Below are positions 1 through 64,000 of a stretch of 64,000 nucleotides of DNA, piece by piece. The stretch lies in NCBI RefSeq assembly GCF_014200675.1, contig NZ_JACHCI010000006.1, positions 1 to 64,000 on the forward strand, read 5' to 3'. Position 1 is the stretch's first letter. Every line of letters starts with the position of its first letter. The stretch is from Janthinobacterium saanense (GTDB lineage Bacteria > Pseudomonadota > Gammaproteobacteria > Burkholderiales > Burkholderiaceae_D). A model generated the notes under the pieces. The model worked only from the letters and a program-made list of their open reading frames with translations. It was not told the DNA's origin and did no database searches. Made by a program: the position numbers and the translations under genes.

Positions 1-84
1 CCCGCAGTTGCGCTTCACTTCGCTCACTGTGGTCAGCTCGCGGCGGGACTTGCACCCGCAGGAGTGCGCCCATGCTGGGCGCAC
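1..84 (-). mobile_element. 5' end of a group II intron, class IIC-like (truncated by window edge)
   Basis: Read on the minus strand from position 84, the sequence opens GTGCGCCCAGCATGGG, folds into an 8-bp stem (77-84 with 64-71), and continues with GGGTGCAAGTCCCG. From memory, the Oceanobacillus iheyensis class IIC intron opens GUGUGCCCGGCAUGGG and then has GGGUGAGAGUCCCG at the same spacing. The intron starts one base after the T-tract of the hflC terminator (86-118), in the orientation expected for class IIC introns, which integrate just behind terminator hairpins. Only the first 84 nt are visible. Domain I continuation, domains V/VI and any reverse transcriptase would lie left of the window. 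The family match is strong on primary sequence, but no search was run. Confidence 0.82.
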
Positions 85-85
85 C

Positions 86-118
86 AAAAAAACGGGGCCG
101 GCATCACTGCCGGCCCCG
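86..118 (-). terminator. Rho-independent terminator of the hfq-hflX-hflK-hflC operon
   Basis: A perfect 11-bp GC stem (93-103 with 108-118) closes a 4-nt loop and is followed on the minus strand by seven Ts (92-86). It lies 27 bp past the hflC stop. The group II intron begins 2 bp behind the T-tract, so this hairpin is also the probable intron target. Confidence 0.93.
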
Positions 119-144
119 CTTGCTCCATTACTGGCTGTCTGCTT

Positions 145-1032
145 TTACTTCTTCGCTGCGCCCGCCGAAGGACCGCCCTTGAAGTACTTGAAGAATTCCG
201 AGCTTGGATCCATGACCATGATGTCGTTCGGCCCCTTGAACGTGGCGCGGTAAGCTTCCAGGCTACGGTAAAACTTGTAGAACTCCGGATTCCTGCCAAA
301 CGCTTCGGCATAGACCTGCGATGCCTTGGCGTCGCCTTCACCGCGGATATTCTCGGCCTTGCTATACGCTTCGGCCAGGATCACGGTGCGCTGCTTGTCG
401 GCGTCGGCGCGGATTTTTTCCGAATCAGCCGAACCGGTCGAACGCAGCTCATTGGCCACGCGCACACGCTCGGACTTCATGCGTTCATACACCGAGTTAT
501 TGATCTGCTCGACGTAATCGACGCGTTTCAGGCGCACGTCGACGATGCCCACGCCGATGGCCTCGGCCTCGGCCGCCACCTTGACCTTGATCGCCTGCAT
601 CACCTTGCCGCGCTCGCCAGAGATCACTTCGCGCACGGTGCGCTTGGTGATTTCATCGTTCAGGGCGGCCTTGACGATTTGCGACATGCGGTTGCGGGCA
701 CGGCTTTCATCGCCGCCGAAGCTGCGGAAATATGTCCTCGGATTGACGATGCGCCACTTCACATACGCGTCGACGAGGATATTCTTCTTCTCGGCCGTGA
801 TGAAGCGTTCCGGCTCCGGCGTGTCAAGCGTCAGGACCCGCCTGTCCAGGTAGATGACGTTCTGGAACGGCGGCGGCAGCTTGAAGTACAAGCCTGGCTC
901 GCTAATGACGTCCTTGAGCTCGCCGAGGGCGAAGACCACGGCGTACTTGCGCTGATCGACGACGAACACGGTCGAAGACAACAGCATGATCGCGATAAAG
1001 CCCGCGATCAGGGCGGCGACGATACGGTTCAT
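145..1032 (-). CDS. hflC: Protease modulator HflC
   Basis: SPFH/prohibitin-family membrane protein of 295 aa. With HflK it forms the large HflKC cage around the FtsH protease and limits degradation of membrane substrates. One N-terminal membrane anchor (residues about 4-22) precedes the SPFH domain, with the typical FVVDQRKYAVVFALGE entry, and a long charged helical region (about 190-260) that in HflC/HflK mediates assembly. The ATG shares one base with the hflK stop (TAATG), which indicates translational coupling. Length is normal for the family. It is the last gene of the hfq operon, 27 bp before a strong terminator. Confidence 0.96.
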   Translation of the reverse strand: MNRIVAALIAGFIAIMLLSSTVFVVDQRKYAVVFALGELKDVISEPGLYFKLPPPFQNVIYLDRRVLTLDTPEPERFITAEKKNILVDAYVKWRIVNPRTYFRSFGGDESRARNRMSQIVKAALNDEITKRTVREVISGERGKVMQAIKVKVAAEAEAIGVGIVDVRLKRVDYVEQINNSVYERMKSERVRVANELRSTGSADSEKIRADADKQRTVILAEAYSKAENIRGEGDAKASQVYAEAFGRNPEFYKFYRSLEAYRATFKGPNDIMVMDPSSEFFKYFKGGPSAGAAKK

Positions 1033-2324
1033 TAGCGGCTCTCCCGTTCACGCGAAGAACGGCCGTCACGGCGCGAATTGACTTCGACTGTCTGCATGGT
1101 TTCCTGTGGCAAAACGGTGGTGGTGGCAGGCGAGGCAGCTGCGCGCGCCACCGCAGCGGTGGCGTCCGACGCTGCCGTCTGGGCAATCAGCTTGTCCAGT
1201 GGCAGGTACAGCAGATTGCTGCCCGTCTTCGCGTCGACCATGACCTTGCTGGTACTGGAGAACACTTGCTGCATCGTTTCCAGATACATGCGGTCACGCG
1301 TCACGGCAGGCGCCTTCTGGTACTCGACCAGCACCTGCTTGAAGCGCGAGGCGTTACCGGTGGCGTTTTCCGTCACCATGGCGCGGTAGGCTTCGGCCTC
1401 CTGGATCAGACGGAAGGCCGCGCCGTGCGCTTTTGGAATCACGTCGTTGGCATAGGCTTCGCCTTCATTCTTCTGGCGTTCGCGGTCTTGCCCTGCTTTC
1501 ACGGCATCGTCGAAAGCGGCTTGCACCTGCTCCGGCGGCTGCACGGCCTGCATCGTGACATTGTTGATCAACACGCCGACCTTGTAATCATCAAGAATCT
1601 GCTGCATCAATTTCTGCGTGTCAAAGGCCACTTTTTCGCGGCCTTCATACAGCACGAAGTCCATCTTGCTGCGGCCGACCACTTCGCGGATCGCCGTTTC
1701 GGCGACCTGGCGCAAGGTGTCTTCCTGGTCGCGCACGTTGAACAGCCATTCGACGGGATCTTTCAGGGTGTACTGCACCGCAAACTGAATGTCGATGATG
1801 TTTTCATCGTCGGTCAGCATCAGCGATTCGCTGGCCTGCTTGTTGTTCAGCGAAGTGCGGTAACCGACTTCCACGGTACGCACCTGCGACACATTGACGG
1901 TTTCGTCGGTCTGGAACGGGTACGGCCAGCGCCAGTTGAAACCGGCCGGCGTGGTGCGCGTGACGTGGCCAAAGGTCAGCACGACGCCGCTCTGACCCTC
2001 TTGCACGATGAAGGCGCCGCTGGCAAGCCAGATTAGCACCGCGATCACGCCGACCACGCCGGCAGTGATGCCTGCGCCCTTCATGTCCGGGCGAGGGCCA
2101 TTGCCGCCGCCACCATTGCCGCCATTATCGGGACGGTTATTCTTTTGTCCGAAAAAGGCGTTCAGGCGCTGATTGAAATCACGCCACAATTGATCCAGGT
2201 CCGGCGGACCTTCACCGGGCTTTTTGCCTTCTTGGGCTTTCTTGCCGTCGTCCTTGCGATTGCCCCAGCGGGGATCATTCAGGGATAACTTCAAGCCTGT
2301 TTTTTTGAGTAGGGAGACAAGCAT
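1032..2324 (-). CDS. hflK: FtsH protease activity modulator HflK
   Basis: SPFH-domain partner of HflC in the FtsH-HflKC membrane complex, 430 aa. An N-terminal cytosolic tail rich in Gly, Asn and Pro (about residues 60-80) precedes a single membrane helix (about 84-106) and the SPFH domain starting VQEGQSGVVLTFGHV. A helical region follows. The C-terminal tail is low-complexity Ala/Thr then Arg/Ser-rich, usual in betaproteobacterial HflK. It lies 2 bp after hflX and overlaps hflC by one base, so the three genes are co-translated from the hfq operon. Confidence 0.96.
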   Translation of the reverse strand: MLVSLLKKTGLKLSLNDPRWGNRKDDGKKAQEGKKPGEGPPDLDQLWRDFNQRLNAFFGQKNNRPDNGGNGGGGNGPRPDMKGAGITAGVVGVIAVLIWLASGAFIVQEGQSGVVLTFGHVTRTTPAGFNWRWPYPFQTDETVNVSQVRTVEVGYRTSLNNKQASESLMLTDDENIIDIQFAVQYTLKDPVEWLFNVRDQEDTLRQVAETAIREVVGRSKMDFVLYEGREKVAFDTQKLMQQILDDYKVGVLINNVTMQAVQPPEQVQAAFDDAVKAGQDRERQKNEGEAYANDVIPKAHGAAFRLIQEAEAYRAMVTENATGNASRFKQVLVEYQKAPAVTRDRMYLETMQQVFSSTSKVMVDAKTGSNLLYLPLDKLIAQTAASDATAAVARAAASPATTTVLPQETMQTVEVNSRRDGRSSRERESR

Positions 2325-2326
2325 AA

Positions 2327-3556
2327 CTATCGTGTTCCGACTTGAGAGTGGGTGGAAAACCTATCATCCTGGTCTGGCTCTTCGGCCTGATCCGGGGCGG
2401 CGCCATCGTGCTGCTGGTCGTGCTCGTGCTGACTGTGCTGGTCTTGCTGTTCCGCTTCGCCATCCCGATAGCGATGGGCCGAAGCTGGCGCATTCTTTGC
2501 CATCTCGACGATCGCCTCGCGCAGCAGGTCAAGACCGCTACCTTTTTGCGCACTGACGAAGACGCGACTGATCGTAGCATATTCATCACGCTCTATCGAC
2601 GGTTCCAGTCCGGCCGCATCGATCTTGTTCCACACGAGGATTTGCGGAATATGATCGGCGCCGATCTCTTTCAAGACCAGGTTGACCTGTTCGATCTGCT
2701 CCATGCGCACCGGCGACGAAGCGTCGACGACGTGCAGCAGCAAATCGGCATGGATGGTTTCTTCGAGCGTGGCGCGGAAAGCGGCCACCAGCTGATGCGG
2801 CAATTCGCGCACGAAGCCGACCGTGTCGGAGATCACCACATTGCCCACTTCCTGGCCCAGGTAAACCCGGCGCGAAGTAGTGTCCAGGGTGGCGAACAAC
2901 TGGTCGGCGACATACACGCCAGCCTTGGTCACGGCGTTGAACAGGGTCGACTTGCCGGCATTGGTATAGCCGACCAGGGACACCGAAAACGTGTGATTGC
3001 GGCCGCGCGCACGGCGCTGGGTTTCGCGCTGCTTGTGCAGCTTTTCCAGGCGAGCCCGGAGTGCCTTGACACGGTCGCCGATCAGCCGGCGGTCGGTCTC
3101 GAGCTGCGTCTCGCCGGGACCGCGCAAGCCGATACCGCCCTTTTGCCGCTCAAGGTGAGTCCAGCCGCGTATCAGACGTGTGGCCAGATGCTGCAACTGG
3201 GCCAGCTCGACCTGCAGCTTGCCCTCGTGGCTCTTGGCGCGCTGCGCAAAGATATCGAGGATCAGGCTGGTACGGTCGAGCACCCGCACATTCAGGCGCT
3301 TTTCCAGATTGCGCTGCTGTGCCGGCGAGAGGGCGTGATTGAAGATGACGATTTCCAGCTGGTCATTGACGACCACGTCGCCTATCTCGTCGGCCTTGCC
3401 GCTACCGACAAAATAGGCGGAATCGGGACTGGAACGCTTGGCCGTCATGGTGGAAATCGGATCCGCACCAGCTGAACGCGACAACAGCATCAATTCCTCC
3501 ATGCTGGCGGCAAAGTCGCTGTGACCGAAGTCAACCCCGACTAGTGCCGCGCGCAT
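2327..3556 (-). CDS. hflX: Ribosome-associated GTPase HflX
   Basis: GTPase that binds the 50S subunit and splits stalled or heat-damaged ribosomes. The N-terminal HflX domain (about 1-190) contains the glycine-rich RGPGETQLETDRR segment. The G domain has G1 GYTNAGKST near residue 196, G3 DTVGF and G4 NKID. The last 45 residues are a polar Gln/Asp/His-rich tail (EQQDQHSQHEHDQQHDG) of unknown role that looks disordered. It lies between hfq and hflK, the standard order in beta- and gammaproteobacteria. Length 409 aa is normal. Confidence 0.96.
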   Translation of the reverse strand: MRAALVGVDFGHSDFAASMEELMLLSRSAGADPISTMTAKRSSPDSAYFVGSGKADEIGDVVVNDQLEIVIFNHALSPAQQRNLEKRLNVRVLDRTSLILDIFAQRAKSHEGKLQVELAQLQHLATRLIRGWTHLERQKGGIGLRGPGETQLETDRRLIGDRVKALRARLEKLHKQRETQRRARGRNHTFSVSLVGYTNAGKSTLFNAVTKAGVYVADQLFATLDTTSRRVYLGQEVGNVVISDTVGFVRELPHQLVAAFRATLEETIHADLLLHVVDASSPVRMEQIEQVNLVLKEIGADHIPQILVWNKIDAAGLEPSIERDEYATISRVFVSAQKGSGLDLLREAIVEMAKNAPASAHRYRDGEAEQQDQHSQHEHDQQHDGAAPDQAEEPDQDDRFSTHSQVGTR

Positions 3557-3670
3557 GATGGAAACGAATAAGTTGCAGCGAACAGTGACGCCGATGCAAA
3601 TGCATCAGCGCCGCTGGCGCGGACGATGGCGTGGGAGGGTGAAAGGCGCTGGGCCGTCAAGCTCAACGCT

Positions 3671-3907
3671 TTACTCCGCTTCAGATTCAATATTGAGATT
3701 GACGGCACGGGCCGGCACCACTGTCGAGATGGCATGCTTGTACACCATCTGCGTGACCGTATTGCGCAGCAATACGACATATTGATCAAACGATTCGATA
3801 TGACCTTGCAATTTAATACCATTGACCAGGTAAATCGAGACAGGAACATGCTCTTTGCGTAATGCATTGAGGAATGGGTCTTGTAACAGTTGCCCTTTGT
3901 TGCTCAT
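3671..3907 (-). CDS. hfq: RNA chaperone Hfq
   Basis: Hexameric Sm-like RNA chaperone that pairs small RNAs with mRNAs. The 78-aa protein contains the Sm1 region ([17 protein letters not shown]) and the Sm2 YKHA motif that lines the proximal RNA pore; Q8 and the F/H rim residues are also conserved. The short acidic C-terminus (NIESEAE) is typical of compact betaproteobacterial Hfq. A GGAG box 7 nt before the ATG supports the start. A 114-bp gap separates it from hflX. First gene of the hfq-hflXKC operon; its promoter should lie in the 276 bp up to der. Confidence 0.98.
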
Positions 3908-4088
3908 AACAGCTCCGTTGTTTATGTTGTTGTGTAGAAATTGGAGGCGACTCGCTTGATTTCAAGTGCTCACTCAGCATTCTCTTGCGGAGAATAATGC
4001 ATCGCAGCTACTGTAACCTGTTTTCGCGATCGCTGTCGCGCATGCACATGGCCCAGGAAATATTACCGTCACCACGTCCAGTTTATTT

Positions 4089-4119
4089 AAAATCGGCACC
4101 GCATTTTCCATGCGGCGCC
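4089..4119 (-). terminator. Probable terminator downstream of der
   Basis: A 10-bp stem (4095-4104 with 4110-4119, one G-U pair in the minus-strand RNA) closes a 5-nt loop and is followed on the minus strand by GATTTTAAA. The U-run is short, so termination may be incomplete and some der-operon transcripts may read into hfq. Confidence 0.6.
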
Positions 4120-4183
4120 TTAATGTAAACTTAATTACTAACCATTTAAGCAATCAACCGTATTTTTACAATTTCAATACAGT

Positions 4184-5527
4184 TTATTTCGGCGTTCTGG
4201 CAAACGGATTTTTACCGGTCCGCAATTCAATCCGCAATGGCGTACCGACCAACGAGAAAGTATCGCGGAAATGTTTTTCCAAATAACGCTTATACGGATC
4301 GCCCACGGCATCGAGTGCATTACCGTGAATGACGATCACCGGCGGGTTCATGCCGCCCTGGTGAGCATAACGCAATTTCGGACGGATCGAGCCCTTGCGG
4401 CGCGGTTCCTGCTTCTCTACCGCCTCGATCAGGGCGCGCGTCAGCTTCGGCGTCGACAGGTCGCACATGGCGGCCGCATACGCAGCGTTGAGCGACTTCA
4501 TCAATGGACCGATGCCGCTGCCTTTCAGCGCCGAAATAAAGTGCATATTGGCAAAAGACAGGAAATCGAGCTTGCGGTCGAGATCGATCTTGATTTCATC
4601 GCGTTCGTGCGATTGCAAGCCATCCCATTTATTCACGGCCACCACCAGCGCGCGGCCCGATTCCAGAATAAAGCCGGCGATATGCGCGTCTTGTTCGGAA
4701 ATATCTTGCTGCGCGTCGAGCAGCAGCACCACCACGTTGGCCTCGGAAATCGATTGCAGCGTCTTGACGACCGAGAATTTCTCGATCGCTTCAAACACCT
4801 TGCCACGGCGGCGGATACCGGCCGTGTCGATCAGCGTGTATTGCTGGCCATCGCGCTCGAACGGAATCTCGATCGAATCGCGGGTCGTGCCCGGCATGTC
4901 GAAGGCGATTACGCGCTCTTCGCCCAGCAGGGTGTTGACCAGGGTGGACTTGCCCACGTTCGGGCGGCCGACCAGGGCGATCTTGATGCCACGGTCAGTC
5001 TTTTCCAGCTCTTCAGGCTCTTCCGGACGCTGCGCAAAGGCCGTGTCGAGCATGACTTCGACCAGGTCGTTGACGCCGTCGCCGTGCGCGGACGAGATCG
5101 CATACGGATCGCCCATGCCCAGTTCGTAGAACTCGGACACGACGGCCGTATAGCGCATGCCCTCGCTCTTGTTGACCACCAGCAAGACCGGACGGCCGCT
5201 CTTGCGCAGGAAGTCAACGATGGTCTTGTCATGCGGCGTCAGGCCTTGACGGCCGTCCACGATGAACACCACCACGTCGGCCTCGGCCACGGCCTGCTTG
5301 GTCTGCAGTGCCATCTGGTGCATGATGCCTTCCTTGGCGACGGGTTCGAAACCACCCGTATCGATGACCAGGAAGGGACGTTCGCCGACACGGCCTTCGC
5401 CATAGTGACGATCGCGCGTCAACCCAGGCAAATCCGCCACCAGCGCATCGCGCGAGCGGGTCAGACGATTGAATAAAGTCGATTTCCCAACATTGGGTCG
5501 ACCTACTAGTGCTATTACCGGCTTCAT
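4184..5527 (-). CDS. der: Ribosome biogenesis GTPase Der (EngA)
   Basis: Essential double GTPase for 50S subunit maturation, 447 aa. It has two G domains in tandem, each with a [10 protein letters not shown]-loop (near residues 8 and 188), DLPGLTR and DMPGTTR switch II segments and NKxD motifs, followed by a KH-like domain. The first NKxD reads NKSEG and the second NKWDG; an NKSE variant is common in the first Der domain. It lies 4 bp after bamB at the end of the long minus-strand operon that starts near ndk/rlmN. Confidence 0.97.
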
Positions 5528-5531
5528 TGTA

Positions 5532-6677
5532 TTACTCGACCGCGAGAGCGGTCACTGTCCCTGATTGGGTTTGAAAAATCAAATTCGAACCGGCGATGAC
5601 GGGAGCCGAAACAATCGGGCTGCCGTCGGTGCTGACCCGACCTATAAATGCGCCATCTTCCCGTGACAGGAAGTGGATGTAACCTTGATAATCACCAACA
5701 GCTACGCTGCGGCCAAACGAGGCCGGCGTCGACACGCGGCGGCGTGCCAGCCCGTCATTCTTCCAGGCGCTCTGCCCTGCCTCACGGCTGAACGCCGTGA
5801 CGGCGCCCTGCTCATCGACAGCAAACACGAAACGCTGGTCGACCGCCACGCCCACGTCGGACGAGTACGGCTTGGTCCAGCGCGGCACGCCGGTGGCTGC
5901 ATCGAAGCAGCCGGCCTTGCCCTGGTAAGTCACGGTGCACACTTCGCTTTCAAACACCACCGGCGTACCGGCGATGTCTGACACACGTTCAAGTTCGGTG
6001 GCGCCGCGTGGTTCGCTGACGACGTTTTCCCAGCGTACCACACCGGTCGCCGCCGTCAGCGCCATCAGTTTGCCGCCCGGCTGGGCCACGTAGAGATTGG
6101 CGCCGCCCAGCACCATGCCCGGCGCATTGCGCAAGGTCAATGCTGGCGTGGCGCGCTGCACCACCCATTTGCGCTCACCCGTCTTGGCGTCGAGGCCGAC
6201 GATGCGGTTATCCACGCTGCGTATCGCGACGATACCCTGGCTGACGACAGGCGCCGTCAACACTTCGCTCGAGGCCTGATACGTCCACAATGGCTTGCCA
6301 TCGGCATCAAAAGCCAGCACAGTGCCCTTGGCGGCGCCCACCGCCACGATGCTGCCGTCGGTGCCGGCGCTGGAGGTAATGTCGCTACCGGCCTTGACGC
6401 GCCAGGTTTCACGGCCGGTGGCGGCATCGAGACGCGCCAGGGCGCCATCGGCACTGACCACATACAGGCTGCTGCCGGACAAGGCAGGCGTGAAGGCATA
6501 CACGCCCGACTTGCCGATGGAATACTTCCATGCATCGCGCACGGCGAGGCTAGACTTTAACTCGACCAATGGAGCTGGCTCGACTTTCGGATCTTTTTTG
6601 GCAAACGGATTCAAGGACGAGCAACCCGCCACCAGGACCAAGAGGCTTGCAGCTACCAGCTTTTCAGTGACACGCAT
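5532..6677 (-). CDS. bamB: Outer membrane assembly lipoprotein BamB
   Basis: Lipoprotein of the BAM complex, which folds beta-barrel proteins into the outer membrane; 381 aa. The signal peptide ends in a lipobox (LVAGCSS, Cys19). The rest is a beta-propeller of PQQ-like repeats, seen as recurring motifs such as [23 protein letters not shown] and [11 protein letters not shown]. It sits between yfgM and der, the usual proteobacterial order. Confidence 0.95.
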
Positions 6678-6773
6678 AAGTGTTATCCAACCTTCTTCTT
6701 GTACTTGTAAGGGTCGAGCCGCCGGCGTGAGTGCCGCGCAGCAGAACCGCTAGTTTTCTTATCAAGCAGCAAC

Positions 6774-7442
6774 TCAGGCAGCAGCTTGATCTGCCTTGGC
6801 CGTGTCTTCCGGCACCGTTCCGCCGATGGCTTCCAGTTTGATCTGGATCAACTGACGGCCTGGATTATCCTTGGCAGTCGCGGCCAGCGCCGCCAGGTAA
6901 GCGGTACGGGCATCGGCCAGCTTGTTTTGCGCCACCAGGATATCGCCCTTGCGGTCGGCCACGGCGCCGGCAAATTGCGGCACGTTGGCGGACGCCAGCA
7001 CTTTCAGCGCTTCGTCATACGACTTTTCATCCATCAGCACGCCAGCCAGGCGCAGCTGCGCGATGACCTTGTATTCTTCGGCGCCATGGTCCGCTACCCA
7101 TTGCAGCTGGGTCTTGGCGGCTTTCAGGTCATTGGCATCGAAAGCCGTCTTGGCCGCTGCCAGCGAGGCCATCTGCGCGTAAGCCGTACGGCTGAAACGC
7201 GACTGCATGTCGGACGCCGCGCGCTGCACCTTGGCATTGTCCTTGGCGACGATGGCGTTTTGCAATTCATCGTACAACTGGCCCGCTTGCGCCGCCTGGG
7301 TGCGCTGGTAGTACTGCCAGCCCGCCCAGCCACTGTAGGCGGCCAGCGCCACGATCAAGACCCAGGAGGTCAGGTTGCCGTTGCGCTGCCACCAGGCTTT
7401 GAGGGTTGCCAGTTGTTCTTGTTCTTCGTGATCGTATGCCAT
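6774..7442 (-). CDS. YfgM-type tetratricopeptide protein (SecYEG ancillary subunit family)
   Basis: Single-pass inner-membrane protein of 222 aa with a periplasmic TPR-like domain. The cytosolic N-terminus (MAYDHEEQEQLATLKAWW) precedes a membrane helix (about 26-44, LTSWVLIVALAAYSGWAG) and Ala-rich helical repeats. In E. coli, YfgM binds the SecYEG translocon and periplasmic chaperones. Position directly between hisS and bamB is the conserved yfgM location. Family identity is secure; chaperone function here is by homology. Confidence 0.9.
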   Translation of the reverse strand: MAYDHEEQEQLATLKAWWQRNGNLTSWVLIVALAAYSGWAGWQYYQRTQAAQAGQLYDELQNAIVAKDNAKVQRAASDMQSRFSRTAYAQMASLAAAKTAFDANDLKAAKTQLQWVADHGAEEYKVIAQLRLAGVLMDEKSYDEALKVLASANVPQFAGAVADRKGDILVAQNKLADARTAYLAALAATAKDNPGRQLIQIKLEAIGGTVPEDTAKADQAAA

Positions 7443-7505
7443 GAGTCGTCAGTTTTAATGAATAGTTAATCGAAGTTAGCGAAGGGTAGAACGGTATTTT
7501 TCAGC

Positions 7506-8867
7506 TTAATGATGGTGATGCACGTGGCCATCCGCACCATGGTCGTGGCCGCAATCGTGGCCGCCGATGATCTGGTCCACCAGGTAATCGACGACGTCGT
7601 CAAACGGCACCGTGTTTTGCTGCGATCCGGCTTCCGCTTCACGCATGGCTTTCACCGTGGCGACATGGTTGGCGATTTCATCGTCGCCCAGGATCACGGC
7701 AAACGCCGCACCGCTGGCGTCGGCCTTTTTCATCTGGTTCTTGAACGCGCCGCCGCCATTGCTCGCTGCGCAATGTAGCACAACGTCCAGGCCCGCATCG
7801 CGTATCCGCTCTGCCAGCACGAAGGCCTGCAAGCCCGCTGCTTCGCCCTGATGCACCAGATAGACGTCGCACAGGGCTGGCTGTTCCGGCTCGGCAGCGT
7901 CTTTCATCAGCAACACCAGGCGCTCGACACCCATGCCGAAACCGACCGCTGGCGTCGATTTGCCGCCAAACATTTCCACCATGCCGTCGTAGCGGCCACC
8001 GGCGCAGACCGTGCCTTGTGCGCCCAGCTTGTCGCTGACCCACTCGAACACGGTGCGGTTGTAATAGTCCAGGCCGCGCACCAGGCGTGGATTGATGGTG
8101 AAGGGAATATTGTTGTGGTTCAGAATCTTTTGCACGCCGGCAAAGTGCGCCAGCGATTCTTCGCCCAGATAATCCAGCAGCTTGGGCGCGCCGTTGACCA
8201 GGTCCTGCATGGCAGGGTTCTTGGTATCGAGGATGCGCAGCGGATTGCTGTGCAGGCGGCGCTTGGCTTCTTCGTCGAGCAGCTCGCTGTGGCCTTCCAG
8301 GTAGGCGATCAGATCAAAGCGGTGGCGCAGGCGCTCCGCCGCATCGCCAATCGAATTGAGTTCCAGGCGGATGCCGTCCAGGCCCAGGTCATCCCACAGG
8401 CGGCGGGTCATCATGATCAGCTCGGCATCGATATCGGGACCGGTAAAGCCGATCGCTTCCGCGCCAAACTGGTGGAACTGGCGATAACGGCCTTTTTGCG
8501 GACGCTCGTGGCGGAACATCTGGCCCTTGTACCACAGGCGTTTCGGGCCTTCGTAGACCAGGTTGTGCTCGACCACCGCGCGCACCACGCCCGCCGTGCC
8601 TTCAGGGCGCAGGGTCAGGTTGTCGCCGTTCATCGAATCGATGAACGAGTACATTTCCTTTTCCACAATATCGGTCACGGCGCCGATGGCGCGCGCGAAC
8701 AACTTGGTTTCTTCGACGATAGGCGTGCGGATTTGCTGGAAGCCATAGCTTTGCAGCACGGACTGCGCCGTGTTTTCAAACAATTCCCACAGGGCGGCAT
8801 CGGCTGGCAGCACATCGTTCATGCCCTTCACCGCGGTGATTTTATCGAATTTTTTATTATCAGACAT
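7506..8867 (-). CDS. hisS: Histidine--tRNA ligase with His-rich C-terminal tail
   Basis: Class II aminoacyl-tRNA synthetase charging tRNA-His, 453 aa. Motif 2 ([18 protein letters not shown], about 81-98), the histidine-specific [15 protein letters not shown] segment and motif 3 ([10 protein letters not shown]) are intact, followed by the anticodon-binding domain. The last 17 residues form a His/Asp/Gly tail ([17 protein letters not shown]) beyond the usual end of the family. Many betaproteobacterial HisS lack this tail, and it could bind Ni or Zn. Operon position between ispG and yfgM is conserved. Confidence 0.97.
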
Positions 8868-8901
8868 AGTGTTCTTCTTTACTGTTTTTACCGGTATATG
8901 C

Positions 8902-10167
8902 TCAGGCAGCTACTTTGCCGTAGTGGCTCTTCACATAATTCAAGACGATGTCCTGGAATTCTTCCACGATGCGTTCGCCGCGCAGGGTGACGAACTTTTC
9001 GCCATCGACAAACACCGGCGCGGCTGGCGATTCGCCGGTGCCGGGCAAGCTGATGCCGATGTTGGCGTGTTTCGATTCGCCTGGACCGTTGACGATGCAG
9101 CCCATCACGGCCACATTCATCGCTTCCACGCCCGGATAGGCTTTTTTCCACTCCGGCATCTGCTCGCGCAGATAGGTCTGGATATTGTCCGCCAGTTCCT
9201 GGAAGGTGGTCGAGGTGGTGCGGCCGCAACCCGGGCAGGCAATCACCATCGGCGCGAACTTGCGCAGTCCCATGGTTTGCAAGATTTCCTGGCCGACGAT
9301 CACTTCACGCGTACGGTCGCCGCCCGGTTCAGGCGTGAGCGAAATGCGGATGGTGTCGCCGATGCCTTCTTGCAGCAGCACCGACAGCGCCGCCGTCGAG
9401 GCCACGATACCCTTGCTGCCCATGCCCGCTTCCGTCAGGCCCAGGTGCAGCGGATAATCGCAGCGTCTGGACAATTCGCGGTAGACGGCGATCAGATCCT
9501 GCACGCCAGAAACCTTGCACGACAGAATGATCTTGTCGCGGCCCAGGCCCAGTTCTTCGGCGCGCACGGCGTTTTCTATCGCCGACGTCACCAGCGCTTC
9601 ATACATGACTGCTTGTGCCGGCCATGGTTCGGCGCGGCCCGCGTTTTCATCCATGATGCGTGCGAGCAAGGCTTGATCCAGGCTGCCCCAGTTCACGCCG
9701 ATACGCACCGGCTTGTCATACTTGCAGGCCGCTTCGATCATTTGCGCAAATTGCGTATCGCGCTTGGCGCCCTTGCCCACGTTGCCGGGGTTGATGCGGT
9801 ATTTCGACAGCGCGCGCGCGCAATCGGGGTAATCGTTCAGCAAGGTATGGCCGTTGTAATGGAAATCGCCCACCAGCGGCACGTCGATGCCCATCTTGTC
9901 GAGCTGATCGCGGATGTAGGGCACGGCCGCGGCCGATTCCGGCCGGTCCACCGTCAGGCGCACCAGTTCGGAGCCGGCACGCGCCAGTTCCTTGATCTGG
10001 ATCGCCGTGCCGATCGCATCGGCCGTATCCGTATTGGTCATCGACTGCACCACCACAGGGGCGTCGCCGCCCACCCAGATCTGGCGCTGGCCGTGCGCGA
10101 CCAGCACTTTGCGGCTGTCGCGGCGGCCTGAAGGACCGGAAGCTATCGCTGTATTCGAGGTAGCCAT
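8902..10167 (-). CDS. ispG: (E)-4-hydroxy-3-methylbut-2-enyl-diphosphate synthase (flavodoxin) IspG
   Basis: [4Fe-4S] enzyme of the MEP isoprenoid pathway, converting MEcPP to HMBPP; 421 aa. The N-terminal TIM barrel begins with [17 protein letters not shown]. Cluster cysteines are in CPGCGR and [11 protein letters not shown] near the C-terminus. It lies between rodZ and hisS, as in E. coli (rodZ-ispG-hisS). Confidence 0.97.
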
Positions 10168-10207
10168 ATGTTTCGTCTTGTGAGTTATTTATTGCAATTG
10201 TGACTAT

Positions 10208-11218
10208 TTATTCGATGTTGACACGTGCAATCGTACCACCCTGCACGGTCGGCAAGTCCAGTTTGCTGCCGCGCAGGGTCGCTTGCACGGCGCCTGGCTT
10301 GCCGACCACCAGGGTTGCCGGGCCGGTGAGATTGAACGTTTCCGTGCTGCCAGCACGCATCATGCGCGAGACCAGCGGCGTCGTGCCACGGCGGCGAATT
10401 TCTACCCAGGAATCTTGCTCCAGCTTCAGCACCAGCACATTCGCGCCTGCAGCGGCAGCAGCCGGCGGCGTGACAGCGGCCGCTTCAGCGACAGGGGCAG
10501 GCACTGGCGCAGCAGGCACGGCGACAGCCGGCGCCGGCGTTGGCGTCGCGGCTGCAGCCGAGGCAGCCGTTCCCGTCTGCGTATCATTTGCCGGCGGCGG
10601 CACGGAGATCAAGGGCACGGACGGCGTTTGCACGGGCGTCAAATCCTGGCCTGGCTTGATCAGGGTAGTTTCCACCGGACCGGACATGGCCGGATGATCG
10701 GCTTCCTTTTCCTTGGTATCCACATGGGCCAGCAAGGCAGCCGGCACATAGCCAAGCTTGTAAGCGCCAAAAGCGGCAACCGCCACCACGACCACGGCGC
10801 CAACGATCCAGACCACCGGCGAACTGGACGAACGCTGCGTCATCGATGGAAAACGCGACTCTGAAAACGTGGCGGAAATTTCACGCCGCACCGGGGCGAC
10901 CGGATCTTGCGTCGGCGCTGCCGCCACTTCGATCAGGGCCACCAGCGGCGCCGCATCGAGCCTGACCACCTTGGCGTAGGCGCGCACGAAACCGCGCACC
11001 ACGGCCACGTTCGGCAAAGCCGCCGTATCGCCCGCTTCCAGTGCGATCACCTGGCGCGGCGCCAGCTTGAGCTGGTCCGCCACCTGCTCCACCGGCCAGC
11101 CCAAAGCCTCGCGCTGCGCCTTCAATTGCGCGCCTGCCGAGGCCAGACCGCCACCGCGGGGCTGCTGCTGAGGCGTTTCTGCCTGCTCTGAATTCATTGG
11201 TATCCCTGTCTCACTCAT
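10208..11218 (-). CDS. rodZ: RodZ-type cytoskeletal/helix-turn-helix membrane protein
   Basis: Bitopic protein that links MreB to the cell-wall elongation machinery. An N-terminal HTH_25 domain (LKAQREALGWPVEQVADQLK onward) is followed by a membrane helix (about 134-154), a Pro/Ala/Val-rich periplasmic linker and a C-terminal DUF4115 domain (VLKLEQDSWVEIRRR). I chose the ATG at 11218, which overlaps the pilW stop by 8 nt. The alternative ATG at 11197 (MNSEQ) has a better Shine-Dalgarno (CAGGGA) and may be the true start. Context rlmN-pilW-rodZ-ispG is conserved. Confidence 0.88.
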   Translation of the reverse strand: MSETGIPMNSEQAETPQQQPRGGGLASAGAQLKAQREALGWPVEQVADQLKLAPRQVIALEAGDTAALPNVAVVRGFVRAYAKVVRLDAAPLVALIEVAAAPTQDPVAPVRREISATFSESRFPSMTQRSSSSPVVWIVGAVVVVAVAAFGAYKLGYVPAALLAHVDTKEKEADHPAMSGPVETTLIKPGQDLTPVQTPSVPLISVPPPANDTQTGTAASAAAATPTPAPAVAVPAAPVPAPVAEAAAVTPPAAAAAGANVLVLKLEQDSWVEIRRRGTTPLVSRMMRAGSTETFNLTGPATLVVGKPGAVQATLRGSKLDLPTVQGGTIARVNIE

Positions 11219-12017
11219 CAAACGCCCCATTTTGATAAGCAGCATATTCGGGGGAGGCGGAATGGTGGTGACGCAATTGCGCCGCCAGGCCAGCCTCCGC
11301 GCTCACATCCCCGAGCTGATGCTGCACCTTGATCCCGAGCCACAGCACATCGGCTGTTTGACTCTCCATAGTCGCTACTGTACCGAGCCGCGCAAGATAA
11401 TACGCGGCTTGCCGGTAGTCTTGCTGTTCGTAATATACGCGCACCAGACCGGCGTTGGTCTCTGCCACGTCCGGCGCAATCTGCAGCGCCCGCAGCCAAT
11501 ACGCCCCGGCGCGCTGATATTGTTTCAGACTCGCACTGCAGACGCCCGCATTATGCAGCGCCTTGCCGGGCGAAACATAGCTGGCATCCTGCAGTGCAGC
11601 GTCAAAATAAGCCAGCGATTGCGCCGCGCGTCCTGTCTGGCATAAAAACAGGCCGTAATTATTGCTCAACTCAGGATTGTGGGGCGCAAGGCGCAAGGCG
11701 TAAAGGAAATCTTTCTCAGCAGGCAAAATTTGCTGCCGGCCCGCCTGTATCAGTGCGCGCATGCCATAGGCCTGGGCGTCGTTCGGCGCCAGCGACAAAG
11801 CCTGCGTCACCTCTTCCAAAGCCACGTCCAGCTGGCCCTGGCCATAATAGGCGCTGGCCAGTTGCAAACGCAGGCTGGCGCGCTGCTGGGCCGAACTGGC
11901 GGCAGTGGCGGCCATCGCCTTGTCATCGTGCGCAGCGGAAGCACAGCCGACCAGCAGCACAGCCAGGCTGACAAAGGCCACAGCGAGCGAGCGATGGTAA
12001 GCCATGCTTTCCCCCAT
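11211..12017 (-). CDS. pilW: Type IV pilus biogenesis/stability lipoprotein PilW (PilF)
   Basis: TPR outer-membrane lipoprotein that acts as pilotin for the PilQ secretin in type IV pili; about 268 aa. The signal peptide has lipobox LLVGCAS. Successive TPR helices follow (SAYYGQGQLDVALEEVTQAL and similar). The ATG at 12017 overlaps the rlmN stop. A second ATG at 12005 has a better GGGGGA ribosome site and gives MAYHRSLAV, so the mature start is not fixed. Its place between rlmN and rodZ is the standard pilF/pilW location. Confidence 0.9.
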   Translation of the reverse strand: MGESMAYHRSLAVAFVSLAVLLVGCASAAHDDKAMAATAASSAQQRASLRLQLASAYYGQGQLDVALEEVTQALSLAPNDAQAYGMRALIQAGRQQILPAEKDFLYALRLAPHNPELSNNYGLFLCQTGRAAQSLAYFDAALQDASYVSPGKALHNAGVCSASLKQYQRAGAYWLRALQIAPDVAETNAGLVRVYYEQQDYRQAAYYLARLGTVATMESQTADVLWLGIKVQHQLGDVSAEAGLAAQLRHHHSASPEYAAYQNGAFDE

Positions 12018-13192
12018 CAGGAGCGGATCTCCACGATTTTTCCGAAATTGGCGCCAAACTTCTGCTGGTATTCCGTCATCTTTTCCATGCGCTCCTGCAC
12101 CCGCGTGCGGTCCTTGACTTCGCCGGCCAGCTGGCCGCAGGCAGCATCGATATCATCGCCGCGCGTCTTGCGCACGGTGGTGATGATGCCGCCATCCATC
12201 AGCACCTGGGCAAACGCCTTGATGCGCGGATTTTTCGAACGGAACAGGCCCGATTCCGGGAAGGGGTTGAACGGGATCAGGTTGAACTTGCAGTTCACGC
12301 CGAACTCGCGGTCTTGCACCAGCGCCAGCAGTTCGCGCGCGTGCTCGTCGCTGTCGTTGACGCCGTCCAGCATGCAGTACTCAAAGGTAATGAAATCGCG
12401 TGGGGCGAATTCCAGGTAGCGCTTGCAGGCCGCCATCAATTCCTTCAGCGGATATTTCTTGTTCAGTGGAATCAGCCCGTCGCGCAGCTTGTCGTTCGAG
12501 GCGTGCAGCGAGACGGCCATGGCCACCGGCACTTCCTGCGACAATTTATCCATCATCGGCACCACGCCCGAGGTCGACAAGGTCACGCGGCGGCGCGACA
12601 GGCCGTAGGCGTTATCGTCGAGCATCAATTTGAGAGCGGTGACGGTCGGCTCAAAGTTCAGCAGGGGCTCGCCCATGCCCATCATCACCACGTTGGTGAT
12701 CTGGCGCTCGCCTTTCGGGCCCGGTTCGATACCCTTGGTGCGGCGCAATTCAAATTCTGCCATCCACAACTGGCCGATGATTTCACCGACGGTCAGGTTG
12801 CGGTTGAAGCCTTGCTTGCCGGTCGAGCAGAAACGGCAATTGACGGCACAGCCGGCCTGGGTCGAGATGCACAGGGTACCGCGGTTTTCTTCCGGAATGA
12901 ACACGGTTTCCACGGCATTGCCATTGCCCACGTCGACCAGCCATTTGCGCGTGCCGTCCGTCGAGGTATGGTCGCTGATGATGGCCGGGGCGCGCACTTC
13001 GGCGCGCGTGGCCAGCTTGTCGCGCAGCGACTTGGCCAGGTCCGTCATGGCGTCGAAGTCGGAGGCGCCAAACTGGTGTATCCAGCGTTGCAATTGTTTC
13101 GCACGAAACGGTTTCTCTCCCAACTCGGCGCAGTAGGCGATGAGTTGCGCGGGATCGAGGTCCAGCAAGTTGGTGAGTGTCGTCGTATTCAT
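12017..13192 (-). CDS. rlmN: Dual-specificity 23S rRNA/tRNA adenine-C2 methyltransferase RlmN
   Basis: Radical SAM enzyme that methylates A2503 of 23S rRNA and A37 of some tRNAs. The radical SAM CxxxCxxC motif is visible (CAVNCRFC near residue 116). The GMGEPLLN segment and the C-terminal [15 protein letters not shown] containing the methyl-carrier cysteine are present. I chose the ATG at 13192 ([10 protein letters not shown]); an in-frame ATG at 13198 would add two residues. The stop overlaps the pilW start. Confidence 0.96.
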
Positions 13193-13262
13193 GATCATGT
13201 CTATTCTAAAAATCCGTCCCCGCGCGCGCAGAAAAAAAACAGGCGCAGCGGGAACAGGGGGT

Positions 13263-13304
13263 GATAAAGTTATTTCACAGATAACGCCAGGAAATAACGT
13301 TATC
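13263..13304. repeat. Imperfect 14-bp inverted repeat between ndk and rlmN
   Basis: GATAAAGTTATTTC (13263-13276) pairs with 13291-13304 at 13 of 14 positions around a 14-nt loop. Within it AGATAACG (13279-13286) can pair with CGTTATCT (13298-13305), an alternative fold. There is no U-run on either side, so it is not a classical terminator. It lies 9 nt past the ndk stop and about 70 nt before rlmN. Confidence 0.6.
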
Positions 13305-13312
13305 TAAGGCAA

Positions 13313-13729
13313 TTAAGCCTTCAGTTCTGGGAAGAAGTAAGCGATTTCTACTTGGCCAGCTTCGACAGCGTCGGAACCGTGTACTGCGTTAGCGTCGATC
13401 GAATCAGCGAAATCGGCGCGGATCGTGCCTTTTTCTGCTTTCTTCGGATCGGTTGCGCCCATCAGGTCGCGGTGGGCCAGAACGGCGTTTTCGCCTTCCA
13501 GAGCCTGGATCATGACTGGGCCGGAAACCATGAAGTCCACCAGGTCTTTGAAGAAGCCGCGCTCTTTGTGCGCTGCGTAGAAGCCTTCAGCTTGTTCGCG
13601 CGACAGTTGGGTCATGCGGGCTGCAACGATTTTCAAGCCAGCGTTTTCGAAACGGCTGTAGATTTGGCCGATTACATTTTTTGCAACTGCGTCTGGTTTG
13701 ATGATCGACAGGGTGCGTTCGATTGCCAT
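13313..13729 (-). CDS. ndk: Nucleoside diphosphate kinase
   Basis: Transfers the gamma-phosphate from ATP to NDPs to balance nucleotide pools; 138 aa from the ATG at 13729 ([15 protein letters not shown]). The active-site phosphohistidine lies in NAVHGSD near residue 117, and the C-terminal EIAYFF segment is normal. A GGAG box lies about 10 nt before this ATG. A likely extended -10 (TGGTAAAAT, minus strand at 13792-13800) suggests a promoter directly upstream. In Burkholderiales ndk is usually immediately 5' of rlmN, as here. Confidence 0.97.
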
Positions 13730-13881
13730 GTGTGAAAACTCCAATAAAAAGAAAGGTTTAAAACGTAAATTGAGAACTCAATCAACCTTTGATTTTACCA
13801 TACTACGCCCCATATCTCCCAGACAAGCAGGCCACATCTTCCAGCCCCAGCTGACTTTAATGCAATCTTAAGCTGTTTTTT

Positions 13882-13909
13882 TTGCAAAAAGCGGGGTCCA
13901 TGCTATCCT
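13882..13909 (+). promoter_or_regulatory. Predicted sigma70 promoter of the YccA-family gene
   Basis: TTGCAA (13882-13887), a 16-bp spacer and TATCCT (13904-13909) preceded by TGC (extended -10). The start site would fall about 35 bp before the ATG. Confidence 0.5.
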
Positions 13910-13949
13910 TGGCCGCAGTAGCAATTTGAATCGATCACACGGAGGCACT

Positions 13950-14636
13950 ATGAATCAGAACATGCAACGCACTTTTGACCTGTCGGGAGGCATGCAGCAA
14001 GTACGCCACCAGGTCTTGCGCAACACTTACTGGCTGCTGGCGCTGTCCATGATACCGACCGTGATGGGCGCTTTCGTCGGCGTACAACTGCATCTGCCGA
14101 TGCTGCATGGCGGCATGGGCTTCATCATCTTCATGGCAGTCGCCTTCGGCTTCATGTTTGCGATTGAAAAAACCAAGAACTCGGGCCTGGGCGTCGCCGT
14201 CCTGCTGGGCTTCACCTTCTTCATGGGCCTGATGCTCACGCCTATCCTGACCCGCACGCTCGGCTATTCGAACGGCGGCACCCTGATCATGACGGCGTTT
14301 GGCGGCACGGCCACCATCCTGGCCGTGATGGCAACCATCGCCACGGTCTCGAAACGCGATTTCTCGGCCATGGGCAAATGGCTGTTCGCCGGCGTGATCG
14401 TGCTGATCCTGGCATCGGTAGCGAACATCTTCCTGGGCCTGTCGGCACTGTCGATCGTGATCTCGCTGGTCGCCATCGCCATCTTCTCGGCTTACATCCT
14501 GTATGACGTGCAGCAAATCATCAACGGCGGCGAGACCAACTACATCTCGGCCACCCTGCGCATCTACCTGGACGTGTACAACATCTTCACCAGCCTGCTC
14601 TCTTTGCTGGGCCTCGCAGGCGGCAGCCGCGACTAA
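13950..14636 (+). CDS. Bax inhibitor-1/YccA family membrane protein
   Basis: Integral membrane protein of 228 aa with about seven hydrophobic helices, of the BI-1 (TMBIM) family. E. coli YccA binds and inhibits FtsH-mediated proteolysis of SecY, of interest because hflKC lies in the same window. The ATG at 13950 is chosen because GGAGG sits 6 nt upstream; earlier in-frame starts lack this. The conserved family end (YDVQQIINGGETNYISATLR...LDVYNIFTSLL) with its Asp residues is present. Monocistronic, with its own promoter and terminator. Confidence 0.92.
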   Translation: MNQNMQRTFDLSGGMQQVRHQVLRNTYWLLALSMIPTVMGAFVGVQLHLPMLHGGMGFIIFMAVAFGFMFAIEKTKNSGLGVAVLLGFTFFMGLMLTPILTRTLGYSNGGTLIMTAFGGTATILAVMATIATVSKRDFSAMGKWLFAGVIVLILASVANIFLGLSALSIVISLVAIAIFSAYILYDVQQIINGGETNYISATLRIYLDVYNIFTSLLSLLGLAGGSRD

Positions 14637-14655
14637 GGTTTAAGGCTGGAAAATC

Positions 14656-14683
14656 AAAAGCCGACCTGCGGGTCGGCTTTTTT
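14656..14683 (+). terminator. Terminator of the YccA-family gene
   Basis: AAAAGCCGACC (14656-14666) pairs with GGTCGGCTTTT (14671-14681) around TGCG, followed by more Ts. The flanking A-run means it may also work on the minus strand for the facing LysR gene. Confidence 0.9.
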
Positions 14684-14702
14684 ACGTCTGCAGCATCCAC
14701 TT

Positions 14703-15554
14703 TTACATCGTTTTCCACCGCTCGGCCACCGCGCGCAAACAGGCACGGGCGCGGTCCAGGGTGGGATTGTCGCGCTGGGCCGCATACACGGCGTAGGCCG
14801 AATGCGAGAATTCGGGTGCGCCATGCACGCGGAACAGCTGGCCCGCATCAAGATACGGGCGCGCCATGCCGACCCGAAAATAACTGGCGCCGCCCACTTC
14901 GCGCAAATACATCAGCGCCAGCGGCCCCAGCGAAATCGAGACGGGCGGGCTGCTCAGCTCGGGAAACGCAGCCTGGTGATTGGCGGCAAAGCTGGGCCCC
15001 CAGTCGACATACACATAGGCATCGGCATGCATCTGCCCATCGGGGCGGGTGGTCAGCATCACCAGTTTTTCCTCGGCCAGCAATTCACTGACGAGCCCCG
15101 GGCGCTGCGGCGGGTTGTACAGCACGGCCAGGTCCAGCGAGCCGTCATGCACCGCGTCGAGCAGGCGCGCCGGGCTATCGACCTCTGCCCGCAAGGCGAT
15201 CCTGGGGCAATCGCGGTTCATGCCGATCAGCCATTCGCCCAGCATGGGCTGCCACAGGCTCAGTTCGCAGCCGATGCTGATGCCATCTTCACGCCCCGGC
15301 GGCAAGGCCACCTGATGGCGCGCCCGCTCCCACACTTGCACCATGGTCGCCGCGTGGCGCATGAAACGCTCGCCGGCGGGCGTCAGGCGCGCGCCAGCCT
15401 TGTTGCGCACGAAGAGCTGGCGGCCCAGCTGCTGCTCCAGGGTGCGGATGCGGGCGCTGACCGCCGTTTGCGTGACATGCATGCGCTCGGCCGCCATGAT
15501 GAAACTGCCGCAGGAAGCCACTTCCAGAAAGGTACGCGCTTGATTGATATCCAT
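14703..15554 (-). CDS. LysR-family transcriptional regulator
   Basis: 283-aa regulator from the ATG at 15554 (MDINQARTFLEVASCGSF). The N-terminal winged HTH (about 1-60) has AAERMHVTQTAVSARIRTLE as recognition region, followed by a PBP-like co-inducer domain. The longer upstream reading frame is not supported. The gene is 40 bp after cfa on the same strand, so they might be co-transcribed. Target and inducer cannot be read from the sequence. Confidence 0.88.
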   Translation of the reverse strand: MDINQARTFLEVASCGSFIMAAERMHVTQTAVSARIRTLEQQLGRQLFVRNKAGARLTPAGERFMRHAATMVQVWERARHQVALPPGREDGISIGCELSLWQPMLGEWLIGMNRDCPRIALRAEVDSPARLLDAVHDGSLDLAVLYNPPQRPGLVSELLAEEKLVMLTTRPDGQMHADAYVYVDWGPSFAANHQAAFPELSSPPVSISLGPLALMYLREVGGASYFRVGMARPYLDAGQLFRVHGAPEFSHSAYAVYAAQRDNPTLDRARACLRAVAERWKTM

Positions 15555-15594
15555 CAGAAGATGATAGCAGTTACGCCCTGTTTGATTGTGGCCA

Positions 15595-16755
15595 TCAGCT
15601 GACCCGCTGGTAGCCGCCCAGCACACCCTGCTTGGACAGCACCCACTGCCACAATTGCAGGTCGCGCGCGCGGAAGGCGCCGGCGCAGGACAGCAGATAA
15701 TACGACCACATGCGGCGGAAGCGTTCTCCCAGTTGATCGGCGAAACGGGGCCAGGCTTGCTCGAAGTTGGCATGCCAGGCCATCAGGGTCTTGTCGTAGT
15801 CGGCGCCAAAGTTATGCATGTCTTCGGCCACGAACAAATCATCCATGGCGTCGCCGATCTGGCCTACCGATGGCAAGTCGCCATTCGGGAAAATGTATTT
15901 GTCTATCCACGGATCGCTGGTCGACTGGCGCTTGTTCTTGCCGATGGTATGCAGCAGGAACAGGCCATCGTCCTCCAGGCAGCGGTGCGCCACCTCCATA
16001 TAGGTGCGGTGGTTCTTGTGGCCCACGTGCTCGAACATGCCGATGCTGACGATGCGGTCGAAACGTTCGTGCATGTCGCGGTAATCCTGCAGGCGGAAAT
16101 CGAGGTTTTCACCACCCGGCAAGCCGCGTGCATAGTCGGCCTGCTCTGTCGAAATCGTCACGCCCACGCATTGCACGCCGTATTTTTCTGCCGCATACCG
16201 CATGAAACTGCCCCAGCCGCAGCCGATGTCGAGCACGCGCATGCCCGGCTCCAGGCGCAGCTTGCGGCAGACCAGGTCCAGCTTGGCTTCCTGCGCCTCG
16301 GCCAGGCTGCTGGCGTCTTTCCAGTAGCCACAGGTGTAGGTCATGCGCGGATCGAGCATGGCGGCATAAAATTCATTGCCCAGGTCGTAGTGCTCCTTGC
16401 CCACCATCCAGGCGCGGCGCTCGCTTTGCAGATTGAACAATCGCGCCGTCAGCGCATGAAACGCCAGGCGCACCGGCTTGACTTCATCGCCCAGGCGCGC
16501 GCGCAGCAAGTGGGCAAAAAATTCGTCGAGCTGGCCCGCATCCCAGTCGCCATCCATATACGCTTCACCCAGGCCCAGGTTGCCGCTGGCGAAAGCCCGC
16601 TCGGGCACGCCCGGTTTGCGCAGCTGCATGTCCCAGGCAGCGTCGCCATTCAAATGGATGTCGGCCCTGGCCAGCAAGTCGGCCGCCGCGCGGTACAGCC
16701 GCGAGTCCGTGTTGACTGCCGGCTGTAACTGTTGTGTCGTGTGTTGCATATTCAT
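15595..16755 (-). CDS. cfa: Cyclopropane-fatty-acyl-phospholipid synthase family methyltransferase
   Basis: SAM-dependent enzyme that adds a methylene bridge across double bonds of membrane phospholipid acyl chains; 386 aa. The N-terminal CFA lipid-binding part (about 20-115) contains GNLGLGEAYMDGDWD. The methyltransferase domain has SAM motif VLDIGCGWGSF (about 165-175), then GVTISTEQADYA and FDRIVSIGMFEHVGHKN, which hold the conserved catalytic region. C-terminal aromatic WSYYLLSCAGAFRARDLQLWQ is typical. Typically RpoS-dependent in other bacteria; not shown here. Confidence 0.94.
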   Translation of the reverse strand: MNMQHTTQQLQPAVNTDSRLYRAAADLLARADIHLNGDAAWDMQLRKPGVPERAFASGNLGLGEAYMDGDWDAGQLDEFFAHLLRARLGDEVKPVRLAFHALTARLFNLQSERRAWMVGKEHYDLGNEFYAAMLDPRMTYTCGYWKDASSLAEAQEAKLDLVCRKLRLEPGMRVLDIGCGWGSFMRYAAEKYGVQCVGVTISTEQADYARGLPGGENLDFRLQDYRDMHERFDRIVSIGMFEHVGHKNHRTYMEVAHRCLEDDGLFLLHTIGKNKRQSTSDPWIDKYIFPNGDLPSVGQIGDAMDDLFVAEDMHNFGADYDKTLMAWHANFEQAWPRFADQLGERFRRMWSYYLLSCAGAFRARDLQLWQWVLSKQGVLGGYQRVS

Positions 16756-16961
16756 GCCCTACTGCCTCCACTAGTCATGCCTGCGCCCGCCGGCAAGTTG
16801 GGACAAGGTGCCTGGCAGCGCAAGAGCAACAAAATTATCCGCCCGCCATCGTCATCTGGATAATGAAAGATGATGGCGATTCACAGCAAAATAATTGCAC
16901 TGAAATGACTTGAATCCATCATTTAAGACTCGCACCGGCAGCATGAAGCGTGCTGAAGAAT

Positions 16962-16985
16962 AAAAAAGCCGCCTGTTCGGCGGCT
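16962..16985 (-). terminator. Terminator of the cupin-like gene
   Basis: A 7-bp stem (16967-16973 with 16979-16985), 5-nt loop, and six Ts on the minus strand (16967-16962). It lies 35 bp past the stop of the JmjC/cupin gene. Confidence 0.85.
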
Positions 16986-17019
16986 GTTGTCAGCGTGTTC
17001 GCGTCATGGACGGCAATAA

Positions 17020-18060
17020 TCAAAAGTCGTGATTCTTGGGATACTTGCTGTAAAAATCGTTTTCCCATTTGAAGTTGGTGAAGGCAACCGTCAGCGAGAT
17101 ATCGAGCGCCTCGACAAAATGCCAGCAGCCGACCGGCAAAAACAGGATCTCGCCCGGTTCCAATATGCATTCGCGTACCTGCACGTCGCCCATCAGGGGA
17201 TGGCGCTGCAGATCGATGTCGCGCCCGTCGACCGGCGTAAAACAGTGGCGCTGGTTGTACACGCGCGCCACTTCGCAGGCCGCCATGAGGCGCACGCGCT
17301 TGCGCCCCGCTACCTGGGCCATGAAATTATTCGTCAGATCGTGATGGAAGGGCGTGACGGTGCCGGCCGGGCCAAACCACAGAAAGCCCGTGCGCTCGCC
17401 CTGCACCAGATATTCGGGCAACTGGCCGATATCGTCCCACAACTCGCGCAGGGCTTGCCGGTTTTGCGAACTGTTATTGGCCGTCATGTAGAAATCGTTG
17501 GTCTGGCCGCTGTTTTCCACCAGGCTGGCGTACTCGCCAAAGGCCATCTTGCGCTTGTGGGCCAGGCTATTCATTTCATACTGCGCATCGGCTTCGCGGC
17601 CAAACTGCACCTCTACTACACGCTCGGCATAACGCTCGCGAAAATAGGCGGGACTCCATTTGCTGCGCGCCGGCCAGCCATCCATCATGCCGGTGATGAT
17701 CACAGGCTGGTTCAGGCTATAAAACTCATCGAGGAAGGCTTGCGCCGACAGCTGGTGGCGACGCGGAATCTCAGGCGCGCGCAGCTGGTTCAGCCGGCGC
17801 TGGATATCGATCACCCAGTCGCGCTTGGCCAGCCGGTTCGACAGGCGCACGGCGCCCGCCAGATACGGGCTTTGCAGCGCCAGCTCCACTTCGCGGCGCG
17901 CCAGGTTTTCAGCGATGCCCGCCTGCTGCAGCACCGGCATCAGGCTGGAGGGATGGCTGCCCAGCATGAGGTTTTCCGCGATCCAGCTGCGCCACTCGCG
18001 GCTCAGCTCCTCGATACCCTGACCACCGTGCTGCCCAGCCATTGTCGCTACCGCCGCCAT
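17020..18060 (-). CDS. Cupin-like/JmjC-domain 2-oxoglutarate oxygenase family protein
   Basis: 346 aa. A poorly defined helical N-terminus (about 1-100) is followed by a Cupin_8/JmjC fold: LNQPVIITGMMDGWPARSKW is the typical entry. The metal site is visible as HHD in TPFHHDLTNNF (about residue 256) with the distal His in GCWHFVEAL (about 320). Members include protein hydroxylases and many uncharacterised enzymes. GGAG lies before the ATG. It follows the chitinase on the same strand, separated by a strong hairpin, and has its own terminator. Substrate unknown. Confidence 0.85.
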   Translation of the reverse strand: MAAVATMAGQHGGQGIEELSREWRSWIAENLMLGSHPSSLMPVLQQAGIAENLARREVELALQSPYLAGAVRLSNRLAKRDWVIDIQRRLNQLRAPEIPRRHQLSAQAFLDEFYSLNQPVIITGMMDGWPARSKWSPAYFRERYAERVVEVQFGREADAQYEMNSLAHKRKMAFGEYASLVENSGQTNDFYMTANNSSQNRQALRELWDDIGQLPEYLVQGERTGFLWFGPAGTVTPFHHDLTNNFMAQVAGRKRVRLMAACEVARVYNQRHCFTPVDGRDIDLQRHPLMGDVQVRECILEPGEILFLPVGCWHFVEALDISLTVAFTNFKWENDFYSKYPKNHDF

Positions 18061-18092
18061 CTCCGCCTCCCGTTTATCTTGTACCAGTATTA

Positions 18093-18122
18093 GCGGCCGG
18101 GCAGCATATGCTGGCCGGCCGC
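18093..18122 (-). terminator. Strong hairpin 3' of the chitinase gene
   Basis: GCGGCCGG (18093-18100) pairs with CCGGCCGC (18115-18122), and an inner CAGC/GCTG stem continues after one G-G mismatch. It lies 20 bp past the chitinase stop. No T-run follows, so it may be a 3' mRNA-stabilising hairpin or a U-less terminator. Confidence 0.5.
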
Positions 18123-18141
18123 GTTCTACATTATCACCGTC

Positions 18142-20094
18142 TTAGCGCACTTTCCACACCTCGTTCGCCAGCACGCCATTCGCGTCGCCATCGAGCGACC
18201 ATGAGAAGGCGCCGCGCAGGTTCTGGTCCTTGACGTATTGCATCTTGGTGGCGATCACGGTCGGATCGTCATAGCTCCACCACTGTCCGCCAGCACCCGT
18301 GTACAGATACAGCTGCTTGGTGATCGGATGGTAGTAGCGCGTACCGGACTTGGCGACCAGCAGCTTGTAGTCCTCGATCCCTGCTTCATAAGAGCCAGGC
18401 GCCGCGCCCGTCGCCGTCTGATACAGGCCGTTGCCATTCGGTCCTGGCGCCACGCCGGTCCAGCCACGGCCATAGAACGGAATACCCAGCAACAGTTTGC
18501 TGCGCGGCACGCCGGCATTGATCATGTACTGGATCGCCCTGTCTGCCGTGTATTCGCGGATCACGCCGACCGATGGATCGGCCGGATCGGCAAACAGATG
18601 GGCATTGAAGTTGGTATTGTTTTCCCAACCACCATGGAAGTCGTAGGTCATCAGATTGATCCAGTCCAGCGACTGCGCATACTGGGCAGGCTCCGTATTG
18701 TCGATCTTGTCCTTGCCGGCGCCGACTGCCGCCGTCAACAAGTAGCGCTTGCCGGTGGTGGCGCCCAGCGCATCGAGCTGGCGGCGGAATTCCGCCAGCA
18801 GCAAGGTGAAGTTCTGCTTGTCGGCCGGGCTGGCCGTGTTGTATGGCTGGCCGCCACCCATCGGGTATTCCCAATCGATGTCGATGCCGTCAAACACGTT
18901 GACTGCCGCTGCTGCTCCACCACGGCCGCCCTGCACTGGCAGGTTGCCCTTGATGTAGATGTCGATGCAGGAGCTGACCATCTGCTTGCGCAGCGCATCG
19001 GTGGCCGAACCGGCCGAGAAGAACTTCGACCAGCTCCAGCCGCCCAGGGAAATGAAGACCTTGAGGTTGGGATTGGCCGCCTTCAGCTTTTTGAGCTGCA
19101 GGAAGTTGCCCGACAACGGCGCATCCCACGGTATGGCCTGGCCATCGACGGTGCGTACCGGCGTGCGGATGTAGTCGGCCTCGGCATCGCCGCCCGTGCC
19201 TGCATCCGATGCATTCGGATTCGTCGCGCCCGGCTCGGCCTTGGTGATCATGTCGCACACATAGCCGCCGTTCTTGGCGTAGATATTACCGAAGGCGTAG
19301 TTAATGAAGGTCAGCTTGCTGGCCGTGCCGCTGCTCTGGATATTGGCCACTTCATAACCGCGCTGATACACGCCCCACTGCGCAAAATAGGCGCCGACTT
19401 CGCGGCCATTTGGCGTCGGTGTCGGGGTTGGTGTTGGAGTCGGTGTTGGAGTCGGCGTCGGTGTCGGCGTAGGAGTTGGGGTAGGCGTCGGGGTGGGAGT
19501 TGGCGTCGGCGTGGTGCTGCAGTTGTCGACGATGGTCCATTGCTTGCCGGTGCCAGGGCCGCCATTATTGGTGGCCGGATTATCGCCTTGCGTCCAGTAG
19601 TTGGCGCGGTAATTGACGCCGTTATAGCTGACGGTGGCGCCGCCGCTGTAGGCCGTGGTGGCAACCCAGGCCAGGGCGCAGGCGCTGGCGGCCGCCGCGT
19701 CAGCCGTGGGCCCAGGCGCGGCGGCCTGGGCAGGCGCTGGCGTCGGGGCAGGCGTGGGTGCCGGCGACTGCGTGGGCGTCGGGGTCGTGTCGGCGCCGCA
19801 AATGCCGCCGGAGCTCCACAGGCTAGGCGAGGCAACCGGATTCCAGCCGGAACCGGCGTAATCGGTCTGCGCTACCAGCGCAGTGTAGGTGCCGCCCTGG
19901 TAAGTGACCACTGCGCCAGCCGCATACGTGCCACCCTCTTGCCAGGCGGTGCAGGCGACCGTGCTGGCTGCCAGCATCTTCGACGCGGCTGGCGAGCTGG
20001 CCTCGCCGCTGCCACCGCATGCCGCCAGCACACCGCCGCTGGCGACACATAACATCATATTCCTGATCGTTTTTCTGAGTATTAAATTTTCCAC
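18142..20094 (-). CDS. Modular secreted chitinase (GH18) with two carbohydrate-binding modules
   Basis: 650-aa exported enzyme hydrolysing chitin. An N-terminal signal ends in a lipobox-like GVLAACGG. A CBM5/12-type chitin-binding module follows (about 47-98, CTAWQEGGTYAAGAVVTYQG), then a Pro/Thr linker, a second CBM (about 137-190), a long Thr-Pro repeat linker (about 195-230), and a GH18 barrel. The catalytic motif DGIDIDWEYP gives the acid Glu, and YDFHGGWE and the C-terminal WSLDGD are typical of GH18. The start is GTG at 20094, backed by AGGAG 6 nt upstream. Inverted-repeat elements lie upstream. Confidence 0.93.
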   Translation of the reverse strand: MENLILRKTIRNMMLCVASGGVLAACGGSGEASSPAASKMLAASTVACTAWQEGGTYAAGAVVTYQGGTYTALVAQTDYAGSGWNPVASPSLWSSGGICGADTTPTPTQSPAPTPAPTPAPAQAAAPGPTADAAAASACALAWVATTAYSGGATVSYNGVNYRANYWTQGDNPATNNGGPGTGKQWTIVDNCSTTPTPTPTPTPTPTPTPTPTPTPTPTPTPTPTPTPNGREVGAYFAQWGVYQRGYEVANIQSSGTASKLTFINYAFGNIYAKNGGYVCDMITKAEPGATNPNASDAGTGGDAEADYIRTPVRTVDGQAIPWDAPLSGNFLQLKKLKAANPNLKVFISLGGWSWSKFFSAGSATDALRKQMVSSCIDIYIKGNLPVQGGRGGAAAAVNVFDGIDIDWEYPMGGGQPYNTASPADKQNFTLLLAEFRRQLDALGATTGKRYLLTAAVGAGKDKIDNTEPAQYAQSLDWINLMTYDFHGGWENNTNFNAHLFADPADPSVGVIREYTADRAIQYMINAGVPRSKLLLGIPFYGRGWTGVAPGPNGNGLYQTATGAAPGSYEAGIEDYKLLVAKSGTRYYHPITKQLYLYTGAGGQWWSYDDPTVIATKMQYVKDQNLRGAFSWSLDGDANGVLANEVWKVR

Positions 20095-20440
20095 GCTATC
20101 TCCTGTCTGGGTTTGCGGAAGACGACTCTTTGTTTTAGATAAATAATGACCCTGTGGATTGTTACAGTTGCGTGACGAGCATGCTGCTGAAGAAATAGGT
20201 AGTCAAGTGGTTTTGCAGTGGCATCAAACAGGTCAATACCACTTAGCTCAAAATTCAACTGAGCTTAGAAAAATGGCGTGTTGTCCTACTGGAGGAAACA
20301 CAAAATGCAGGGGGAAGGAGGAAAAAAGCGATATTGCCTTGGAGGAACATACCAATTTTGACAATATTGAAAGTGGTATTGCACTGGCTTTATGAGGACA
20401 GGACGGGCGCCTGCCAGGCCGCCCGCCAGTGCTACAAGAA
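20095..20440. promoter_or_regulatory. 346-bp chitinase upstream region with paired inverted repeats
   Basis: No gene is supported here. CAATACCACTT (20234-20244) and AAGTGGTATTG (20371-20381) form a perfect 11-bp inverted repeat 126 bp apart. Each lies in a TGGTATTG context resembling operators of GntR/HutC-type N-acetylglucosamine regulators (DasR, YvoA/NagR), as recalled from those families. The region is AT-rich compared with its surroundings. It also contains a poly-purine stretch around 20295-20330. Confidence 0.5.
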
Positions 20441-21784
20441 TTACTGCGCCAGATCAAACACCGCCATCGATTCGACGTGCGACGTATGCGGGAACATATT
20501 GACCACGCCAGCCTTGCTCAAGGTGTAGCCCGCTTCCAAGGCCAGGATGCCCGCATCGCGCGCCAGGGTAGACGGGCTGCACGAGACGTAGACGATACGC
20601 TTGGGCAGCAGGTCCGGGCGCGTTTGCGCCAGACCCACCAAGGCCTGGCACAGGGCCATGGCGCCATCGCGCGGCGGGTCGACCAGGATGCGGTCAAACT
20701 TGCCCAGGGCGATCAGGTCATCTGTCGTCACTTCAAACAGGTTGCGCGTGAAGAAAGAAGTCTTCGCCGACAAGCCATTGGCTAACGCGTTTTCCAGCGC
20801 GCGCTCGGTCAAAGTGGTACTGCCTTCGATGCCAACCACTTCACTGCCTTGCGTCGCCAGCGGCAGGGTGAAGTTGCCCAGGCCGCAGAACAGGTCGGCC
20901 ACGCGGTCTTGCGGCTGCACTTCGAGCAGGCGCAAGGCTTTCGATACCAGCACGCGGTTGATGTGGTGGTTCACCTGGGTAAAGTCGACCGGCTTGAACG
21001 GCATCTTGACGCCAAATTCGGGCAGCAAATAATGCAGCTGCTTGTCCAGCGGATAGAACGGCACGGCCGTTTCCGGGCCCTTTACCTGCAACCACCATTG
21101 CACGCCATATTCGTCGGCAAACGCCTTGAGCTTGCTTTCATCTTCGCCCGTCAATGGCGCCATGATGCGCAAGACCATGGCGGTCACGTCTTCGCCCACG
21201 GCCAGTTCGATCTGCGGCATCTGGTCGAAGATCGACAGCGAAGCGACCAGCGCGCGCAGCGGCAGCAGCATGGCGGAAATATGCGGCGGCAGGATCTCGC
21301 AGCTGTCCATGTCGGCCACGAAAGCCGATTTCTTTTCATGGAAACCGACCAGCACGGCATCTTTTTTCTTGACGTGGCGCACCGACAGGCGGGCGCGGTA
21401 GCGGTAGCCCCAGGTCGGGCCGTACATCGGACGCATGATGTTGAGCGGACGCACCTTGCCGATATGCCACAGATTATCTTCCAGCACGCGCTGCTTGATG
21501 GCGACCTGGGCCGATGGCTCCAGATGCTGCATGGAACAGCCGCCGCAGTTATCGAAATGCTTGCACTTGGGCGTGATGCGCATCGCCGATTCGCGGTGCA
21601 GCACCGTCATGCGGGCCATTTCCCAGTTTTTCTTTTTCTTGTAGGTGACAAAACTGACCCGCTCGCCCGGCAAAGCGCCTTCGACAAACACGACTTTGCC
21701 CGGCGTGCCGTCTTCGTTTTCAATATGGCCGACGCCGCGGGCGTCCATGTCGAGCGATTTGATTTCGATGATATTTTCTTGCAT
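20441..21784 (-). CDS. rlmD: 23S rRNA (uracil(1939)-C5)-methyltransferase RlmD
   Basis: 447 aa from the ATG at 21784 (MQENIIEIKSLDMDARGVG). An N-terminal TRAM domain (about 1-60) precedes the Fe-S cysteine set CKHFDNCGGC with a distal Cys in the CEILPP region. The methyltransferase fold follows, with VADLFCGLGNF as SAM motif, ILVDPPRDGA and catalytic VYVSCSPSTLARD. An in-frame TTG at 21793 is less likely. The protein best fits RlmD (RumA), although TrmA-family subtypes are close. No clear ribosome site. A gap of 195 bp separates it from rpoS. Confidence 0.92.
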   Translation of the reverse strand: MQENIIEIKSLDMDARGVGHIENEDGTPGKVVFVEGALPGERVSFVTYKKKKNWEMARMTVLHRESAMRITPKCKHFDNCGGCSMQHLEPSAQVAIKQRVLEDNLWHIGKVRPLNIMRPMYGPTWGYRYRARLSVRHVKKKDAVLVGFHEKKSAFVADMDSCEILPPHISAMLLPLRALVASLSIFDQMPQIELAVGEDVTAMVLRIMAPLTGEDESKLKAFADEYGVQWWLQVKGPETAVPFYPLDKQLHYLLPEFGVKMPFKPVDFTQVNHHINRVLVSKALRLLEVQPQDRVADLFCGLGNFTLPLATQGSEVVGIEGSTTLTERALENALANGLSAKTSFFTRNLFEVTTDDLIALGKFDRILVDPPRDGAMALCQALVGLAQTRPDLLPKRIVYVSCSPSTLARDAGILALEAGYTLSKAGVVNMFPHTSHVESMAVFDLAQ

Positions 21785-21979
21785 AGCGATCAATAGATAA
21801 GAGTGGGCCGGGGCGCAGGGCCGCGCTGGAACTTGTAGGAATGGGGAAAGGTCAGGCGCCGCGAGCGGGGCGTATGATAGCAGATGCCGACCTGCTTAAG
21901 TCCGCAGCGTAGCTGCGCCAATCAGCATGAATTGAAAAATAAGCATGACAGCGCCGCCATGCGCCTTGCAACAGACCTG

Positions 21980-23008
21980 CTAAAGCAAGGAATCCCTGAC
22001 GACGCCGCGAGCTGCCATCGCGCGTTTGAGTTTGATCAGCGCTTCCTGCTGGATCTGGCGCACGCGTTCGCGCGTCACGCCCATTTCTTCGGCCAGGGTT
22101 TCCAGCGTGGCCGGATCGTCGTTGTCCAGGCCGAAGCGGCGCATGATGACGATACGCTGCTTGTCGGGCAGCTTGGTCAGCCAGTCGCGCACCAGCACCG
22201 TCATTTCATGGTGTTCGGCGCGCGCATCGGGGCTGTCTTCGGCGGCGCCGGGCAGCATGTCCATCAGGGACGACTGGGGATCGTTGTCGAGCGGGGCGTC
22301 GAGCGAGGTGGCGTGTTCGGACAGGGCCAGGATATCCTGCACTTCTTCCACCGGGCGGCCGACCAGGTGGGCGATGTCTTCGGCGGTGGCGTCCTTGCCG
22401 TCGTGGTGCTGCGCTTCGAGATGGTATTTGCCGCGCAGAATCTGGTTCAGTTCGCGCACCATGTGCACCGGCAGGCGCACGGTGCGGGCCTGGTTCATGA
22501 TGGCGCGCTCGATGCTCTGGCGTATCCACCAGGTGGCGTAGGTAGAGAAACGGAAACCGCGCTCGGGCTCGAACTTGTCGATGGCCCGCATCAGGCCGAT
22601 ATTGCCCTCTTCTATCATGTCGAGCAAGACCACGCCGCGGTTGATGTAATGCTTGGCAATCGACACGACCAGGCGCAGGTTGTGCTCGATCATGATTTGC
22701 CGGGCTTCAAAATTGCCCTGCTTGGCGAGGGTGGCGTAATGCACCTCTTGCGGCGCCGTCAGCAAGGGCCGCGTGCCGATCTGGTTCAGATAGTGCTGGG
22801 TGGTATCGGTCGAGAGCTCGGCCGCCAGCACTTTTTTCAATTCATCGACACTTTCAACCAGCACGCTGACGCTGGCAGCTTCACTGCCCTCGCCAGCCTC
22901 GACGGCATCGATACCGTCTTCGCCTACATCTTCCGTCACGATGTCGTCCGCGCCCTCTTCCGGCGGATCCGTTTCATCGTCCAGCTGGTCATGCGGCGCG
23001 TGTGTCAT
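21980..23008 (-). CDS. rpoS: RNA polymerase sigma factor RpoS
   Basis: Stationary-phase/general stress sigma factor, 342 aa. An acidic N-terminus (about 1-50) is followed by region 1.2 ([20 protein letters not shown]), region 2 ([47 protein letters not shown]), region 3 and region 4 ([20 protein letters not shown]). The nlpD stop lies 8 bp upstream, the standard nlpD-rpoS arrangement; in E. coli the main rpoS promoter lies inside nlpD. The end of the gene has no obvious U-rich terminator. Confidence 0.97.
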
Positions 23009-23016
23009 TGCTTTAC

Positions 23017-23958
23017 CTAACGGTTAGGCAGGAATTTCGAAGGATCGACAGGTTTACCTTGTTGCCGGATTTCAAAGTGCAGCTTCACGCGGTCCGCATC
23101 GGAATCGCCCATTTCAGCGATCGTCTGGCCCTTGGTGACATTCTGCCCTTCCTTCACCAGGATGCTGCGGTTATGCGCATAAGCCGACAATAAACTATTA
23201 CTGTGCTTCACGATAACAAGATTACCATAACCACGGATTCCACTCCCGGCATACATGACTTTTCCTGCACCCGCTGCCACCACCGGCTGGCCGGCCTTGC
23301 CGGCGATGTCGACGCCCTTGTTCTTGCCTTCGTCAAAAGTAGCGATGACCTTGCCTTCGGTAGGCCAGATCCAGCCTATCTTGTCGTCGCCAGCGGACTG
23401 CGCCGCAGACGCCGCTGCGGCTGGCACTGGCGCGGCGGCCACGACGGCCGGTGCCGGCGTGGTGGCCGCCGCCGAGGCCGGCTTGGCGGCAGGCGCATCG
23501 CCATCGGCGCGCAGCTCAGCCAGGGTAGCATCGGAATAGGGACGCTTCTCGCCGCGCGGACCGGTTTTCTTTTGCACCGCCGGCGTCGCCGGGCGCGTTT
23601 CTATCGGTGGCGCCATCACGACAGCCGAGGTCTGGGCGCCGCCCGTGTCGCCATTTGGCGGCAGCACGCGCAGCACCTGGTCCACCTTGATGTCGTTCGG
23701 ATTGCTCAAATCATTCCACGTCACCAGATCGCGGTAATTCTGTCCATGCTCGAGGGCGATGCGCAACAGGGTATCGCCGCGCTTGACCGTGTAGAAGGCG
23801 GGGTCGCGATCCCGGCCATCGTTGGCCGCCGCAGTATTGGTCGTTGTCGGCTGACGCTCCACCACCGGCGCCTGGACACCGGTGGTGCCGCAGCCGCTGA
23901 GGATGGCAGCCAAGGTGATGCTGCCTATGAGTAGCTTACTTTTCTTAATCATTCGCAT
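23017..23958 (-). CDS. nlpD: NlpD-type LysM/M23 murein hydrolase activator
   Basis: Outer-membrane lipoprotein that activates AmiC-type amidases in daughter-cell separation; 313 aa. The lipobox is ILSGCGT (Cys23). A LysM domain follows ([20 protein letters not shown], about 57-100), then an Ala/Pro linker and a degenerate M23 domain (about 195-313). The catalytic HxH of true M23 peptidases is not visible ([20 protein letters not shown] has single His residues), consistent with an activator. An in-frame ATG at 23952 (MIKKSK) is also possible. Confidence 0.93.
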
Positions 23959-23994
23959 GTAATTGTATGTCCTGCTTGCTATCCGATCCGGGGA

Positions 23995-24840
23995 TCATAT
24001 GGTGCCCGGGCGCAAAGGCACGAAATGGCAATCTTCCAGGGTCTGGCTGGTCCATTCCATCTTCGCCACCCGGGTAATCAATTGTAAATGCTGCAATTTG
24101 GCGCCTACCGGCGCGACCAGACGCCCGCCTATCGTCAGCTGTTCCAACAAGGCATGCGGCACTTCCAGGCCGGCTGCGGCAAGGATGATCCCGTCAAAGG
24201 GCGCCGCCTGCGGCAGGCCTAGCATACCATCTCCGTACTGCAAACGCAGATTCGACACGCGCAGCGGCCGCAGATTGGACTTCGCCAGCTCATGCAGCGG
24301 CTTGATGCGCTCGATCGAAAACACGTCTTTTGCCACCTGCGACAGCACGGCCGCCTGGTAGCCGCAGCCGGTGCCGATCTCCAGCACCCGCAGCAGCGGC
24401 TTCCCCTGGCGCATGGCTTCGATCATGCGGGCAACGATGTAGGGCTGGGAAATCGTCTGGTGATGGCCGATCGGCAGCGAGGCGTCGATATACGCTTGCG
24501 AAGCCAGCGCCTCATCCATGAACAGATGGCGCGGCACGGCCAGCATGGCGTCCAGCACGACATGATCGTGCACGCCCTGCTTTTCGATGCGGGCCACCAT
24601 GGCGCGCCGCACGGCTTCGGAGACCAGCGGGTTTTGCCGCGACGGCGCTAACGCTGATGCCGGCGCCCGCTCATGCCCCGGTCCCTGCACACTGCGGCCC
24701 GCGCTTTGCGCCGCATTCTGCGTCGCCGTCTGTGGCGTGGCCACGCGCGATTGCGCCAGCGACTGCGCCCCGCCCTGCCGGGCAGGCTTGCCGGCCAGCG
24801 AGTCCAGGGTCAGGGGAAAGTTGCGCGGCTTGTCGCTCAT
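23995..24840 (-). CDS. pcm: Protein-L-isoaspartate O-methyltransferase
   Basis: Repairs isoaspartyl residues in aged proteins using SAM; 281 aa. The catalytic part begins near residue 70 and has the SAM motif [15 protein letters not shown] and [18 protein letters not shown]. The first 60-70 residues are a Gln/Ala/Ser-rich low-complexity extension not found in the typical 210-aa enzyme. The ATG overlaps the surE stop (ATGA), so surE-pcm-nlpD-rpoS reads as one unit, as in many proteobacteria. Confidence 0.94.
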
Positions 24841-25574
24841 GCCAGCCCTTTTGCCAAGGCATCGAGTTCGCTGTGGTGTGTCAAGTCGATCTGTAGCGGC
24901 GTGATCGATACCTGCCCTTGTGACACGGCGTGAAAATCCGTGCCGGGTCCGCTTTCCCTGACCACGCCGACGGGACCGATCCAGAAGATTTCGCGTCCGC
25001 GCGGGTCGAGCGCGCGTATCACCGGTTCGGCCGAATGGCGCCGGCCCAGGCGGGTGGCGACCGTGCCACGCAATTGTTCGTAGGGGATGGCGGGAATGTT
25101 GACGTTCAGCAAATATGGCTGCTGCAAGTCGTCAAAGCGGCGCTCGACGATCTCCCTGGCCACGCGCGCGGCGGCGTCCAGATTGGCCCAGCCATACTCG
25201 GCTTGCGAAAAAGCGATGGCCGGGATGCCGAACAGATAGCCTTCCGTGGCGGCCGCCACGGTGCCCGAATACAGGGTGTCATCGCCCATATTGGGGCCGT
25301 TGTTGATGCCGGACACCACCAGGTCGGGCCGCTCCTGCAGCAAGCCCGTCAGCGCCACGTGCACGCAATCGGTGGGCGTGCCATTCACATAATAAAAGCC
25401 ATTGGCTGCCTTGTGCAGCGACAAAGGCCGGTCCAGCGACAGCGAGTTCGAAGCGCCGGAGCGGTTGCTGTCGGGCGCAACCACCACCACTTCGGCGATA
25501 GCCGCCAGTGCATCGGCCAGGGCTTGCAAGCCGGGTGCGAGGTAGCCATCGTCGTTACTGATAAGAATTCTCAT
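24837..25574 (-). CDS. surE: 5'/3'-nucleotidase SurE
   Basis: Stationary-phase survival phosphatase acting on nucleoside monophosphates, 245 aa. The metal-binding N-terminus [15 protein letters not shown] has the diagnostic [22 protein letters not shown] and [20 protein letters not shown] complete the active site. First gene of the surE-pcm-nlpD-rpoS run; its ATG lies 72 bp past the stop of the TPR ATPase on the same strand. Confidence 0.96.
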
Positions 25575-25646
25575 AACGAGATTTTACCTGAAGCAATGCC
25601 CCCGCTGCGCGTACGGAACAGCCTTATTTGATATTGTTGACACTGC

Positions 25647-28088
25647 TTAGCGCTGTTCTATGCGCGCCTCCGACAGCGCCCCCTCCAGCGCCAGCACCTC
25701 GTCTTCCTGCAAGGCCAGCAAGGCCGGCAGGTCGCCCTGCAGTTTGTACATTCTTTTCAGCTGGGCCATGCCGCGCTTGCGCAGCCTGCCCGGCACGCCG
25801 GGACGCAGCAAACAAGACTTCAAATGCTCGACCAGCTCACCGGCCTGATGGTATTGCTCGCGCTCTATCATGCCCTGCAACATGCCTATCATGCCTTCGA
25901 GCGTATCGGGTTCCGTGGCGCGCGCGGCCAGGATGGTTTCCTGCAGCCGACGCGCGCCATTGAGCATGCTTTCTTCCTGCGCGCGGGGCGCGCCGCCGCT
26001 GCGGCCGTTCAGCAACCGGTCACTGCCGCTGAGCACGGCGTCTTCCAGCAGGCGTGCCGCCTCGCTCTCGCCCTGCTGCTGCAAGGTGCCGGCCAGTTGT
26101 TTTTTACTGTGCAAGGTATCCAGGTGGTCCTCGCCCAGCAGGCGCGCATGCACTTCCAGCACTTGCTCCTGCACGCTGCGGGCGGCATTGAGGTCGCCAC
26201 GGCGCAGCAGGGCCTCGGCCAGCTTGCGTTGGCTCAGCAAGGTTTCCGGATGATCGAGGCCCAGGGTGCGCTCGCGCGCCGCCACCTGGTTTTCATGCAG
26301 CAGGCGCGCGCCTGCCCAGTCGCCCTGGCCTGCCAGCACTTCGGCCAGGCGGTCGCGCGTGGCCAGAGTGGCCGCATGGTCCGGCCCCAGGCGCCGCTCC
26401 TGCACCTGCAAGACCGCATCCAGCAATTGCCGCGCGCCCTCGAAGTCAGCCTGGCGCAGCAGGATTTGCGCCAGCGTCAGCTTGCTGTGCAGGGTATCGC
26501 CATGCTCGGCGCCGAACAGGCGCGCGCGCGCCGTCACTACCATATCGAGCACGGCCTGCGCTTGCGGCAAGCAGTCCATCTGCAGCAAGGTCAGCGCACG
26601 GCTATCCATGGCACCCAGGGTCAAGGGATGTTCGGTGCCCAGCAACTGGAGGTAGCTGGCCAGCACCACATCCTGCAAGTGCAGCGCCCCGGCATGGTCG
26701 TGCTGCAACACCAGCGTTTGCGCCAGGCAAGCCTTGGCAGCCAGGGTATCGGGATGCTCGCTGCCTTGCAGGCGGGCGCGCGTGCTGACCACATCTTCAT
26801 CGAGGAAGCGCGCCTCGTCGAGCTTGCCCAGCTGGCGCAGCAAGCGCGCCATGCCGCTCTTGGCGGCCAGGGTATCAACATGTTCCTCGCCCAGTATGCG
26901 CACGCGGATCTCGACGCTTTGCCGCATTGCATCGAGCGCCTGCGCCATGCGGCCATCTTTCCGGTACAGCTCGCCCAAACGCCCCAGGTCGCGCGCCAGC
27001 GGCAAGGCCACGGCCCGCCCGGGCTCGAGCAGCAAGGCATTGTGCGCTTCATTGATGGCGGCCAGCAAATGGATTTCACGGCTCGATTGCCATGGAAAGT
27101 AGCCACCCGTCAGCCAGTGCAAAAACGCTTCGAAGGTACGCGTCAGCGAGAAACGGTCGCCGCCCTGGTCTATGCGCACGGCCAGTTGCTCGCCATAGGC
27201 AAAGGTCTTGGTCTGCTGCAATTGCACTTCATCAAAATAACTGTCGAGCGAGATCTGCGGCAAGCCATAGGAAACGCGCAGCAGGCGCTCGAACATGGGC
27301 TGGAAGCCGGCGATGCTCTTTTGCGCATCGCCACGGCGCCACTCGGCCCGCTGGGCGCCATCGCCCATTTCGATGCGCGACGGCAGCGGGTACACCAGCA
27401 GCGGCCGCTGCTCATCTTCATGGCTGCGGCGGTATTCGATGGCCCGCGTGACCAGCGCGTCGACGCCTTCCAGGCTTTGCCGGTTCGGCGTGAACACCAC
27501 TACCAGTTTTTTTGGCAGCAAGGTGGTGCAGATGCCGGCGCTGTCGGTGCGCCCCGTGCGCGAATCGACCAGCACGTAGCGGAAATGCGCGGCCAGGGTA
27601 TCGGCAAAGCAGCGGAACAGGGCCGGGCAGGCATCGAATAACTGATCCCAGCGCATCTGCGCCAGGCGCTCGCTGTAGCTGGCGTCGAAACGCCCCGCCC
27701 GCATCAGGTACAAGGGACTGCCCTCATCCACCCGCACCACGTATTGCTGCCAGTCGATGGCGTCGAGCACGCGCTGGGCCAGCGCCTCGTCGTCGGCATG
27801 CCGGCTTGCCGGCTCAAGGCGGAAACGTTCCAGTTGCTGGCGGCAGGCTTCGAAAAACTCCAGCACGCCGGGCCGTTCTTCGTGCTGCTCGAAATAATGG
27901 TGCAAGCCGGGCGCTTCCATGTCCCAGTCCAGCATCAGTACCGGCACGCTGGCGTTTTCACGGCGCGCCAGCAGCACGGCGATATTCGACAGCGCCATGG
28001 TGCGGCCGGTACCCCCTTTGTAGGAATAAAAGGTGACCACTTCGCCAGGCGCGGTCAGTGGCGGCAGAGAAAGACGTTGGCATTCCAT
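25647..28088 (-). CDS. ParA/MinD-like KGGTGRT ATPase fused to kinesin-light-chain-type TPRs
   Basis: 813 aa. The N-terminal SIMIBI ATPase opens with VVTFYSYKGGTGRTMALSN: a deviant Walker A with Lys24 kept but Arg29 replacing the P-loop Lys. Then come LMLDWDMEAPGLHHYF and a Walker B-like VLVDSRTGRTDSAG near residue 175. After a spacer, about residues 360-700 carry seven roughly 42-residue repeats with an LGxDHxxTL core (TPR_10/12 type), and a helical C-terminus follows. The architecture resembles FxsT-type proteins of actinobacterial FxSxx-COOH systems and KGGVGR-variant ATPases. It starts 21 bp after a TIR gene (AGGGA 7 nt before the ATG), so the two form one operon. Function unknown. Confidence 0.85.
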   Translation of the reverse strand: MECQRLSLPPLTAPGEVVTFYSYKGGTGRTMALSNIAVLLARRENASVPVLMLDWDMEAPGLHHYFEQHEERPGVLEFFEACRQQLERFRLEPASRHADDEALAQRVLDAIDWQQYVVRVDEGSPLYLMRAGRFDASYSERLAQMRWDQLFDACPALFRCFADTLAAHFRYVLVDSRTGRTDSAGICTTLLPKKLVVVFTPNRQSLEGVDALVTRAIEYRRSHEDEQRPLLVYPLPSRIEMGDGAQRAEWRRGDAQKSIAGFQPMFERLLRVSYGLPQISLDSYFDEVQLQQTKTFAYGEQLAVRIDQGGDRFSLTRTFEAFLHWLTGGYFPWQSSREIHLLAAINEAHNALLLEPGRAVALPLARDLGRLGELYRKDGRMAQALDAMRQSVEIRVRILGEEHVDTLAAKSGMARLLRQLGKLDEARFLDEDVVSTRARLQGSEHPDTLAAKACLAQTLVLQHDHAGALHLQDVVLASYLQLLGTEHPLTLGAMDSRALTLLQMDCLPQAQAVLDMVVTARARLFGAEHGDTLHSKLTLAQILLRQADFEGARQLLDAVLQVQERRLGPDHAATLATRDRLAEVLAGQGDWAGARLLHENQVAARERTLGLDHPETLLSQRKLAEALLRRGDLNAARSVQEQVLEVHARLLGEDHLDTLHSKKQLAGTLQQQGESEAARLLEDAVLSGSDRLLNGRSGGAPRAQEESMLNGARRLQETILAARATEPDTLEGMIGMLQGMIEREQYHQAGELVEHLKSCLLRPGVPGRLRKRGMAQLKRMYKLQGDLPALLALQEDEVLALEGALSEARIEQR

Positions 28089-28109
28089 GACAGTTCCCTT
28101 TTGCGTGGA

Positions 28110-28715
28110 TTAACGTGGAAAGTGCGGCGGCGGAACGGTGCGCCATACCGGCGGCATATCGGGCATCACGAAACGGCTGCAATCGTGGCCAGGGGGAGTC
28201 GAACGCTTGAGCAAGTGGTAGTGCGTGGCAATACGCTGCACGATCCGTTCGATATCGGGCAGGTATTGGGGATTCGATTTCAGGTCGCCGCTGGCCAGGG
28301 TGTAGCCGGAGAAATCGACATACAGGCCAGGACCGGTAATTTGCGCGGGCAGCCCGTCGGGATGACGCGTCATGATGATGGGAATGATCAAATGACTGGG
28401 CAGCTCATACCAGACGCGGCGTTCCTGTTCGATCAGCTGCATGGCGGCGAACTCGCGCCGCGTGTAGCCATGCGCCTCGTATTTGGGCGTGTACAGCACG
28501 ATCATGCACACGCTTTCACACATGGCGCGCGCCACGCGCCGGTCCAGGTCGTCGCCGCCGCCCAGTTGTTCACTATCGATGAACAGGGCGTCTTCGCGGT
28601 CCAGGTGTGGTTCCAGATAGCAAGCCAGCGCCTCGATCAAGTCATTCTTGAACTTGTTCATGTAAGCATACTGTCCATGCGCATAGCTCAAGAAACAGCC
28701 GTAGCGGATATCCAT
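28110..28715 (-). CDS. TIR-domain protein (FxsC-like)
   Basis: 201 aa from the ATG at 28715, supported by AGGAGG 7 nt upstream. The TIR fold opens with CFLSYAHGQYAYMNKFKNDL. It has LFIDSEQLGGGDDLDRRVAR in the BB-loop/alpha-C region, then CMIVLYTPKYE and YTRREFAAM, where Glu88 is at the position of the NADase catalytic Glu in active TIR domains. The C-terminus (about 130-201) is unassigned. The partner gene directly downstream encodes a KGGTGRT-TPR ATPase. It could act as an NAD-cleaving effector or as a scaffold; the sequence does not decide this. Confidence 0.85.
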   Translation of the reverse strand: MDIRYGCFLSYAHGQYAYMNKFKNDLIEALACYLEPHLDREDALFIDSEQLGGGDDLDRRVARAMCESVCMIVLYTPKYEAHGYTRREFAAMQLIEQERRVWYELPSHLIIPIIMTRHPDGLPAQITGPGLYVDFSGYTLASGDLKSNPQYLPDIERIVQRIATHYHLLKRSTPPGHDCSRFVMPDMPPVWRTVPPPHFPR

Positions 28716-28809
28716 GGCATCCCCTCCTGTTTCCCGTGCCACTCTCGCCATTGCCACATGCTGATATGGCAAGACATGAATCCACTCTAAACCGCTGAGC
28801 ACGCGCCCA

Positions 28810-28825
28810 TTTGCGCTGGCGCAAA
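28810..28825. promoter_or_regulatory. Palindrome upstream of the TIR/ATPase operon
   Basis: TTTGCGCTGGCGCAAA: 7-bp arms with a 2-bp centre, 95 bp before the TIR start codon in an otherwise featureless 160-bp gap. A protein-binding site or small hairpin is possible; no promoter boxes are convincing. Confidence 0.4.
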
Positions 28826-28876
28826 GATGCCTCTGGCGTCGCAGACACCAGCACCATGCTGTCTTATGGAGTCAGG

Positions 28877-28914
28877 AAAAGAAAAATGGCTGGCGCAACT
28901 ACGCCAGCCATTTT
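28877..28914 (-). terminator. Terminator of the dinG-family helicase gene
   Basis: A 13-bp stem (28883-28895 with 28902-28914) around a 6-nt loop, followed on the minus strand by TTTTTCTTTTCC. It begins 2 bp past the helicase stop and insulates the TIR operon from upstream transcription. Confidence 0.92.
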
Positions 28915-28916
28915 GA

Positions 28917-30959
28917 TCAGCCCGCCTTGGGCGGCAGGTTGCGGAAGAACTCCACCACTTCGGCCGTATCGCGCGTGCGCTTGAACGGCGGCAGGCTTTG
29001 CCAGATGCGTTTGCCGTAAGGCTTGGAAATAATGCGCGGGTCGCAAATCATCAGCACGCCACGGTCGCCCTCGTCGCGTATCAAACGGCCGGCGCCCTGC
29101 TTCAGGTTAATGATCGCTTCCGGCAAAGAATGATGCATGAAGCCATTCTTGCCCTGCTTTTCCATCACTTCGATGCGTGCCGCCAGCACCGGATCGTCGG
29201 GCGGCGCGAACGGCAGCTTGTCGATGATCACCAGCGACAGCGCGTCGCCGCGCACATCGACGCCTTCCCAGAAGCTCTGGCTGCCGATCAGCACGCCATT
29301 GCCGGCTGCGCGGAACTGGTCCAGCAATTCGGTGCGGCCCCGGTCGCCCTGCACGAACAGCGGAAAATTCAGGCCGCGCTGCTTGAATTCTTCCGTCAGG
29401 CGCTCGGCGGCCCGCTTGACGGCGCGCAAGGTGGTGCACAGGAAAAAGGTGCGTCCACCGGCCGCCTCGATAATCGGCAAGGCGCAATCGATGACGGCGT
29501 CCGTGTAGCCCATGGAATTGGGCTGCGGTAAATTCTGCGGCACGAACAGCAAGCCTTGCTCGGCATAGTCGAATGGCGATGGCCAGGTGTGCGACGGTTC
29601 GCCCTCCAGGCCCATCTGTTCCGAAAAATGCTTGAAGTCGTTTTTGACGGCCAGCGTGGCGGACGTGAAAATCCAGCTGCGCGGCGAGCCTTCGCGCTGA
29701 TTGTTGAAGATCGGTGCGATCGACAGCGGGGTCTTGTGCAATTGCAAGGAACTGGAAAACGCTTCCACCCAGAACACGGCTTCTTCGCCGACGGCCACCT
29801 TGGCCTTGGGGTCGAATTTCCAGCTGCTCAGCTGCTGCGCCAGCTCCACGCCACGCACCCGAACCTGTTCCAGCGTTTCGGCCCGTTCCGCCTGGCTTTC
29901 CAGCACGGCCACCATGCCGTCGAGCTCATCCTTGAGCGTTTCCAGCGCGGGGAAGAAGTCGCTCGAGGCAGCGATTTGCGGCAGCGACAGGCGCACGATA
30001 TCTTGCGGGAAGGTCAAACGCAGGTCGCGCGCGGCTTTTTCCACCACCGTCACGGTCTTGGCCCAGTCGATGCCGCGCGCATGCGCCAGGCCTTCGGCCA
30101 GCACGTCGCGGCATAGTTCCAGGATTTGCGAGGTCGAGACTGTATTGCCAAAGAACAGGGTCGCCGTATCGGGCAGCTGGTGCGCCTCATCGAAGATGAT
30201 GGTGTTGGCCGACGGCAGCAACTCGGCCACGCCCGTGTCTTTCAGGGCCACGTCGGCAAAGAACAGATGGTGGTTGACCACCACCACGTCCGCCTGCTGG
30301 GCTTCCTTGCGGGCCTTCATGACGAAACAGTCCTGGTAGTACTGGCACTCGGCGCCCATGCAGGTGTCGCGCGTGGACGTCACCAGATTCCAGATCATGG
30401 CGTTCTCTGGCACCTTGGCCAGTTCGGCCTTGTCGCCCGTATTGGTCATTTTCAGGAAACGCGAAATCTCGCGCAAATGGCCCACGTCGTCGCGCGAGGT
30501 CATGCGGCCGTTTTGCAAAGTGCGTTCCAGATGGTAATGGCACAGATAGTTCGAACGGCCCTTCAGCAGGGCTACCGAGACGGGCGCCTGCAAGGCGGCG
30601 CGCACGGTCGGTATGTCACGCAGGAACAATTGATCCTGCAAGTTCTTGGTTCCCGTCGAGACGATGGTCTTGCCGCCCCACATCAGGGCCGGCACCAGAT
30701 AAGCAAAAGTCTTGCCCGTGCCCGTGCCCGCCTCGGCCATCAAGGTGGTCTGGCCATCGATGGCGTTGGCAATCGCCTTGGCCATTTCAGTCTGCGAACG
30801 GCGTGGCTTGTAGCTGCCCACGGCAGGACCCAGCGGGCCGCCGGCGCCGAACAGGCGCTCGATATCGGCATCGTGCTTGCCCGGCACCGCCATGGCCTCG
30901 GCGGGTACGTCGGCAGCGATGCTGTCTTGGTTAGCAGGCAATAAATTGTGATCGGTCAA
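28917..30959 (-). CDS. DinG/YoaA-family Fe-S ATP-dependent DNA helicase
   Basis: Superfamily 2 XPD-like 5'-3' helicase, 680 aa. Walker A is AEAGTGTGKTFAYL and the Walker B box DEAHQL. Four cysteines between them (NYLC, TCMGAEC, QDC) match the XPD-type iron-sulfur cluster. C-terminal motifs include FWEGVDVRGDALSLVIIDKLPF and QGAGRLIRD. The frame begins with TTG at 30959 and no clear ribosome site; an ATG at 30893 (MAVPGKHDAD) is an equally good start. It ends in a strong terminator. Confidence 0.92.
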   Translation of the reverse strand: MTDHNLLPANQDSIAADVPAEAMAVPGKHDADIERLFGAGGPLGPAVGSYKPRRSQTEMAKAIANAIDGQTTLMAEAGTGTGKTFAYLVPALMWGGKTIVSTGTKNLQDQLFLRDIPTVRAALQAPVSVALLKGRSNYLCHYHLERTLQNGRMTSRDDVGHLREISRFLKMTNTGDKAELAKVPENAMIWNLVTSTRDTCMGAECQYYQDCFVMKARKEAQQADVVVVNHHLFFADVALKDTGVAELLPSANTIIFDEAHQLPDTATLFFGNTVSTSQILELCRDVLAEGLAHARGIDWAKTVTVVEKAARDLRLTFPQDIVRLSLPQIAASSDFFPALETLKDELDGMVAVLESQAERAETLEQVRVRGVELAQQLSSWKFDPKAKVAVGEEAVFWVEAFSSSLQLHKTPLSIAPIFNNQREGSPRSWIFTSATLAVKNDFKHFSEQMGLEGEPSHTWPSPFDYAEQGLLFVPQNLPQPNSMGYTDAVIDCALPIIEAAGGRTFFLCTTLRAVKRAAERLTEEFKQRGLNFPLFVQGDRGRTELLDQFRAAGNGVLIGSQSFWEGVDVRGDALSLVIIDKLPFAPPDDPVLAARIEVMEKQGKNGFMHHSLPEAIINLKQGAGRLIRDEGDRGVLMICDPRIISKPYGKRIWQSLPPFKRTRDTAEVVEFFRNLPPKAG

Positions 30960-31004
30960 AATATACTTTATTAAATTACTGAAGCTGGGCGCTGCTGGCG
31001 CCCT

Positions 31005-31205
31005 TCAGGCTGGAACATCGGGCACCAATTGCATTTTAAGCAAGGTGATATGGTCTTTCAATTGCAATTTGCGCTTTTTCAGGCGCCGCAATTGCAGCTC
31101 ATCATGATGGCCATCGAGTATCAGCAGCTCGATCACCGCATCGAGGTCACGGTGTTCAACGTCGAGTTCAATCAGGCGCCGCTGTATATGCTGTGCATCA
31201 CTCAT
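31005..31205 (-). CDS. DUF465 (YdcH) family protein
   Basis: 66-aa helical protein from the ATG at 31205 (MSDAQHIQRRLIELDVEHRD). The family signature is the Lys/Arg-rich core QLRRLKKRKLQLKDHI followed by a short tail. YdcH-like proteins are small coiled-coil polypeptides of unknown function, common in proteobacteria. It lies 45 bp upstream of the helicase gene and may be co-transcribed with it. Confidence 0.85.
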   Translation of the reverse strand: MSDAQHIQRRLIELDVEHRDLDAVIELLILDGHHDELQLRRLKKRKLQLKDHITLLKMQLVPDVPA

Positions 31206-31340
31206 GTATTGCGTTCCAGACAGTGTTTGGGGGAACCGGCACGCAGATACAAGTGCGCGCGCGGTGATGGCATAGTTTAACCCGCCACGCGAACGAGGGC
31301 ACGCCATTTCAGGCCTGCCCTGGTCCAGACGAAGGTTCGT

Positions 31341-32060
31341 TTACTGGCCGGAAGGATCAAAAGGTATCGGTGTGGCCGGTGGCGCGCTGCTGCTGGCGGC
31401 CGCAGCGGCAGCCGCCTTGGCCGCTTCCGCCTGGCGCTCGGCCAGACGCTGGGCCACGCGCTTCTGGCGCTCGATGGCTTCAGCTTGCTTTCGGGCAAAA
31501 TCAGCCTCGCGCGCTGCGCGCAGCGGTGCGTCTGCCGCTTCCTGGGCGGCCTGCTTTTTCACCTTCGCATCATGCTCGGCCTGGCGTTGTTCCAGGCTCA
31601 TGCCGGCCGGCTTGGGCGGCGCAGGCTCGGGCGCCACCACTTTCACCGCCTTGGGCGTGGCAGCGTTGCGCTTCTCTGCATCGATCCGTGCATCTTCCTG
31701 TGTCCTGGCCAGCTCCACGTCGCGCAGGCGCACGGACTCGGCGCGCTTGAAGTGATTGGCTTCGGCTTCGACGGCGCGCAGCCGCACCAGGATCAAGCGG
31801 CGCTTTTCCTTGGCCTGGTCCAGGCAGTCGGAGACGAAAAACCTGGCGTAGCAGACTTGCTCGCGATCCAGGAATTCTTTCTCTGCCGCCGCACGCTCGT
31901 TGCTTGCCGCCAGCAGCTTGGCGTCCGCCTCTACCACGCTATGCGTGGCGGCCACTTGCGGCGCGCCCACCACATCGAGCGCAGCTACGCCCTGGTGCGC
32001 GCAGGCAGACAAGGCCAGGACCAGCCCCAGCTTGGATATCGACTTTGCCATTATCTTCAT
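31341..32060 (-). CDS. Putative lipoprotein with charged coiled-coil region
   Basis: 239 aa from the ATG at 32060 (MKIMAKSISKLGLVLALSAC); an ATG at 32051 is also possible. The signal ends in a lipobox-like LSAC. The rest is Ala/Arg/Glu-rich, likely helical (ASNERAAAEKEFLDREQVCY; QEAADAPLRAAREADFARKQ), ending in a Pro/Ser tail. One Cys pair (QVCYARFFVSDC) resembles small periplasmic coiled-coil proteins. No function assigned. It starts 10 bp after zapE and is probably co-transcribed. Confidence 0.75.
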   Translation of the reverse strand: MKIMAKSISKLGLVLALSACAHQGVAALDVVGAPQVAATHSVVEADAKLLAASNERAAAEKEFLDREQVCYARFFVSDCLDQAKEKRRLILVRLRAVEAEANHFKRAESVRLRDVELARTQEDARIDAEKRNAATPKAVKVVAPEPAPPKPAGMSLEQRQAEHDAKVKKQAAQEAADAPLRAAREADFARKQAEAIERQKRVAQRLAERQAEAAKAAAAAAASSSAPPATPIPFDPSGQ

Positions 32061-32070
32061 TATGCCTGCC

Positions 32071-33168
32071 TCAAACGATCGCATCGGCCGCGCCGCGCTG
32101 TTCTTTTTCCATGTATTCGCGCGATTGCATTTCCACGATGCGCGATACGGTACGGTGAAACTCATTGGCCAGCATGCCATTGGTGTATAGCTCTTCTGGC
32201 GCCACTTCGGCTGACATGATCAGCTTAACCTTTTGATCATAGAATACATCGATCAGCCAGGTAAAGCGGCGCGCCTCGGAAGATTGTGCAGCCGACATCG
32301 CCGGTATCCCGGACAATATCACTGTATGGAAGCGGCTGGCGATTTCCAGGTAATCATTTTGCGAACGGGGGCCGCCGCACAGGGTGGCGAAATCAAACCA
32401 GATGATACCGCCGGCGCGGCGCAGGCAGTGGATTTCACGCGCCTCGATGCGGATGCGCCCCTCGTCGTCGGCCGTCTCGGCAATGCGCGCGTACGCGTCG
32501 CGCAAGGCCTTGTCGGTGGCGGCGCCCAGCGGGGTGTAGTAACTGTCGACCTGTTCCAGCGCGCGGCCACGGTAATCGACGCCGGCGTCGACATTCATCA
32601 CATCGAGCTTATCTTTCAGCAGGGCGATGGTCGGCAGCATGCGGTCACGGTGCAAGCCGTCTGGATACAGCAGGTCGGGATCATAATTGGAGGTCATGAT
32701 GAAGGACACGCCATTGTCGAACAGGGCCGACAGCAGGTTGTACAGGATCATCGCATCGGCGATGTCCGAGACGTGGAATTCATCGAAACAAATCAAACGG
32801 TATTTCTTGGCGATGCGCCTGGCCACGTCATCGAGCGGATTGGCCACGCCCTTCAATTCATCGAGCTGCTGGTGCACGCCGCGCATGAATTCATGGAAGT
32901 GCAATCGCGTCTTGCGCACCACGGGCACCACGGAATAAAAACTGTCCATCAGGAACGACTTGCCGCGCCCTACCCCACCCCACATATACACGCCCTTGGG
33001 CACGGCGGGACGGCTGATCAGACGGCGCAAGGTGCTCGAACGCTGGCTTTTATAGGCCACCCATTCGTCGTAGCACAGTTGCAGGCGGTCGACGGCGCGG
33101 CGCTGCGCGGCATCGGCCTTGAAATCGCGCTGCTGCAACGCGTTCTGGTAAAACTCTTCTACATTCAT
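32071..33168 (-). CDS. zapE: Cell division protein ZapE (AFG1-family ATPase)
   Basis: 365 aa from the ATG at 33168 (MNVEEFYQNALQQRDF). Walker A is GVYMWGGVGRGKSFLMDSFY and Walker B is RLICFDEFHVSD. In E. coli ZapE associates with the division machinery under low oxygen and destabilises FtsZ polymers. The C-terminal SSEARRFTWLIDVFYDQKVK segment is conserved in the AFG1/LACE1 family. The upstream TTG at 33204 is not needed. It lies between lpdA and a lipoprotein gene. Confidence 0.93.
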   Translation of the reverse strand: MNVEEFYQNALQQRDFKADAAQRRAVDRLQLCYDEWVAYKSQRSSTLRRLISRPAVPKGVYMWGGVGRGKSFLMDSFYSVVPVVRKTRLHFHEFMRGVHQQLDELKGVANPLDDVARRIAKKYRLICFDEFHVSDIADAMILYNLLSALFDNGVSFIMTSNYDPDLLYPDGLHRDRMLPTIALLKDKLDVMNVDAGVDYRGRALEQVDSYYTPLGAATDKALRDAYARIAETADDEGRIRIEAREIHCLRRAGGIIWFDFATLCGGPRSQNDYLEIASRFHTVILSGIPAMSAAQSSEARRFTWLIDVFYDQKVKLIMSAEVAPEELYTNGMLANEFHRTVSRIVEMQSREYMEKEQRGAADAIV

Positions 33169-33188
33169 GGGCTTCGCTTCAACGCACA

Positions 33189-33220
33189 GGGGCGCTGGCG
33201 GCAAAAACCGCGAGCGCCCC
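33189..33220 (-). terminator. Intercistronic hairpin between lpdA and zapE
   Basis: GGGGCGCT (33189-33196) pairs with AGCGCCCC (33213-33220), and an inner GCGG/CCGC stem follows after a mismatch. It starts 18 bp past the lpdA stop. There is no T-run, so it is more likely an attenuator or 3' stabiliser than a full terminator. Confidence 0.4.
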
Positions 33221-33237
33221 TGCAGGACTAACTACAA

Positions 33238-34668
33238 TTAAAAGTTCAAGGTACGCTTGTCAACGGCCAGTGCCGCTTCCTTGGTCGCTTCCGACAGGGA
33301 TGGGTGAGCATGGCAGATGCGCGCGATGTCTTCCGCCGACGCCTTGAATTCCATCGCCACCACGGCTTCGGAAATCAGCTCGGAAGCCATCGGGCCCACG
33401 ATATGCACGCCCAGGATTTCATCGGTGACCGCATCGGCCAGGAATTTCACCATGCCCGAGGTATCGCCCAGTGCACGCGCACGGCCATTGGCCAGGAACG
33501 GGAAGGAGCCTGCCTTGTAAGCGATGCCTTCCGCTTTCAGGGTTTGCTCGGTCTTGCCGACCCACGCGATTTCCGGGGAAGTATAAATTACCCAGGGAAT
33601 CGTGTTGAAGTTGGTGTGACCATGCTGGCCAGCGATACGCTCGGCCACGGCAACGCCTTCTTCTTCCGCCTTGTGCGCCAGCATCGGGCCGCGCACCACG
33701 TCGCCCACTGCCCAGACGTTCGGCAGGTTGGTCTTGCAATCGCCGTCGACGGCGATGAAGCCGCGCTCGTCCAGTTGCAGGCCGACCTTGTCCGCACCCA
33801 GGCCATTCGTGTTCGGCGTACGCCCGATCGAAATGATCAGTTTGTCGAACACGGCTTTTTGCGCTTCGCCCTTGGCATCGACGAATTCAACGCTGACGTC
33901 GTTTTTGCCTGGGGTGATGGCGCCGATCTTGCAACCGAGGTTGATCTTCAAGCCTTGCTTGGTGAACAATTTCGACGCTTCCTTGGCGATCTGCTCATCG
34001 ACCGCGCCCAGGAAGACCGGCAGGCCTTCGAGCACGGTGACGTCGGAACCCAGGCGGCGCCATACACTGCCCATTTCCAGGCCGATCACGCCAGCACCGA
34101 TCACGCCCAGCTTGGCTGGTACGGCGTCGATCGCCAGTGCGCCGGTGTTCGACAGGATCAGTTTCTCGTCGAATGGTGCGCCTGGCAGTTCGCGTGCGTT
34201 CGAACCGGTCGCGATGATGACGTGCTTGGACGTCAGCGTTTCGCTGGCGGCGCCCGTCACGCTGATTTCATAGGTGCCGGCAGCGGCAGCAGCGAAAGCG
34301 GCGCGGCCGTGGAAGAAGGCGATCTTGTTTTTCTTGAACAGGTACAGGATACCGTCGTTGTTTTGCTTGACGACCGTATCTTTACGCTTGAGCATCTGGC
34401 CCAGGTTCAGTTTCAGGCCGGCGACATCGATGCCGTGCTCGGCGAAGCTGTGGCCTGCGTGTTCGAAATGCTCGGACGATTGCAGCAGCGCTTTCGATGG
34501 GATGCAACCCACGTTGGTGCAGGTACCGCCAGGCGCGGCGCCGCCCTTGGCGTTCGACCATTCGTCGACGCAAGCGACGGAGAAGCCCAGCTGTGCTGCG
34601 CGGATGGCGGCGATGTAGCCGCCAGGGCCCGCACCGATGACAACGACGTCAAATTGTTTAGTACTCAT
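33238..34668 (-). CDS. lpdA: Dihydrolipoyl dehydrogenase (E3 of 2-oxoglutarate dehydrogenase)
   Basis: FAD enzyme that reoxidises the lipoyl groups of the E2 component; 476 aa. FAD-binding GAGPGGYIAAIRAAQLG, redox-active disulfide GTCTNVGCIPSKALL, NAD-binding GAGVIGLEMGSVW, and C-terminal HAHPSLSE with the active-site His-Glu pair are all present. Fourth gene of sucA-sucB-pspC-lpdA. Its 5' end overlaps the small PspC-domain gene by 11 bp, which implies translational coupling. Confidence 0.96.
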   Translation of the reverse strand: MSTKQFDVVVIGAGPGGYIAAIRAAQLGFSVACVDEWSNAKGGAAPGGTCTNVGCIPSKALLQSSEHFEHAGHSFAEHGIDVAGLKLNLGQMLKRKDTVVKQNNDGILYLFKKNKIAFFHGRAAFAAAAAGTYEISVTGAASETLTSKHVIIATGSNARELPGAPFDEKLILSNTGALAIDAVPAKLGVIGAGVIGLEMGSVWRRLGSDVTVLEGLPVFLGAVDEQIAKEASKLFTKQGLKINLGCKIGAITPGKNDVSVEFVDAKGEAQKAVFDKLIISIGRTPNTNGLGADKVGLQLDERGFIAVDGDCKTNLPNVWAVGDVVRGPMLAHKAEEEGVAVAERIAGQHGHTNFNTIPWVIYTSPEIAWVGKTEQTLKAEGIAYKAGSFPFLANGRARALGDTSGMVKFLADAVTDEILGVHIVGPMASELISEAVVAMEFKASAEDIARICHAHPSLSEATKEAALAVDKRTLNF

Positions 34669-35041
34669 TTTTTGTTATTCCAATCTCTTCGTCCGGGACG
34701 AAAATCCACAATAGAAGGTAAATCACCACGCCGAAGCCGAAGGTCAGTGTAAACAGGACGAAGACCAGGCGCCAGATCCACGCTTCCATGCCGGAAGCGC
34801 GGCCCAGGCCACCGCACACGCCGCCTAGCCAGCGGTCGTTGCGCGAACGGCGCAGGCGGTTAAATTCCTGCACCAGATCATTCGTCGGGCTGGACGCCGC
34901 ATCGGCGTCCGGGCTGGTGCCCGGCTTGTCCAGGTTGATGCCGCCCAGGAGCTTGGCCTTGGCTTGCGCAAATTCAGCATCGCTTAATGCGCCAGCCAGG
35001 TGCAAGTCGTGCAGTCGCTTGATTTCTTCAGAGACGTTCAT
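34658..35041 (-). CDS. PspC-domain membrane protein
   Basis: 127 aa. A short SHOCT-like N-terminus (MNVSEEIKRLHDLHLAGALS with DAEFAQAKAKLLGG) precedes a PspC domain: RNDRWLGGVCGGLGRASGME, then one long hydrophobic stretch (about 90-115) and the family ending IFVPDEE. In Psp systems PspC senses membrane stress, but no pspA, pspB or pspF is near. It sits inside the 2-oxoglutarate dehydrogenase operon and overlaps lpdA by 11 bp. Confidence 0.85.
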   Translation of the reverse strand: MNVSEEIKRLHDLHLAGALSDAEFAQAKAKLLGGINLDKPGTSPDADAASSPTNDLVQEFNRLRRSRNDRWLGGVCGGLGRASGMEAWIWRLVFVLFTLTFGFGVVIYLLLWIFVPDEEIGITKNEY

Positions 35042-35113
35042 GGGAATCCTCTTGTGTGATGAGATCAGCCAGCTGCGTCTTCTGGCACGGGGTACAACGG
35101 TACTGCCTACACT

Positions 35114-35135
35114 GCCCCGGCGGCTAGGCCGGGGC
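35114..35135 (-). terminator. Intercistronic hairpin between sucB and pspC
   Basis: An 8-bp GC stem (35114-35121 with 35128-35135) and 6-nt loop, 8 bp past the sucB stop, without a T-run. Likely a partial attenuator or RNase barrier. Confidence 0.4.
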
Positions 35136-35143
35136 GTTCGCTA

Positions 35144-36400
35144 TTACAGGTCCAGCAACAGACGTGCCGGATCTTCCAGCGCTTCTTTCATTGCGACCAG
35201 GCCCAGTACGGCTTCGCGGCCGTCGATGATGCGGTGATCGTAGGACATCGCCAGGTAGTTCATCGGACGCACCACGATCTGGCCGTTCTCAACGACTGCA
35301 CGGTCCTTGGTCGCATGCACGCCCAGGATAGCCGATTGCGGCGGGTTGATGATCGGGGTCGACAGCATGGAGCCGAAGGTGCCGCCGTTCGAGATCGAGA
35401 AGGTGCCGCCGGTCAGGTCGTCCAGGGTCAGCTTGCCGTCCTTGGCTTTCGCGCCGAATTCACCGATTTTTTTCTCGATGTCGGCGATCGACAGCTGGTC
35501 GGCGTTGCGGATGATAGGCACCACCAGGCCGCGTGGCGAACCGACAGCGATACCGATGTCGAAGTAGCCATGGTACACGATGTCATTGCCGTCAACCGAG
35601 GCGTTGATGATCGGGTATTTTTTCAGGGCAGCGACAGCAGCCTTGACGAAGAAGGACATGAAGCCCAGCTTGACGCCGTGCTCTTTTTCGAACTTGTCTT
35701 TGTATTTGTTGCGCAGATCGATGACCGGCTGCATGTTCACTTCATTGAACGTGGTCAGGATGGCGTTGGTCGATTGCGATTGCAGCAGACGCTCGGCGAT
35801 ACGGGCGCGCAGGCGGCTCATCGGCACGCGCTCTTCCGGACGGTCGCCCAGGCTGGCAGCGGCTGGGGTAGCGACTTGTTGCAGTGCTGGCTTGGCAGCA
35901 ACTGGCGCCAAAGGAGCAACAGCAGGCTTGGCGGAAGCGGCCAGGGCGTCGCCCTTGGTCACGCGGCCATCTTTGCCCGAACCGGCGACGTCGCCAGCGG
36001 ACAGGCCTTTTTCGGACAGGATCTTGGCGGCAGCAGGCATCGCCACGTCGCCTTTGGTCGCGGCAGCTGGCGCCGATGCGGTAGCGGTGTCTTGTGCAGC
36101 AGCGGCCAGGGCTGGCGCAGGAACAGCCGATACTTCCATCGGGCTGACTTTGGCCGTGCCGTCGGTATCGATGATGGCGATGACTTCGCCGGCAACCACG
36201 GTAGCGCCGTCAGCCTTGATGATCTGGACGATCACGCCAGCAACTGGCGCCGGCAGTTCCAGGACCACTTTGTCGGTTTCGATATCGATCATGTTTTCGT
36301 CGCGCGCCACTGGCTCGCCGACTTTTTTATGCCATGCCAGCAGGGTTGCTTCTGCAACCGATTCCGACAACTGGGGAACTTTGACTTCGATTTGTGCCAT
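35144..36400 (-). CDS. sucB: Dihydrolipoyllysine-residue succinyltransferase (E2 of 2-oxoglutarate dehydrogenase)
   Basis: 418 aa. The N-terminal lipoyl domain carries the lipoylated Lys in [13 protein letters not shown] (about residue 43). An Ala/Pro linker leads to the peripheral-subunit-binding domain ([20 protein letters not shown]). The catalytic acyltransferase domain ends with [14 protein letters not shown], containing the active-site His and Asp. It lies 111 bp after sucA, with a terminator-like hairpin between. Confidence 0.97.
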
Positions 36401-36473
36401 GTAAAACTCCGTTTATTTTGTTATTGCGGCGCCGCCTCTGCGTAGCAGTGGCAGCGCTCCGTGCATGGTGGTC

Positions 36474-36496
36474 AAAAGCCGCGCAGTGAGCGCGGC
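36474..36496 (-). terminator. Attenuator-like hairpin between sucA and sucB
   Basis: A 7-bp stem (36478-36484 with 36490-36496) and 5-nt loop, followed on the minus strand by TTTT. It lies 16 bp past the sucA stop. It probably ends part of the transcripts and lowers E2/E3 relative to E1. Confidence 0.5.
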
Positions 36497-36511
36497 CTCT
36501 TTGATTCTTAC

Positions 36512-39367
36512 TTATTTCGTCAGAATAAAGCCTTTCAGCTTCGAGAATGCTGTTTCCAGCAGATCTTTTTGCTGAGCGTAGTGCTTGTCATAGTAACCGA
36601 CAGCAGGCGACGCCGAAGCAGGACGGCCGGCATACGCCAGACGTTGACCCGCTTCCAGGCCTTCAAAGATGTTGTGCTGGATCTGGAACCATGCGCCCTG
36701 GTTTTGCGGCTCATCCTGGGCCCATACCACTTCAACCAGATTCGGGAACTTCTTCAGTTCCGCAGCGAACGATTTATGCGGGAACGGATACAGCTGTTCC
36801 AGGCGCACGATGGCCGTGTCGGTCTGGCCGCGGGTCTTGCGTGCATTGACCAGGTCGTAATAGACCTTGCCCGAGCAGGCGATAACGCGTTTGACTTTCT
36901 TGGCGTCGATTTTCTCGTCGACTTCGCCGATCACGGTCTGGAAACCGCCCTTGGCCAGGTCGGTCAGCGGCGAACCGGCATCCTTGTTGCGCAACAGCGA
37001 TTTCGGCGTCAGGATAACCAGCGGTTTGCGGAACTGGCGCACCATTTGACGGCGCAGCAAATGGAAGATCTGCGACGCCGTGGTCGGCTGCACAACTTGC
37101 ATATTGTTGTCTGCGCACAGCTGCAGGAAACGCTCAGGACGTGCGGACGAGTGCTCAGGACCCTGGCCTTCGTAACCGTGCGGCAGCATCATGACCAGGC
37201 CAGAAGCGCGGCCCCATTTCACTTCGCCGGAGCTGATGAATTGGTCGATCACCACTTGCGCGCCGTTGGCGAAGTCGCCGAACTGGGCTTCCCAGATCGT
37301 CAGCGTGTTCGGTTCAGCGGTCGAGTAGCCGTATTCGAAGGCCAGTACGGCTTCTTCGGACAAGACCGAGTCGATCACGGTGAACGGCGCCTGGTTGTCG
37401 GACACGTTTTGCAGCGGAATGTAAGTACCTGCATCCCAACGCTCGCGGTTTTGATCATGCAGCACGGCGTGGCGGTGCACGAAGGTGCCGCGGCCTGCAT
37501 CCTGGCCGGTCAGGCGGATGGCGTAGCCGGACGATACCAGCGATGCATAGGCCAGGTGTTCGCCCATGCCCCAGTCCAGGTTCAATTCGCCGCGGCCCAT
37601 GGTGGCGCGGTCGCCCAGGACTTTCTCGACCAGCGAGTGGACTTTGAACTGTTCCGGCACGGTGGTGATGCGCGATGCCAGGCGTTTCAGTTCGGTCATC
37701 GGCACGGCCGTATCGGCCGAGTCGGTCCATTTCTTGTTCAGGAACGGCAGCCAGTCGACGGCGTACTTGTTCTTGAAGTTCGAGATGACTGGATCGACGG
37801 TGTGCTTGCCGGCGTCCATGGCGTCGCGGAAGGCGGCAACCATTTTATCGCCGCCATCGGCAGGGATCACGCCCTGGGCAACCAGTTTGTCCGCGTACAG
37901 CTTGCGGGTGCCTGGATGCTGGCCGATTTTCTTGTACATCAAAGGCTGCGTCAGTGCAGGCGTATCTTGCTCGTTGTGGCCCAGTTTGCGGTAGCAAATG
38001 ATGTCGAGCACGATATCCTTCTTGAATTCCATGCGATAGTCGAGCGCGATTTGCGTCGCCAGCACCACGGCTTCAGGATCATCGGCGTTGATGTGCAGTA
38101 CCGGCGCTTCGATCATCTTGACGACGTCCGAGCAGTACAAGGTCGAACGCGCATCGCGCGGGTCGGAAGTGGTGAAACCGATCTGGTTGTTGATCACGAT
38201 ATGCACCGTGCCGCCGGTATGGTAGCCGCGGGTTTGCGCCAGATTCAGCGTTTCCATGACCACGCCCTGGCCGGCGAAAGCAGCATCGCCGTGCACCAGG
38301 ATAGGCAGCACTTGCGCGCCGTGCACGTCGTCGCGGCGGTCCATGCGGGCCTTGACCGAACCTTCCACCACCGGGTTGACGATTTCCAGGTGCGACGGGT
38401 TGAACGCCAGCGACAGGTGGACCGGGCCGCCTGCGGTGGAGATGTCCGACGAGAAGCCTTGATGGTATTTCACGTCGCCGGCCGGCAGGTCGTCGCCATG
38501 CTTGCCTTCGAATTCTTCGAACAGTTCCTGTGGCGCCTTGCCCAGGGTGTTCACCAGCACGTTCAGGCGGCCGCGGTGGGCCATGCCGATGACGATTTCC
38601 TGCACGCCTTTTTCGCCGGCGCGCTGGATGGTTTCATCCATCGAGGCGATGAAGGTTTCGCCACCTTCCAGCGAGAAGCGCTTCTGGCCCACGTAACGGG
38701 TGTGCAGATAGCGTTCCAGGCCTTCAGCCGCGGTCAGGCGGTCGAGGATGTGGATTTTTTTCTCTGGGGTGAAATTCGGGGTGGAGCGGATCGCTTCCAG
38801 TTTCTCTTGCAGCCAGCGCTTTTCTGCCGGGTCGGAGATGTACATGAATTCGGCGCCGATCGAACGCGTATAGGTATCGCGCAGATAGTTCAGCAGATCG
38901 CGCAGGGTGGCGGTCTCGGGGCCAAAATAGGTATTGCTGATGTTGAACACGGTGTCCAGGTCTGCATCGGTAAAACCGTAGAAGCCCAGTTCCAGTTCTG
39001 GCAGCGCAGGACGTTCCTGGCGTTGCAGCGGGTCCAGATTGGCCCAGTGCGAACCGAGGTAGCGGTAAGCGGCGATCAGCTGGGTAACGGCGACGCGCTT
39101 GCGGCCCATTTCAGCATCGAAGGAAGCGGTCACTGTACGGATCGGACCTGCTTTTGCGCGCTCGGCGAACGAGGCGATGACGGAGGCGTGCGCCACGTCA
39201 GGCTTGTTGCTGCCATCGACTGCAGGCACATGCTGCATAGCGTCGAAATAGGCGCGCCAGTTATCCGGCACCGAACCTGGATTATTGAGATACGCTTCGT
39301 ACAAATCTTCCACGTACGGAGCATTCCCACCAAACAGGTAGGAGTTGGACGTATTTTGTTGCATCAT
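36512..39367 (-). CDS. sucA: 2-oxoglutarate dehydrogenase E1 component
   Basis: Thiamine diphosphate-dependent decarboxylase of the TCA cycle, 951 aa from the ATG at 39367 (MMQQNTSNSYLFGGN), with AAAGGTGAG upstream; the frame also opens at a GTG three codons earlier. The N-terminal E2-binding segment (YVEDLYEAYLNNPGSVP) is present. TPP-site regions include IGMAHRGRLNVLVNTLGK and GDAAFAGQGVVMET, and the C-terminal domain has VVWAQDEPQNQGAW. It is preceded by a structured leader that probably controls translation. Confidence 0.97.
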   Translation of the reverse strand: MMQQNTSNSYLFGGNAPYVEDLYEAYLNNPGSVPDNWRAYFDAMQHVPAVDGSNKPDVAHASVIASFAERAKAGPIRTVTASFDAEMGRKRVAVTQLIAAYRYLGSHWANLDPLQRQERPALPELELGFYGFTDADLDTVFNISNTYFGPETATLRDLLNYLRDTYTRSIGAEFMYISDPAEKRWLQEKLEAIRSTPNFTPEKKIHILDRLTAAEGLERYLHTRYVGQKRFSLEGGETFIASMDETIQRAGEKGVQEIVIGMAHRGRLNVLVNTLGKAPQELFEEFEGKHGDDLPAGDVKYHQGFSSDISTAGGPVHLSLAFNPSHLEIVNPVVEGSVKARMDRRDDVHGAQVLPILVHGDAAFAGQGVVMETLNLAQTRGYHTGGTVHIVINNQIGFTTSDPRDARSTLYCSDVVKMIEAPVLHINADDPEAVVLATQIALDYRMEFKKDIVLDIICYRKLGHNEQDTPALTQPLMYKKIGQHPGTRKLYADKLVAQGVIPADGGDKMVAAFRDAMDAGKHTVDPVISNFKNKYAVDWLPFLNKKWTDSADTAVPMTELKRLASRITTVPEQFKVHSLVEKVLGDRATMGRGELNLDWGMGEHLAYASLVSSGYAIRLTGQDAGRGTFVHRHAVLHDQNRERWDAGTYIPLQNVSDNQAPFTVIDSVLSEEAVLAFEYGYSTAEPNTLTIWEAQFGDFANGAQVVIDQFISSGEVKWGRASGLVMMLPHGYEGQGPEHSSARPERFLQLCADNNMQVVQPTTASQIFHLLRRQMVRQFRKPLVILTPKSLLRNKDAGSPLTDLAKGGFQTVIGEVDEKIDAKKVKRVIACSGKVYYDLVNARKTRGQTDTAIVRLEQLYPFPHKSFAAELKKFPNLVEVVWAQDEPQNQGAWFQIQHNIFEGLEAGQRLAYAGRPASASPAVGYYDKHYAQQKDLLETAFSKLKGFILTK

Positions 39368-39370
39368 ATT

Positions 39371-39450
39371 GCTCACCTTTCTTCGCGCTTCGCGAGATTA
39401 GCGGGTTAATCTAACCTTCCGCGACACGGCCTGACCGGTTAGCGGATTGC
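39371..39450 (-). ncRNA. Structured sucA leader, candidate sucA RNA motif
   Basis: Just before sucA the minus-strand RNA has a hairpin GGTTA-GAT-TAACC (plus 39404-39416), framed by GCGG and CGC. An upstream CTAACC (complement of 39437-39442) could pair with the same GGTTAG. A TCGCG/CGCGA hairpin abuts the AAAGGTGAG ribosome site. CCGCTAA occurs twice, once in each alternative. From memory, a sucA RNA motif overlapping the Shine-Dalgarno is known upstream of sucA in Burkholderiales. Identity with it is inferred; no covariance search was made. Confidence 0.55.
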
Positions 39451-39595
39451 ACATCAAGTTGTGGGGAAGGGCTTTTGTTGCTCCAGCATTCTTCATACCG
39501 TGATTCAGAATACCACGCGGTATTGTAACGCAACAACGACTCCTTGAATTTTATTTGGCAAGCAAATGTAAGCATTGCGGGGCATGCCGCCATGC

Positions 39596-40570
39596 TTATG
39601 TTGTTCCGCTGCCAAGCTTGCTTGTATGCTTGCGTGAAACTGGTCTTATAGGCAACGTTACGCCACCCGTCAGTGCCAGCCAGCGCGGGTCCCGCCCAAA
39701 CCATTCCAGCAGAAAATCAAGCATGGTGCGCAGCAAGGGCGACATATGCTGGCGCGAGGTATAAATGCCATAAATACCCATCGACTGCGGCTGCCAGGCG
39801 GGCAGCAATTCCACCAGTTGTCCGCTGGCGATCAGCGGCGCGGCCGAAAAACGCGGCTGCAGCGAAATGCCCGCCCCTTCCACCGTCGCCAGCAGCAAGA
39901 CCAGCGATTCATTGGCCGACAAACGCCCGCTGACGGGGACAGTGAGCGCTTCCCCTTCATACGTGAACTGCCACAAACTCTTGCCGAAATAGGTGTAGGT
40001 CAGACAGTTGTGCACGGCCAGGTCTTCTGCCCGGCGCGGCGTGCCGTGCCCCGCCAGGTAGGCGGGCGCGGCCACCACCACCGAGTCGCAACTGGCCAGC
40101 TGGCGCGCGATCAGGTTCGGCTCCAGCGCATTGGTGATGCGGATCGCCAGGTCGATGCGCTGCTCGACCAGGTTGACGGCACGGTTTTCCATCTGCAAAT
40201 CGACGGCCGCGCGCGGGTAGCGCTGCAGGTAAGTGGCCACTGCGCTGGCCAGCGCCGTCTGCGCCAGCGACTGCGAGCAGGTAATGCGCAGCAAACCATG
40301 CGGCGTATCGGCCCCCTCCAGCGTAGTGACGGCCATGGCGCCGGCCACTTCCAGCATCTGGCGGCAGCGGAGCAGGGTCGCGTCACCCGCATCCGTCAAG
40401 CTCAATCGCCGCGTGGTGCGATGCAGGAGCCGCGCGCCCGCCCACTGCTCCATCTCGGCCAGGTAACGCGTGACCATCGCGCGCGACATGTCGAGCGCCT
40501 CGCTGGCCGCCACCATGCTGCCACGCTCGGCGATGGCGACAAACACTTGCGCGGCGGTGATGCGGTCCAT
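39596..40570 (-). CDS. LysR-family transcriptional regulator
   Basis: 324 aa from the ATG at 40570 (MDRITAAQVFVAIAERGSM). The winged HTH (ASEALDMSRAMVTRYLAEME) is followed by a LysR substrate domain beginning PHGLLRITCSQSLAQTALAS. This subtype (AaeR/DsdC-like) often controls oxidoreductase or efflux genes. It ends 228 bp before sucA and starts 66 bp past the end of the flavodoxin-fold reductase on the same strand, so it may be co-transcribed with it. Confidence 0.88.
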   Translation of the reverse strand: MDRITAAQVFVAIAERGSMVAASEALDMSRAMVTRYLAEMEQWAGARLLHRTTRRLSLTDAGDATLLRCRQMLEVAGAMAVTTLEGADTPHGLLRITCSQSLAQTALASAVATYLQRYPRAAVDLQMENRAVNLVEQRIDLAIRITNALEPNLIARQLASCDSVVVAAPAYLAGHGTPRRAEDLAVHNCLTYTYFGKSLWQFTYEGEALTVPVSGRLSANESLVLLLATVEGAGISLQPRFSAAPLIASGQLVELLPAWQPQSMGIYGIYTSRQHMSPLLRTMLDFLLEWFGRDPRWLALTGGVTLPIRPVSRKHTSKLGSGTT

Positions 40571-40636
40571 GCGGTACTTTCTACGTTGTAAGTACCGCAA
40601 TTTACCTTATTTGCCGCCGCGCTGCGCCTGGCAGCG

Positions 40637-41179
40637 TTACAGCGCCGACAGGAAGCGCGCATACTCCACCGCGCTTTGCCCCACACGCTCGGCATACGCC
40701 GGCTCTGCATCGCCATATTCGGCGCCATAAAAGGCAAACAGCTGGCGCCCTTCGGCCTGCACATAGTTGAACGTCACGTCAAATGGCGCCAGCAGCTGCG
40801 CCAGTGTGTGCCCCCACTTGCCTTCCGGCGTGAAGTCCGGTTCGTTGATGCCTGCCGTCACGCCCAGCGCCACCTTGCGGCCCTTGAAAGCCTCGCCACC
40901 GGTGCCGTAGGCCCAGCCGTAGGCGAGCACCTCATCGAGCCACTTCTTCATCAGCGGCGGGCAGTTGAACCAGTACATGGGGAACTGCAGCACCACATTG
41001 CCGTGCGCCTCCACCAGCGCCTGCTCTTTCGCCACATCGATATTCCCATCGGGATAAGCCTGGTGCACATTATGGAGGGTGAATTGCTCGGGATACAGGC
41101 TCAGTTCCTGCAGCCAGCGCTGGTTGACGACCGAGTTTTCAATAGCGGGATGAACGACGATGACGAGTGTTTTTTTCAC
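40637..41179 (-). CDS. NAD(P)H-dependent quinone oxidoreductase (flavodoxin-like fold)
   Basis: 180 aa from a GTG at 41179 (VKKTLVIVVHPAIENSVVN); no ATG opens the flavodoxin core, so GTG is chosen. The Flavodoxin_2 signature includes LQFPMYWFNCPPLMKKWLDE, WAYGTGGEAFKGRKVAL and the substrate-loop region. Relatives reduce quinones and electrophiles in two-electron steps (MdaB/YwrO/KefF type). An HxlR regulator lies upstream, and the promoter overlaps an inverted repeat, so control by HxlR-sensed electrophiles is likely. Confidence 0.88.
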   Translation of the reverse strand: MKKTLVIVVHPAIENSVVNQRWLQELSLYPEQFTLHNVHQAYPDGNIDVAKEQALVEAHGNVVLQFPMYWFNCPPLMKKWLDEVLAYGWAYGTGGEAFKGRKVALGVTAGINEPDFTPEGKWGHTLAQLLAPFDVTFNYVQAEGRQLFAFYGAEYGDAEPAYAERVGQSAVEYARFLSAL

Positions 41180-41288
41180 AATGCTTCTTTCACGAGGATG
41201 AGATCGATGGAAGGGGCCGCGTGCATGAAAAAACAGGCAAGCGGGCGCCCTGCCTGCAAGTGCGTACTCGCACTGATCAGGTGGAAAC

Positions 41289-41325
41289 AGCATAGCTTTA
41301 GTGAGTATCTTTAACAAGTACGCAC
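41289..41325 (-). promoter_or_regulatory. Promoter with overlapping operator for the quinone reductase
   Basis: Minus strand: TTGTTA (41317-41312), 17-bp spacer, TATGCT (41294-41289). An imperfect inverted repeat GTGAGTA/TACGCAC (41301-41325, 6 of 7 matches) covers the -35 and spacer, as a repressor site would. Confidence 0.5.
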
Positions 41326-41398
41326 ATTTTCTATGCATACCATAATAAAAGTAAGTAATAGGATGGAATGCGGCCAGGGGCAGCGCTCATTCACAGCT

Positions 41399-41740
41399 TC
41401 AGGATGGCTGATGCGCCTCACCCCACTCGCACAGGGTATTGAGCACGGGGATCAGCGATGCCCCCTTGTCGGATAGAAAATATTCGACCTTGGGCGGCAC
41501 TTGCGGGTATTCCTTGCGGATGATCAGACCATCGGCTTCCAGCTCCTTGAGCACCACGCTGAGGGTCTTGAACGCGATGCCGCCCAGATAGCGCTTGAGT
41601 TCATTGTGGCGCAGCAGCTTGTGTTCGGCCAGCACATACAGGATCAGCATCTTGTACTTGCCGCCGATCAGCGACAAGGTGTAGCCGAATCCGGTATCGA
41701 TGAGGGCCACGCCGCTGGGGACGCAGAGATCGTCGTTCAT
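41399..41740 (-). CDS. HxlR-family transcriptional regulator
   Basis: 113-aa winged-helix regulator from the ATG at 41740 (MNDDLCVPSGVALIDTGFGY). Core motifs are LSLIGGKYKMLILYVLAEHK and FKTLSVVLKELEADGLIIRK, typical HxlR. A single Cys near the N-terminus (Cys6) matches the redox-sensing Cys of YodB/CatR/HypR-type regulators. It lies upstream of and in the same direction as a quinone reductase; the gap holds the reductase promoter. Confidence 0.9.
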   Translation of the reverse strand: MNDDLCVPSGVALIDTGFGYTLSLIGGKYKMLILYVLAEHKLLRHNELKRYLGGIAFKTLSVVLKELEADGLIIRKEYPQVPPKVEYFLSDKGASLIPVLNTLCEWGEAHQPS

Positions 41741-41815
41741 GACTGTTTTTCTTAGCGAGGATGGAAGCTGGCAGCGTAGCAGCTTTGCCAGCGATAGACC
41801 ATGCAAAACGCATAT

Positions 41816-41842
41816 AAAAAAAGCGAGCCATCAGGCTCGCTT
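41816..41842 (-). terminator. Terminator of gltA (end of sdh-gltA operon)
   Basis: AAGCGAGCC (41821-41829) pairs with GGCTCGCTT (41834-41842) around ATCA; the minus strand continues with a seven-T run (41822-41816). Confidence 0.93.
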
Positions 41843-41882
41843 TCTTGTGCCAGGCTAGCAAGCCCGGCAAGATCAACGCAAC

Positions 41883-43187
41883 TTAAGCGCGTTTATCCAG
41901 AGGCAATACGTCGCGGGTGGTCGAACCGACGAACAGCTGACGTGGACGGCCGATTTTTTGCTCTGGATCGGCGATCATTTCGTTCCATTGGGCGATCCAG
42001 CCGATGGTGCGGGCCATGGCGAAGATACCGGTGAACAACGATACCGGGATGCCCAGTGCCGATTGCACGATGCCCGAGTAGAAGTCGACGTTTGGATACA
42101 GCTTGCGCGAAACGAAGTAGTCGTCGTTCAGTGCAATTTTTTCCAGTTCCATCGCCAGTTTGAACAGCGGGTCGTCTTGCAGGCCCAGTTCAGCCAGCAC
42201 TTCGTAGCAGGTTTCACGCATCAGCTTGGCGCGTGGGTCGAAGTTCTTGTACACGCGGTGACCAAAGCCCATCAGCTTGACGCCGGAGTTCTTGTCTTTG
42301 ACTTGCTCGATGAACGCTGGAATGTTTTCAACCGTGCCGATTTCTTTCAGCATGTTCAATGCAGCTTCGTTCGCGCCGCCGTGGGCAGGGCCCCACAGGC
42401 AAGCGATACCGGCAGCGATACAGGCGAACGGGTTGGCGCCCGACGAACCGGCCAGGCGGACGGTCGAGGTCGAAGCGTTTTGCTCGTGGTCTGCGTGCAG
42501 GATCAGGATACGGTCCAGGGCGCGCACCAGCACGTCATTGACTTTGTATTCTTCGCATGGATTGCCGAACATCATGTGCATGAAGTTGGCGCTGTACGAC
42601 AGGTCGTTGCGCGGGTACACGAACGGCTGGCCGATCGAGTATTTATACGCCATCGCCACCAGGGTAGGCATCTTGGCGATCAGGCGGATAGCCGACACTT
42701 CACGGTGCGTGGCGTTGTTGATGTCCAGCGAATCATGGTAGAACGACGCCAGCGCGCCGACGGTGCCCACCAGGACCGACATCGGATGCGCGTCGCGGCG
42801 GAAGCCACGGAAGAAAAATTGCATTTGCTCGTGCACCATGGTGTGCTTGGTCACGGTTTCAACGAATTCTTCTTTTTGCGCTGCGTTCGGCAGTTCGCCG
42901 TTCAGCAGCAGGTAGCACGATTCCATGAAGTCGGCGTTCACGGCCAACTGTTCGATCGGGTAACCGCGGTACAGCAATTCGCCCTTGTCACCGTCGATGT
43001 AGGTGATCGACGAATTACAAGCAGCGGTCGACATAAAGCCTGGGTCGTAGGTGAACTTGCCGCTACCGGCGTACAGTTTGCGGATGTCGATGACGTCCGG
43101 ACCTACCGTGCCTTTGTAGATGGGAAATTCAAGCGATGGGCTGCCATCGGAGAACGACAGGGTAGCTTTTGTGTCAGAGGTATTCAT
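41883..43187 (-). CDS. gltA: Citrate synthase (type II, hexameric)
   Basis: Condenses acetyl-CoA with oxaloacetate; 434 aa. Catalytic His segments are [13 protein letters not shown] and [16 protein letters not shown], with the catalytic Asp in the C-terminal third. The N-terminal extension and the [17 protein letters not shown] segment are typical of gram-negative NADH-regulated type II enzymes. AGGA lies 8 nt before the ATG. Last gene of sdhCDAB-sdhE-gltA. Confidence 0.97.
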
Positions 43188-43310
43188 GGGCTCTTCCTTC
43201 TCGGGAGTGAGTCGAAATTAAAATCAAAAAATTCTGGCTGCAATTCGCACCGCACTTCGGCCGTGCTACAGCGCGCCACTCGCACCGTTTGCAATATATC
43301 GCCCAGGCGT

Positions 43311-43592
43311 CTAGGCAATGCGCAGTCGTTGCAGCAGTGCGTGCACATGCGGCAGATCGACTTCGCCTTCCGGCTCTTTACGGGCCAGTACCAGATCCAT
43401 CAACGCATTGTCCGACAAATCGAGCAAACGCGTCAGCGCGTCAACTTCCTCGTCGGTCAATTCGGTTTCATACGCATCGAGAAAACGAGTGAGAATGATA
43501 TCGTTTTCCAGCAGGCCACGCCGTGAGCGCCAGCGCAGGCGGGCGCGGTTGGCCGGGTCGGCCTGATGCGAGGACAAAATTGGGTCTGTCAT
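43311..43592 (-). CDS. sdhE: FAD assembly factor SdhE
   Basis: 93 aa from the ATG at 43592. It promotes covalent flavinylation of SdhA. The RGxxE motif that contacts SdhA is present (RSRRGLLENDIIL), and the rest forms the usual five-helix bundle (YETELTDEEVDALTRLLDLS). It lies between sdhB and gltA, its normal place in Burkholderiales. A long hairpin precedes it. Confidence 0.93.
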   Translation of the reverse strand: MTDPILSSHQADPANRARLRWRSRRGLLENDIILTRFLDAYETELTDEEVDALTRLLDLSDNALMDLVLARKEPEGEVDLPHVHALLQRLRIA

Positions 43593-43639
43593 CTTGTTCA
43601 ACACTTTCGTGTGCCTTGACGGCACGGTACTACTTTGCA

Positions 43640-43687
43640 GGCGCCGCCTGCAGGGAAAGCCTGTTGCCCTGCCCTGCTGGCGGCGCC
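43640..43687 (-). repeat. Long stem-loop between sdhB and sdhE
   Basis: GGCGCCGCC (43640-43648) pairs with GGCGGCGCC (43679-43687). After one T-T mismatch, GCAGGG (43650-43655) pairs with CCCTGC (43672-43677) around a 16-nt loop. It lies 22 bp past the sdhB stop and 48 bp before sdhE. No T-run. A processing, stabilising or attenuating element is likely. Confidence 0.55.
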
Positions 43688-43709
43688 CGGCGGACGCGAT
43701 ACTGAAAAA

Positions 43710-44420
43710 TCAGATTGCGCGGCGTACCATCAATTCCTTGATCTTGCCGATTGCCTTGTTCGGGTTCAAACCTTTAGGGCAGACATCGACACAGTTCATG
43801 ATCGAATGGCAGCGGAACAGACGGTATGGATCTTCCAGGTTGTCCAGACGCGCGCCGGTGGCTTCATCGCGCGAATCGGCGATGAAACGGTAGGCTTGCA
43901 GCAGGCCGGCCGGGCCGACGAATTTGTCAGGATTCCACCAGAACGACGGGCACGACGTGGAGCAGCATGCGCACAGGATGCACTCGTACAGGCCATCGAG
44001 TTCTTCGCGCTGTTCCGGCGATTGCAGACGTTCTTTTTCAGGCGGGATCGATTCGTTGATCAGGAACGGCTTGATCGAATCGTACTGCTTGAAGAATTGC
44101 GTCATGTCGACGATCAGGTCGCGGATGACTGGCAAACCTGGCAAAGGACGCAGCACGATAGGCTCGGACAGCTCGTTCAGGTTGGTGGTGCAAGCCAGGC
44201 CATTCTTGCCGTTGATGTTCATCGCGTCCGAACCGCACACGCCTTCGCGGCACGAGCGGCGCAGGGCCAGCGAGTCATCGACGTCCGCCTTGATGCGCTG
44301 CAGTGCGTCGAGCAGCATCTTGTCGGTGTCTTTCAGTTCGACCGTCAGGTCTTGCATGTACGGCTTGGCATCCTGGTCAGGATCGTAGCGGTAGATTTTG
44401 AATTTGAGAGTGCGTGCCAT
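43710..44420 (-). CDS. sdhB: Succinate dehydrogenase iron-sulfur subunit
   Basis: 236 aa. The N-terminal [2Fe-2S] domain has [20 protein letters not shown] and a distal Cys (ACTTN). The C-terminal domain carries [15 protein letters not shown] ([4Fe-4S]) and [17 protein letters not shown] (3Fe-4S and part of the others). It passes electrons from SdhA flavin to ubiquinone at the SdhCD anchor. It follows sdhA by 9 bp. Confidence 0.97.
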
Positions 44421-44429
44421 GGTATAGCC

Positions 44430-46211
44430 TTAGAAAGTACGTGGTTTCGGTTTGAAGGTATCTACCGTCAGTGGCTTGGTCACGACTGGCTTGTATTCCA
44501 GTCGGTTGCCTTCCGAATACCACAGCGTGTGCTTCATCCAGTTGTCGTCGTCGCGGTGCGGGTAGTCGTCCTGGGCGTGGGCGCCGCGCGATTCCTTGCG
44601 GGCTGCTGCCGAAACGATGGTTGCTTTCGCCGTTTCGATCAGGTTGTCCAGTTCCAGCGCTTCCACGCGGGCCGTGTTGAAGACCTTCGATTTATCCTTG
44701 AAGGCGACGTGCTTGCGGCGCTCGTCAAGCTTCATGATTTCTTCGACGCCCTTGTTCAGCATCTCGTCGGTACGGAACACGCCACAGTATTTCTGCATGG
44801 TGGCGCGAATGTCGTTGGCCACGCCCTGCACGGTTTCCGTGCCGGTCGAGCTTTCCAGGCGTTGCAGACGGTTCATCGCGAACTCGGCAGCATCGGCTGG
44901 CAAAGGTTTGTTTTCCTTGGCTTTCAGACCGCTGTTGACGATGTGGTTACCGGCCGCGCGGCCGAAGACCACCAGGTCGAGCAGCGAGTTGGTGCCCAGA
45001 CGGTTGGCGCCGTGCACCGATACGCAGGCGCATTCGCCAATCGCGTACAGGCCGTTGACCACCTTGGCCGAATTATCCGGGCCGGTCGGCGTGACGACCT
45101 GGCCGTGGATATTGGTTGGAATGCCGCCCATCTGATAGTGAATCGTCGGCACGACAGGAATCGGTTCCTTGGTCGCGTCGACGTTGGCAAACTTGTGGCC
45201 GATTTCCAGAATCGAAGGCAGACGCTTGGCGATGGTGTCGGCGCCGATATGGCGCAGGTCCAGCATCACATGGTCCTTGTTCGGACCGCAGCCGCGGCCT
45301 TCCTTGATTTCCTGGTCCATCGAACGCGACACGAAGTCGCGCGGCGCCAGATCCTTCAGGGTAGGCGCATAGCGCTCCATGAAGCGTTCGCCTTCGCTAT
45401 TGATCAGGATGCCGCCTTCGCCGCGCACGCCTTCGGTGATCAATACGCCCGCGCCGGCCACGCCGGTCGGATGGAACTGCCAGAATTCCATGTCTTGCAG
45501 TGGCAGGCCGGCGCGTGCCGCCATGCCCATGCCGTCGCCGGTGTTAATGAAGGCATTGGTCGAGGCAGCGAAGATACGGCCTGCGCCGCCGGTTGCCATG
45601 ATCGTGGTTTTTGCTTCCAGGATCATGCATTCGCCGGTTTCCATTTCCAGTGCAACCACACCGATCACGTCGCCTTCGGCGTCGCGGATCAGGTCCAGCG
45701 CCATCCATTCAACGAAGAAGTGGGTACGGGCACGCACGTTGCGCTGGTACAAGGTATGCAGCAGGGCGTGGCCGGTACGGTCGGCTGCCGCGCAAGCGCG
45801 TTGCACCGGCTTTTCGCCGAAATGGGCCGTGTGGCCGCCGAATGGACGCTGATAAATGGTGCCGTCAGGGTTGCGGTCGAATGGCATGCCGAAGTGTTCC
45901 AGTTCGTACACGACCTTCGGTGCTTCACGGCACATGAATTCGATGGCGTCCTGGTCGCCCAGATAGTCGCCACCCTTGACGGTGTCGAACATATGCCAGA
46001 ACCAGTTGTCTTCGGCCATATTGCCGAGCGACGCGCCGATACCGCCCTGCGCCGCAACAGTGTGCGAACGGGTCGGGAAGACTTTGGACAAGACAGCGAC
46101 GTTCAGACCGGCTTCAGCCAGCTGCAAGGACGCGCGCATGCCGGAACCGCCGGCGCCAACGATTACCGCATCAAAGCGGCGGGTAGGGATTGCAGATTTA
46201 TATGCTGCCAC
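44430..46211 (-). CDS. sdhA: Succinate dehydrogenase flavoprotein subunit
   Basis: 593 aa from a GTG at 46211 ([20 protein letters not shown]), 2 bp past the sdhD stop. The longer frame upstream has no support. FAD-binding [17 protein letters not shown], the flavinylation site [13 protein letters not shown], the catalytic Arg in [19 protein letters not shown], and [20 protein letters not shown] are all present. Assembly probably needs SdhE, encoded downstream. Confidence 0.96.
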
Positions 46212-46213
46212 GA

Positions 46214-46579
46214 TTACACACTCCAGAGTATCTGTACCGTCCAGCCGGCACAAGCGATCAACCACAGCATGGTGGCAATTTGCAGGGTCAAACGGAGGCC
46301 AGCGCTTTTCACGTAGTCCATCCAGATGTCGCGTACGCCGACCCATGCGTGGTAGAACAGCGCCAGGAAAGTCACCAGGCTGAATAATTTAAACCATTGC
46401 TGTGCGAACAGACCAGCCCAGCCTTCATAAGTGAAGTTGTTGCCGGTCAAGAAAGAGATGAGCAGGATGGCAACGTATGCCACCATGACGATGGCGGTGA
46501 CGCGTTGCGCCAGCCAGTCGCGCAAGCCGTAATGGGCACCGACGACGAGGCGTTTCGGTCCGATGTTATTGTCTGCCAT
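46214..46579 (-). CDS. sdhD: Succinate dehydrogenase membrane anchor subunit SdhD
   Basis: 121 aa from the ATG at 46579 ([20 protein letters not shown]). Three membrane helices (about 27-47, 62-80, 96-117). [15 protein letters not shown] matches the quinone-site region, and [17 protein letters not shown] contains the heme-ligand His and the quinone-site Asp/Tyr region. It sits between sdhC and sdhA. Confidence 0.94.
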
Positions 46580-46581
46580 GT

Positions 46582-47004
46582 TTAAAATACTCCAAACAGT
46601 TTCAAAGCGACCAGGGCGGTCAGCACCAGGCTCACGACCAGCACCGAGGAAGCGGTCTTGCGTGCCGACTGCTTTTCGATGGCGACGTGCACATCCATGA
46701 ACAGATGGCGGATACCGGCGCAGAAGTGATGCAGGAAGGCCCAGACCAGACCCAGGGTGATCAATTTGACCAGCCAGTGCGAGGCGATGCCGTGGAAGTA
46801 GGCGTAGGACATTTCGGAACGCAAGCTCAGTTCCAGCATGTACAGGATGCAAGGCAGCAGGGCGAACATGATAAAGCCACTGATACGGTGCAGGATCGAG
46901 ACGATGGCGCCAACGGCCATGCGGTAGTTAGACAATTCGGTAACATGAATGTTACGGAATTGCGGCCGTTCTTTTTTTGGTACTTCTCTTACGGCTTCAG
47001 ACAT
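46582..47004 (-). CDS. sdhC: Succinate dehydrogenase cytochrome b556 subunit SdhC
   Basis: 140 aa from the ATG at 47004 (MSEAVREVPKKERPQFRNIH), with GGGGAGG 8 nt upstream. Three membrane helices. SILHRISGFIMF holds the conserved Ser/Arg of the quinone site, and LHHFCAGIRHLFMDVH contains the heme-b His ligand. First gene of the sdhCDAB-sdhE-gltA operon. Confidence 0.95.
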   Translation of the reverse strand: MSEAVREVPKKERPQFRNIHVTELSNYRMAVGAIVSILHRISGFIMFALLPCILYMLELSLRSEMSYAYFHGIASHWLVKLITLGLVWAFLHHFCAGIRHLFMDVHVAIEKQSARKTASSVLVVSLVLTALVALKLFGVF

Positions 47005-47092
47005 GACAAAAACCTCCCCTTTGAATTTCAACTAAATATTGAAGCCGCGATTTTCGCCGATTTTCGCAACCCACACCAATATCTATTGTTAC

Positions 47093-47122
47093 ATATAACC
47101 AAAATGGTTTTTTACTACACAA
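47093..47122 (-). promoter_or_regulatory. Predicted promoter of the sdh-gltA operon
   Basis: Minus strand TTGTGT (47122-47117), 18-bp spacer, TTATAT (47098-47093), about 80 bp before the sdhC ATG. The rest of the 306-bp gap between gntR and sdhC is AT-rich near sdhC and shows only a short AACCA/TGGTT hairpin within the spacer (47098-47110). Confidence 0.45.
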
Positions 47123-47310
47123 CTTCGCGCTACTTTCCGTAGTTCACGTAATTTAATTACAGAAATGCCTGCACTGCTGTCGCCCGCCAAGGGCTGGCAA
47201 CGCCTTGCCTGCATCCTGCTGTCTCCCATGCCCGCCTCGCGACTGGCACGTCACAAGCGATGACCGTCAACCTTGCCGCTTTTTCGGGCCCTGACAAGCG
47301 CCCCGCAGCT

Positions 47311-48177
47311 TCAGCTGAGTTCATTCTGGTAATGATGATGGCTGGTCAGGTACAAGCCCCGACGCAGTTCGACCGGCTTGTCGCCATAGGTAAACGACAC
47401 ACGCTCCGAGCTGAGCAGCGGCGTGCCGGCCTGAATATTTAACAATTGCGCGGCGTCGGCGTCGGCGCACACGGCGCGGATCTGCTCGGACGCCCGTATC
47501 ATGCGTGTACCAAATTCTGTTTCAAACAGGCCATACATCGGCCCCTTGTATTCCACCAGGCGCTCGGCCGTCAGACCCTTGAAGATCAGGCCCGGCAACC
47601 ATAGCTCTTCGACAATGGTCGGCACGCCGTCGAAATACTGCACGCGCTTGATGAAAATGACGGCATCGCCCGATTTCAATTCCATCAGGCGCGCCACGTC
47701 GGCCGGCGCGCGCACCCGGCGGACTTCTAAAAACTTGCTTTCGGGATAATGCGGCACACCTTCGTCCGGCACCAGGCGCAGGAAGCGGAAATGCGCGCGC
47801 GCCTCATGGTGGGTGGACACGAACGTGCCCTTGCCCTGGCGGCGCATGACGAGATTCTCGGCCGCCAGCTCATCGATGGCCTTGCGCACCGTGCCCTGGC
47901 TGACCTTGAAACGGCCGGCCAGTTCGACTTCACTAGGGATCAGCTCGCCCGGCTTCCACTCGCCCGATTGCAGGCTCTGCGTGATGAGCGCCTTGATTTG
48001 CTGATACAAAGGACTGAAGGTGGGCGAGGCGCTGGCGACCGGTGCGGTCGCCAGCGGATTGGCCGGATTGGCCGGTGCAGCAGGGGGAGTGACGCTGGCC
48101 GGGCTGCCCGCGGTCGGACTGACCGCCCCGCTTGCAGCAGTGGCATTGGTGGTCAGATTGGACGAGGCGGAATTCAT
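47311..48177 (-). CDS. GntR-family (HutC subfamily) transcriptional regulator
   Basis: 288 aa from the ATG at 48177 (MNSASSNLTTNATAASG). A Pro/Ala-rich disordered N-terminus (about 1-55) precedes the winged HTH (PLYQQIKALITQSLQSGEW, FKVSQGTVRKAIDELAAENL) and a UTRA ligand domain (about 130-280). It lies between sdhC and the divergent mdh, a conserved Burkholderiales arrangement, and probably controls these TCA genes. A perfect palindrome lies 58 bp upstream. Confidence 0.92.
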   Translation of the reverse strand: MNSASSNLTTNATAASGAVSPTAGSPASVTPPAAPANPANPLATAPVASASPTFSPLYQQIKALITQSLQSGEWKPGELIPSEVELAGRFKVSQGTVRKAIDELAAENLVMRRQGKGTFVSTHHEARAHFRFLRLVPDEGVPHYPESKFLEVRRVRAPADVARLMELKSGDAVIFIKRVQYFDGVPTIVEELWLPGLIFKGLTAERLVEYKGPMYGLFETEFGTRMIRASEQIRAVCADADAAQLLNIQAGTPLLSSERVSFTYGDKPVELRRGLYLTSHHHYQNELS

Positions 48178-48234
48178 AGTCCGACATTTCAACACAAATC
48201 ACTGCACACGTCCAGTAAAACACTAGAACTTTGC

Positions 48235-48250
48235 TGTCTTATATAAGACA
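48235..48250. promoter_or_regulatory. 16-bp perfect palindrome, probable GntR operator
   Basis: TGTCTTATATAAGACA lies in the divergent gntR/mdh gap, 10 bp upstream of the mdh -35. It is well placed to repress or activate mdh and to autoregulate gntR. Binding is inferred from position and symmetry. Confidence 0.6.
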
Positions 48251-48260
48251 TAAGATATGA

Positions 48261-48289
48261 TTGACAGATGGGAATCGGAGGCCTAAACT
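48261..48289 (+). promoter_or_regulatory. Predicted sigma70 promoter of mdh
   Basis: TTGACA (48261-48266), 17-bp spacer, TAAACT (48284-48289). Start would be near 48296, giving a leader of about 190 nt rich in GC stems (GCCGGCC near 48322 and GGCCGG near 48396). Confidence 0.65.
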
Positions 48290-48483
48290 GCCCTCGACAA
48301 AACTTGTGAGCCAGCGTTTTATGCTGCCGGCCAGCCACTCTGGCATTGTGCAGCACAGCCGTTACGGCAGCGTACACCGGCAATTCGGTGGCGTCGGCCG
48401 GTTTTGGTATCATTACAGTTTTTCCGGACAAGCGTAGGCCCAGCCTCAAGCCCGTTTTCTTATCCCATTTTTGGAGATTCATC

Positions 48484-49473
48484 ATGGCTAAAACCCCAAT
48501 GCGTGTTGCAGTGACCGGCGCCGCCGGCCAGATCGGCTACGCCCTGTTGTTCCGCATCGCCAACGGCGACATGCTCGGTAAAGACCAGCCTGTCATCCTG
48601 CAATTGCTTGAAATCGCGGACGAAAAAGCCCAGAAGGCGCTCAAGGGCGTGATGATGGAAATCGACGACTGCGCGTTCCCGCTGCTGACCGAGATGACCG
48701 CTCACGCCGATCCGCTGACCGCATTCAAGGATGTCGACGTTGCCGTACTGGTGGGCGCACGTCCACGCGGCCCAGGCATGGAACGCAAGGACCTGCTGGA
48801 AGCGAATGCACAAATCTTCACCGTACAAGGCAAGGCACTGGACGCCGTCGCTTCGCGCAATGTCAAAGTCCTGGTAGTCGGCAACCCAGCCAACACCAAT
48901 GCTTACATCGCCATGAAATCGGCGCCATCGCTGCCAGCGAAAAACTTCACCGCCATGCTGCGCCTGGACCACAACCGCGCGCTGTCGCAAGTCGCTGCCA
49001 AGACCGGCACCGCCGTGAAAGACATCGAGAAGCTGACCGTCTGGGGCAACCACTCGCCGACGATGTACGCCGACTACCGCTTCGCCACCGTCAACGGCAA
49101 GGCTGTCAAAGACCTGATCAACGATCAGGAATGGAACGCCAACACCTTCCTGCCGACCGTCGGCAAGCGCGGCGCGGCCATCATCGATGCACGCGGCCTG
49201 TCGTCGGCAGCGTCGGCAGCGAACGCCGCCATCGACCATATCCATGACTGGATCCTGGGCACCGCCGGCAAATGGACCACCATGGGCGTACCTTCGGATG
49301 GCTCGTATGGCATCCCTGAAGGCACCGTGTTCGGCTTCCCGGTCACCACCGAAAACGGTGAATACACCATCGTTCAAGGTCTGGAAATCGATGCATTCTC
49401 GCAAGAGCGCATCAACCTGACCCTGAAAGAGCTGACCGAAGAGCGCGAAGGCGTGAAACACCTGCTGGCTTAA
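48484..49473 (+). CDS. mdh: Malate dehydrogenase
   Basis: NAD-dependent oxidation of malate to oxaloacetate; 329 aa from the ATG at 48484, with GGAGA 8 nt upstream. NAD-binding [20 protein letters not shown], substrate loop [15 protein letters not shown], and catalytic His in [15 protein letters not shown]. This is the longer 'type 2' MDH found in betaproteobacteria. Divergent from gntR and followed by a CitE-like lyase. Confidence 0.97.
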
Positions 49474-49485
49474 GTCCAGTGTAGT

Positions 49486-49547
49486 GGCGGCGCGGCCTGA
49501 GCGCCGCCTGCCATGCAGCCGCTCCGCGAAAATCGCGGTGCGGCTGT
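49486..49547 (+). terminator. Two tandem hairpins downstream of mdh
   Basis: The first is GGCGGCGC (49486-49493) with GCGCCGCC (49501-49508). The second is a 14-bp interrupted stem (49515-49522 with 49540-49547, and 49524-49529 with 49533-49538). Neither has a good T-run (TTCTATCC follows), so read-through to the lyase is likely. Confidence 0.4.
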
Positions 49548-49584
49548 TCTATCCAGTTATTTTCACCTGCAGATTGCCTTAAGC

Positions 49585-50583
49585 ATGCACCCTTCCGAGG
49601 TTTTATTCCAAGGTAAACGCCAGCCGCTGCTGCTCGCCGCTTGCGACCACTACGCCGGCTCTGAAAAGCTGATGCGTAAATCGATTGCCTTGCAACAAGA
49701 GCTTGGCCCGCTGTTCGACATCACCTTCGATTGCGAAGACGGCGCCAGCGCCGGCAATGAAGAAGCCCACGCGCAGCTGGTGGCCGCCCTGATCGCCAGC
49801 GACGATAACCAGTTCAATCGCATCGGCGTGCGCGTGCACGACGTCGACAGCCCATTTTTTGCGCGCGACGTGGAAATCGTCTGCACCGCCGCCCGCCGCC
49901 TGGCCTATATCGCCGTCCCCAAAGTGGGCGGCCTGCAAGACGCCATGCTGGCGATCGACCTGATCAACCTGCACGCGCGCCGTGCCGGCCGCGATGATTT
50001 GCCCGTGCATATATTGATCGAAACACACGGCGCGCTGCATGACGCCTACGCCATTGCCGCCCTGCCCCAGGTCGAATGCCTGTCGTTTGGCATCATGGAT
50101 TTCGTCTCGGCCCATTACGGCGCCATACCGGCCGCCGCCATGCGCACGCCGGGCCAGTTTACGCATCCGCTGGTGGTGCGCGCCAAGCTGGAAGTGGCGG
50201 CCGCCTGCCACGCCCACGGCAAGGTAGCGTCGCACAATGTGACAACCGACGTGCGCGATTCGGCCGTGGTGGCCAACGACGCCCAGCGCGCTACAGCCGA
50301 GTTCGGCTACACGCGCATGTGGAGCATCCATCCGGACCAGATCAAGCCGATTATCAAGGCCTTTACGCCGCGCCTGTCCGAGGTTAATGAGGCCAGCACG
50401 ATACTCAATGAGGCGCTGCGCGCCAACTGGGGCCCGATTGCGCAGAATGGCCGCTTGCACGACCGTGCCAGCTACCGATATTATTGGACCGTTTTACAGC
50501 GCGCCAAACTGGCAGGCCTCGGCCTGCCCGAGGCGGCTGCTGCATTACTGAACACGCAAACGACCAGCCCTACTGAAAACTGA
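49585..50583 (+). CDS. HpcH/HpaI aldolase / CitE-like CoA-ester lyase
   Basis: 332 aa from the ATG at 49585 (MHPSEVLFQGKRQPLLLAAC). TIM-barrel lyase of the citrate lyase beta/malyl-CoA lyase family. ITFDCEDGASAGNEEAHAQL holds the Mg-binding Glu/Asp, and HILIETHGALHDAYAIAAL and FGIMDFVSAHYG line the active site. The C-terminal WSIHPDQIKPI matches the lid. No other citrate lyase genes are near, so it is more likely a stand-alone (S)-citramalyl/malyl-CoA lyase or a thioesterase. Lies between mdh and acnA. Confidence 0.85.
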   Translation: MHPSEVLFQGKRQPLLLAACDHYAGSEKLMRKSIALQQELGPLFDITFDCEDGASAGNEEAHAQLVAALIASDDNQFNRIGVRVHDVDSPFFARDVEIVCTAARRLAYIAVPKVGGLQDAMLAIDLINLHARRAGRDDLPVHILIETHGALHDAYAIAALPQVECLSFGIMDFVSAHYGAIPAAAMRTPGQFTHPLVVRAKLEVAAACHAHGKVASHNVTTDVRDSAVVANDAQRATAEFGYTRMWSIHPDQIKPIIKAFTPRLSEVNEASTILNEALRANWGPIAQNGRLHDRASYRYYWTVLQRAKLAGLGLPEAAAALLNTQTTSPTEN

Positions 50584-50596
50584 CAGGAATTACACG

Positions 50597-51127
50597 ATGT
50601 CCATCTCCAAATTAGCCATAGCCTGCAGCGTCGCGCTGGGCGCCATGACCCTCGCGCTGGCTCCGGCCAGCTACGCCGCTACCGATACCACGACGCCGGC
50701 GAAAAAGACGGCCAAGGCCAAGCACAGCAAAGCCAAGGCAGCCCCCAAGCCAGCGGCCAAGCCGGCTGAACCGAATCCAGAAGCTGATGAGCCGGACACC
50801 ACGGGCGACACCACCACCGAATTCAATTGCGAACTCGGTGACAAAATCACTATCTACACCAACGCCAACGATGACAAATACATCGCGCTGCGCTGGAAGA
50901 AACGCTTGCATCGCCTGAGCCGCGTTGGCACCACCACTGGCGCCAACCGCTTTGAAAACCGCCTGTATGGCTTGATCTGGATCGGCATCCCGGCCAAAGG
51001 CATGCTGCTGGACTCCAAGCAGAACCGCCAACTGGCCAATGAATGCAAGGATGCAGAGCAGTTGAAACCGGCAGTGGCAGCGGAAACGCCGCCATCGCTG
51101 GGCATGCACCAGGCAACCGGCAGCTGA
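50597..51127 (+). CDS. Exported MliC-like (lysozyme inhibitor fold) protein
   Basis: 176 aa, AGGA 8 nt before the ATG, 13 bp after the lyase gene. A signal peptide (MSISKLAIACSVALGAMTLA, cleavage after ASYA) and a Lys/Ala/Pro linker are followed by a small beta domain: FNCELGDKITIYTNANDDKY, YGLIWIGIPAKGMLLDSKQN, then NEC. The Cys pair and spacing resemble MliC/PliC lysozyme inhibitors, but similarity is modest. Located in the acn cluster as in other Burkholderiales; function not established. Confidence 0.65.
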   Translation: MSISKLAIACSVALGAMTLALAPASYAATDTTTPAKKTAKAKHSKAKAAPKPAAKPAEPNPEADEPDTTGDTTTEFNCELGDKITIYTNANDDKYIALRWKKRLHRLSRVGTTTGANRFENRLYGLIWIGIPAKGMLLDSKQNRQLANECKDAEQLKPAVAAETPPSLGMHQATGS

Positions 51128-51141
51128 TGTGAGTAGCAAGG

Positions 51142-51155
51142 GCCTCCCCGGAGGC
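51142..51155 (+). terminator. Short hairpin before acnA
   Basis: GCCTC/GAGGC around CCCG, followed by CAGTCATATTTT. Weak; may reduce read-through into acnA. Confidence 0.3.
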
Positions 51156-51213
51156 TCAGTCATATTTTGTAATTTGAATAATCAATAAAGACGATACCCA
51201 ACAAGGAGAGGTC

Positions 51214-53934
<2,721 letters not shown>

Positions 53935-53951
53935 TTAGATAGCACCACATG

Positions 53952-53982
53952 AAAACGCCGGTCGCTGACCGGCGTTTTTTTT
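53952..53982 (+). terminator. Terminator of acnA
   Basis: A 9-bp stem ACGCCGGTC/GACCGGCGT (53955-53963 with 53967-53975) around GCT, flanked by As and eight Ts. Confidence 0.95.
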
Positions 53983-54144
53983 CGTCCATACTGCTGGCAG
54001 AGCTTGAAATTTTCATATTCGCCATGATCTGGTGCTCAGCTTGCGCTGCATGCGTGGCCGAATCCTCTACAATAGGGCTCATAAGGGTTTATCATTTATT
54101 TGACTGATCCATTTTTTTTTACTTTACGAGACTCTTATCCCGCT

Positions 54145-55398
54145 ATGCGTCGTCCTTCCAAAGATTCATCCCATAAACTGACTGCCGACAGCCAGCGCCT
54201 GGTCACCTTTGCCCAGGCGATCGTACAGGCAGCCAGCCGCCTCGAAGAGCGGTCCTGGGAACACAGCCTCGATACGCAGCTCCAGAAATTGCTCAAGACG
54301 GGTCACCAGGACACCATCGACAACACCCTCGGCAGCCTGTTCAAGGAAGACTTGAACGCCTACGACGTCCTGATGGACAGCGTGGAAGCTGGCAGCGAAT
54401 CGACCGTCATCGTTCACGAAGACGTGCGCTACGACGCCCTGCTGGTGGCCGTGCCCATCCTGGCCTGGACGCGTTTTTCCATCGCCTCGGGCCCCATGGC
54501 CAGCGACGCGCACGGCGTGCTGTCGGCGCACTTTGCCGCGCACCTGCTGGCCGACGGCACCAAAATGGCCATGGCGCCTACCCTGTATTCCATCGACCAG
54601 TTGCCGCGCAGCCATGTCGAAACCTATGCCAAGACGCAGAAACTGGCGCTGGCCGCCCTGAAGGGCACGGCCGCCAAGCCGTCAGCCAAAGAAGCGGAAA
54701 CGGCACCCTTCCTGGCCGACACGCGCTATCTGCTGGTGGCCGTGGTCGCGCCCACCGGCGCGCCGCTGTTCCGCTGGCAAACGCCGGCCACGCAGCTCGA
54801 CTTCATCGCCGAGCGCAGCGCAGCATTGGCCCAATGGCGCGCGCAGGCCACGCCGACGATCGCCCGCATGCTGCCTGGCTGCGGCCTGGAATTGCTGCTG
54901 CCGGAAGCGTATTACGTGGCCTGCCGCGAAGCAGACAAGCTGATACGCCCGGTCTCCGTGCGGGCTGCCGTGCACTATCTGACGCACACGCTGGCCATCG
55001 AAGCGTCGGAACTGCGCGCCGTGATCGCCGGCTTTGGCGAAGAATCGGCCGACGGCCAGGTGGACGAATACCGCATCGCATTCACCCTGCGCCAGGCGCC
55101 GGAGGTCATTTACGGCATCGTCTGGCCCTTGTATGGCCAGGAAGATGAAGACGGCACGCCTATCGAAGGCTTGATACAGGTCGGCATCGCCGCGCTCGAC
55201 AAGCAAAAGACGCCTATCGATGAAATCATCGAACACCTGAACGCCGCCGGCGTGACGCAGATCAAGCGCCACACCGAACGTTATGTGGGCGAGTACTGCG
55301 ACGATTGCGGCGCCCCGCTGTTTGCCGACCCGGTCGGCGAATTGGCGCATGCGGAAATGCCGGAAGATACCCCTCAGGGCGACCAGCATTTCCATTGA
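54145..55398 (+). CDS. DUF2863 family protein
   Basis: 417 aa from the ATG at 54145 (MRRPSKDSSHKLTADSQRLV); the upstream TTG frame is unlikely. Recognised as DUF2863, a cytosolic family largely confined to Burkholderiales, without known function. No membrane helix or signal. The C-terminus has a Cys pair (YCDDCGAPLF) and a His-rich end (DQHFH), which might bind metal. Monocistronic between two terminators. Confidence 0.8.
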   Translation: MRRPSKDSSHKLTADSQRLVTFAQAIVQAASRLEERSWEHSLDTQLQKLLKTGHQDTIDNTLGSLFKEDLNAYDVLMDSVEAGSESTVIVHEDVRYDALLVAVPILAWTRFSIASGPMASDAHGVLSAHFAAHLLADGTKMAMAPTLYSIDQLPRSHVETYAKTQKLALAALKGTAAKPSAKEAETAPFLADTRYLLVAVVAPTGAPLFRWQTPATQLDFIAERSAALAQWRAQATPTIARMLPGCGLELLLPEAYYVACREADKLIRPVSVRAAVHYLTHTLAIEASELRAVIAGFGEESADGQVDEYRIAFTLRQAPEVIYGIVWPLYGQEDEDGTPIEGLIQVGIAALDKQKTPIDEIIEHLNAAGVTQIKRHTERYVGEYCDDCGAPLFADPVGELAHAEMPEDTPQGDQHFH

Positions 55399-55420
55399 TA
55401 TTGGTGGCGCTTCAAAAGCA

Positions 55421-55452
55421 AAAAAAGGCAGAACCGGGGTTCTGCCTTTTTT
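55421..55452. terminator. Bidirectional terminator between DUF2863 and CYTH genes
   Basis: AGGCAGAAC (55426-55434) pairs with GTTCTGCCT (55439-55447), flanked by A6 and T6, so it works for both converging genes. Confidence 0.93.
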
Positions 55453-55470
55453 ATGGCTGCCAGTATTAAT

Positions 55471-55935
55471 TTACCACTGTGAATACGGGTGGCGGATCAG
55501 ATTGGCGTTGTAATAGCGCGTGTCGTCGGACACTTCGGCGCCGATCCAGTCCGGCTTTTCAAACGGCTGGTCGACCGAATGCAGCTCGATCTCGGCCACC
55601 ACCAGGCCAAAATTGGCGCCCAGGAATTCATCGACTTCCCACACCATGCCCGCATACATGATGCGGCGCCGGTATTTTTCGATCAGCGGCTGTTCGCACA
55701 GGCCGTCGAGCAATTCATTGGCGTCGACCAGCGGTATCGGATATTCCCATTCACCGCGGCGGGTACCCACGTTCGCGCCCTTGATGGTCAGCATCGCGTG
55801 CTGGCCTTCGATGCGCACGCGCACCACGCGTTCGCGCTGCGACGACAGATAACCCTGGCGCAGCAATACCGGTTCGGCCAGGGTGCGCCAGCCATCGCCC
55901 TGTAACAGGTATTTGCGTTCGATCTCGACGCCCAT
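55471..55935 (-). CDS. CYTH-domain triphosphatase family protein
   Basis: 154 aa from the ATG at 55935 (MGVEIERKYLLQGDG). The EIERK signature marks the triphosphate tunnel metalloenzyme fold; further charged strands RVVRVRIEGQHAMLTIKG and VWEVDEFLG carry metal and phosphate ligands. Bacterial relatives hydrolyse inorganic triphosphate; the exact substrate is unknown. It follows the M14 carboxypeptidase by 11 bp as the second gene of a two-gene unit. Confidence 0.88.
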   Translation of the reverse strand: MGVEIERKYLLQGDGWRTLAEPVLLRQGYLSSQRERVVRVRIEGQHAMLTIKGANVGTRRGEWEYPIPLVDANELLDGLCEQPLIEKYRRRIMYAGMVWEVDEFLGANFGLVVAEIELHSVDQPFEKPDWIGAEVSDDTRYYNANLIRHPYSQW

Positions 55936-55946
55936 GATCACGCCTC

Positions 55947-57068
55947 TCAGTCCAGCGACAGCAAGATAGGCTGCAGCATGGCCGCGCCCAGCGCCGCACT
56001 GCGCGCGCCATTCCAGCCCACCGATGGATCTGGCAAGTCGGCGTTTTCCTTGAACGGCATTTCCAGGGTCAGCGCCAGGCACTGGAAGTGGTGGCCGATG
56101 TATTTCGACGCCAGGGTCAGCATGTCCGATTTGTACTTGCTGGCGGCATAGCCGAACTTGTCCTGGAAGTCAGGGCTGGCTTGCTTGTAGCGCTCGATGA
56201 AAGCCTTCTGGTGCGCAGCCTGGGCCGGCGTGAAGTTTTCCAGCATTTCATTGCCGGCCACGAAGTTGTAGGGCAGCGCTTCATCGCCATGGATGTCGAA
56301 GAACATGTCGACGCCGGTGGCGTGGATCTTTTCTTTCACGCACAGCACTTCCGGGCTGGAGGCCAGGGATGGGGTCATCCATTCGCGGTTCAGGTTGGCG
56401 CCGGCCGCGTTGGTGCGCAGGTTGCCGCGGATAGCACCATCCGGATTCATGTTCGGCACGATGTGGAACACGGCGCGCTGCAAGAGCTTGCGCGCGATAG
56501 GATTCGCATCGTCCAGCAGGGAATCGATCAAGCCTTCGACAAACCATTCCGCCATCGACTCGCCCGGATGCTGGCGCGCGATGATCCAGATTTTCTTTTC
56601 AGCCAGCGGATCGCCGATGGTCACCAGATTCATGTCGCGGCCATCGACCGTGTTGCCCAAGTCGGAGACACGCACCAAAGGGTGTTCCGCCACTTCGCCC
56701 AGCAGGCGCAGATGGCGTTCCCACGAATAGGGCTCGAAATAGGCGTAATACACGCTATCGAGTTCCGGCGTATGCGAAATCGTCATGACCTGGCCATCAA
56801 AGCTGGTCGGCACGCGGAACCAGTTTTCGCTGTCGTAGCTGGCGACCGCCTGGTAGCCCTCGTAGCCTGCCGGGTAGGTTGCCTGGCCTGCGTTCAAAAA
56901 GCGCATGCTGCAGTGCTGTCCGCGCGCGCCTTGCAGGCGGAAGTGGAACCATTGATGGATGTCGGCGTGCGAGTCCTTGCGCAATTTCAGGTCGATGGCG
57001 CCGGCGCTGGCGGCGCTGACTACCTCGATGGCGCCCGAGTCGAAATTCTGGCTGATTTTAATGGTCAT
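55947..57068 (-). CDS. M14-family zinc carboxypeptidase (cytosolic CCP-like)
   Basis: 373 aa without signal peptide. An N-terminal beta domain (about 1-115) typical of cytosolic carboxypeptidases (Nna1/CCP) precedes the peptidase: zinc His/Glu in ARQHPGESMAEWF, substrate Arg region NMNPDGAIRGNLRTNAAGAN, LNREW, second zinc His in FFDIHGDEALPYN, and catalytic Glu in CLALTLEMPF. Eukaryotic homologues remove glutamate side chains from tubulin; the bacterial substrate is unknown. Confidence 0.88.
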   Translation of the reverse strand: MTIKISQNFDSGAIEVVSAASAGAIDLKLRKDSHADIHQWFHFRLQGARGQHCSMRFLNAGQATYPAGYEGYQAVASYDSENWFRVPTSFDGQVMTISHTPELDSVYYAYFEPYSWERHLRLLGEVAEHPLVRVSDLGNTVDGRDMNLVTIGDPLAEKKIWIIARQHPGESMAEWFVEGLIDSLLDDANPIARKLLQRAVFHIVPNMNPDGAIRGNLRTNAAGANLNREWMTPSLASSPEVLCVKEKIHATGVDMFFDIHGDEALPYNFVAGNEMLENFTPAQAAHQKAFIERYKQASPDFQDKFGYAASKYKSDMLTLASKYIGHHFQCLALTLEMPFKENADLPDPSVGWNGARSAALGAAMLQPILLSLD

Positions 57069-57371
57069 GTACTGATCCTATCCCATAAAGTAAATGTTAC
57101 GACGGGCCGCGTGGAGCGCCGCCGCAACCATAAAAGAGCAGTGTAAGCTATCCCTCTATTTTCCGCGCTTTGGCCCCATTCGCAAAGCCTGCCACACCGT
57201 TTACGCACCAATACGGGGCAAAAACTGGAAAAGTTCACAGCAAAGCCATAAAAAGTCGGCCTGCCAGCGTCTCGACCAGACAAAAAACTGCTTTGTAACA
57301 AGCCCGGAAACATTGCCTCCATGTACCGCACCTATAATTCCATTTTTTGACTTAGTCGCCAGGAAAGTGTC
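57069..57371. promoter_or_regulatory. 303-bp divergent gap between M14 peptidase and TetR genes
   Basis: No ORF is supported. For the TetR gene there is a TATAAT at 57333-57338 with TTGCCT at 57313-57318; the 14-bp spacer is too short for a strong promoter. No clear palindrome was found for the regulator. Confidence 0.35.
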
Positions 57372-58034
57372 GTGGACAAGAAGTTAACTAATATCCAGGA
57401 AAGAAAGCTGCGCGAAGCCCAGGCACGGCGCGAGCACATCATTGAAGTCGTCAAGGACCTGATCAAGAAAGGCGGCGCGCGGGCCGTATCCATCCGCAAA
57501 GTGGCCGAAGCGGCCGGTTTTTCCACCACGGTCGTGTATGCCCTGTTCCGCGACAAGGCCACGCTGATCGGCCAGGCCATGGACAAGGACTTGCTGGAAC
57601 TGGTGCGCTTGATGCGCGCCGCCAGTACCACCTCCAGCGATCACTGGGAACGCATCTGCCAGGTGGGCCGCGCCTATGTGCAATACGGTTTCCAGCATCC
57701 CGACGAATACTCGCTGCTGTTCATGGAATTGCGCCCGCATGCCGAGATCGACGCGGTCGAAACCGAGCATGGCAATATCGAGCAGGACCCGTATGCGTTT
57801 GCGCTGCACCTGTTTGCAGAACTGGCCCAGGCGGGCCAGGTGCGCAGTGATGTAGCGTCGCTGCACGCGATGACGCAAATCTTCTGGCAGTCGCTGCACG
57901 GCCTGGTCTCGCTGCGCATCGTGATGGATTCCGGCGATCCGTGGACGCCGCATCCCGAGATGAATGCGCACCTGGAAGACTTGCTGGCCGTCGTGACGGA
58001 AGGCTTGCGGCGGCGTTTCGGGCCGGCTTCCTGA
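57372..58034 (+). CDS. TetR-family transcriptional regulator
   Basis: 220 aa, GTG start at 57372 with AGGA 9 nt upstream. N-terminal HTH ARAVSIRKVAEAAGFSTTVV YALFRDK, C-terminal ligand domain with long helices (WERICQVGRAYVQYGFQHPD). No neighbour is an obvious target; the facing acetyl-CoA hydrolase gene ends beyond a shared terminator. Confidence 0.9.
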   Translation: MDKKLTNIQERKLREAQARREHIIEVVKDLIKKGGARAVSIRKVAEAAGFSTTVVYALFRDKATLIGQAMDKDLLELVRLMRAASTTSSDHWERICQVGRAYVQYGFQHPDEYSLLFMELRPHAEIDAVETEHGNIEQDPYAFALHLFAELAQAGQVRSDVASLHAMTQIFWQSLHGLVSLRIVMDSGDPWTPHPEMNAHLEDLLAVVTEGLRRRFGPAS

Positions 58035-58046
58035 TACCGGCATAGC

Positions 58047-58085
58047 AAAAAAATTGCGGCGCCACACGGCGCCGCATTTATTTCT
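58047..58085. terminator. Bidirectional terminator between tetR and acetyl-CoA hydrolase genes
   Basis: TGCGGCGCC (58055-58063) pairs with GGCGCCGCA (58068-58076) around ACAC; seven As on the left give a T7 run on the minus strand, and TTTATTTCT follows on the plus strand. Confidence 0.93.
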
Positions 58086-58098
58086 ACCACTGGTTTGA

Positions 58099-59589
58099 CT
58101 ATGCCAGCATGCTCTGCGTTTCCTGGTAACGCGTATGCCAGGCCAGCGCTTCTTGCAAGATATGCGGCGTATGGCCGCCGCGCAGGCAGGCCGCATCATA
58201 ATAGGCGCGCAGCTGGGCACGGTAGTCCGGATGCGTGCAGCGCTCGATGATCAAGGGCGCCCGTTCACGCGGCGCCAGGCCGCGCAAATCGGCATAACCC
58301 CATTCCGTCACCAGCACATCGACGTCGTGTTCCGTATGGTCCACATGCGAGACCATCGGCACCACGCTGGAAATGCGCCCGCCCTTGGCTGCCGACTTCG
58401 ATACAAACATGGAAATCTGCCCATTGCGGGCAAAGTCGCCCGAGCCGCCGATGCCATTCATCATGTGCGTGCCGCACACGTGGGTGGAATTGACGTTGCC
58501 ATAGATATCAAATTCCAGCGCCGTGTTGAGCGCGATGATGCCCAGGCGGCGCACGATTTCAGGGTGGTTGCTGATCTCTTGCGGGCGCAGCACGATCTTC
58601 GAGCGGTAATGGTCGATATTGTCCATCAGCTTTTGATGCACGGGGGCCGACAGGGTGATCGACGAGGCCGAGGCAAAAGCCAGCTGGCCCGAATCGAGCA
58701 GCTCGATGGCGCTGTCTTGCAGCACTTCCGAATACATGGTCATATTGCGGAAGGGCGAACCGATCAAACCGTGCAGCACGGCGTTGGCGATGGTGCCGAT
58801 GCCGGCCTGCAACGGCAGCAATTCCGGCCCCATGCGGCCAGCTTCCACTTCGGCCGTCAAAAAAGCGATCACGTGGTTGGCAATCGCCTGCGTTTCTGCG
58901 TCGGGCGGCAAGGCGTTCGACGGGCTGTCGGGGCTATCGGTAATGACGATGGCCGCGATGCGGGCCGGATCGATGGCAATCGCCGTGCTGCCCAGGCGCT
59001 GGTCGACGCGCGTGAGCGGTATCGGTTCACGGCCCGGCAAAGCCTGGGGAATATAAATGTCGTGCAAGCCTTCCAGCGCCAGCGGCGTGGACAGATTGAT
59101 TTCCACGATCACTTGCCTGGCTTGCTGGGCAAAGGCGGCGGAGTTGCCCACCGACATGGTCGGAATGATGGCGCCGGCCGCCGTGATGGCGGCCGCTTCG
59201 ATCACGGCGATATCGACGGCCGCCAGATTGCCCGAACGCAGCTGCTCGGCCGTTTCCGACAGATGCTGGTCGATGAACATGACTTCACCCTTGTTGATCT
59301 TGCCGCGCAACACAGGATCGACCTGGAAAGGCATGCGGCGCGCCAGCACGCCCGCCTCGGCCATCAAGCCATCGCTGCCATTGCCCAGGGACGCGCCGGT
59401 GATCAGGGTCAGGCTTAAAGGCGCTTGCAGAGCGCGCTCGGCCAGCGCGCGCGGTAACGCTTTGGCGTCGCCGGCGCGGGTAAAACCGCTCATGCCGACA
59501 CGCATGCCGTTGTCAAACAATGTGGCTGCCTGGTCCGCGCTCATGATTTTATCGAGCAGGCCCGGGTGGCGGATACGATCCTCGTACAT
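58099..59589 (-). CDS. Acetyl-CoA hydrolase / succinate CoA-transferase family protein
   Basis: 496 aa, AGGAG before the ATG. Two-domain class I CoA-transferase fold. GMSGFTRAGDAKALPRALAE near the N-terminus, ALEFDIYGNVNSTHVCGTHM and MNGIGGSGDFARNGQISMFV in the C-terminal domain, with VLVTEWGYADLRGLAPRERA typical of AarC/ScpC-like enzymes. It could form acetate and CoA, or move CoA between acetate/propionate and succinate. The catalytic Glu lies in the second domain before FDIYGN. Divergent LysR gene is a likely regulator. Confidence 0.88.
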   Translation of the reverse strand: MYEDRIRHPGLLDKIMSADQAATLFDNGMRVGMSGFTRAGDAKALPRALAERALQAPLSLTLITGASLGNGSDGLMAEAGVLARRMPFQVDPVLRGKINKGEVMFIDQHLSETAEQLRSGNLAAVDIAVIEAAAITAAGAIIPTMSVGNSAAFAQQARQVIVEINLSTPLALEGLHDIYIPQALPGREPIPLTRVDQRLGSTAIAIDPARIAAIVITDSPDSPSNALPPDAETQAIANHVIAFLTAEVEAGRMGPELLPLQAGIGTIANAVLHGLIGSPFRNMTMYSEVLQDSAIELLDSGQLAFASASSITLSAPVHQKLMDNIDHYRSKIVLRPQEISNHPEIVRRLGIIALNTALEFDIYGNVNSTHVCGTHMMNGIGGSGDFARNGQISMFVSKSAAKGGRISSVVPMVSHVDHTEHDVDVLVTEWGYADLRGLAPRERAPLIIERCTHPDYRAQLRAYYDAACLRGGHTPHILQEALAWHTRYQETQSMLA

Positions 59590-59675
59590 CTTGATGCTCC
59601 TGATTATTCTTAAAATAGATGGGCGCCATACAGCAGCTCCATAGCGGGTTTCAGTATAAAATCCCGGCTACATGC

Positions 59676-59698
59676 ATGGCATGAATTAAATTCGCCAT
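59676..59698. promoter_or_regulatory. Interrupted palindrome between acetyl-CoA hydrolase and LysR genes
   Basis: GAATTAAATTC (59683-59693) is a perfect 11-bp palindrome, flanked by ATGGC (59676-59680) and GCCAT (59694-59698). It lies in the 165-bp divergent gap, about 60 bp before the LysR start, where LysR proteins usually bind. Confidence 0.45.
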
Positions 59699-59754
59699 AC
59701 CCAGTCGATATTTTCATGCCTGCCTGATCACAACTCTTACGACGGCAAAACATC

Positions 59755-60651
59755 TTGGATATCCGCTCCCTGCGCTACTTCGTTGAAACCGTCCGCCTGT
59801 CCAGCTTTACCCAGGCGGCCGAGTCGCTGCACCTGACCCAGTCCACCATCAGCAAGATGGTGCGCCAGCTGGAAGATGAAGTCGGCGCGCAGCTGCTGGT
59901 GCGCGATGGACGCAAGCTGACCCTGACCGACACGGGCCGCGTCGTCTACCAGCATGGCCAGGAAATGCTGGCCAATATGCGCCAGCTGACCCTGGAAGTG
60001 CGCGACACCCAGGCCTTGCAGCGGGGCAGCCTGACGGTGGGCATTCCGCCCATGATCAATGTCTTGTTTACGCCCGTGCTGAAAGCCTTCCGCGCGCGCT
60101 ACCCGCATATCAGCCTGACCTTGCAGGAAGACACGGGCCAGCAGATCGAGCGCAAGGTGGCGGCCGGCGAACTCGAAATCGGCATGACGGTGCTGCCGGC
60201 CGATCCCGAGCTGGACCTGGTGGCGGTGACCATCGCCAGCTATCCGATCTGGGCGCTGGCCGAACCGGGCACGTTTCAAAAGAACCGCAGCAGCCTGCCC
60301 TTCAAGTCGCTGGCCGGCCTGCCGCTGGTATTGCTGAAAGATGAGTTTGCCCTGACGCGCAGCCTGCGCCAGCACTTCGCCCAGGCCGGTTTCACGCCGC
60401 AGATCGCCGCCCAGAGCGGGCAATGGGACTGGTTAGTCGCCATGGCTTCGGCCGGCCTGGGCGTAGCCCTGCTGCCCGAACCCTTCATCCGCCGCCTGGC
60501 CGGTGAACCGCTGGAAATGGTGCGCATCGTCGAGCCGGAACTGGCCTGGCCGGTGGCGCATATCTGGAGCGGGCGCTACCTGTCGCACGCGGCGCGCGCC
60601 TGGCTCGAAGTCTGCCAGGACATATTTGGCACCCGTTTCGAGCACCAATAA
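59755..60651 (+). CDS. LysR-family transcriptional regulator
   Basis: 298 aa, TTG start at 59755 (LDIRSLRYFVETVRLSSFTQ), which matches the usual LysR N-terminus; no ATG is available nearby. HTH AAESLHLTQSTISKMVRQLE, then a PBP-like domain (GSLTVGIPPMINVLFTPVLK). The pattern resembles CidR/YwbI regulators of acetate and overflow metabolism, which fits the divergent acetyl-CoA hydrolase gene. Ends at a shared terminator. Confidence 0.9.
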   Translation: MDIRSLRYFVETVRLSSFTQAAESLHLTQSTISKMVRQLEDEVGAQLLVRDGRKLTLTDTGRVVYQHGQEMLANMRQLTLEVRDTQALQRGSLTVGIPPMINVLFTPVLKAFRARYPHISLTLQEDTGQQIERKVAAGELEIGMTVLPADPELDLVAVTIASYPIWALAEPGTFQKNRSSLPFKSLAGLPLVLLKDEFALTRSLRQHFAQAGFTPQIAAQSGQWDWLVAMASAGLGVALLPEPFIRRLAGEPLEMVRIVEPELAWPVAHIWSGRYLSHAARAWLEVCQDIFGTRFEHQ

Positions 60652-60683
60652 AAAAGGGTGGCCGCAGCCACCCTTTCATTTTC
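60651..60683. terminator. Bidirectional terminator between lysR and MFS transporter genes
   Basis: AAAGGGTGGC (60653-60662) pairs with GCCACCCTTT (60667-60676) around CGCA. A T-run on the minus strand and TTTCATTTTCC on the plus strand. Confidence 0.9.
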
Positions 60684-60698
60684 CACCTACGCCCAGCC

Positions 60699-62003
60699 TT
60701 ATTTCACAGCTGCATCTTCTTTATACATGGCCGCATATTTCCAGCCGAAATACAGGATGAAGGTGTAGCACAGCGCCGGCACGATGAAGGACAGTTGCAG
60801 ATTCATGTGGTCGGCCAGGAAACCCTGGATGAATGGCACGATGGCGCCACCGACAATCGCCATGCACAGGATGCCGGAACCCTGGCCGGTTTGCGCACCC
60901 AGCTTGTTCAAGGCCATGCTGAAGATGGTCGGGAACATGATGGAATTGAACAGGCCGACGGCGATCAAGGCCCACATGGCGGTATGGCCGCTGGCGAAAA
61001 TGGCCACCAGGATCAGGGCGATCACCACGGCAGCATTGAAAGCCAGGGTCTTGCCCGGGCTGACATAGCGCATCACGGCAAAGCCGATGAAGCGGCCCAG
61101 CATGGCGCCGCCCCAGTAGTAGCTGACGAAATGGGCCGCATCGGCCGCGCTCAGGCCGGCGATCTGGCTTTCGCCCATGAAGTTGATCAAAAAGCTGCCG
61201 ATACTGACTTCACCGCCCACGTACAGGAAAATCGCCACGGCGCCCAGCACCAGATGGCGCTGCGACCAGATCGATACCTGCTGGCCATCTTGCGCCGCAG
61301 CCGCATCGTCGGCATGCGAAATCTTCGGCAACTTGGCCAGCGCAAACAGCACAGCCAGCACCACCAGGGTGGCGGCCAGCGCCAGATACGGGCCTTGCAC
61401 GGCGGCCGCTTCCTTGGCGCGGTACGCCAGTTGCTCGACGACCGGCAGTAAATCGAATTGCTGTACCGTCAGCACGGTGCCCGAGAGAATCAAAATGCCG
61501 CCCAAAGTCGGCGCCACCGTGGTGCCCAGCGAGTTGAACGCTTGTGTCAGGGTCAAGCGGCTGGACGCTGTTTGCGGATCGCCCAGTTCCGTCACATAAG
61601 GATTGGCAGCCACCTGCAGCACCGTAATGCCGGCCGCCAGGATAAAGAAGGCCAGCAGGAACAGCGCGTAGCTGCCCGTCGAGGCGGGATAAAACATGGC
61701 GCAACCGGCGGCCGCGATCAGCAAGCCCGTCACCACGCCGCTTTGATAGCCGATACGCTTGATCAGCATGCCCGCAGGCAAGGAAACGATGGCGTAAGCG
61801 CCAAAGAAACAGAATTGCACCAGCATCGCCTGCACATACGTCAGCGTGTAGATCGAACGCAGATGGGGAATCAGTACATCATTGAGCGAGGTCAGCAAAC
61901 CCCACATGAAAAACAGCACGGTAACAATAATCAGGGCGCCTGTATTGTTTTGCGTGCCAGCCTGCGCGGGCAGCACGCCCGAACCTTGCTTTACGTGTTC
62001 CAT
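60699..62003 (-). CDS. FucP/GluP-type MFS sugar transporter
   Basis: 434 aa from the ATG at 62003 ([12 protein letters not shown]), with GGAGA 6 nt upstream; an ATG at 62021 is less well supported. Twelve membrane helices. [18 protein letters not shown] and [15 protein letters not shown] are signatures of the FHS (fucose-galactose-glucose:H+ symporter) family. A HexR-like palindrome lies 78 bp upstream. The sugar is not determined; glucose, galactose, fucose or GlcNAc are possible, the last linked to chitin use. Confidence 0.9.
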
Positions 62004-62080
62004 ACTTTCTCCGTTATTCATTCCAAGATAGTTGTGCCCTGCCGTGCGTGTATGAAAGCAACATTCCAGGGTAAGCAATG

Positions 62081-62097
62081 ACGTAGTAAAACTACGT
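62081..62097. promoter_or_regulatory. HexR-like palindrome upstream of the sugar transporter
   Basis: ACGTAGTAAAACTACGT, a near-perfect 17-bp palindrome (6-bp arms around TAAAA; GTAGT-AAA-ACTAC core). It fits the HexR operator pattern GTArT-www-AyTAC as recalled from proteobacterial regulons. A related site is at 63148-63160. Confidence 0.5.
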
Positions 62098-62211
62098 ATA
62101 TGCGGCCGCATTATGCCCGAAAGCCCCGAATTTCGCAGCTCCCAGACGCATTATTCGATAATCAAATAACTGACATTTGAAATCAAAAGTATACTTATAA
62201 CTTGGAATCGG

Positions 62212-62217
62212 TATAAT
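62212..62217 (+). promoter_or_regulatory. -10 box before the DUF3563 gene
   Basis: A consensus TATAAT 47 bp before the ATG; no good -35 at 16-18 bp. A TTTGAAATCAAA palindrome (62176-62187) lies just upstream. Confidence 0.4.
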
Positions 62218-62263
62218 TTGTTGCAGTGCAGCACACGCGGCACACCATCTTCAGGAGCCAGCC

Positions 62264-62497
62264 ATGTCCACCACCTTCAGCTACCACAGCACCCAAGACA
62301 ACAACGTCGTCGCCACTTTTTCTGCCGTCCTGAAACGCCTGGGCGCCTATTTGTCGCACAGCACCGATCACCGCGAACGCGCTTACGAAGAAGCCTATCT
62401 GGCGGAATCGGCCGACCGCTACGACCTGGAATTCCGCATGCGCGAACTGGCCCGTGCCAATCCGCAACCAAGCTGGATGAGCGGCCTGGGCCGTTAA
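62264..62497 (+). CDS. DUF3563 family protein
   Basis: 77 aa, AGGAG before the ATG. Small soluble protein with central ERAYEEAYLAESADRYDLEF and RMRELAR, matching DUF3563, a short family frequent in Burkholderiales. No function known. The gene has its own -10 box and no obvious partner. Confidence 0.8.
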   Translation: MSTTFSYHSTQDNNVVATFSAVLKRLGAYLSHSTDHRERAYEEAYLAESADRYDLEFRMRELARANPQPSWMSGLGR

Positions 62498-62542
62498 TTC
62501 CGGCAATCAAGCAACAACTGGCGTCCGCCGGCACTGATAGCA

Positions 62543-62577
62543 CCATCCTGCTCGCCTTGTGCTTGAGCACAGGATGG
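62543..62577 (+). repeat. Hairpin just upstream of the FMN reductase start
   Basis: CCATCCTG (62543-62550) pairs with CAGGATGG (62570-62577), with an inner TGTGCT/AGCACA. It ends 14 bp before the ATG at 62592; the ribosome site there is poor, so it could affect translation. Confidence 0.4.
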
Positions 62578-62591
62578 GCTATAACGGCGGC

Positions 62592-63119
62592 ATGCAAACA
62601 CCCATCACCGTCTTCGCCATTGCCGGCAGCCTGCGCGCCGCCTCATTGAATCTGGCCTTGCTGCGTGCGATTACCCAGCTTGCTCCAGCAGAATTCACCA
62701 TCCGCATCGACACGGGACTCGGTCATTTACCCCTGTTCAATCCCGACCTCGATGCCGACAGCTTGCCCGCCGTCACCGCCATGCGCGACGCCATCCTGGC
62801 AGCCGACGTGCTGATGCTGGCCAGCCCGGAATACGCGCATGGCGTAAGCGGCCCCATGAAAAATGCGCTCGACTGGATGGTCAGCAACACCTCCTTCATC
62901 GACAAGCCACTGGTGCTGCTCAATACCTCGCCGCGCGCCACCCATGCACAGGCGGCACTGCGTGAAACGGTGCTGACCATGTCGGCGCGCCTGATCGACG
63001 ACGCCTGCATCAGCTTGCCCCTACTGGGCTCGGGACTCGACGCCGAAGGCATCGCTGCCCACCCTGGACTACGCCAGGACTTGCTAACCATGCTGCAACG
63101 CATCAAGCTGTTTTTATGA
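62592..63119 (+). CDS. NADPH-dependent FMN reductase family protein
   Basis: 175 aa from the ATG at 62592 (MQTPITVFAIAGSLRAASLN). Flavodoxin-like fold: FMN phosphate loop AGSLRAASLNLALL and LMLASPEYAHGVSGPMKNAL DW are signatures of the azoreductase/chromate-quinone reductase group (ChrR, YieF). It probably reduces quinones or azo dyes using NAD(P)H. In-frame starts at 62559 and 62574 are weaker. Confidence 0.87.
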   Translation: MQTPITVFAIAGSLRAASLNLALLRAITQLAPAEFTIRIDTGLGHLPLFNPDLDADSLPAVTAMRDAILAADVLMLASPEYAHGVSGPMKNALDWMVSNTSFIDKPLVLLNTSPRATHAQAALRETVLTMSARLIDDACISLPLLGSGLDAEGIAAHPGLRQDLLTMLQRIKLFL

Positions 63120-63147
63120 TTTTTTGCACGTTTCGCAAGAAACCAAT

Positions 63148-63190
63148 CTAGTTTTACTACGCGTTTCTACTTAGGGGCTTCGGGTATAAT
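63148..63190 (+). promoter_or_regulatory. Promoter with HexR-like site before the 140-aa unknown gene
   Basis: A consensus TATAAT at 63185-63190 lies 30 bp before the ATG; no strong -35. CTAGTTTTACTAC (63148-63160) is one base from the GTAGT-www-ACTAC pattern at 62081-62097 and shares TAGTTTTACTACG with it. Confidence 0.45.
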
Positions 63191-63219
63191 GGCAACACTT
63201 GCCATACATCCAACGCTCC

Positions 63220-63627
63220 ATGACCGTCCTTAGTCACACCCATCCACTGGTGATCCAGCTGGAAACTGATTTGCTGCCCCTGTTCCGCGCCGCCCTGCCC
63301 GACCTCAGCAACACTGCACCGCAGGCACTGGCTTCCGTGTTTGCGTTTTCCAGCGGCACCGCCAGCGCCTTCCAGGATTATCATTTCGGCATATCCTGCC
63401 TGCTGGAACAGGCCTCGCCAGACACGGCAGACGAAGTGGCCTTGCTGGTCAGCGTGACAGGCCTGGAACAAGCGGCGCAGCTCAGCGCCCAGGTTGTATG
63501 GGGCCCGCCTTCGGGCAAGATCGAAGCACAGGCACACTTGCCTGCCGCCACCATGGCAGCGCTGCATGCGGCACTGCCAGAACTGCTCACCGCCTTGCAG
63601 CAAGCCGTACAGCGAAGCCAGCCCTAG
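63220..63627 (+). CDS. Hypothetical protein
   Basis: 135 aa from the ATG at 63220 (MTVLSHTHPLVIQLETDLLP); a TTG at 63199 would add seven residues. No membrane segment or signal. Ala/Leu-rich, with alternating strands and helices (FGISCLLEQASPDTADEVAL; ELLTALQQAVQRSQP). No family recognised. It has a good TATAAT box, so it is likely expressed; 84 bp separate it from the chemotaxis gene. Confidence 0.7.
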   Translation: MTVLSHTHPLVIQLETDLLPLFRAALPDLSNTAPQALASVFAFSSGTASAFQDYHFGISCLLEQASPDTADEVALLVSVTGLEQAAQLSAQVVWGPPSGKIEAQAHLPAATMAALHAALPELLTALQQAVQRSQP

Positions 63628-63711
63628 CGCATCATCAAGCATTCATCTGCCGCTGTCACAATCACACCATCTGGCCATCGCCGCCGTCTTCCACCTCCAG
63701 GATCTGCCTTC

Positions 63712-64000
63712 ATGCAACTGTCTTTAAATAGCAAAATCTGCCTCGCCGCCACCGCGCTGGCCATACTCAGTCTGGGCATTACCGCCGCCGTGATCGGCTA
63801 CAAGAGCAGCGCCCAGGCCGAAGGGGCCGCCATGGACCTGGCGCGCACCTCGGCCCGCGAAGCGTCGGGCGCGCTGCAGGCACGCATCACCAGCAACCTG
63901 GCCAATATCACCAGCCTGGCTGGCGCCATGCGCGGCAGCAAGAGCGCCAACCTGCCCCTGCAGCGCGAACAGATCTACGAACTGAGCAAGGCCACCCTGA
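63712..64000 (+). CDS. Methyl-accepting chemotaxis protein, N-terminal part (cut by window edge)
   Basis: 96 residues are visible from the ATG at 63712 (MQLSLNSKICLAATALAILS), with AGGA upstream. One membrane helix (about 10-30) is followed by the start of a periplasmic Cache-type sensor: SAREASGALQARITSNLANI and SLAGAMRGS resemble the long N-terminal helix of dCache chemoreceptors. The signalling domain would lie to the right of the window, so the assignment rests on this entry only. Confidence 0.7.
   Translation, partial: MQLSLNSKICLAATALAILSLGITAAVIGYKSSAQAEGAAMDLARTSAREASGALQARITSNLANITSLAGAMRGSKSANLPLQREQIYELSKATL

Follow-up and report, generated by a model that had tools for sequence, protein, structure and literature searches.

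Most work on TIR genes in bacteria treats them as mobile defence genes of patchy occurrence, and bacterial TIR proteins of the BtTir and TcpB kind have NADase activity. NADase activity is described for Brucella BtpA and BtpB in the available passages of one source (PMC7188309). ATPases related to the one described below occur elsewhere as fusions to TIR domains, or as EAD10 fusions near a caspase gene, and their plasmid-borne relatives sit near caspase, EAD10, SIR2 and FRG genes. In a limited literature search, the passages found, including those in PMC8195603, PMC8565338, PMC3566124 and PMC7159879, leave a TIR and KGGVGR-type ATPase gene pair uncharacterised; the word KGGVGR was not found in the searched literature, and the search for FxsC and FxsT, the actinobacterial proteins with which a preliminary description had compared the pair, returned unrelated abbreviations among the matches listed.

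The 64,000-nucleotide stretch of Janthinobacterium DNA analysed here (the window) carries such a pair, with the two co-directional genes of the preliminary description both on the minus strand and separated by 21 bp (Table 1). The pair lies, as that description had placed it, between surE and a DinG-family helicase gene, the products of which score above the SurE and YoaA cut-offs.

Table 1. Positions of the gene pair, its flanks and its candidate control elements in the window
Feature	Position	Strand	Basis or remark
yoaA, DinG-family helicase (flank)	28917..30959	-	NF053712, 876 bits, cut-off 680
Terminator-like hairpin 3' of yoaA	28883..28914	-	14 pairs, T-rich tail
Inverted repeat TTTGCGC-N2-GCGCAAA, candidate activator site	28810..28825		TTG-N8-CAA conserved
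-10-like TAGAGT	28784..28789	-	21 bases beyond the inverted repeat
GGAGGGG, ribosome-binding site for TIR	28721..28727	-	Sequence
TIR protein gene	28110..28715	-	201 aa, stop included in range; ATG at 28715 with GGAGGGG ahead, stop codon ending at 28110; ORF and Pfam TIR_2
Codon of E88, candidate catalytic glutamate	28452..28454	-	Conserved; aligned by profile with TIRs of known structure
KGGVGR-type ParA-like ATPase with TPRs	25647..28088	-	813 aa; NCBIfam, Pfam repeats and fold
P-loop KGGTGRT, residues 24-30	27999..28019	-	Intact in the window protein (KGG-x-GR form)
Kinesin-light-chain-type TPR region, about residues 366-690	26019..26993	-	Domain matches
Promoter-like GGTAAAAT directly before surE	25581..25588	-	surE's own
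surE (flank), first of surE-pcm-nlpD-rpoS	24837..25574	-	SurE over cut-off
pcm, nlpD, rpoS, downstream of surE	21980..24840	-	PRK00312 and PRK05657 over cut-off; NlpD best 225 bits, below cut-off 311

The TIR protein and its ATPase-TPR partner

The TIR protein matches Pfam TIR_2 (PF13676) with 33.9 bits, above the gathering cut-off of 28. We assembled 80 loci, namely the window, 21 named genome loci and two further sets, one of 19 out of 20 (one entry being a 10-base dummy) and one of 39 out of 40 (L203 left out because it duplicates the L080 genome); because these loci are related, counts over them are not independent. The possible catalytic Glu88 held up: the numbering is correct, the residue, located in YTPKYEAHGYTRRE, occupies the catalytic slot in 80/80 aligned loci and in all 28 relatives of a profile alignment, and the surrounding block YTPKYExHxYTRRE is invariant or almost so among those 28. 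The same profile aligns E88 with the Glu of WPARE (4c7m, 4lzp, 4lqc) and of WTEYE (7uxr), through PDB matches that are weak (E 0.33-1.1). The aromatic slot four residues N-terminal of E88 is Y84, with Tyr in 77/80 loci, Phe in 2, Asn in 1 and Trp in none. The predicted TIR structure is poor (pLDDT 59; best TIR chains at Z of about 8, tied with unrelated folds) and serves as a sanity check, nothing beyond. On the reading favoured below, the TIR protein is an enzyme that probably acts on NAD.

The large ATPase-TPR protein is likewise borne out, with NCBIfam AAA_KGGVGR (NF047398) at 126 bits over a curated cut-off of 90 and with TPR_10 and TPR_12 repeats. Its N-terminal 345 residues are predicted to adopt a ParA/MinD-type fold (pLDDT 68.7; Foldseek E 1e-7 to 1e-5, TM-score at most 0.57). 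The partner gene follows the TIR gene at 7-195 bp in 79 of the 80 sampled loci, and by eye, among the matches listed for 36 genomes, TIR_2 and KGGVGR matches lie within 2 kb of each other in the window's own pair, in G077 and in G484:C92. That the two genes belong together is supported, and, with a conserved candidate Glu in the TIR and a KGG-type ATPase with TPRs beside it, so is the proposal of an uncharacterised signalling or conflict-type module.

The halves of the pair are under different constraint, as judged from medians of pairwise Nei-Gojobori dN/dS in five groups (13, 9, 7, 5 and 6 loci; pairs outside dS 0.05-1.5 excluded). The TIR is the constrained half, at 0.07-0.16, which is purifying selection. 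In the partner, the P-loop is degenerate in 38/79 orthologues, comprising all sampled loci of three genera and part of a fourth, and, as inferred from protein length, the protein ends before the TPRs in 5 loci; it is absent in 1. The ATPase domain has a dN/dS of 0.07 in Janthinobacterium and of 0.30-0.37 in the groups with a broken P-loop, and is therefore still constrained in the latter; the g64 loci, with intact P-loops, are nearly as relaxed (0.25), so that relaxation is not due to P-loop loss alone. The TPRs (0.17-0.49) are the fastest part in four of the five groups, a pace that a sensor caught up in an arms race would show as well.

Distribution, genomic site and putative promoter

The TIR gene was found in 33/37 genomes of the same genus in one scan and in 36/40 in the family-wide scan. 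Across the family, orthologues occur in 163 of 392 genomes but in only 5 of 44 genera, with partial or split matches in the genomes G261, G284 and G395, and a phylum-wide sample yielded the gene in 2/398 genomes, both of the same family. No TIR match was found on plasmids among 72,556 records, and none was confirmed in viral contigs. surE lies downstream of the pair in 77/77 loci reaching that far, in Janthinobacterium and four further genera, and a four-gene tree (carrier node support 0.72), in which the 39 later-added loci and two carriers, L079 and L089, are not included, points to a single gain and a loss in one lineage. The pair is thus a long-settled, vertically inherited chromosomal resident that keeps to the same site. 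Presence at this locus across related genera, away from defence islands, which the preliminary description had named as grounds for refuting it, was found in part: 36/40 genomes of the genus but few genera, with household genes in the visible flanks.

The pair had been described as an inserted cargo unit. Near-universal presence in the genus, the constant surE site, the tree and the lack of a plasmid copy contradict a mobile or recent unit, and a mobile cargo in the strict sense, with patchy presence, variable sites and mobile carriers, is rejected on distribution, synteny and tree; insertion itself stands, as an old event. A PIG3-type quinone oxidoreductase gene (best match, below cut-off) is an old neighbour of the TIR gene: of the 41 loci for which 1.5 kb or more is covered upstream, 14 have it within 3 kb upstream of the TIR gene, but none of the 20 Janthinobacterium loci of that set, the window included; in the outgroup L099 this gene adjoins surE and the pair is absent. 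The insertion apparently took place between the quinone oxidoreductase gene and surE. The other flank is looser, with yoaA in view upstream of the pair in 52/80 loci, at more than 500 bp from the TIR gene in 12 of these; in L077, L079 and L089 it was not found over some 5 kb upstream, and for the remaining 25 loci the sequence covered amounts to 568-1088 bases.

Isolation of the pair by a terminator is correct for the yoaA side, where the hairpin intervenes, but on the surE side our scan of the pair's strand found no terminator-like site after the ATPase gene, and the pair is therefore isolated on one side only. The gap between ATPase gene and surE measures 38-481 bp in 76/77 loci and 1811 bp in L219 (median 94). 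The idea that co-transcription with rpoS explains the function of the pair is weakened by the conserved promoter-like box of surE: GTAAAAT lies at most 60 bp from where surE starts in 72/77 carriers and in 10/18 non-carriers, and surE's own box argues against rpoS depending on the TIR promoter.

Upstream of the TIR gene, TTG-N8-CAA followed by a TA.A.T-like -10 box is present in 80/80 loci, with a spacing of 21 in 59 and 22 in 21; the chance occurrence of TTG-N8-CAA, estimated from 41 loci, is 5.5% per sequence. The repeat is the sole exact site within the window, and repeat and box together were not seen at the three visible empty sites (loci without the pair). CRP/FNR-type class II promoters have a dyad centred near -41, upstream of the -10 box. 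Relative to a putative start site, the candidate TIR promoter has this geometry of a CRP/FNR-type activated (class II) promoter. Scanning the genome with at most one mismatch to the inverted repeat gave 24 sites against 2 for a reversed control; 20 of the 24 lie inside predicted ORFs of at least 90 aa, so that the excess may be codon usage and no regulon can be read from it. The exact JAI-1 quorum motif, TTGAN6/7TCAA as given in the available passages of PMC5080296, occurs upstream of the TIR gene in 0/80 loci. According to the same passages, mutation of the quorum-sensing synthase in strain HH01 lowers Jab_2c19720, described as a "TIR domain containing protein" of the core set, by 2.29 log units; this is a lead only, for a gene that may be the window TIR gene.

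Possible roles of the pair

What has to be accounted for is the observed gene content and order, the conservation, the P-loop loss and the promoter footprint. We tentatively favour, at a confidence that stops just short of an even balance, a fixed TIR module made up of a NAD-acting effector, a ParA-like sensor and scaffold and an activator-driven promoter, serving a regulated stress or density response rather than only phage abortive infection. The TIR protein would be the effector, cleaving NAD+ or making a signal from it via E88, and the KGGVGR ParA-like protein would bind it through the TPRs or the ATPase fold, acting as sensor and scaffold. Nucleotide switching may have been the original control; in roughly every second sampled locus it would have become dispensable, and there the partner would be kept as a pseudo-ATPase. 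A CRP/FNR-type dimer at TTG-N8-CAA is the presumed activator of transcription. A response to density, to oxygen or nitrogen oxides, or to stationary-phase stress seems the likely job, because conservation is household-like and the pair is sited beside the stationary-phase genes surE-pcm-nlpD-rpoS. Overall, the analysis suggests a role in household signalling or stress more than in recently acquired phage defence.

The domain types are nonetheless those of conflict systems, and the pair could be an anti-phage system of the abortive-infection type, incidentally fixed in the clade, in which the ATPase-TPR protein would sense an invader component and release the TIR NADase. The match of the ATPase to the PADLOC candidate PDC-M28B (50.7 bits, over a short best stretch), the caspase, EAD10, SIR2 and FRG genes near its plasmid relatives and the fastest evolution of the TPRs in four of five groups would all suit such a system; near-universal presence in the genus at a constant site among household genes, TIR copies not found on plasmids or viruses, and a partner gene kept in the 38/79 loci with a degenerate P-loop make it rather unlikely. 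An effector-like TIR is itself in question if the protein is a non-enzymatic adaptor, positioned in the cell by its ParA-like/TPR partner like polar or envelope landmark systems, with NAD uninvolved. The partner's ParA/MinD fold, TPRs of the kinesin-light-chain type that bind cargo, an aromatic slot that is never Trp (Tyr 77, Phe 2, Asn 1 of 80) and a dispensable ATPase motif would agree with this, but E88 in 80/80 loci within a block near-invariant in 28 relatives is what an active site leads one to expect, and we regard the adaptor as improbable.

The kinship with FxsC and FxsT that had been proposed fails. A version of the actinobacterial FxSxx-COOH system, with FxsC and FxsT, that had branched off in proteobacteria and has its peptide genes elsewhere would explain why the best NCBIfam match of the TIR is FxsC_Nterm (E 9e-10) and why the partner matches FxSxx_TPR (E 2e-47), that is, weak TIR similarity and TPR similarity of the partner. 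Both family cut-offs are missed, however (38.7 against 130 bits and 162 against 300), and the best stretch of the second match lies within the TPRs. The lack of a radical SAM gene, noted earlier for the locus, extends to the genome, where FxsB reaches 34.4 bits at best against a cut-off of 370; FxsC exceeds its cut-off in 0/299 Pseudomonadota, and a search of the genome for the precursor peptide gave no match, its control search being equally silent. This reading is largely refuted, and we give it hardly any weight.

Returning to the regulated TIR module, we consider it quite possible, though less than an even prospect, that an immune-type TIR cassette was domesticated into the core physiology of the clade, with a NAD-acting TIR, a dedicated activator and a partner whose ATPase motif was lost more than once and which is kept as a pseudo-ATPase regulator. 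If true, bacteria would have an equivalent of SARM1-like NAD control outside immunity. A clade-fixed TIR that has kept its promoter, and whose partner is in mid-change from ATPase to pseudo-ATPase, offers a testable case of an immune-type module becoming household machinery, and the pair also lets one ask if bacteria use TIR chemistry in their normal physiology. Janthinobacterium, a member of the carrier clade, is known for antifungal effects, and gene deletions have been achieved in it, as the available passages of PMC5080296 report, so that the clade is experimentally tractable.

Comparison with known systems

Among catalogued defence systems, the PADLOC candidate PDC-M28B shares with the pair a match in the P-loop region of the ATPase, but its best stretch covers 58 residues of a 438-position model and the TIR has no PADLOC family match at 0.001. 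The pair does not qualify as Thoeris: of the ThsB-type TIR families only ThcB4 was detected, at 16 bits against a cut-off of 220, PADLOC gave no Thoeris match at 0.1, and in place of a ThsA-type neighbour the TIR gene has yoaA, the ATPase gene and surE around it. With BtTir (7uxr) and Brucella TcpB (4c7m, 4lzp, 4lqc), the TIR protein shares the TIR core and, in profile alignment, a Glu in the catalytic slot; it differs in its distance from them, in having Tyr or Phe where they have Trp, four positions ahead of the Glu, and in an additional conserved C-terminal part that runs to about residue 201. Both domain types meet in one protein on a Sinorhizobium chiapasense plasmid (WP_331375610.1; KGGVGR ATPase at 4-187, TIR_2 at 324-445), which, unlike the pair, is a plasmid-borne fusion near other TIR genes with no TPR match at 0.001. 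Also close is the KGGVGR-motif ATPase family (NF047398), with which the pair shares a domain over the curated cut-off and a ParA/MinD-type fold, whereas the window ATPase stands unfused beside its TIR, is vertically fixed, and belongs to a set of orthologues nearly half of which carry a degenerate P-loop.

Organization, distribution, and history of the pair

On the minus strand, the gene order is yoaA, a terminator-like hairpin, TIR, ATPase-TPR, surE, pcm, nlpD, and rpoS (nlpD assigned from its best match, below the family cut-off). The pair encodes proteins of 201 and 813 aa, respectively, from genes 21 bp apart, and both proteins exceed their family cut-offs (33.9 against 28 for Pfam TIR; 126 against 90 for the KGGVGR-motif ATPase family), bearing out the preliminary description of a TIR protein paired with a KGG-type ATPase/TPR protein. 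The TPRs most closely resemble kinesin light chain, and the model of partner residues 1-345 is predicted to adopt a ParA/MinD-type fold (pTM 0.73), with tyrosine-kinase, ParA, MinD, McdA, and BcsQ chains as top Foldseek matches at modest TM-scores. The TIR protein ends in an extension with a H-x-C..F..P...P..WR-like pattern conserved among 28 aligned relatives.

Coordinates of the discussed features (L-numbers, sampled loci; G-number, genome)
Feature	Locus	Positions	Strand
TIR gene	the window	28110-28715	-
ATPase-TPR gene	the window	25647-28088	-
TIR C-terminal extension (residues about 152-201)	the window	28110-28260	
Inverted repeat TTTGCGCCAGCGCAAA	the window	28825-28810	
Janthinobacterium sp. 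FT58W locus	L058	8001-9403	
One-mismatch repeat copy near tssF	L166 (G000:C19)	2227	
Sinorhizobium chiapasense plasmid stretch	L143	1-7199	

The TIR gene is present in 33 of 37 same-genus genomes versus none of 24 from other families; within the family it occurs in 163 of 392 genomes spread over 5 of 44 genera; the 21 loci from named relatives belong to Janthinobacterium (19), a Rugamonas MAG (1), and Massilia (1). A profile built on 28 TIRs matched 2 of 398 phylum-wide genomes, both from the same family. A search of 72,556 plasmid records yielded no match to the gene, and none was confirmed in viral contigs. Across 80 related, hence nonindependent, loci, surE lies downstream in all 77 long enough to reach it; yoaA is seen upstream in 52; in 25 it is either missing or farther away than the short upstream stretch extends, and in 3 (L077, L079, and L089) about 5 kb of upstream sequence showed no yoaA. 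Near-constant presence in the genus, the fixed site before surE, and the lack of plasmid matches show that the earlier reading as an inserted cargo unit was not right; the suggested kinship with FxsC/FxsT of FxSxx-COOH systems was likewise judged mistaken.

In a phylogeny combining SurE, Pcm, RpoS, and YoaA, 39 carriers form a single group (support 0.72); four loci that lack the pair (L094-L097), sister to Janthinobacterium, also belong to it, and 14 other non-carriers fall outside. In 3 of the 4, yoaA and surE are separated by 84, 58, and 130 bp without the pair, and the L095 contig starts too late to show this junction. A single gain and a single loss in one lineage would explain this pattern most simply. 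In the outgroup L099, the space between yoaA and surE is occupied by a divergent PIG3-type quinone oxidoreductase gene (best match, below cut-off). Among the 41 carriers for which 1.5 kb or more of upstream sequence is available, 14 have a relative of it ahead of TIR; the pair was therefore probably inserted between the oxidoreductase gene and surE.

Unequal constraint on the two proteins

The TIR protein changes slowly, with median dN/dS values of 0.07 for Janthinobacterium and 0.09-0.16 for four further groups, and its candidate catalytic glutamate is found in all 80 aligned loci. The partner, present in 79 of 80 loci and always 7-195 bp downstream, has an intact P-loop in 41 (Janthinobacterium 19/19, Rugamonas 1, and genus g64 21/24) and a degenerate one in 38 (genera g28 4/4, g35 9/9, and g42 21/21; g64 3/24; Massilia TS11), with KGGTGRT replaced by, for example, ESGTARS, EGGPARN, or DSAPVRS. 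ATPase-domain dN/dS is 0.07 for Janthinobacterium, 0.25 for g64 loci with an intact P-loop, and 0.30-0.37 for loci with a broken one. The domain is thus relaxed yet still under purifying selection, in g64 also without P-loop loss, which suggests that the partner retains a job, one that would need no ATP hydrolysis in the lineages with a broken P-loop.

In five g64 loci (L079, L089, L188, L190, and L196), the partner has about 350 residues, too short for TPRs. In L219, the ATPase-TPR frame is interrupted and the TPR part resumes in another frame, reflecting decay or an assembly error. FT58W has lost the partner and kept TIR, with surE starting 62 bp past the TIR stop and final TIR residues unlike those of other loci; this natural single-gene strain allows one to ask whether TIR alone is tolerated.

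A promoter-like footprint upstream of TIR

All 80 loci carry the inverted repeat TTG-N8-CAA upstream of the TIR start, followed by TA.A.T or a close variant at a spacing of 21 (59 loci) or 22 bases (21 loci), within sequence that otherwise shows little conservation (mean identity 35%, 25 aligned loci). The repeat arises by chance in 5.5% of simulated sequences per locus (41 loci), a figure that is support rather than a P value because the loci are related. TTG-N8-CAA is an FNR/NnrR/FixK-like pattern, and the dyad, about 40 bases ahead of the inferred transcription start, sits at the location typical of class II CRP/FNR activators. The repeat-box combination was not observed at any of the three empty sites in view (a single TTG-N8-CAA, without the box, occurs in L096), so the predicted promoter probably belongs to the module. 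Control of rpoS from this promoter is not supported, because surE has its own GTAAAAT box (72/77 carriers, 10/18 non-carriers).

The one-mismatch repeat copy lies 124 bp before the type VI secretion gene tssF (TssF, 575 bits), with a divergently read ORF on its other side; a regulator common to TIR and tssF is possible.

Haack and colleagues (PMC5080296) list Jab_2c19720, a "TIR domain containing protein" of the core genome except strain Marseille, with a TTGAN6/7TCAA motif, and as down 2.29 log units in the HH01 JAI-1 synthase mutant at the transition to stationary phase. This core distribution fits our TIR gene, and the genome G000 contains just one TIR_2 match, making Jab_2c19720 a candidate counterpart, as a lead only. 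The exact motif was found upstream of TIR in 0 of 80 loci; TTGA-N6-TCAA has the same frame as TTG-N8-CAA.

Proposed mechanism and related ATPases

The pair might be a defence system, which we consider rather unlikely. The best mechanism is a chromosomally fixed TIR effector, probably acting on NAD, which the ParA-like/TPR protein would regulate and a putative activator-controlled promoter would drive.

Of 299 Pseudomonadota genomes, 36 encode KGGVGR ATPases that exceed the family cut-off. A Sinorhizobium plasmid form is fused to a TIR domain; a Pseudanabaena plasmid form combines EAD10 with an NPHP3-type NTPase and is encoded close to a caspase gene; and further plasmid forms adjoin HTH, MqsA-type, FRG, or SIR2 genes. 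The S. chiapasense stretch, with three annotated TIR genes in about 7 kb, one KGGVGR-fused, looks like a conflict-gene cluster. Kaur and colleagues (PMC7159879) describe conflict systems whose effector position is taken by MinD/ParA-like domains, which they predict to be inactive, a parallel to the degenerate P-loops of the pair's ATPase.
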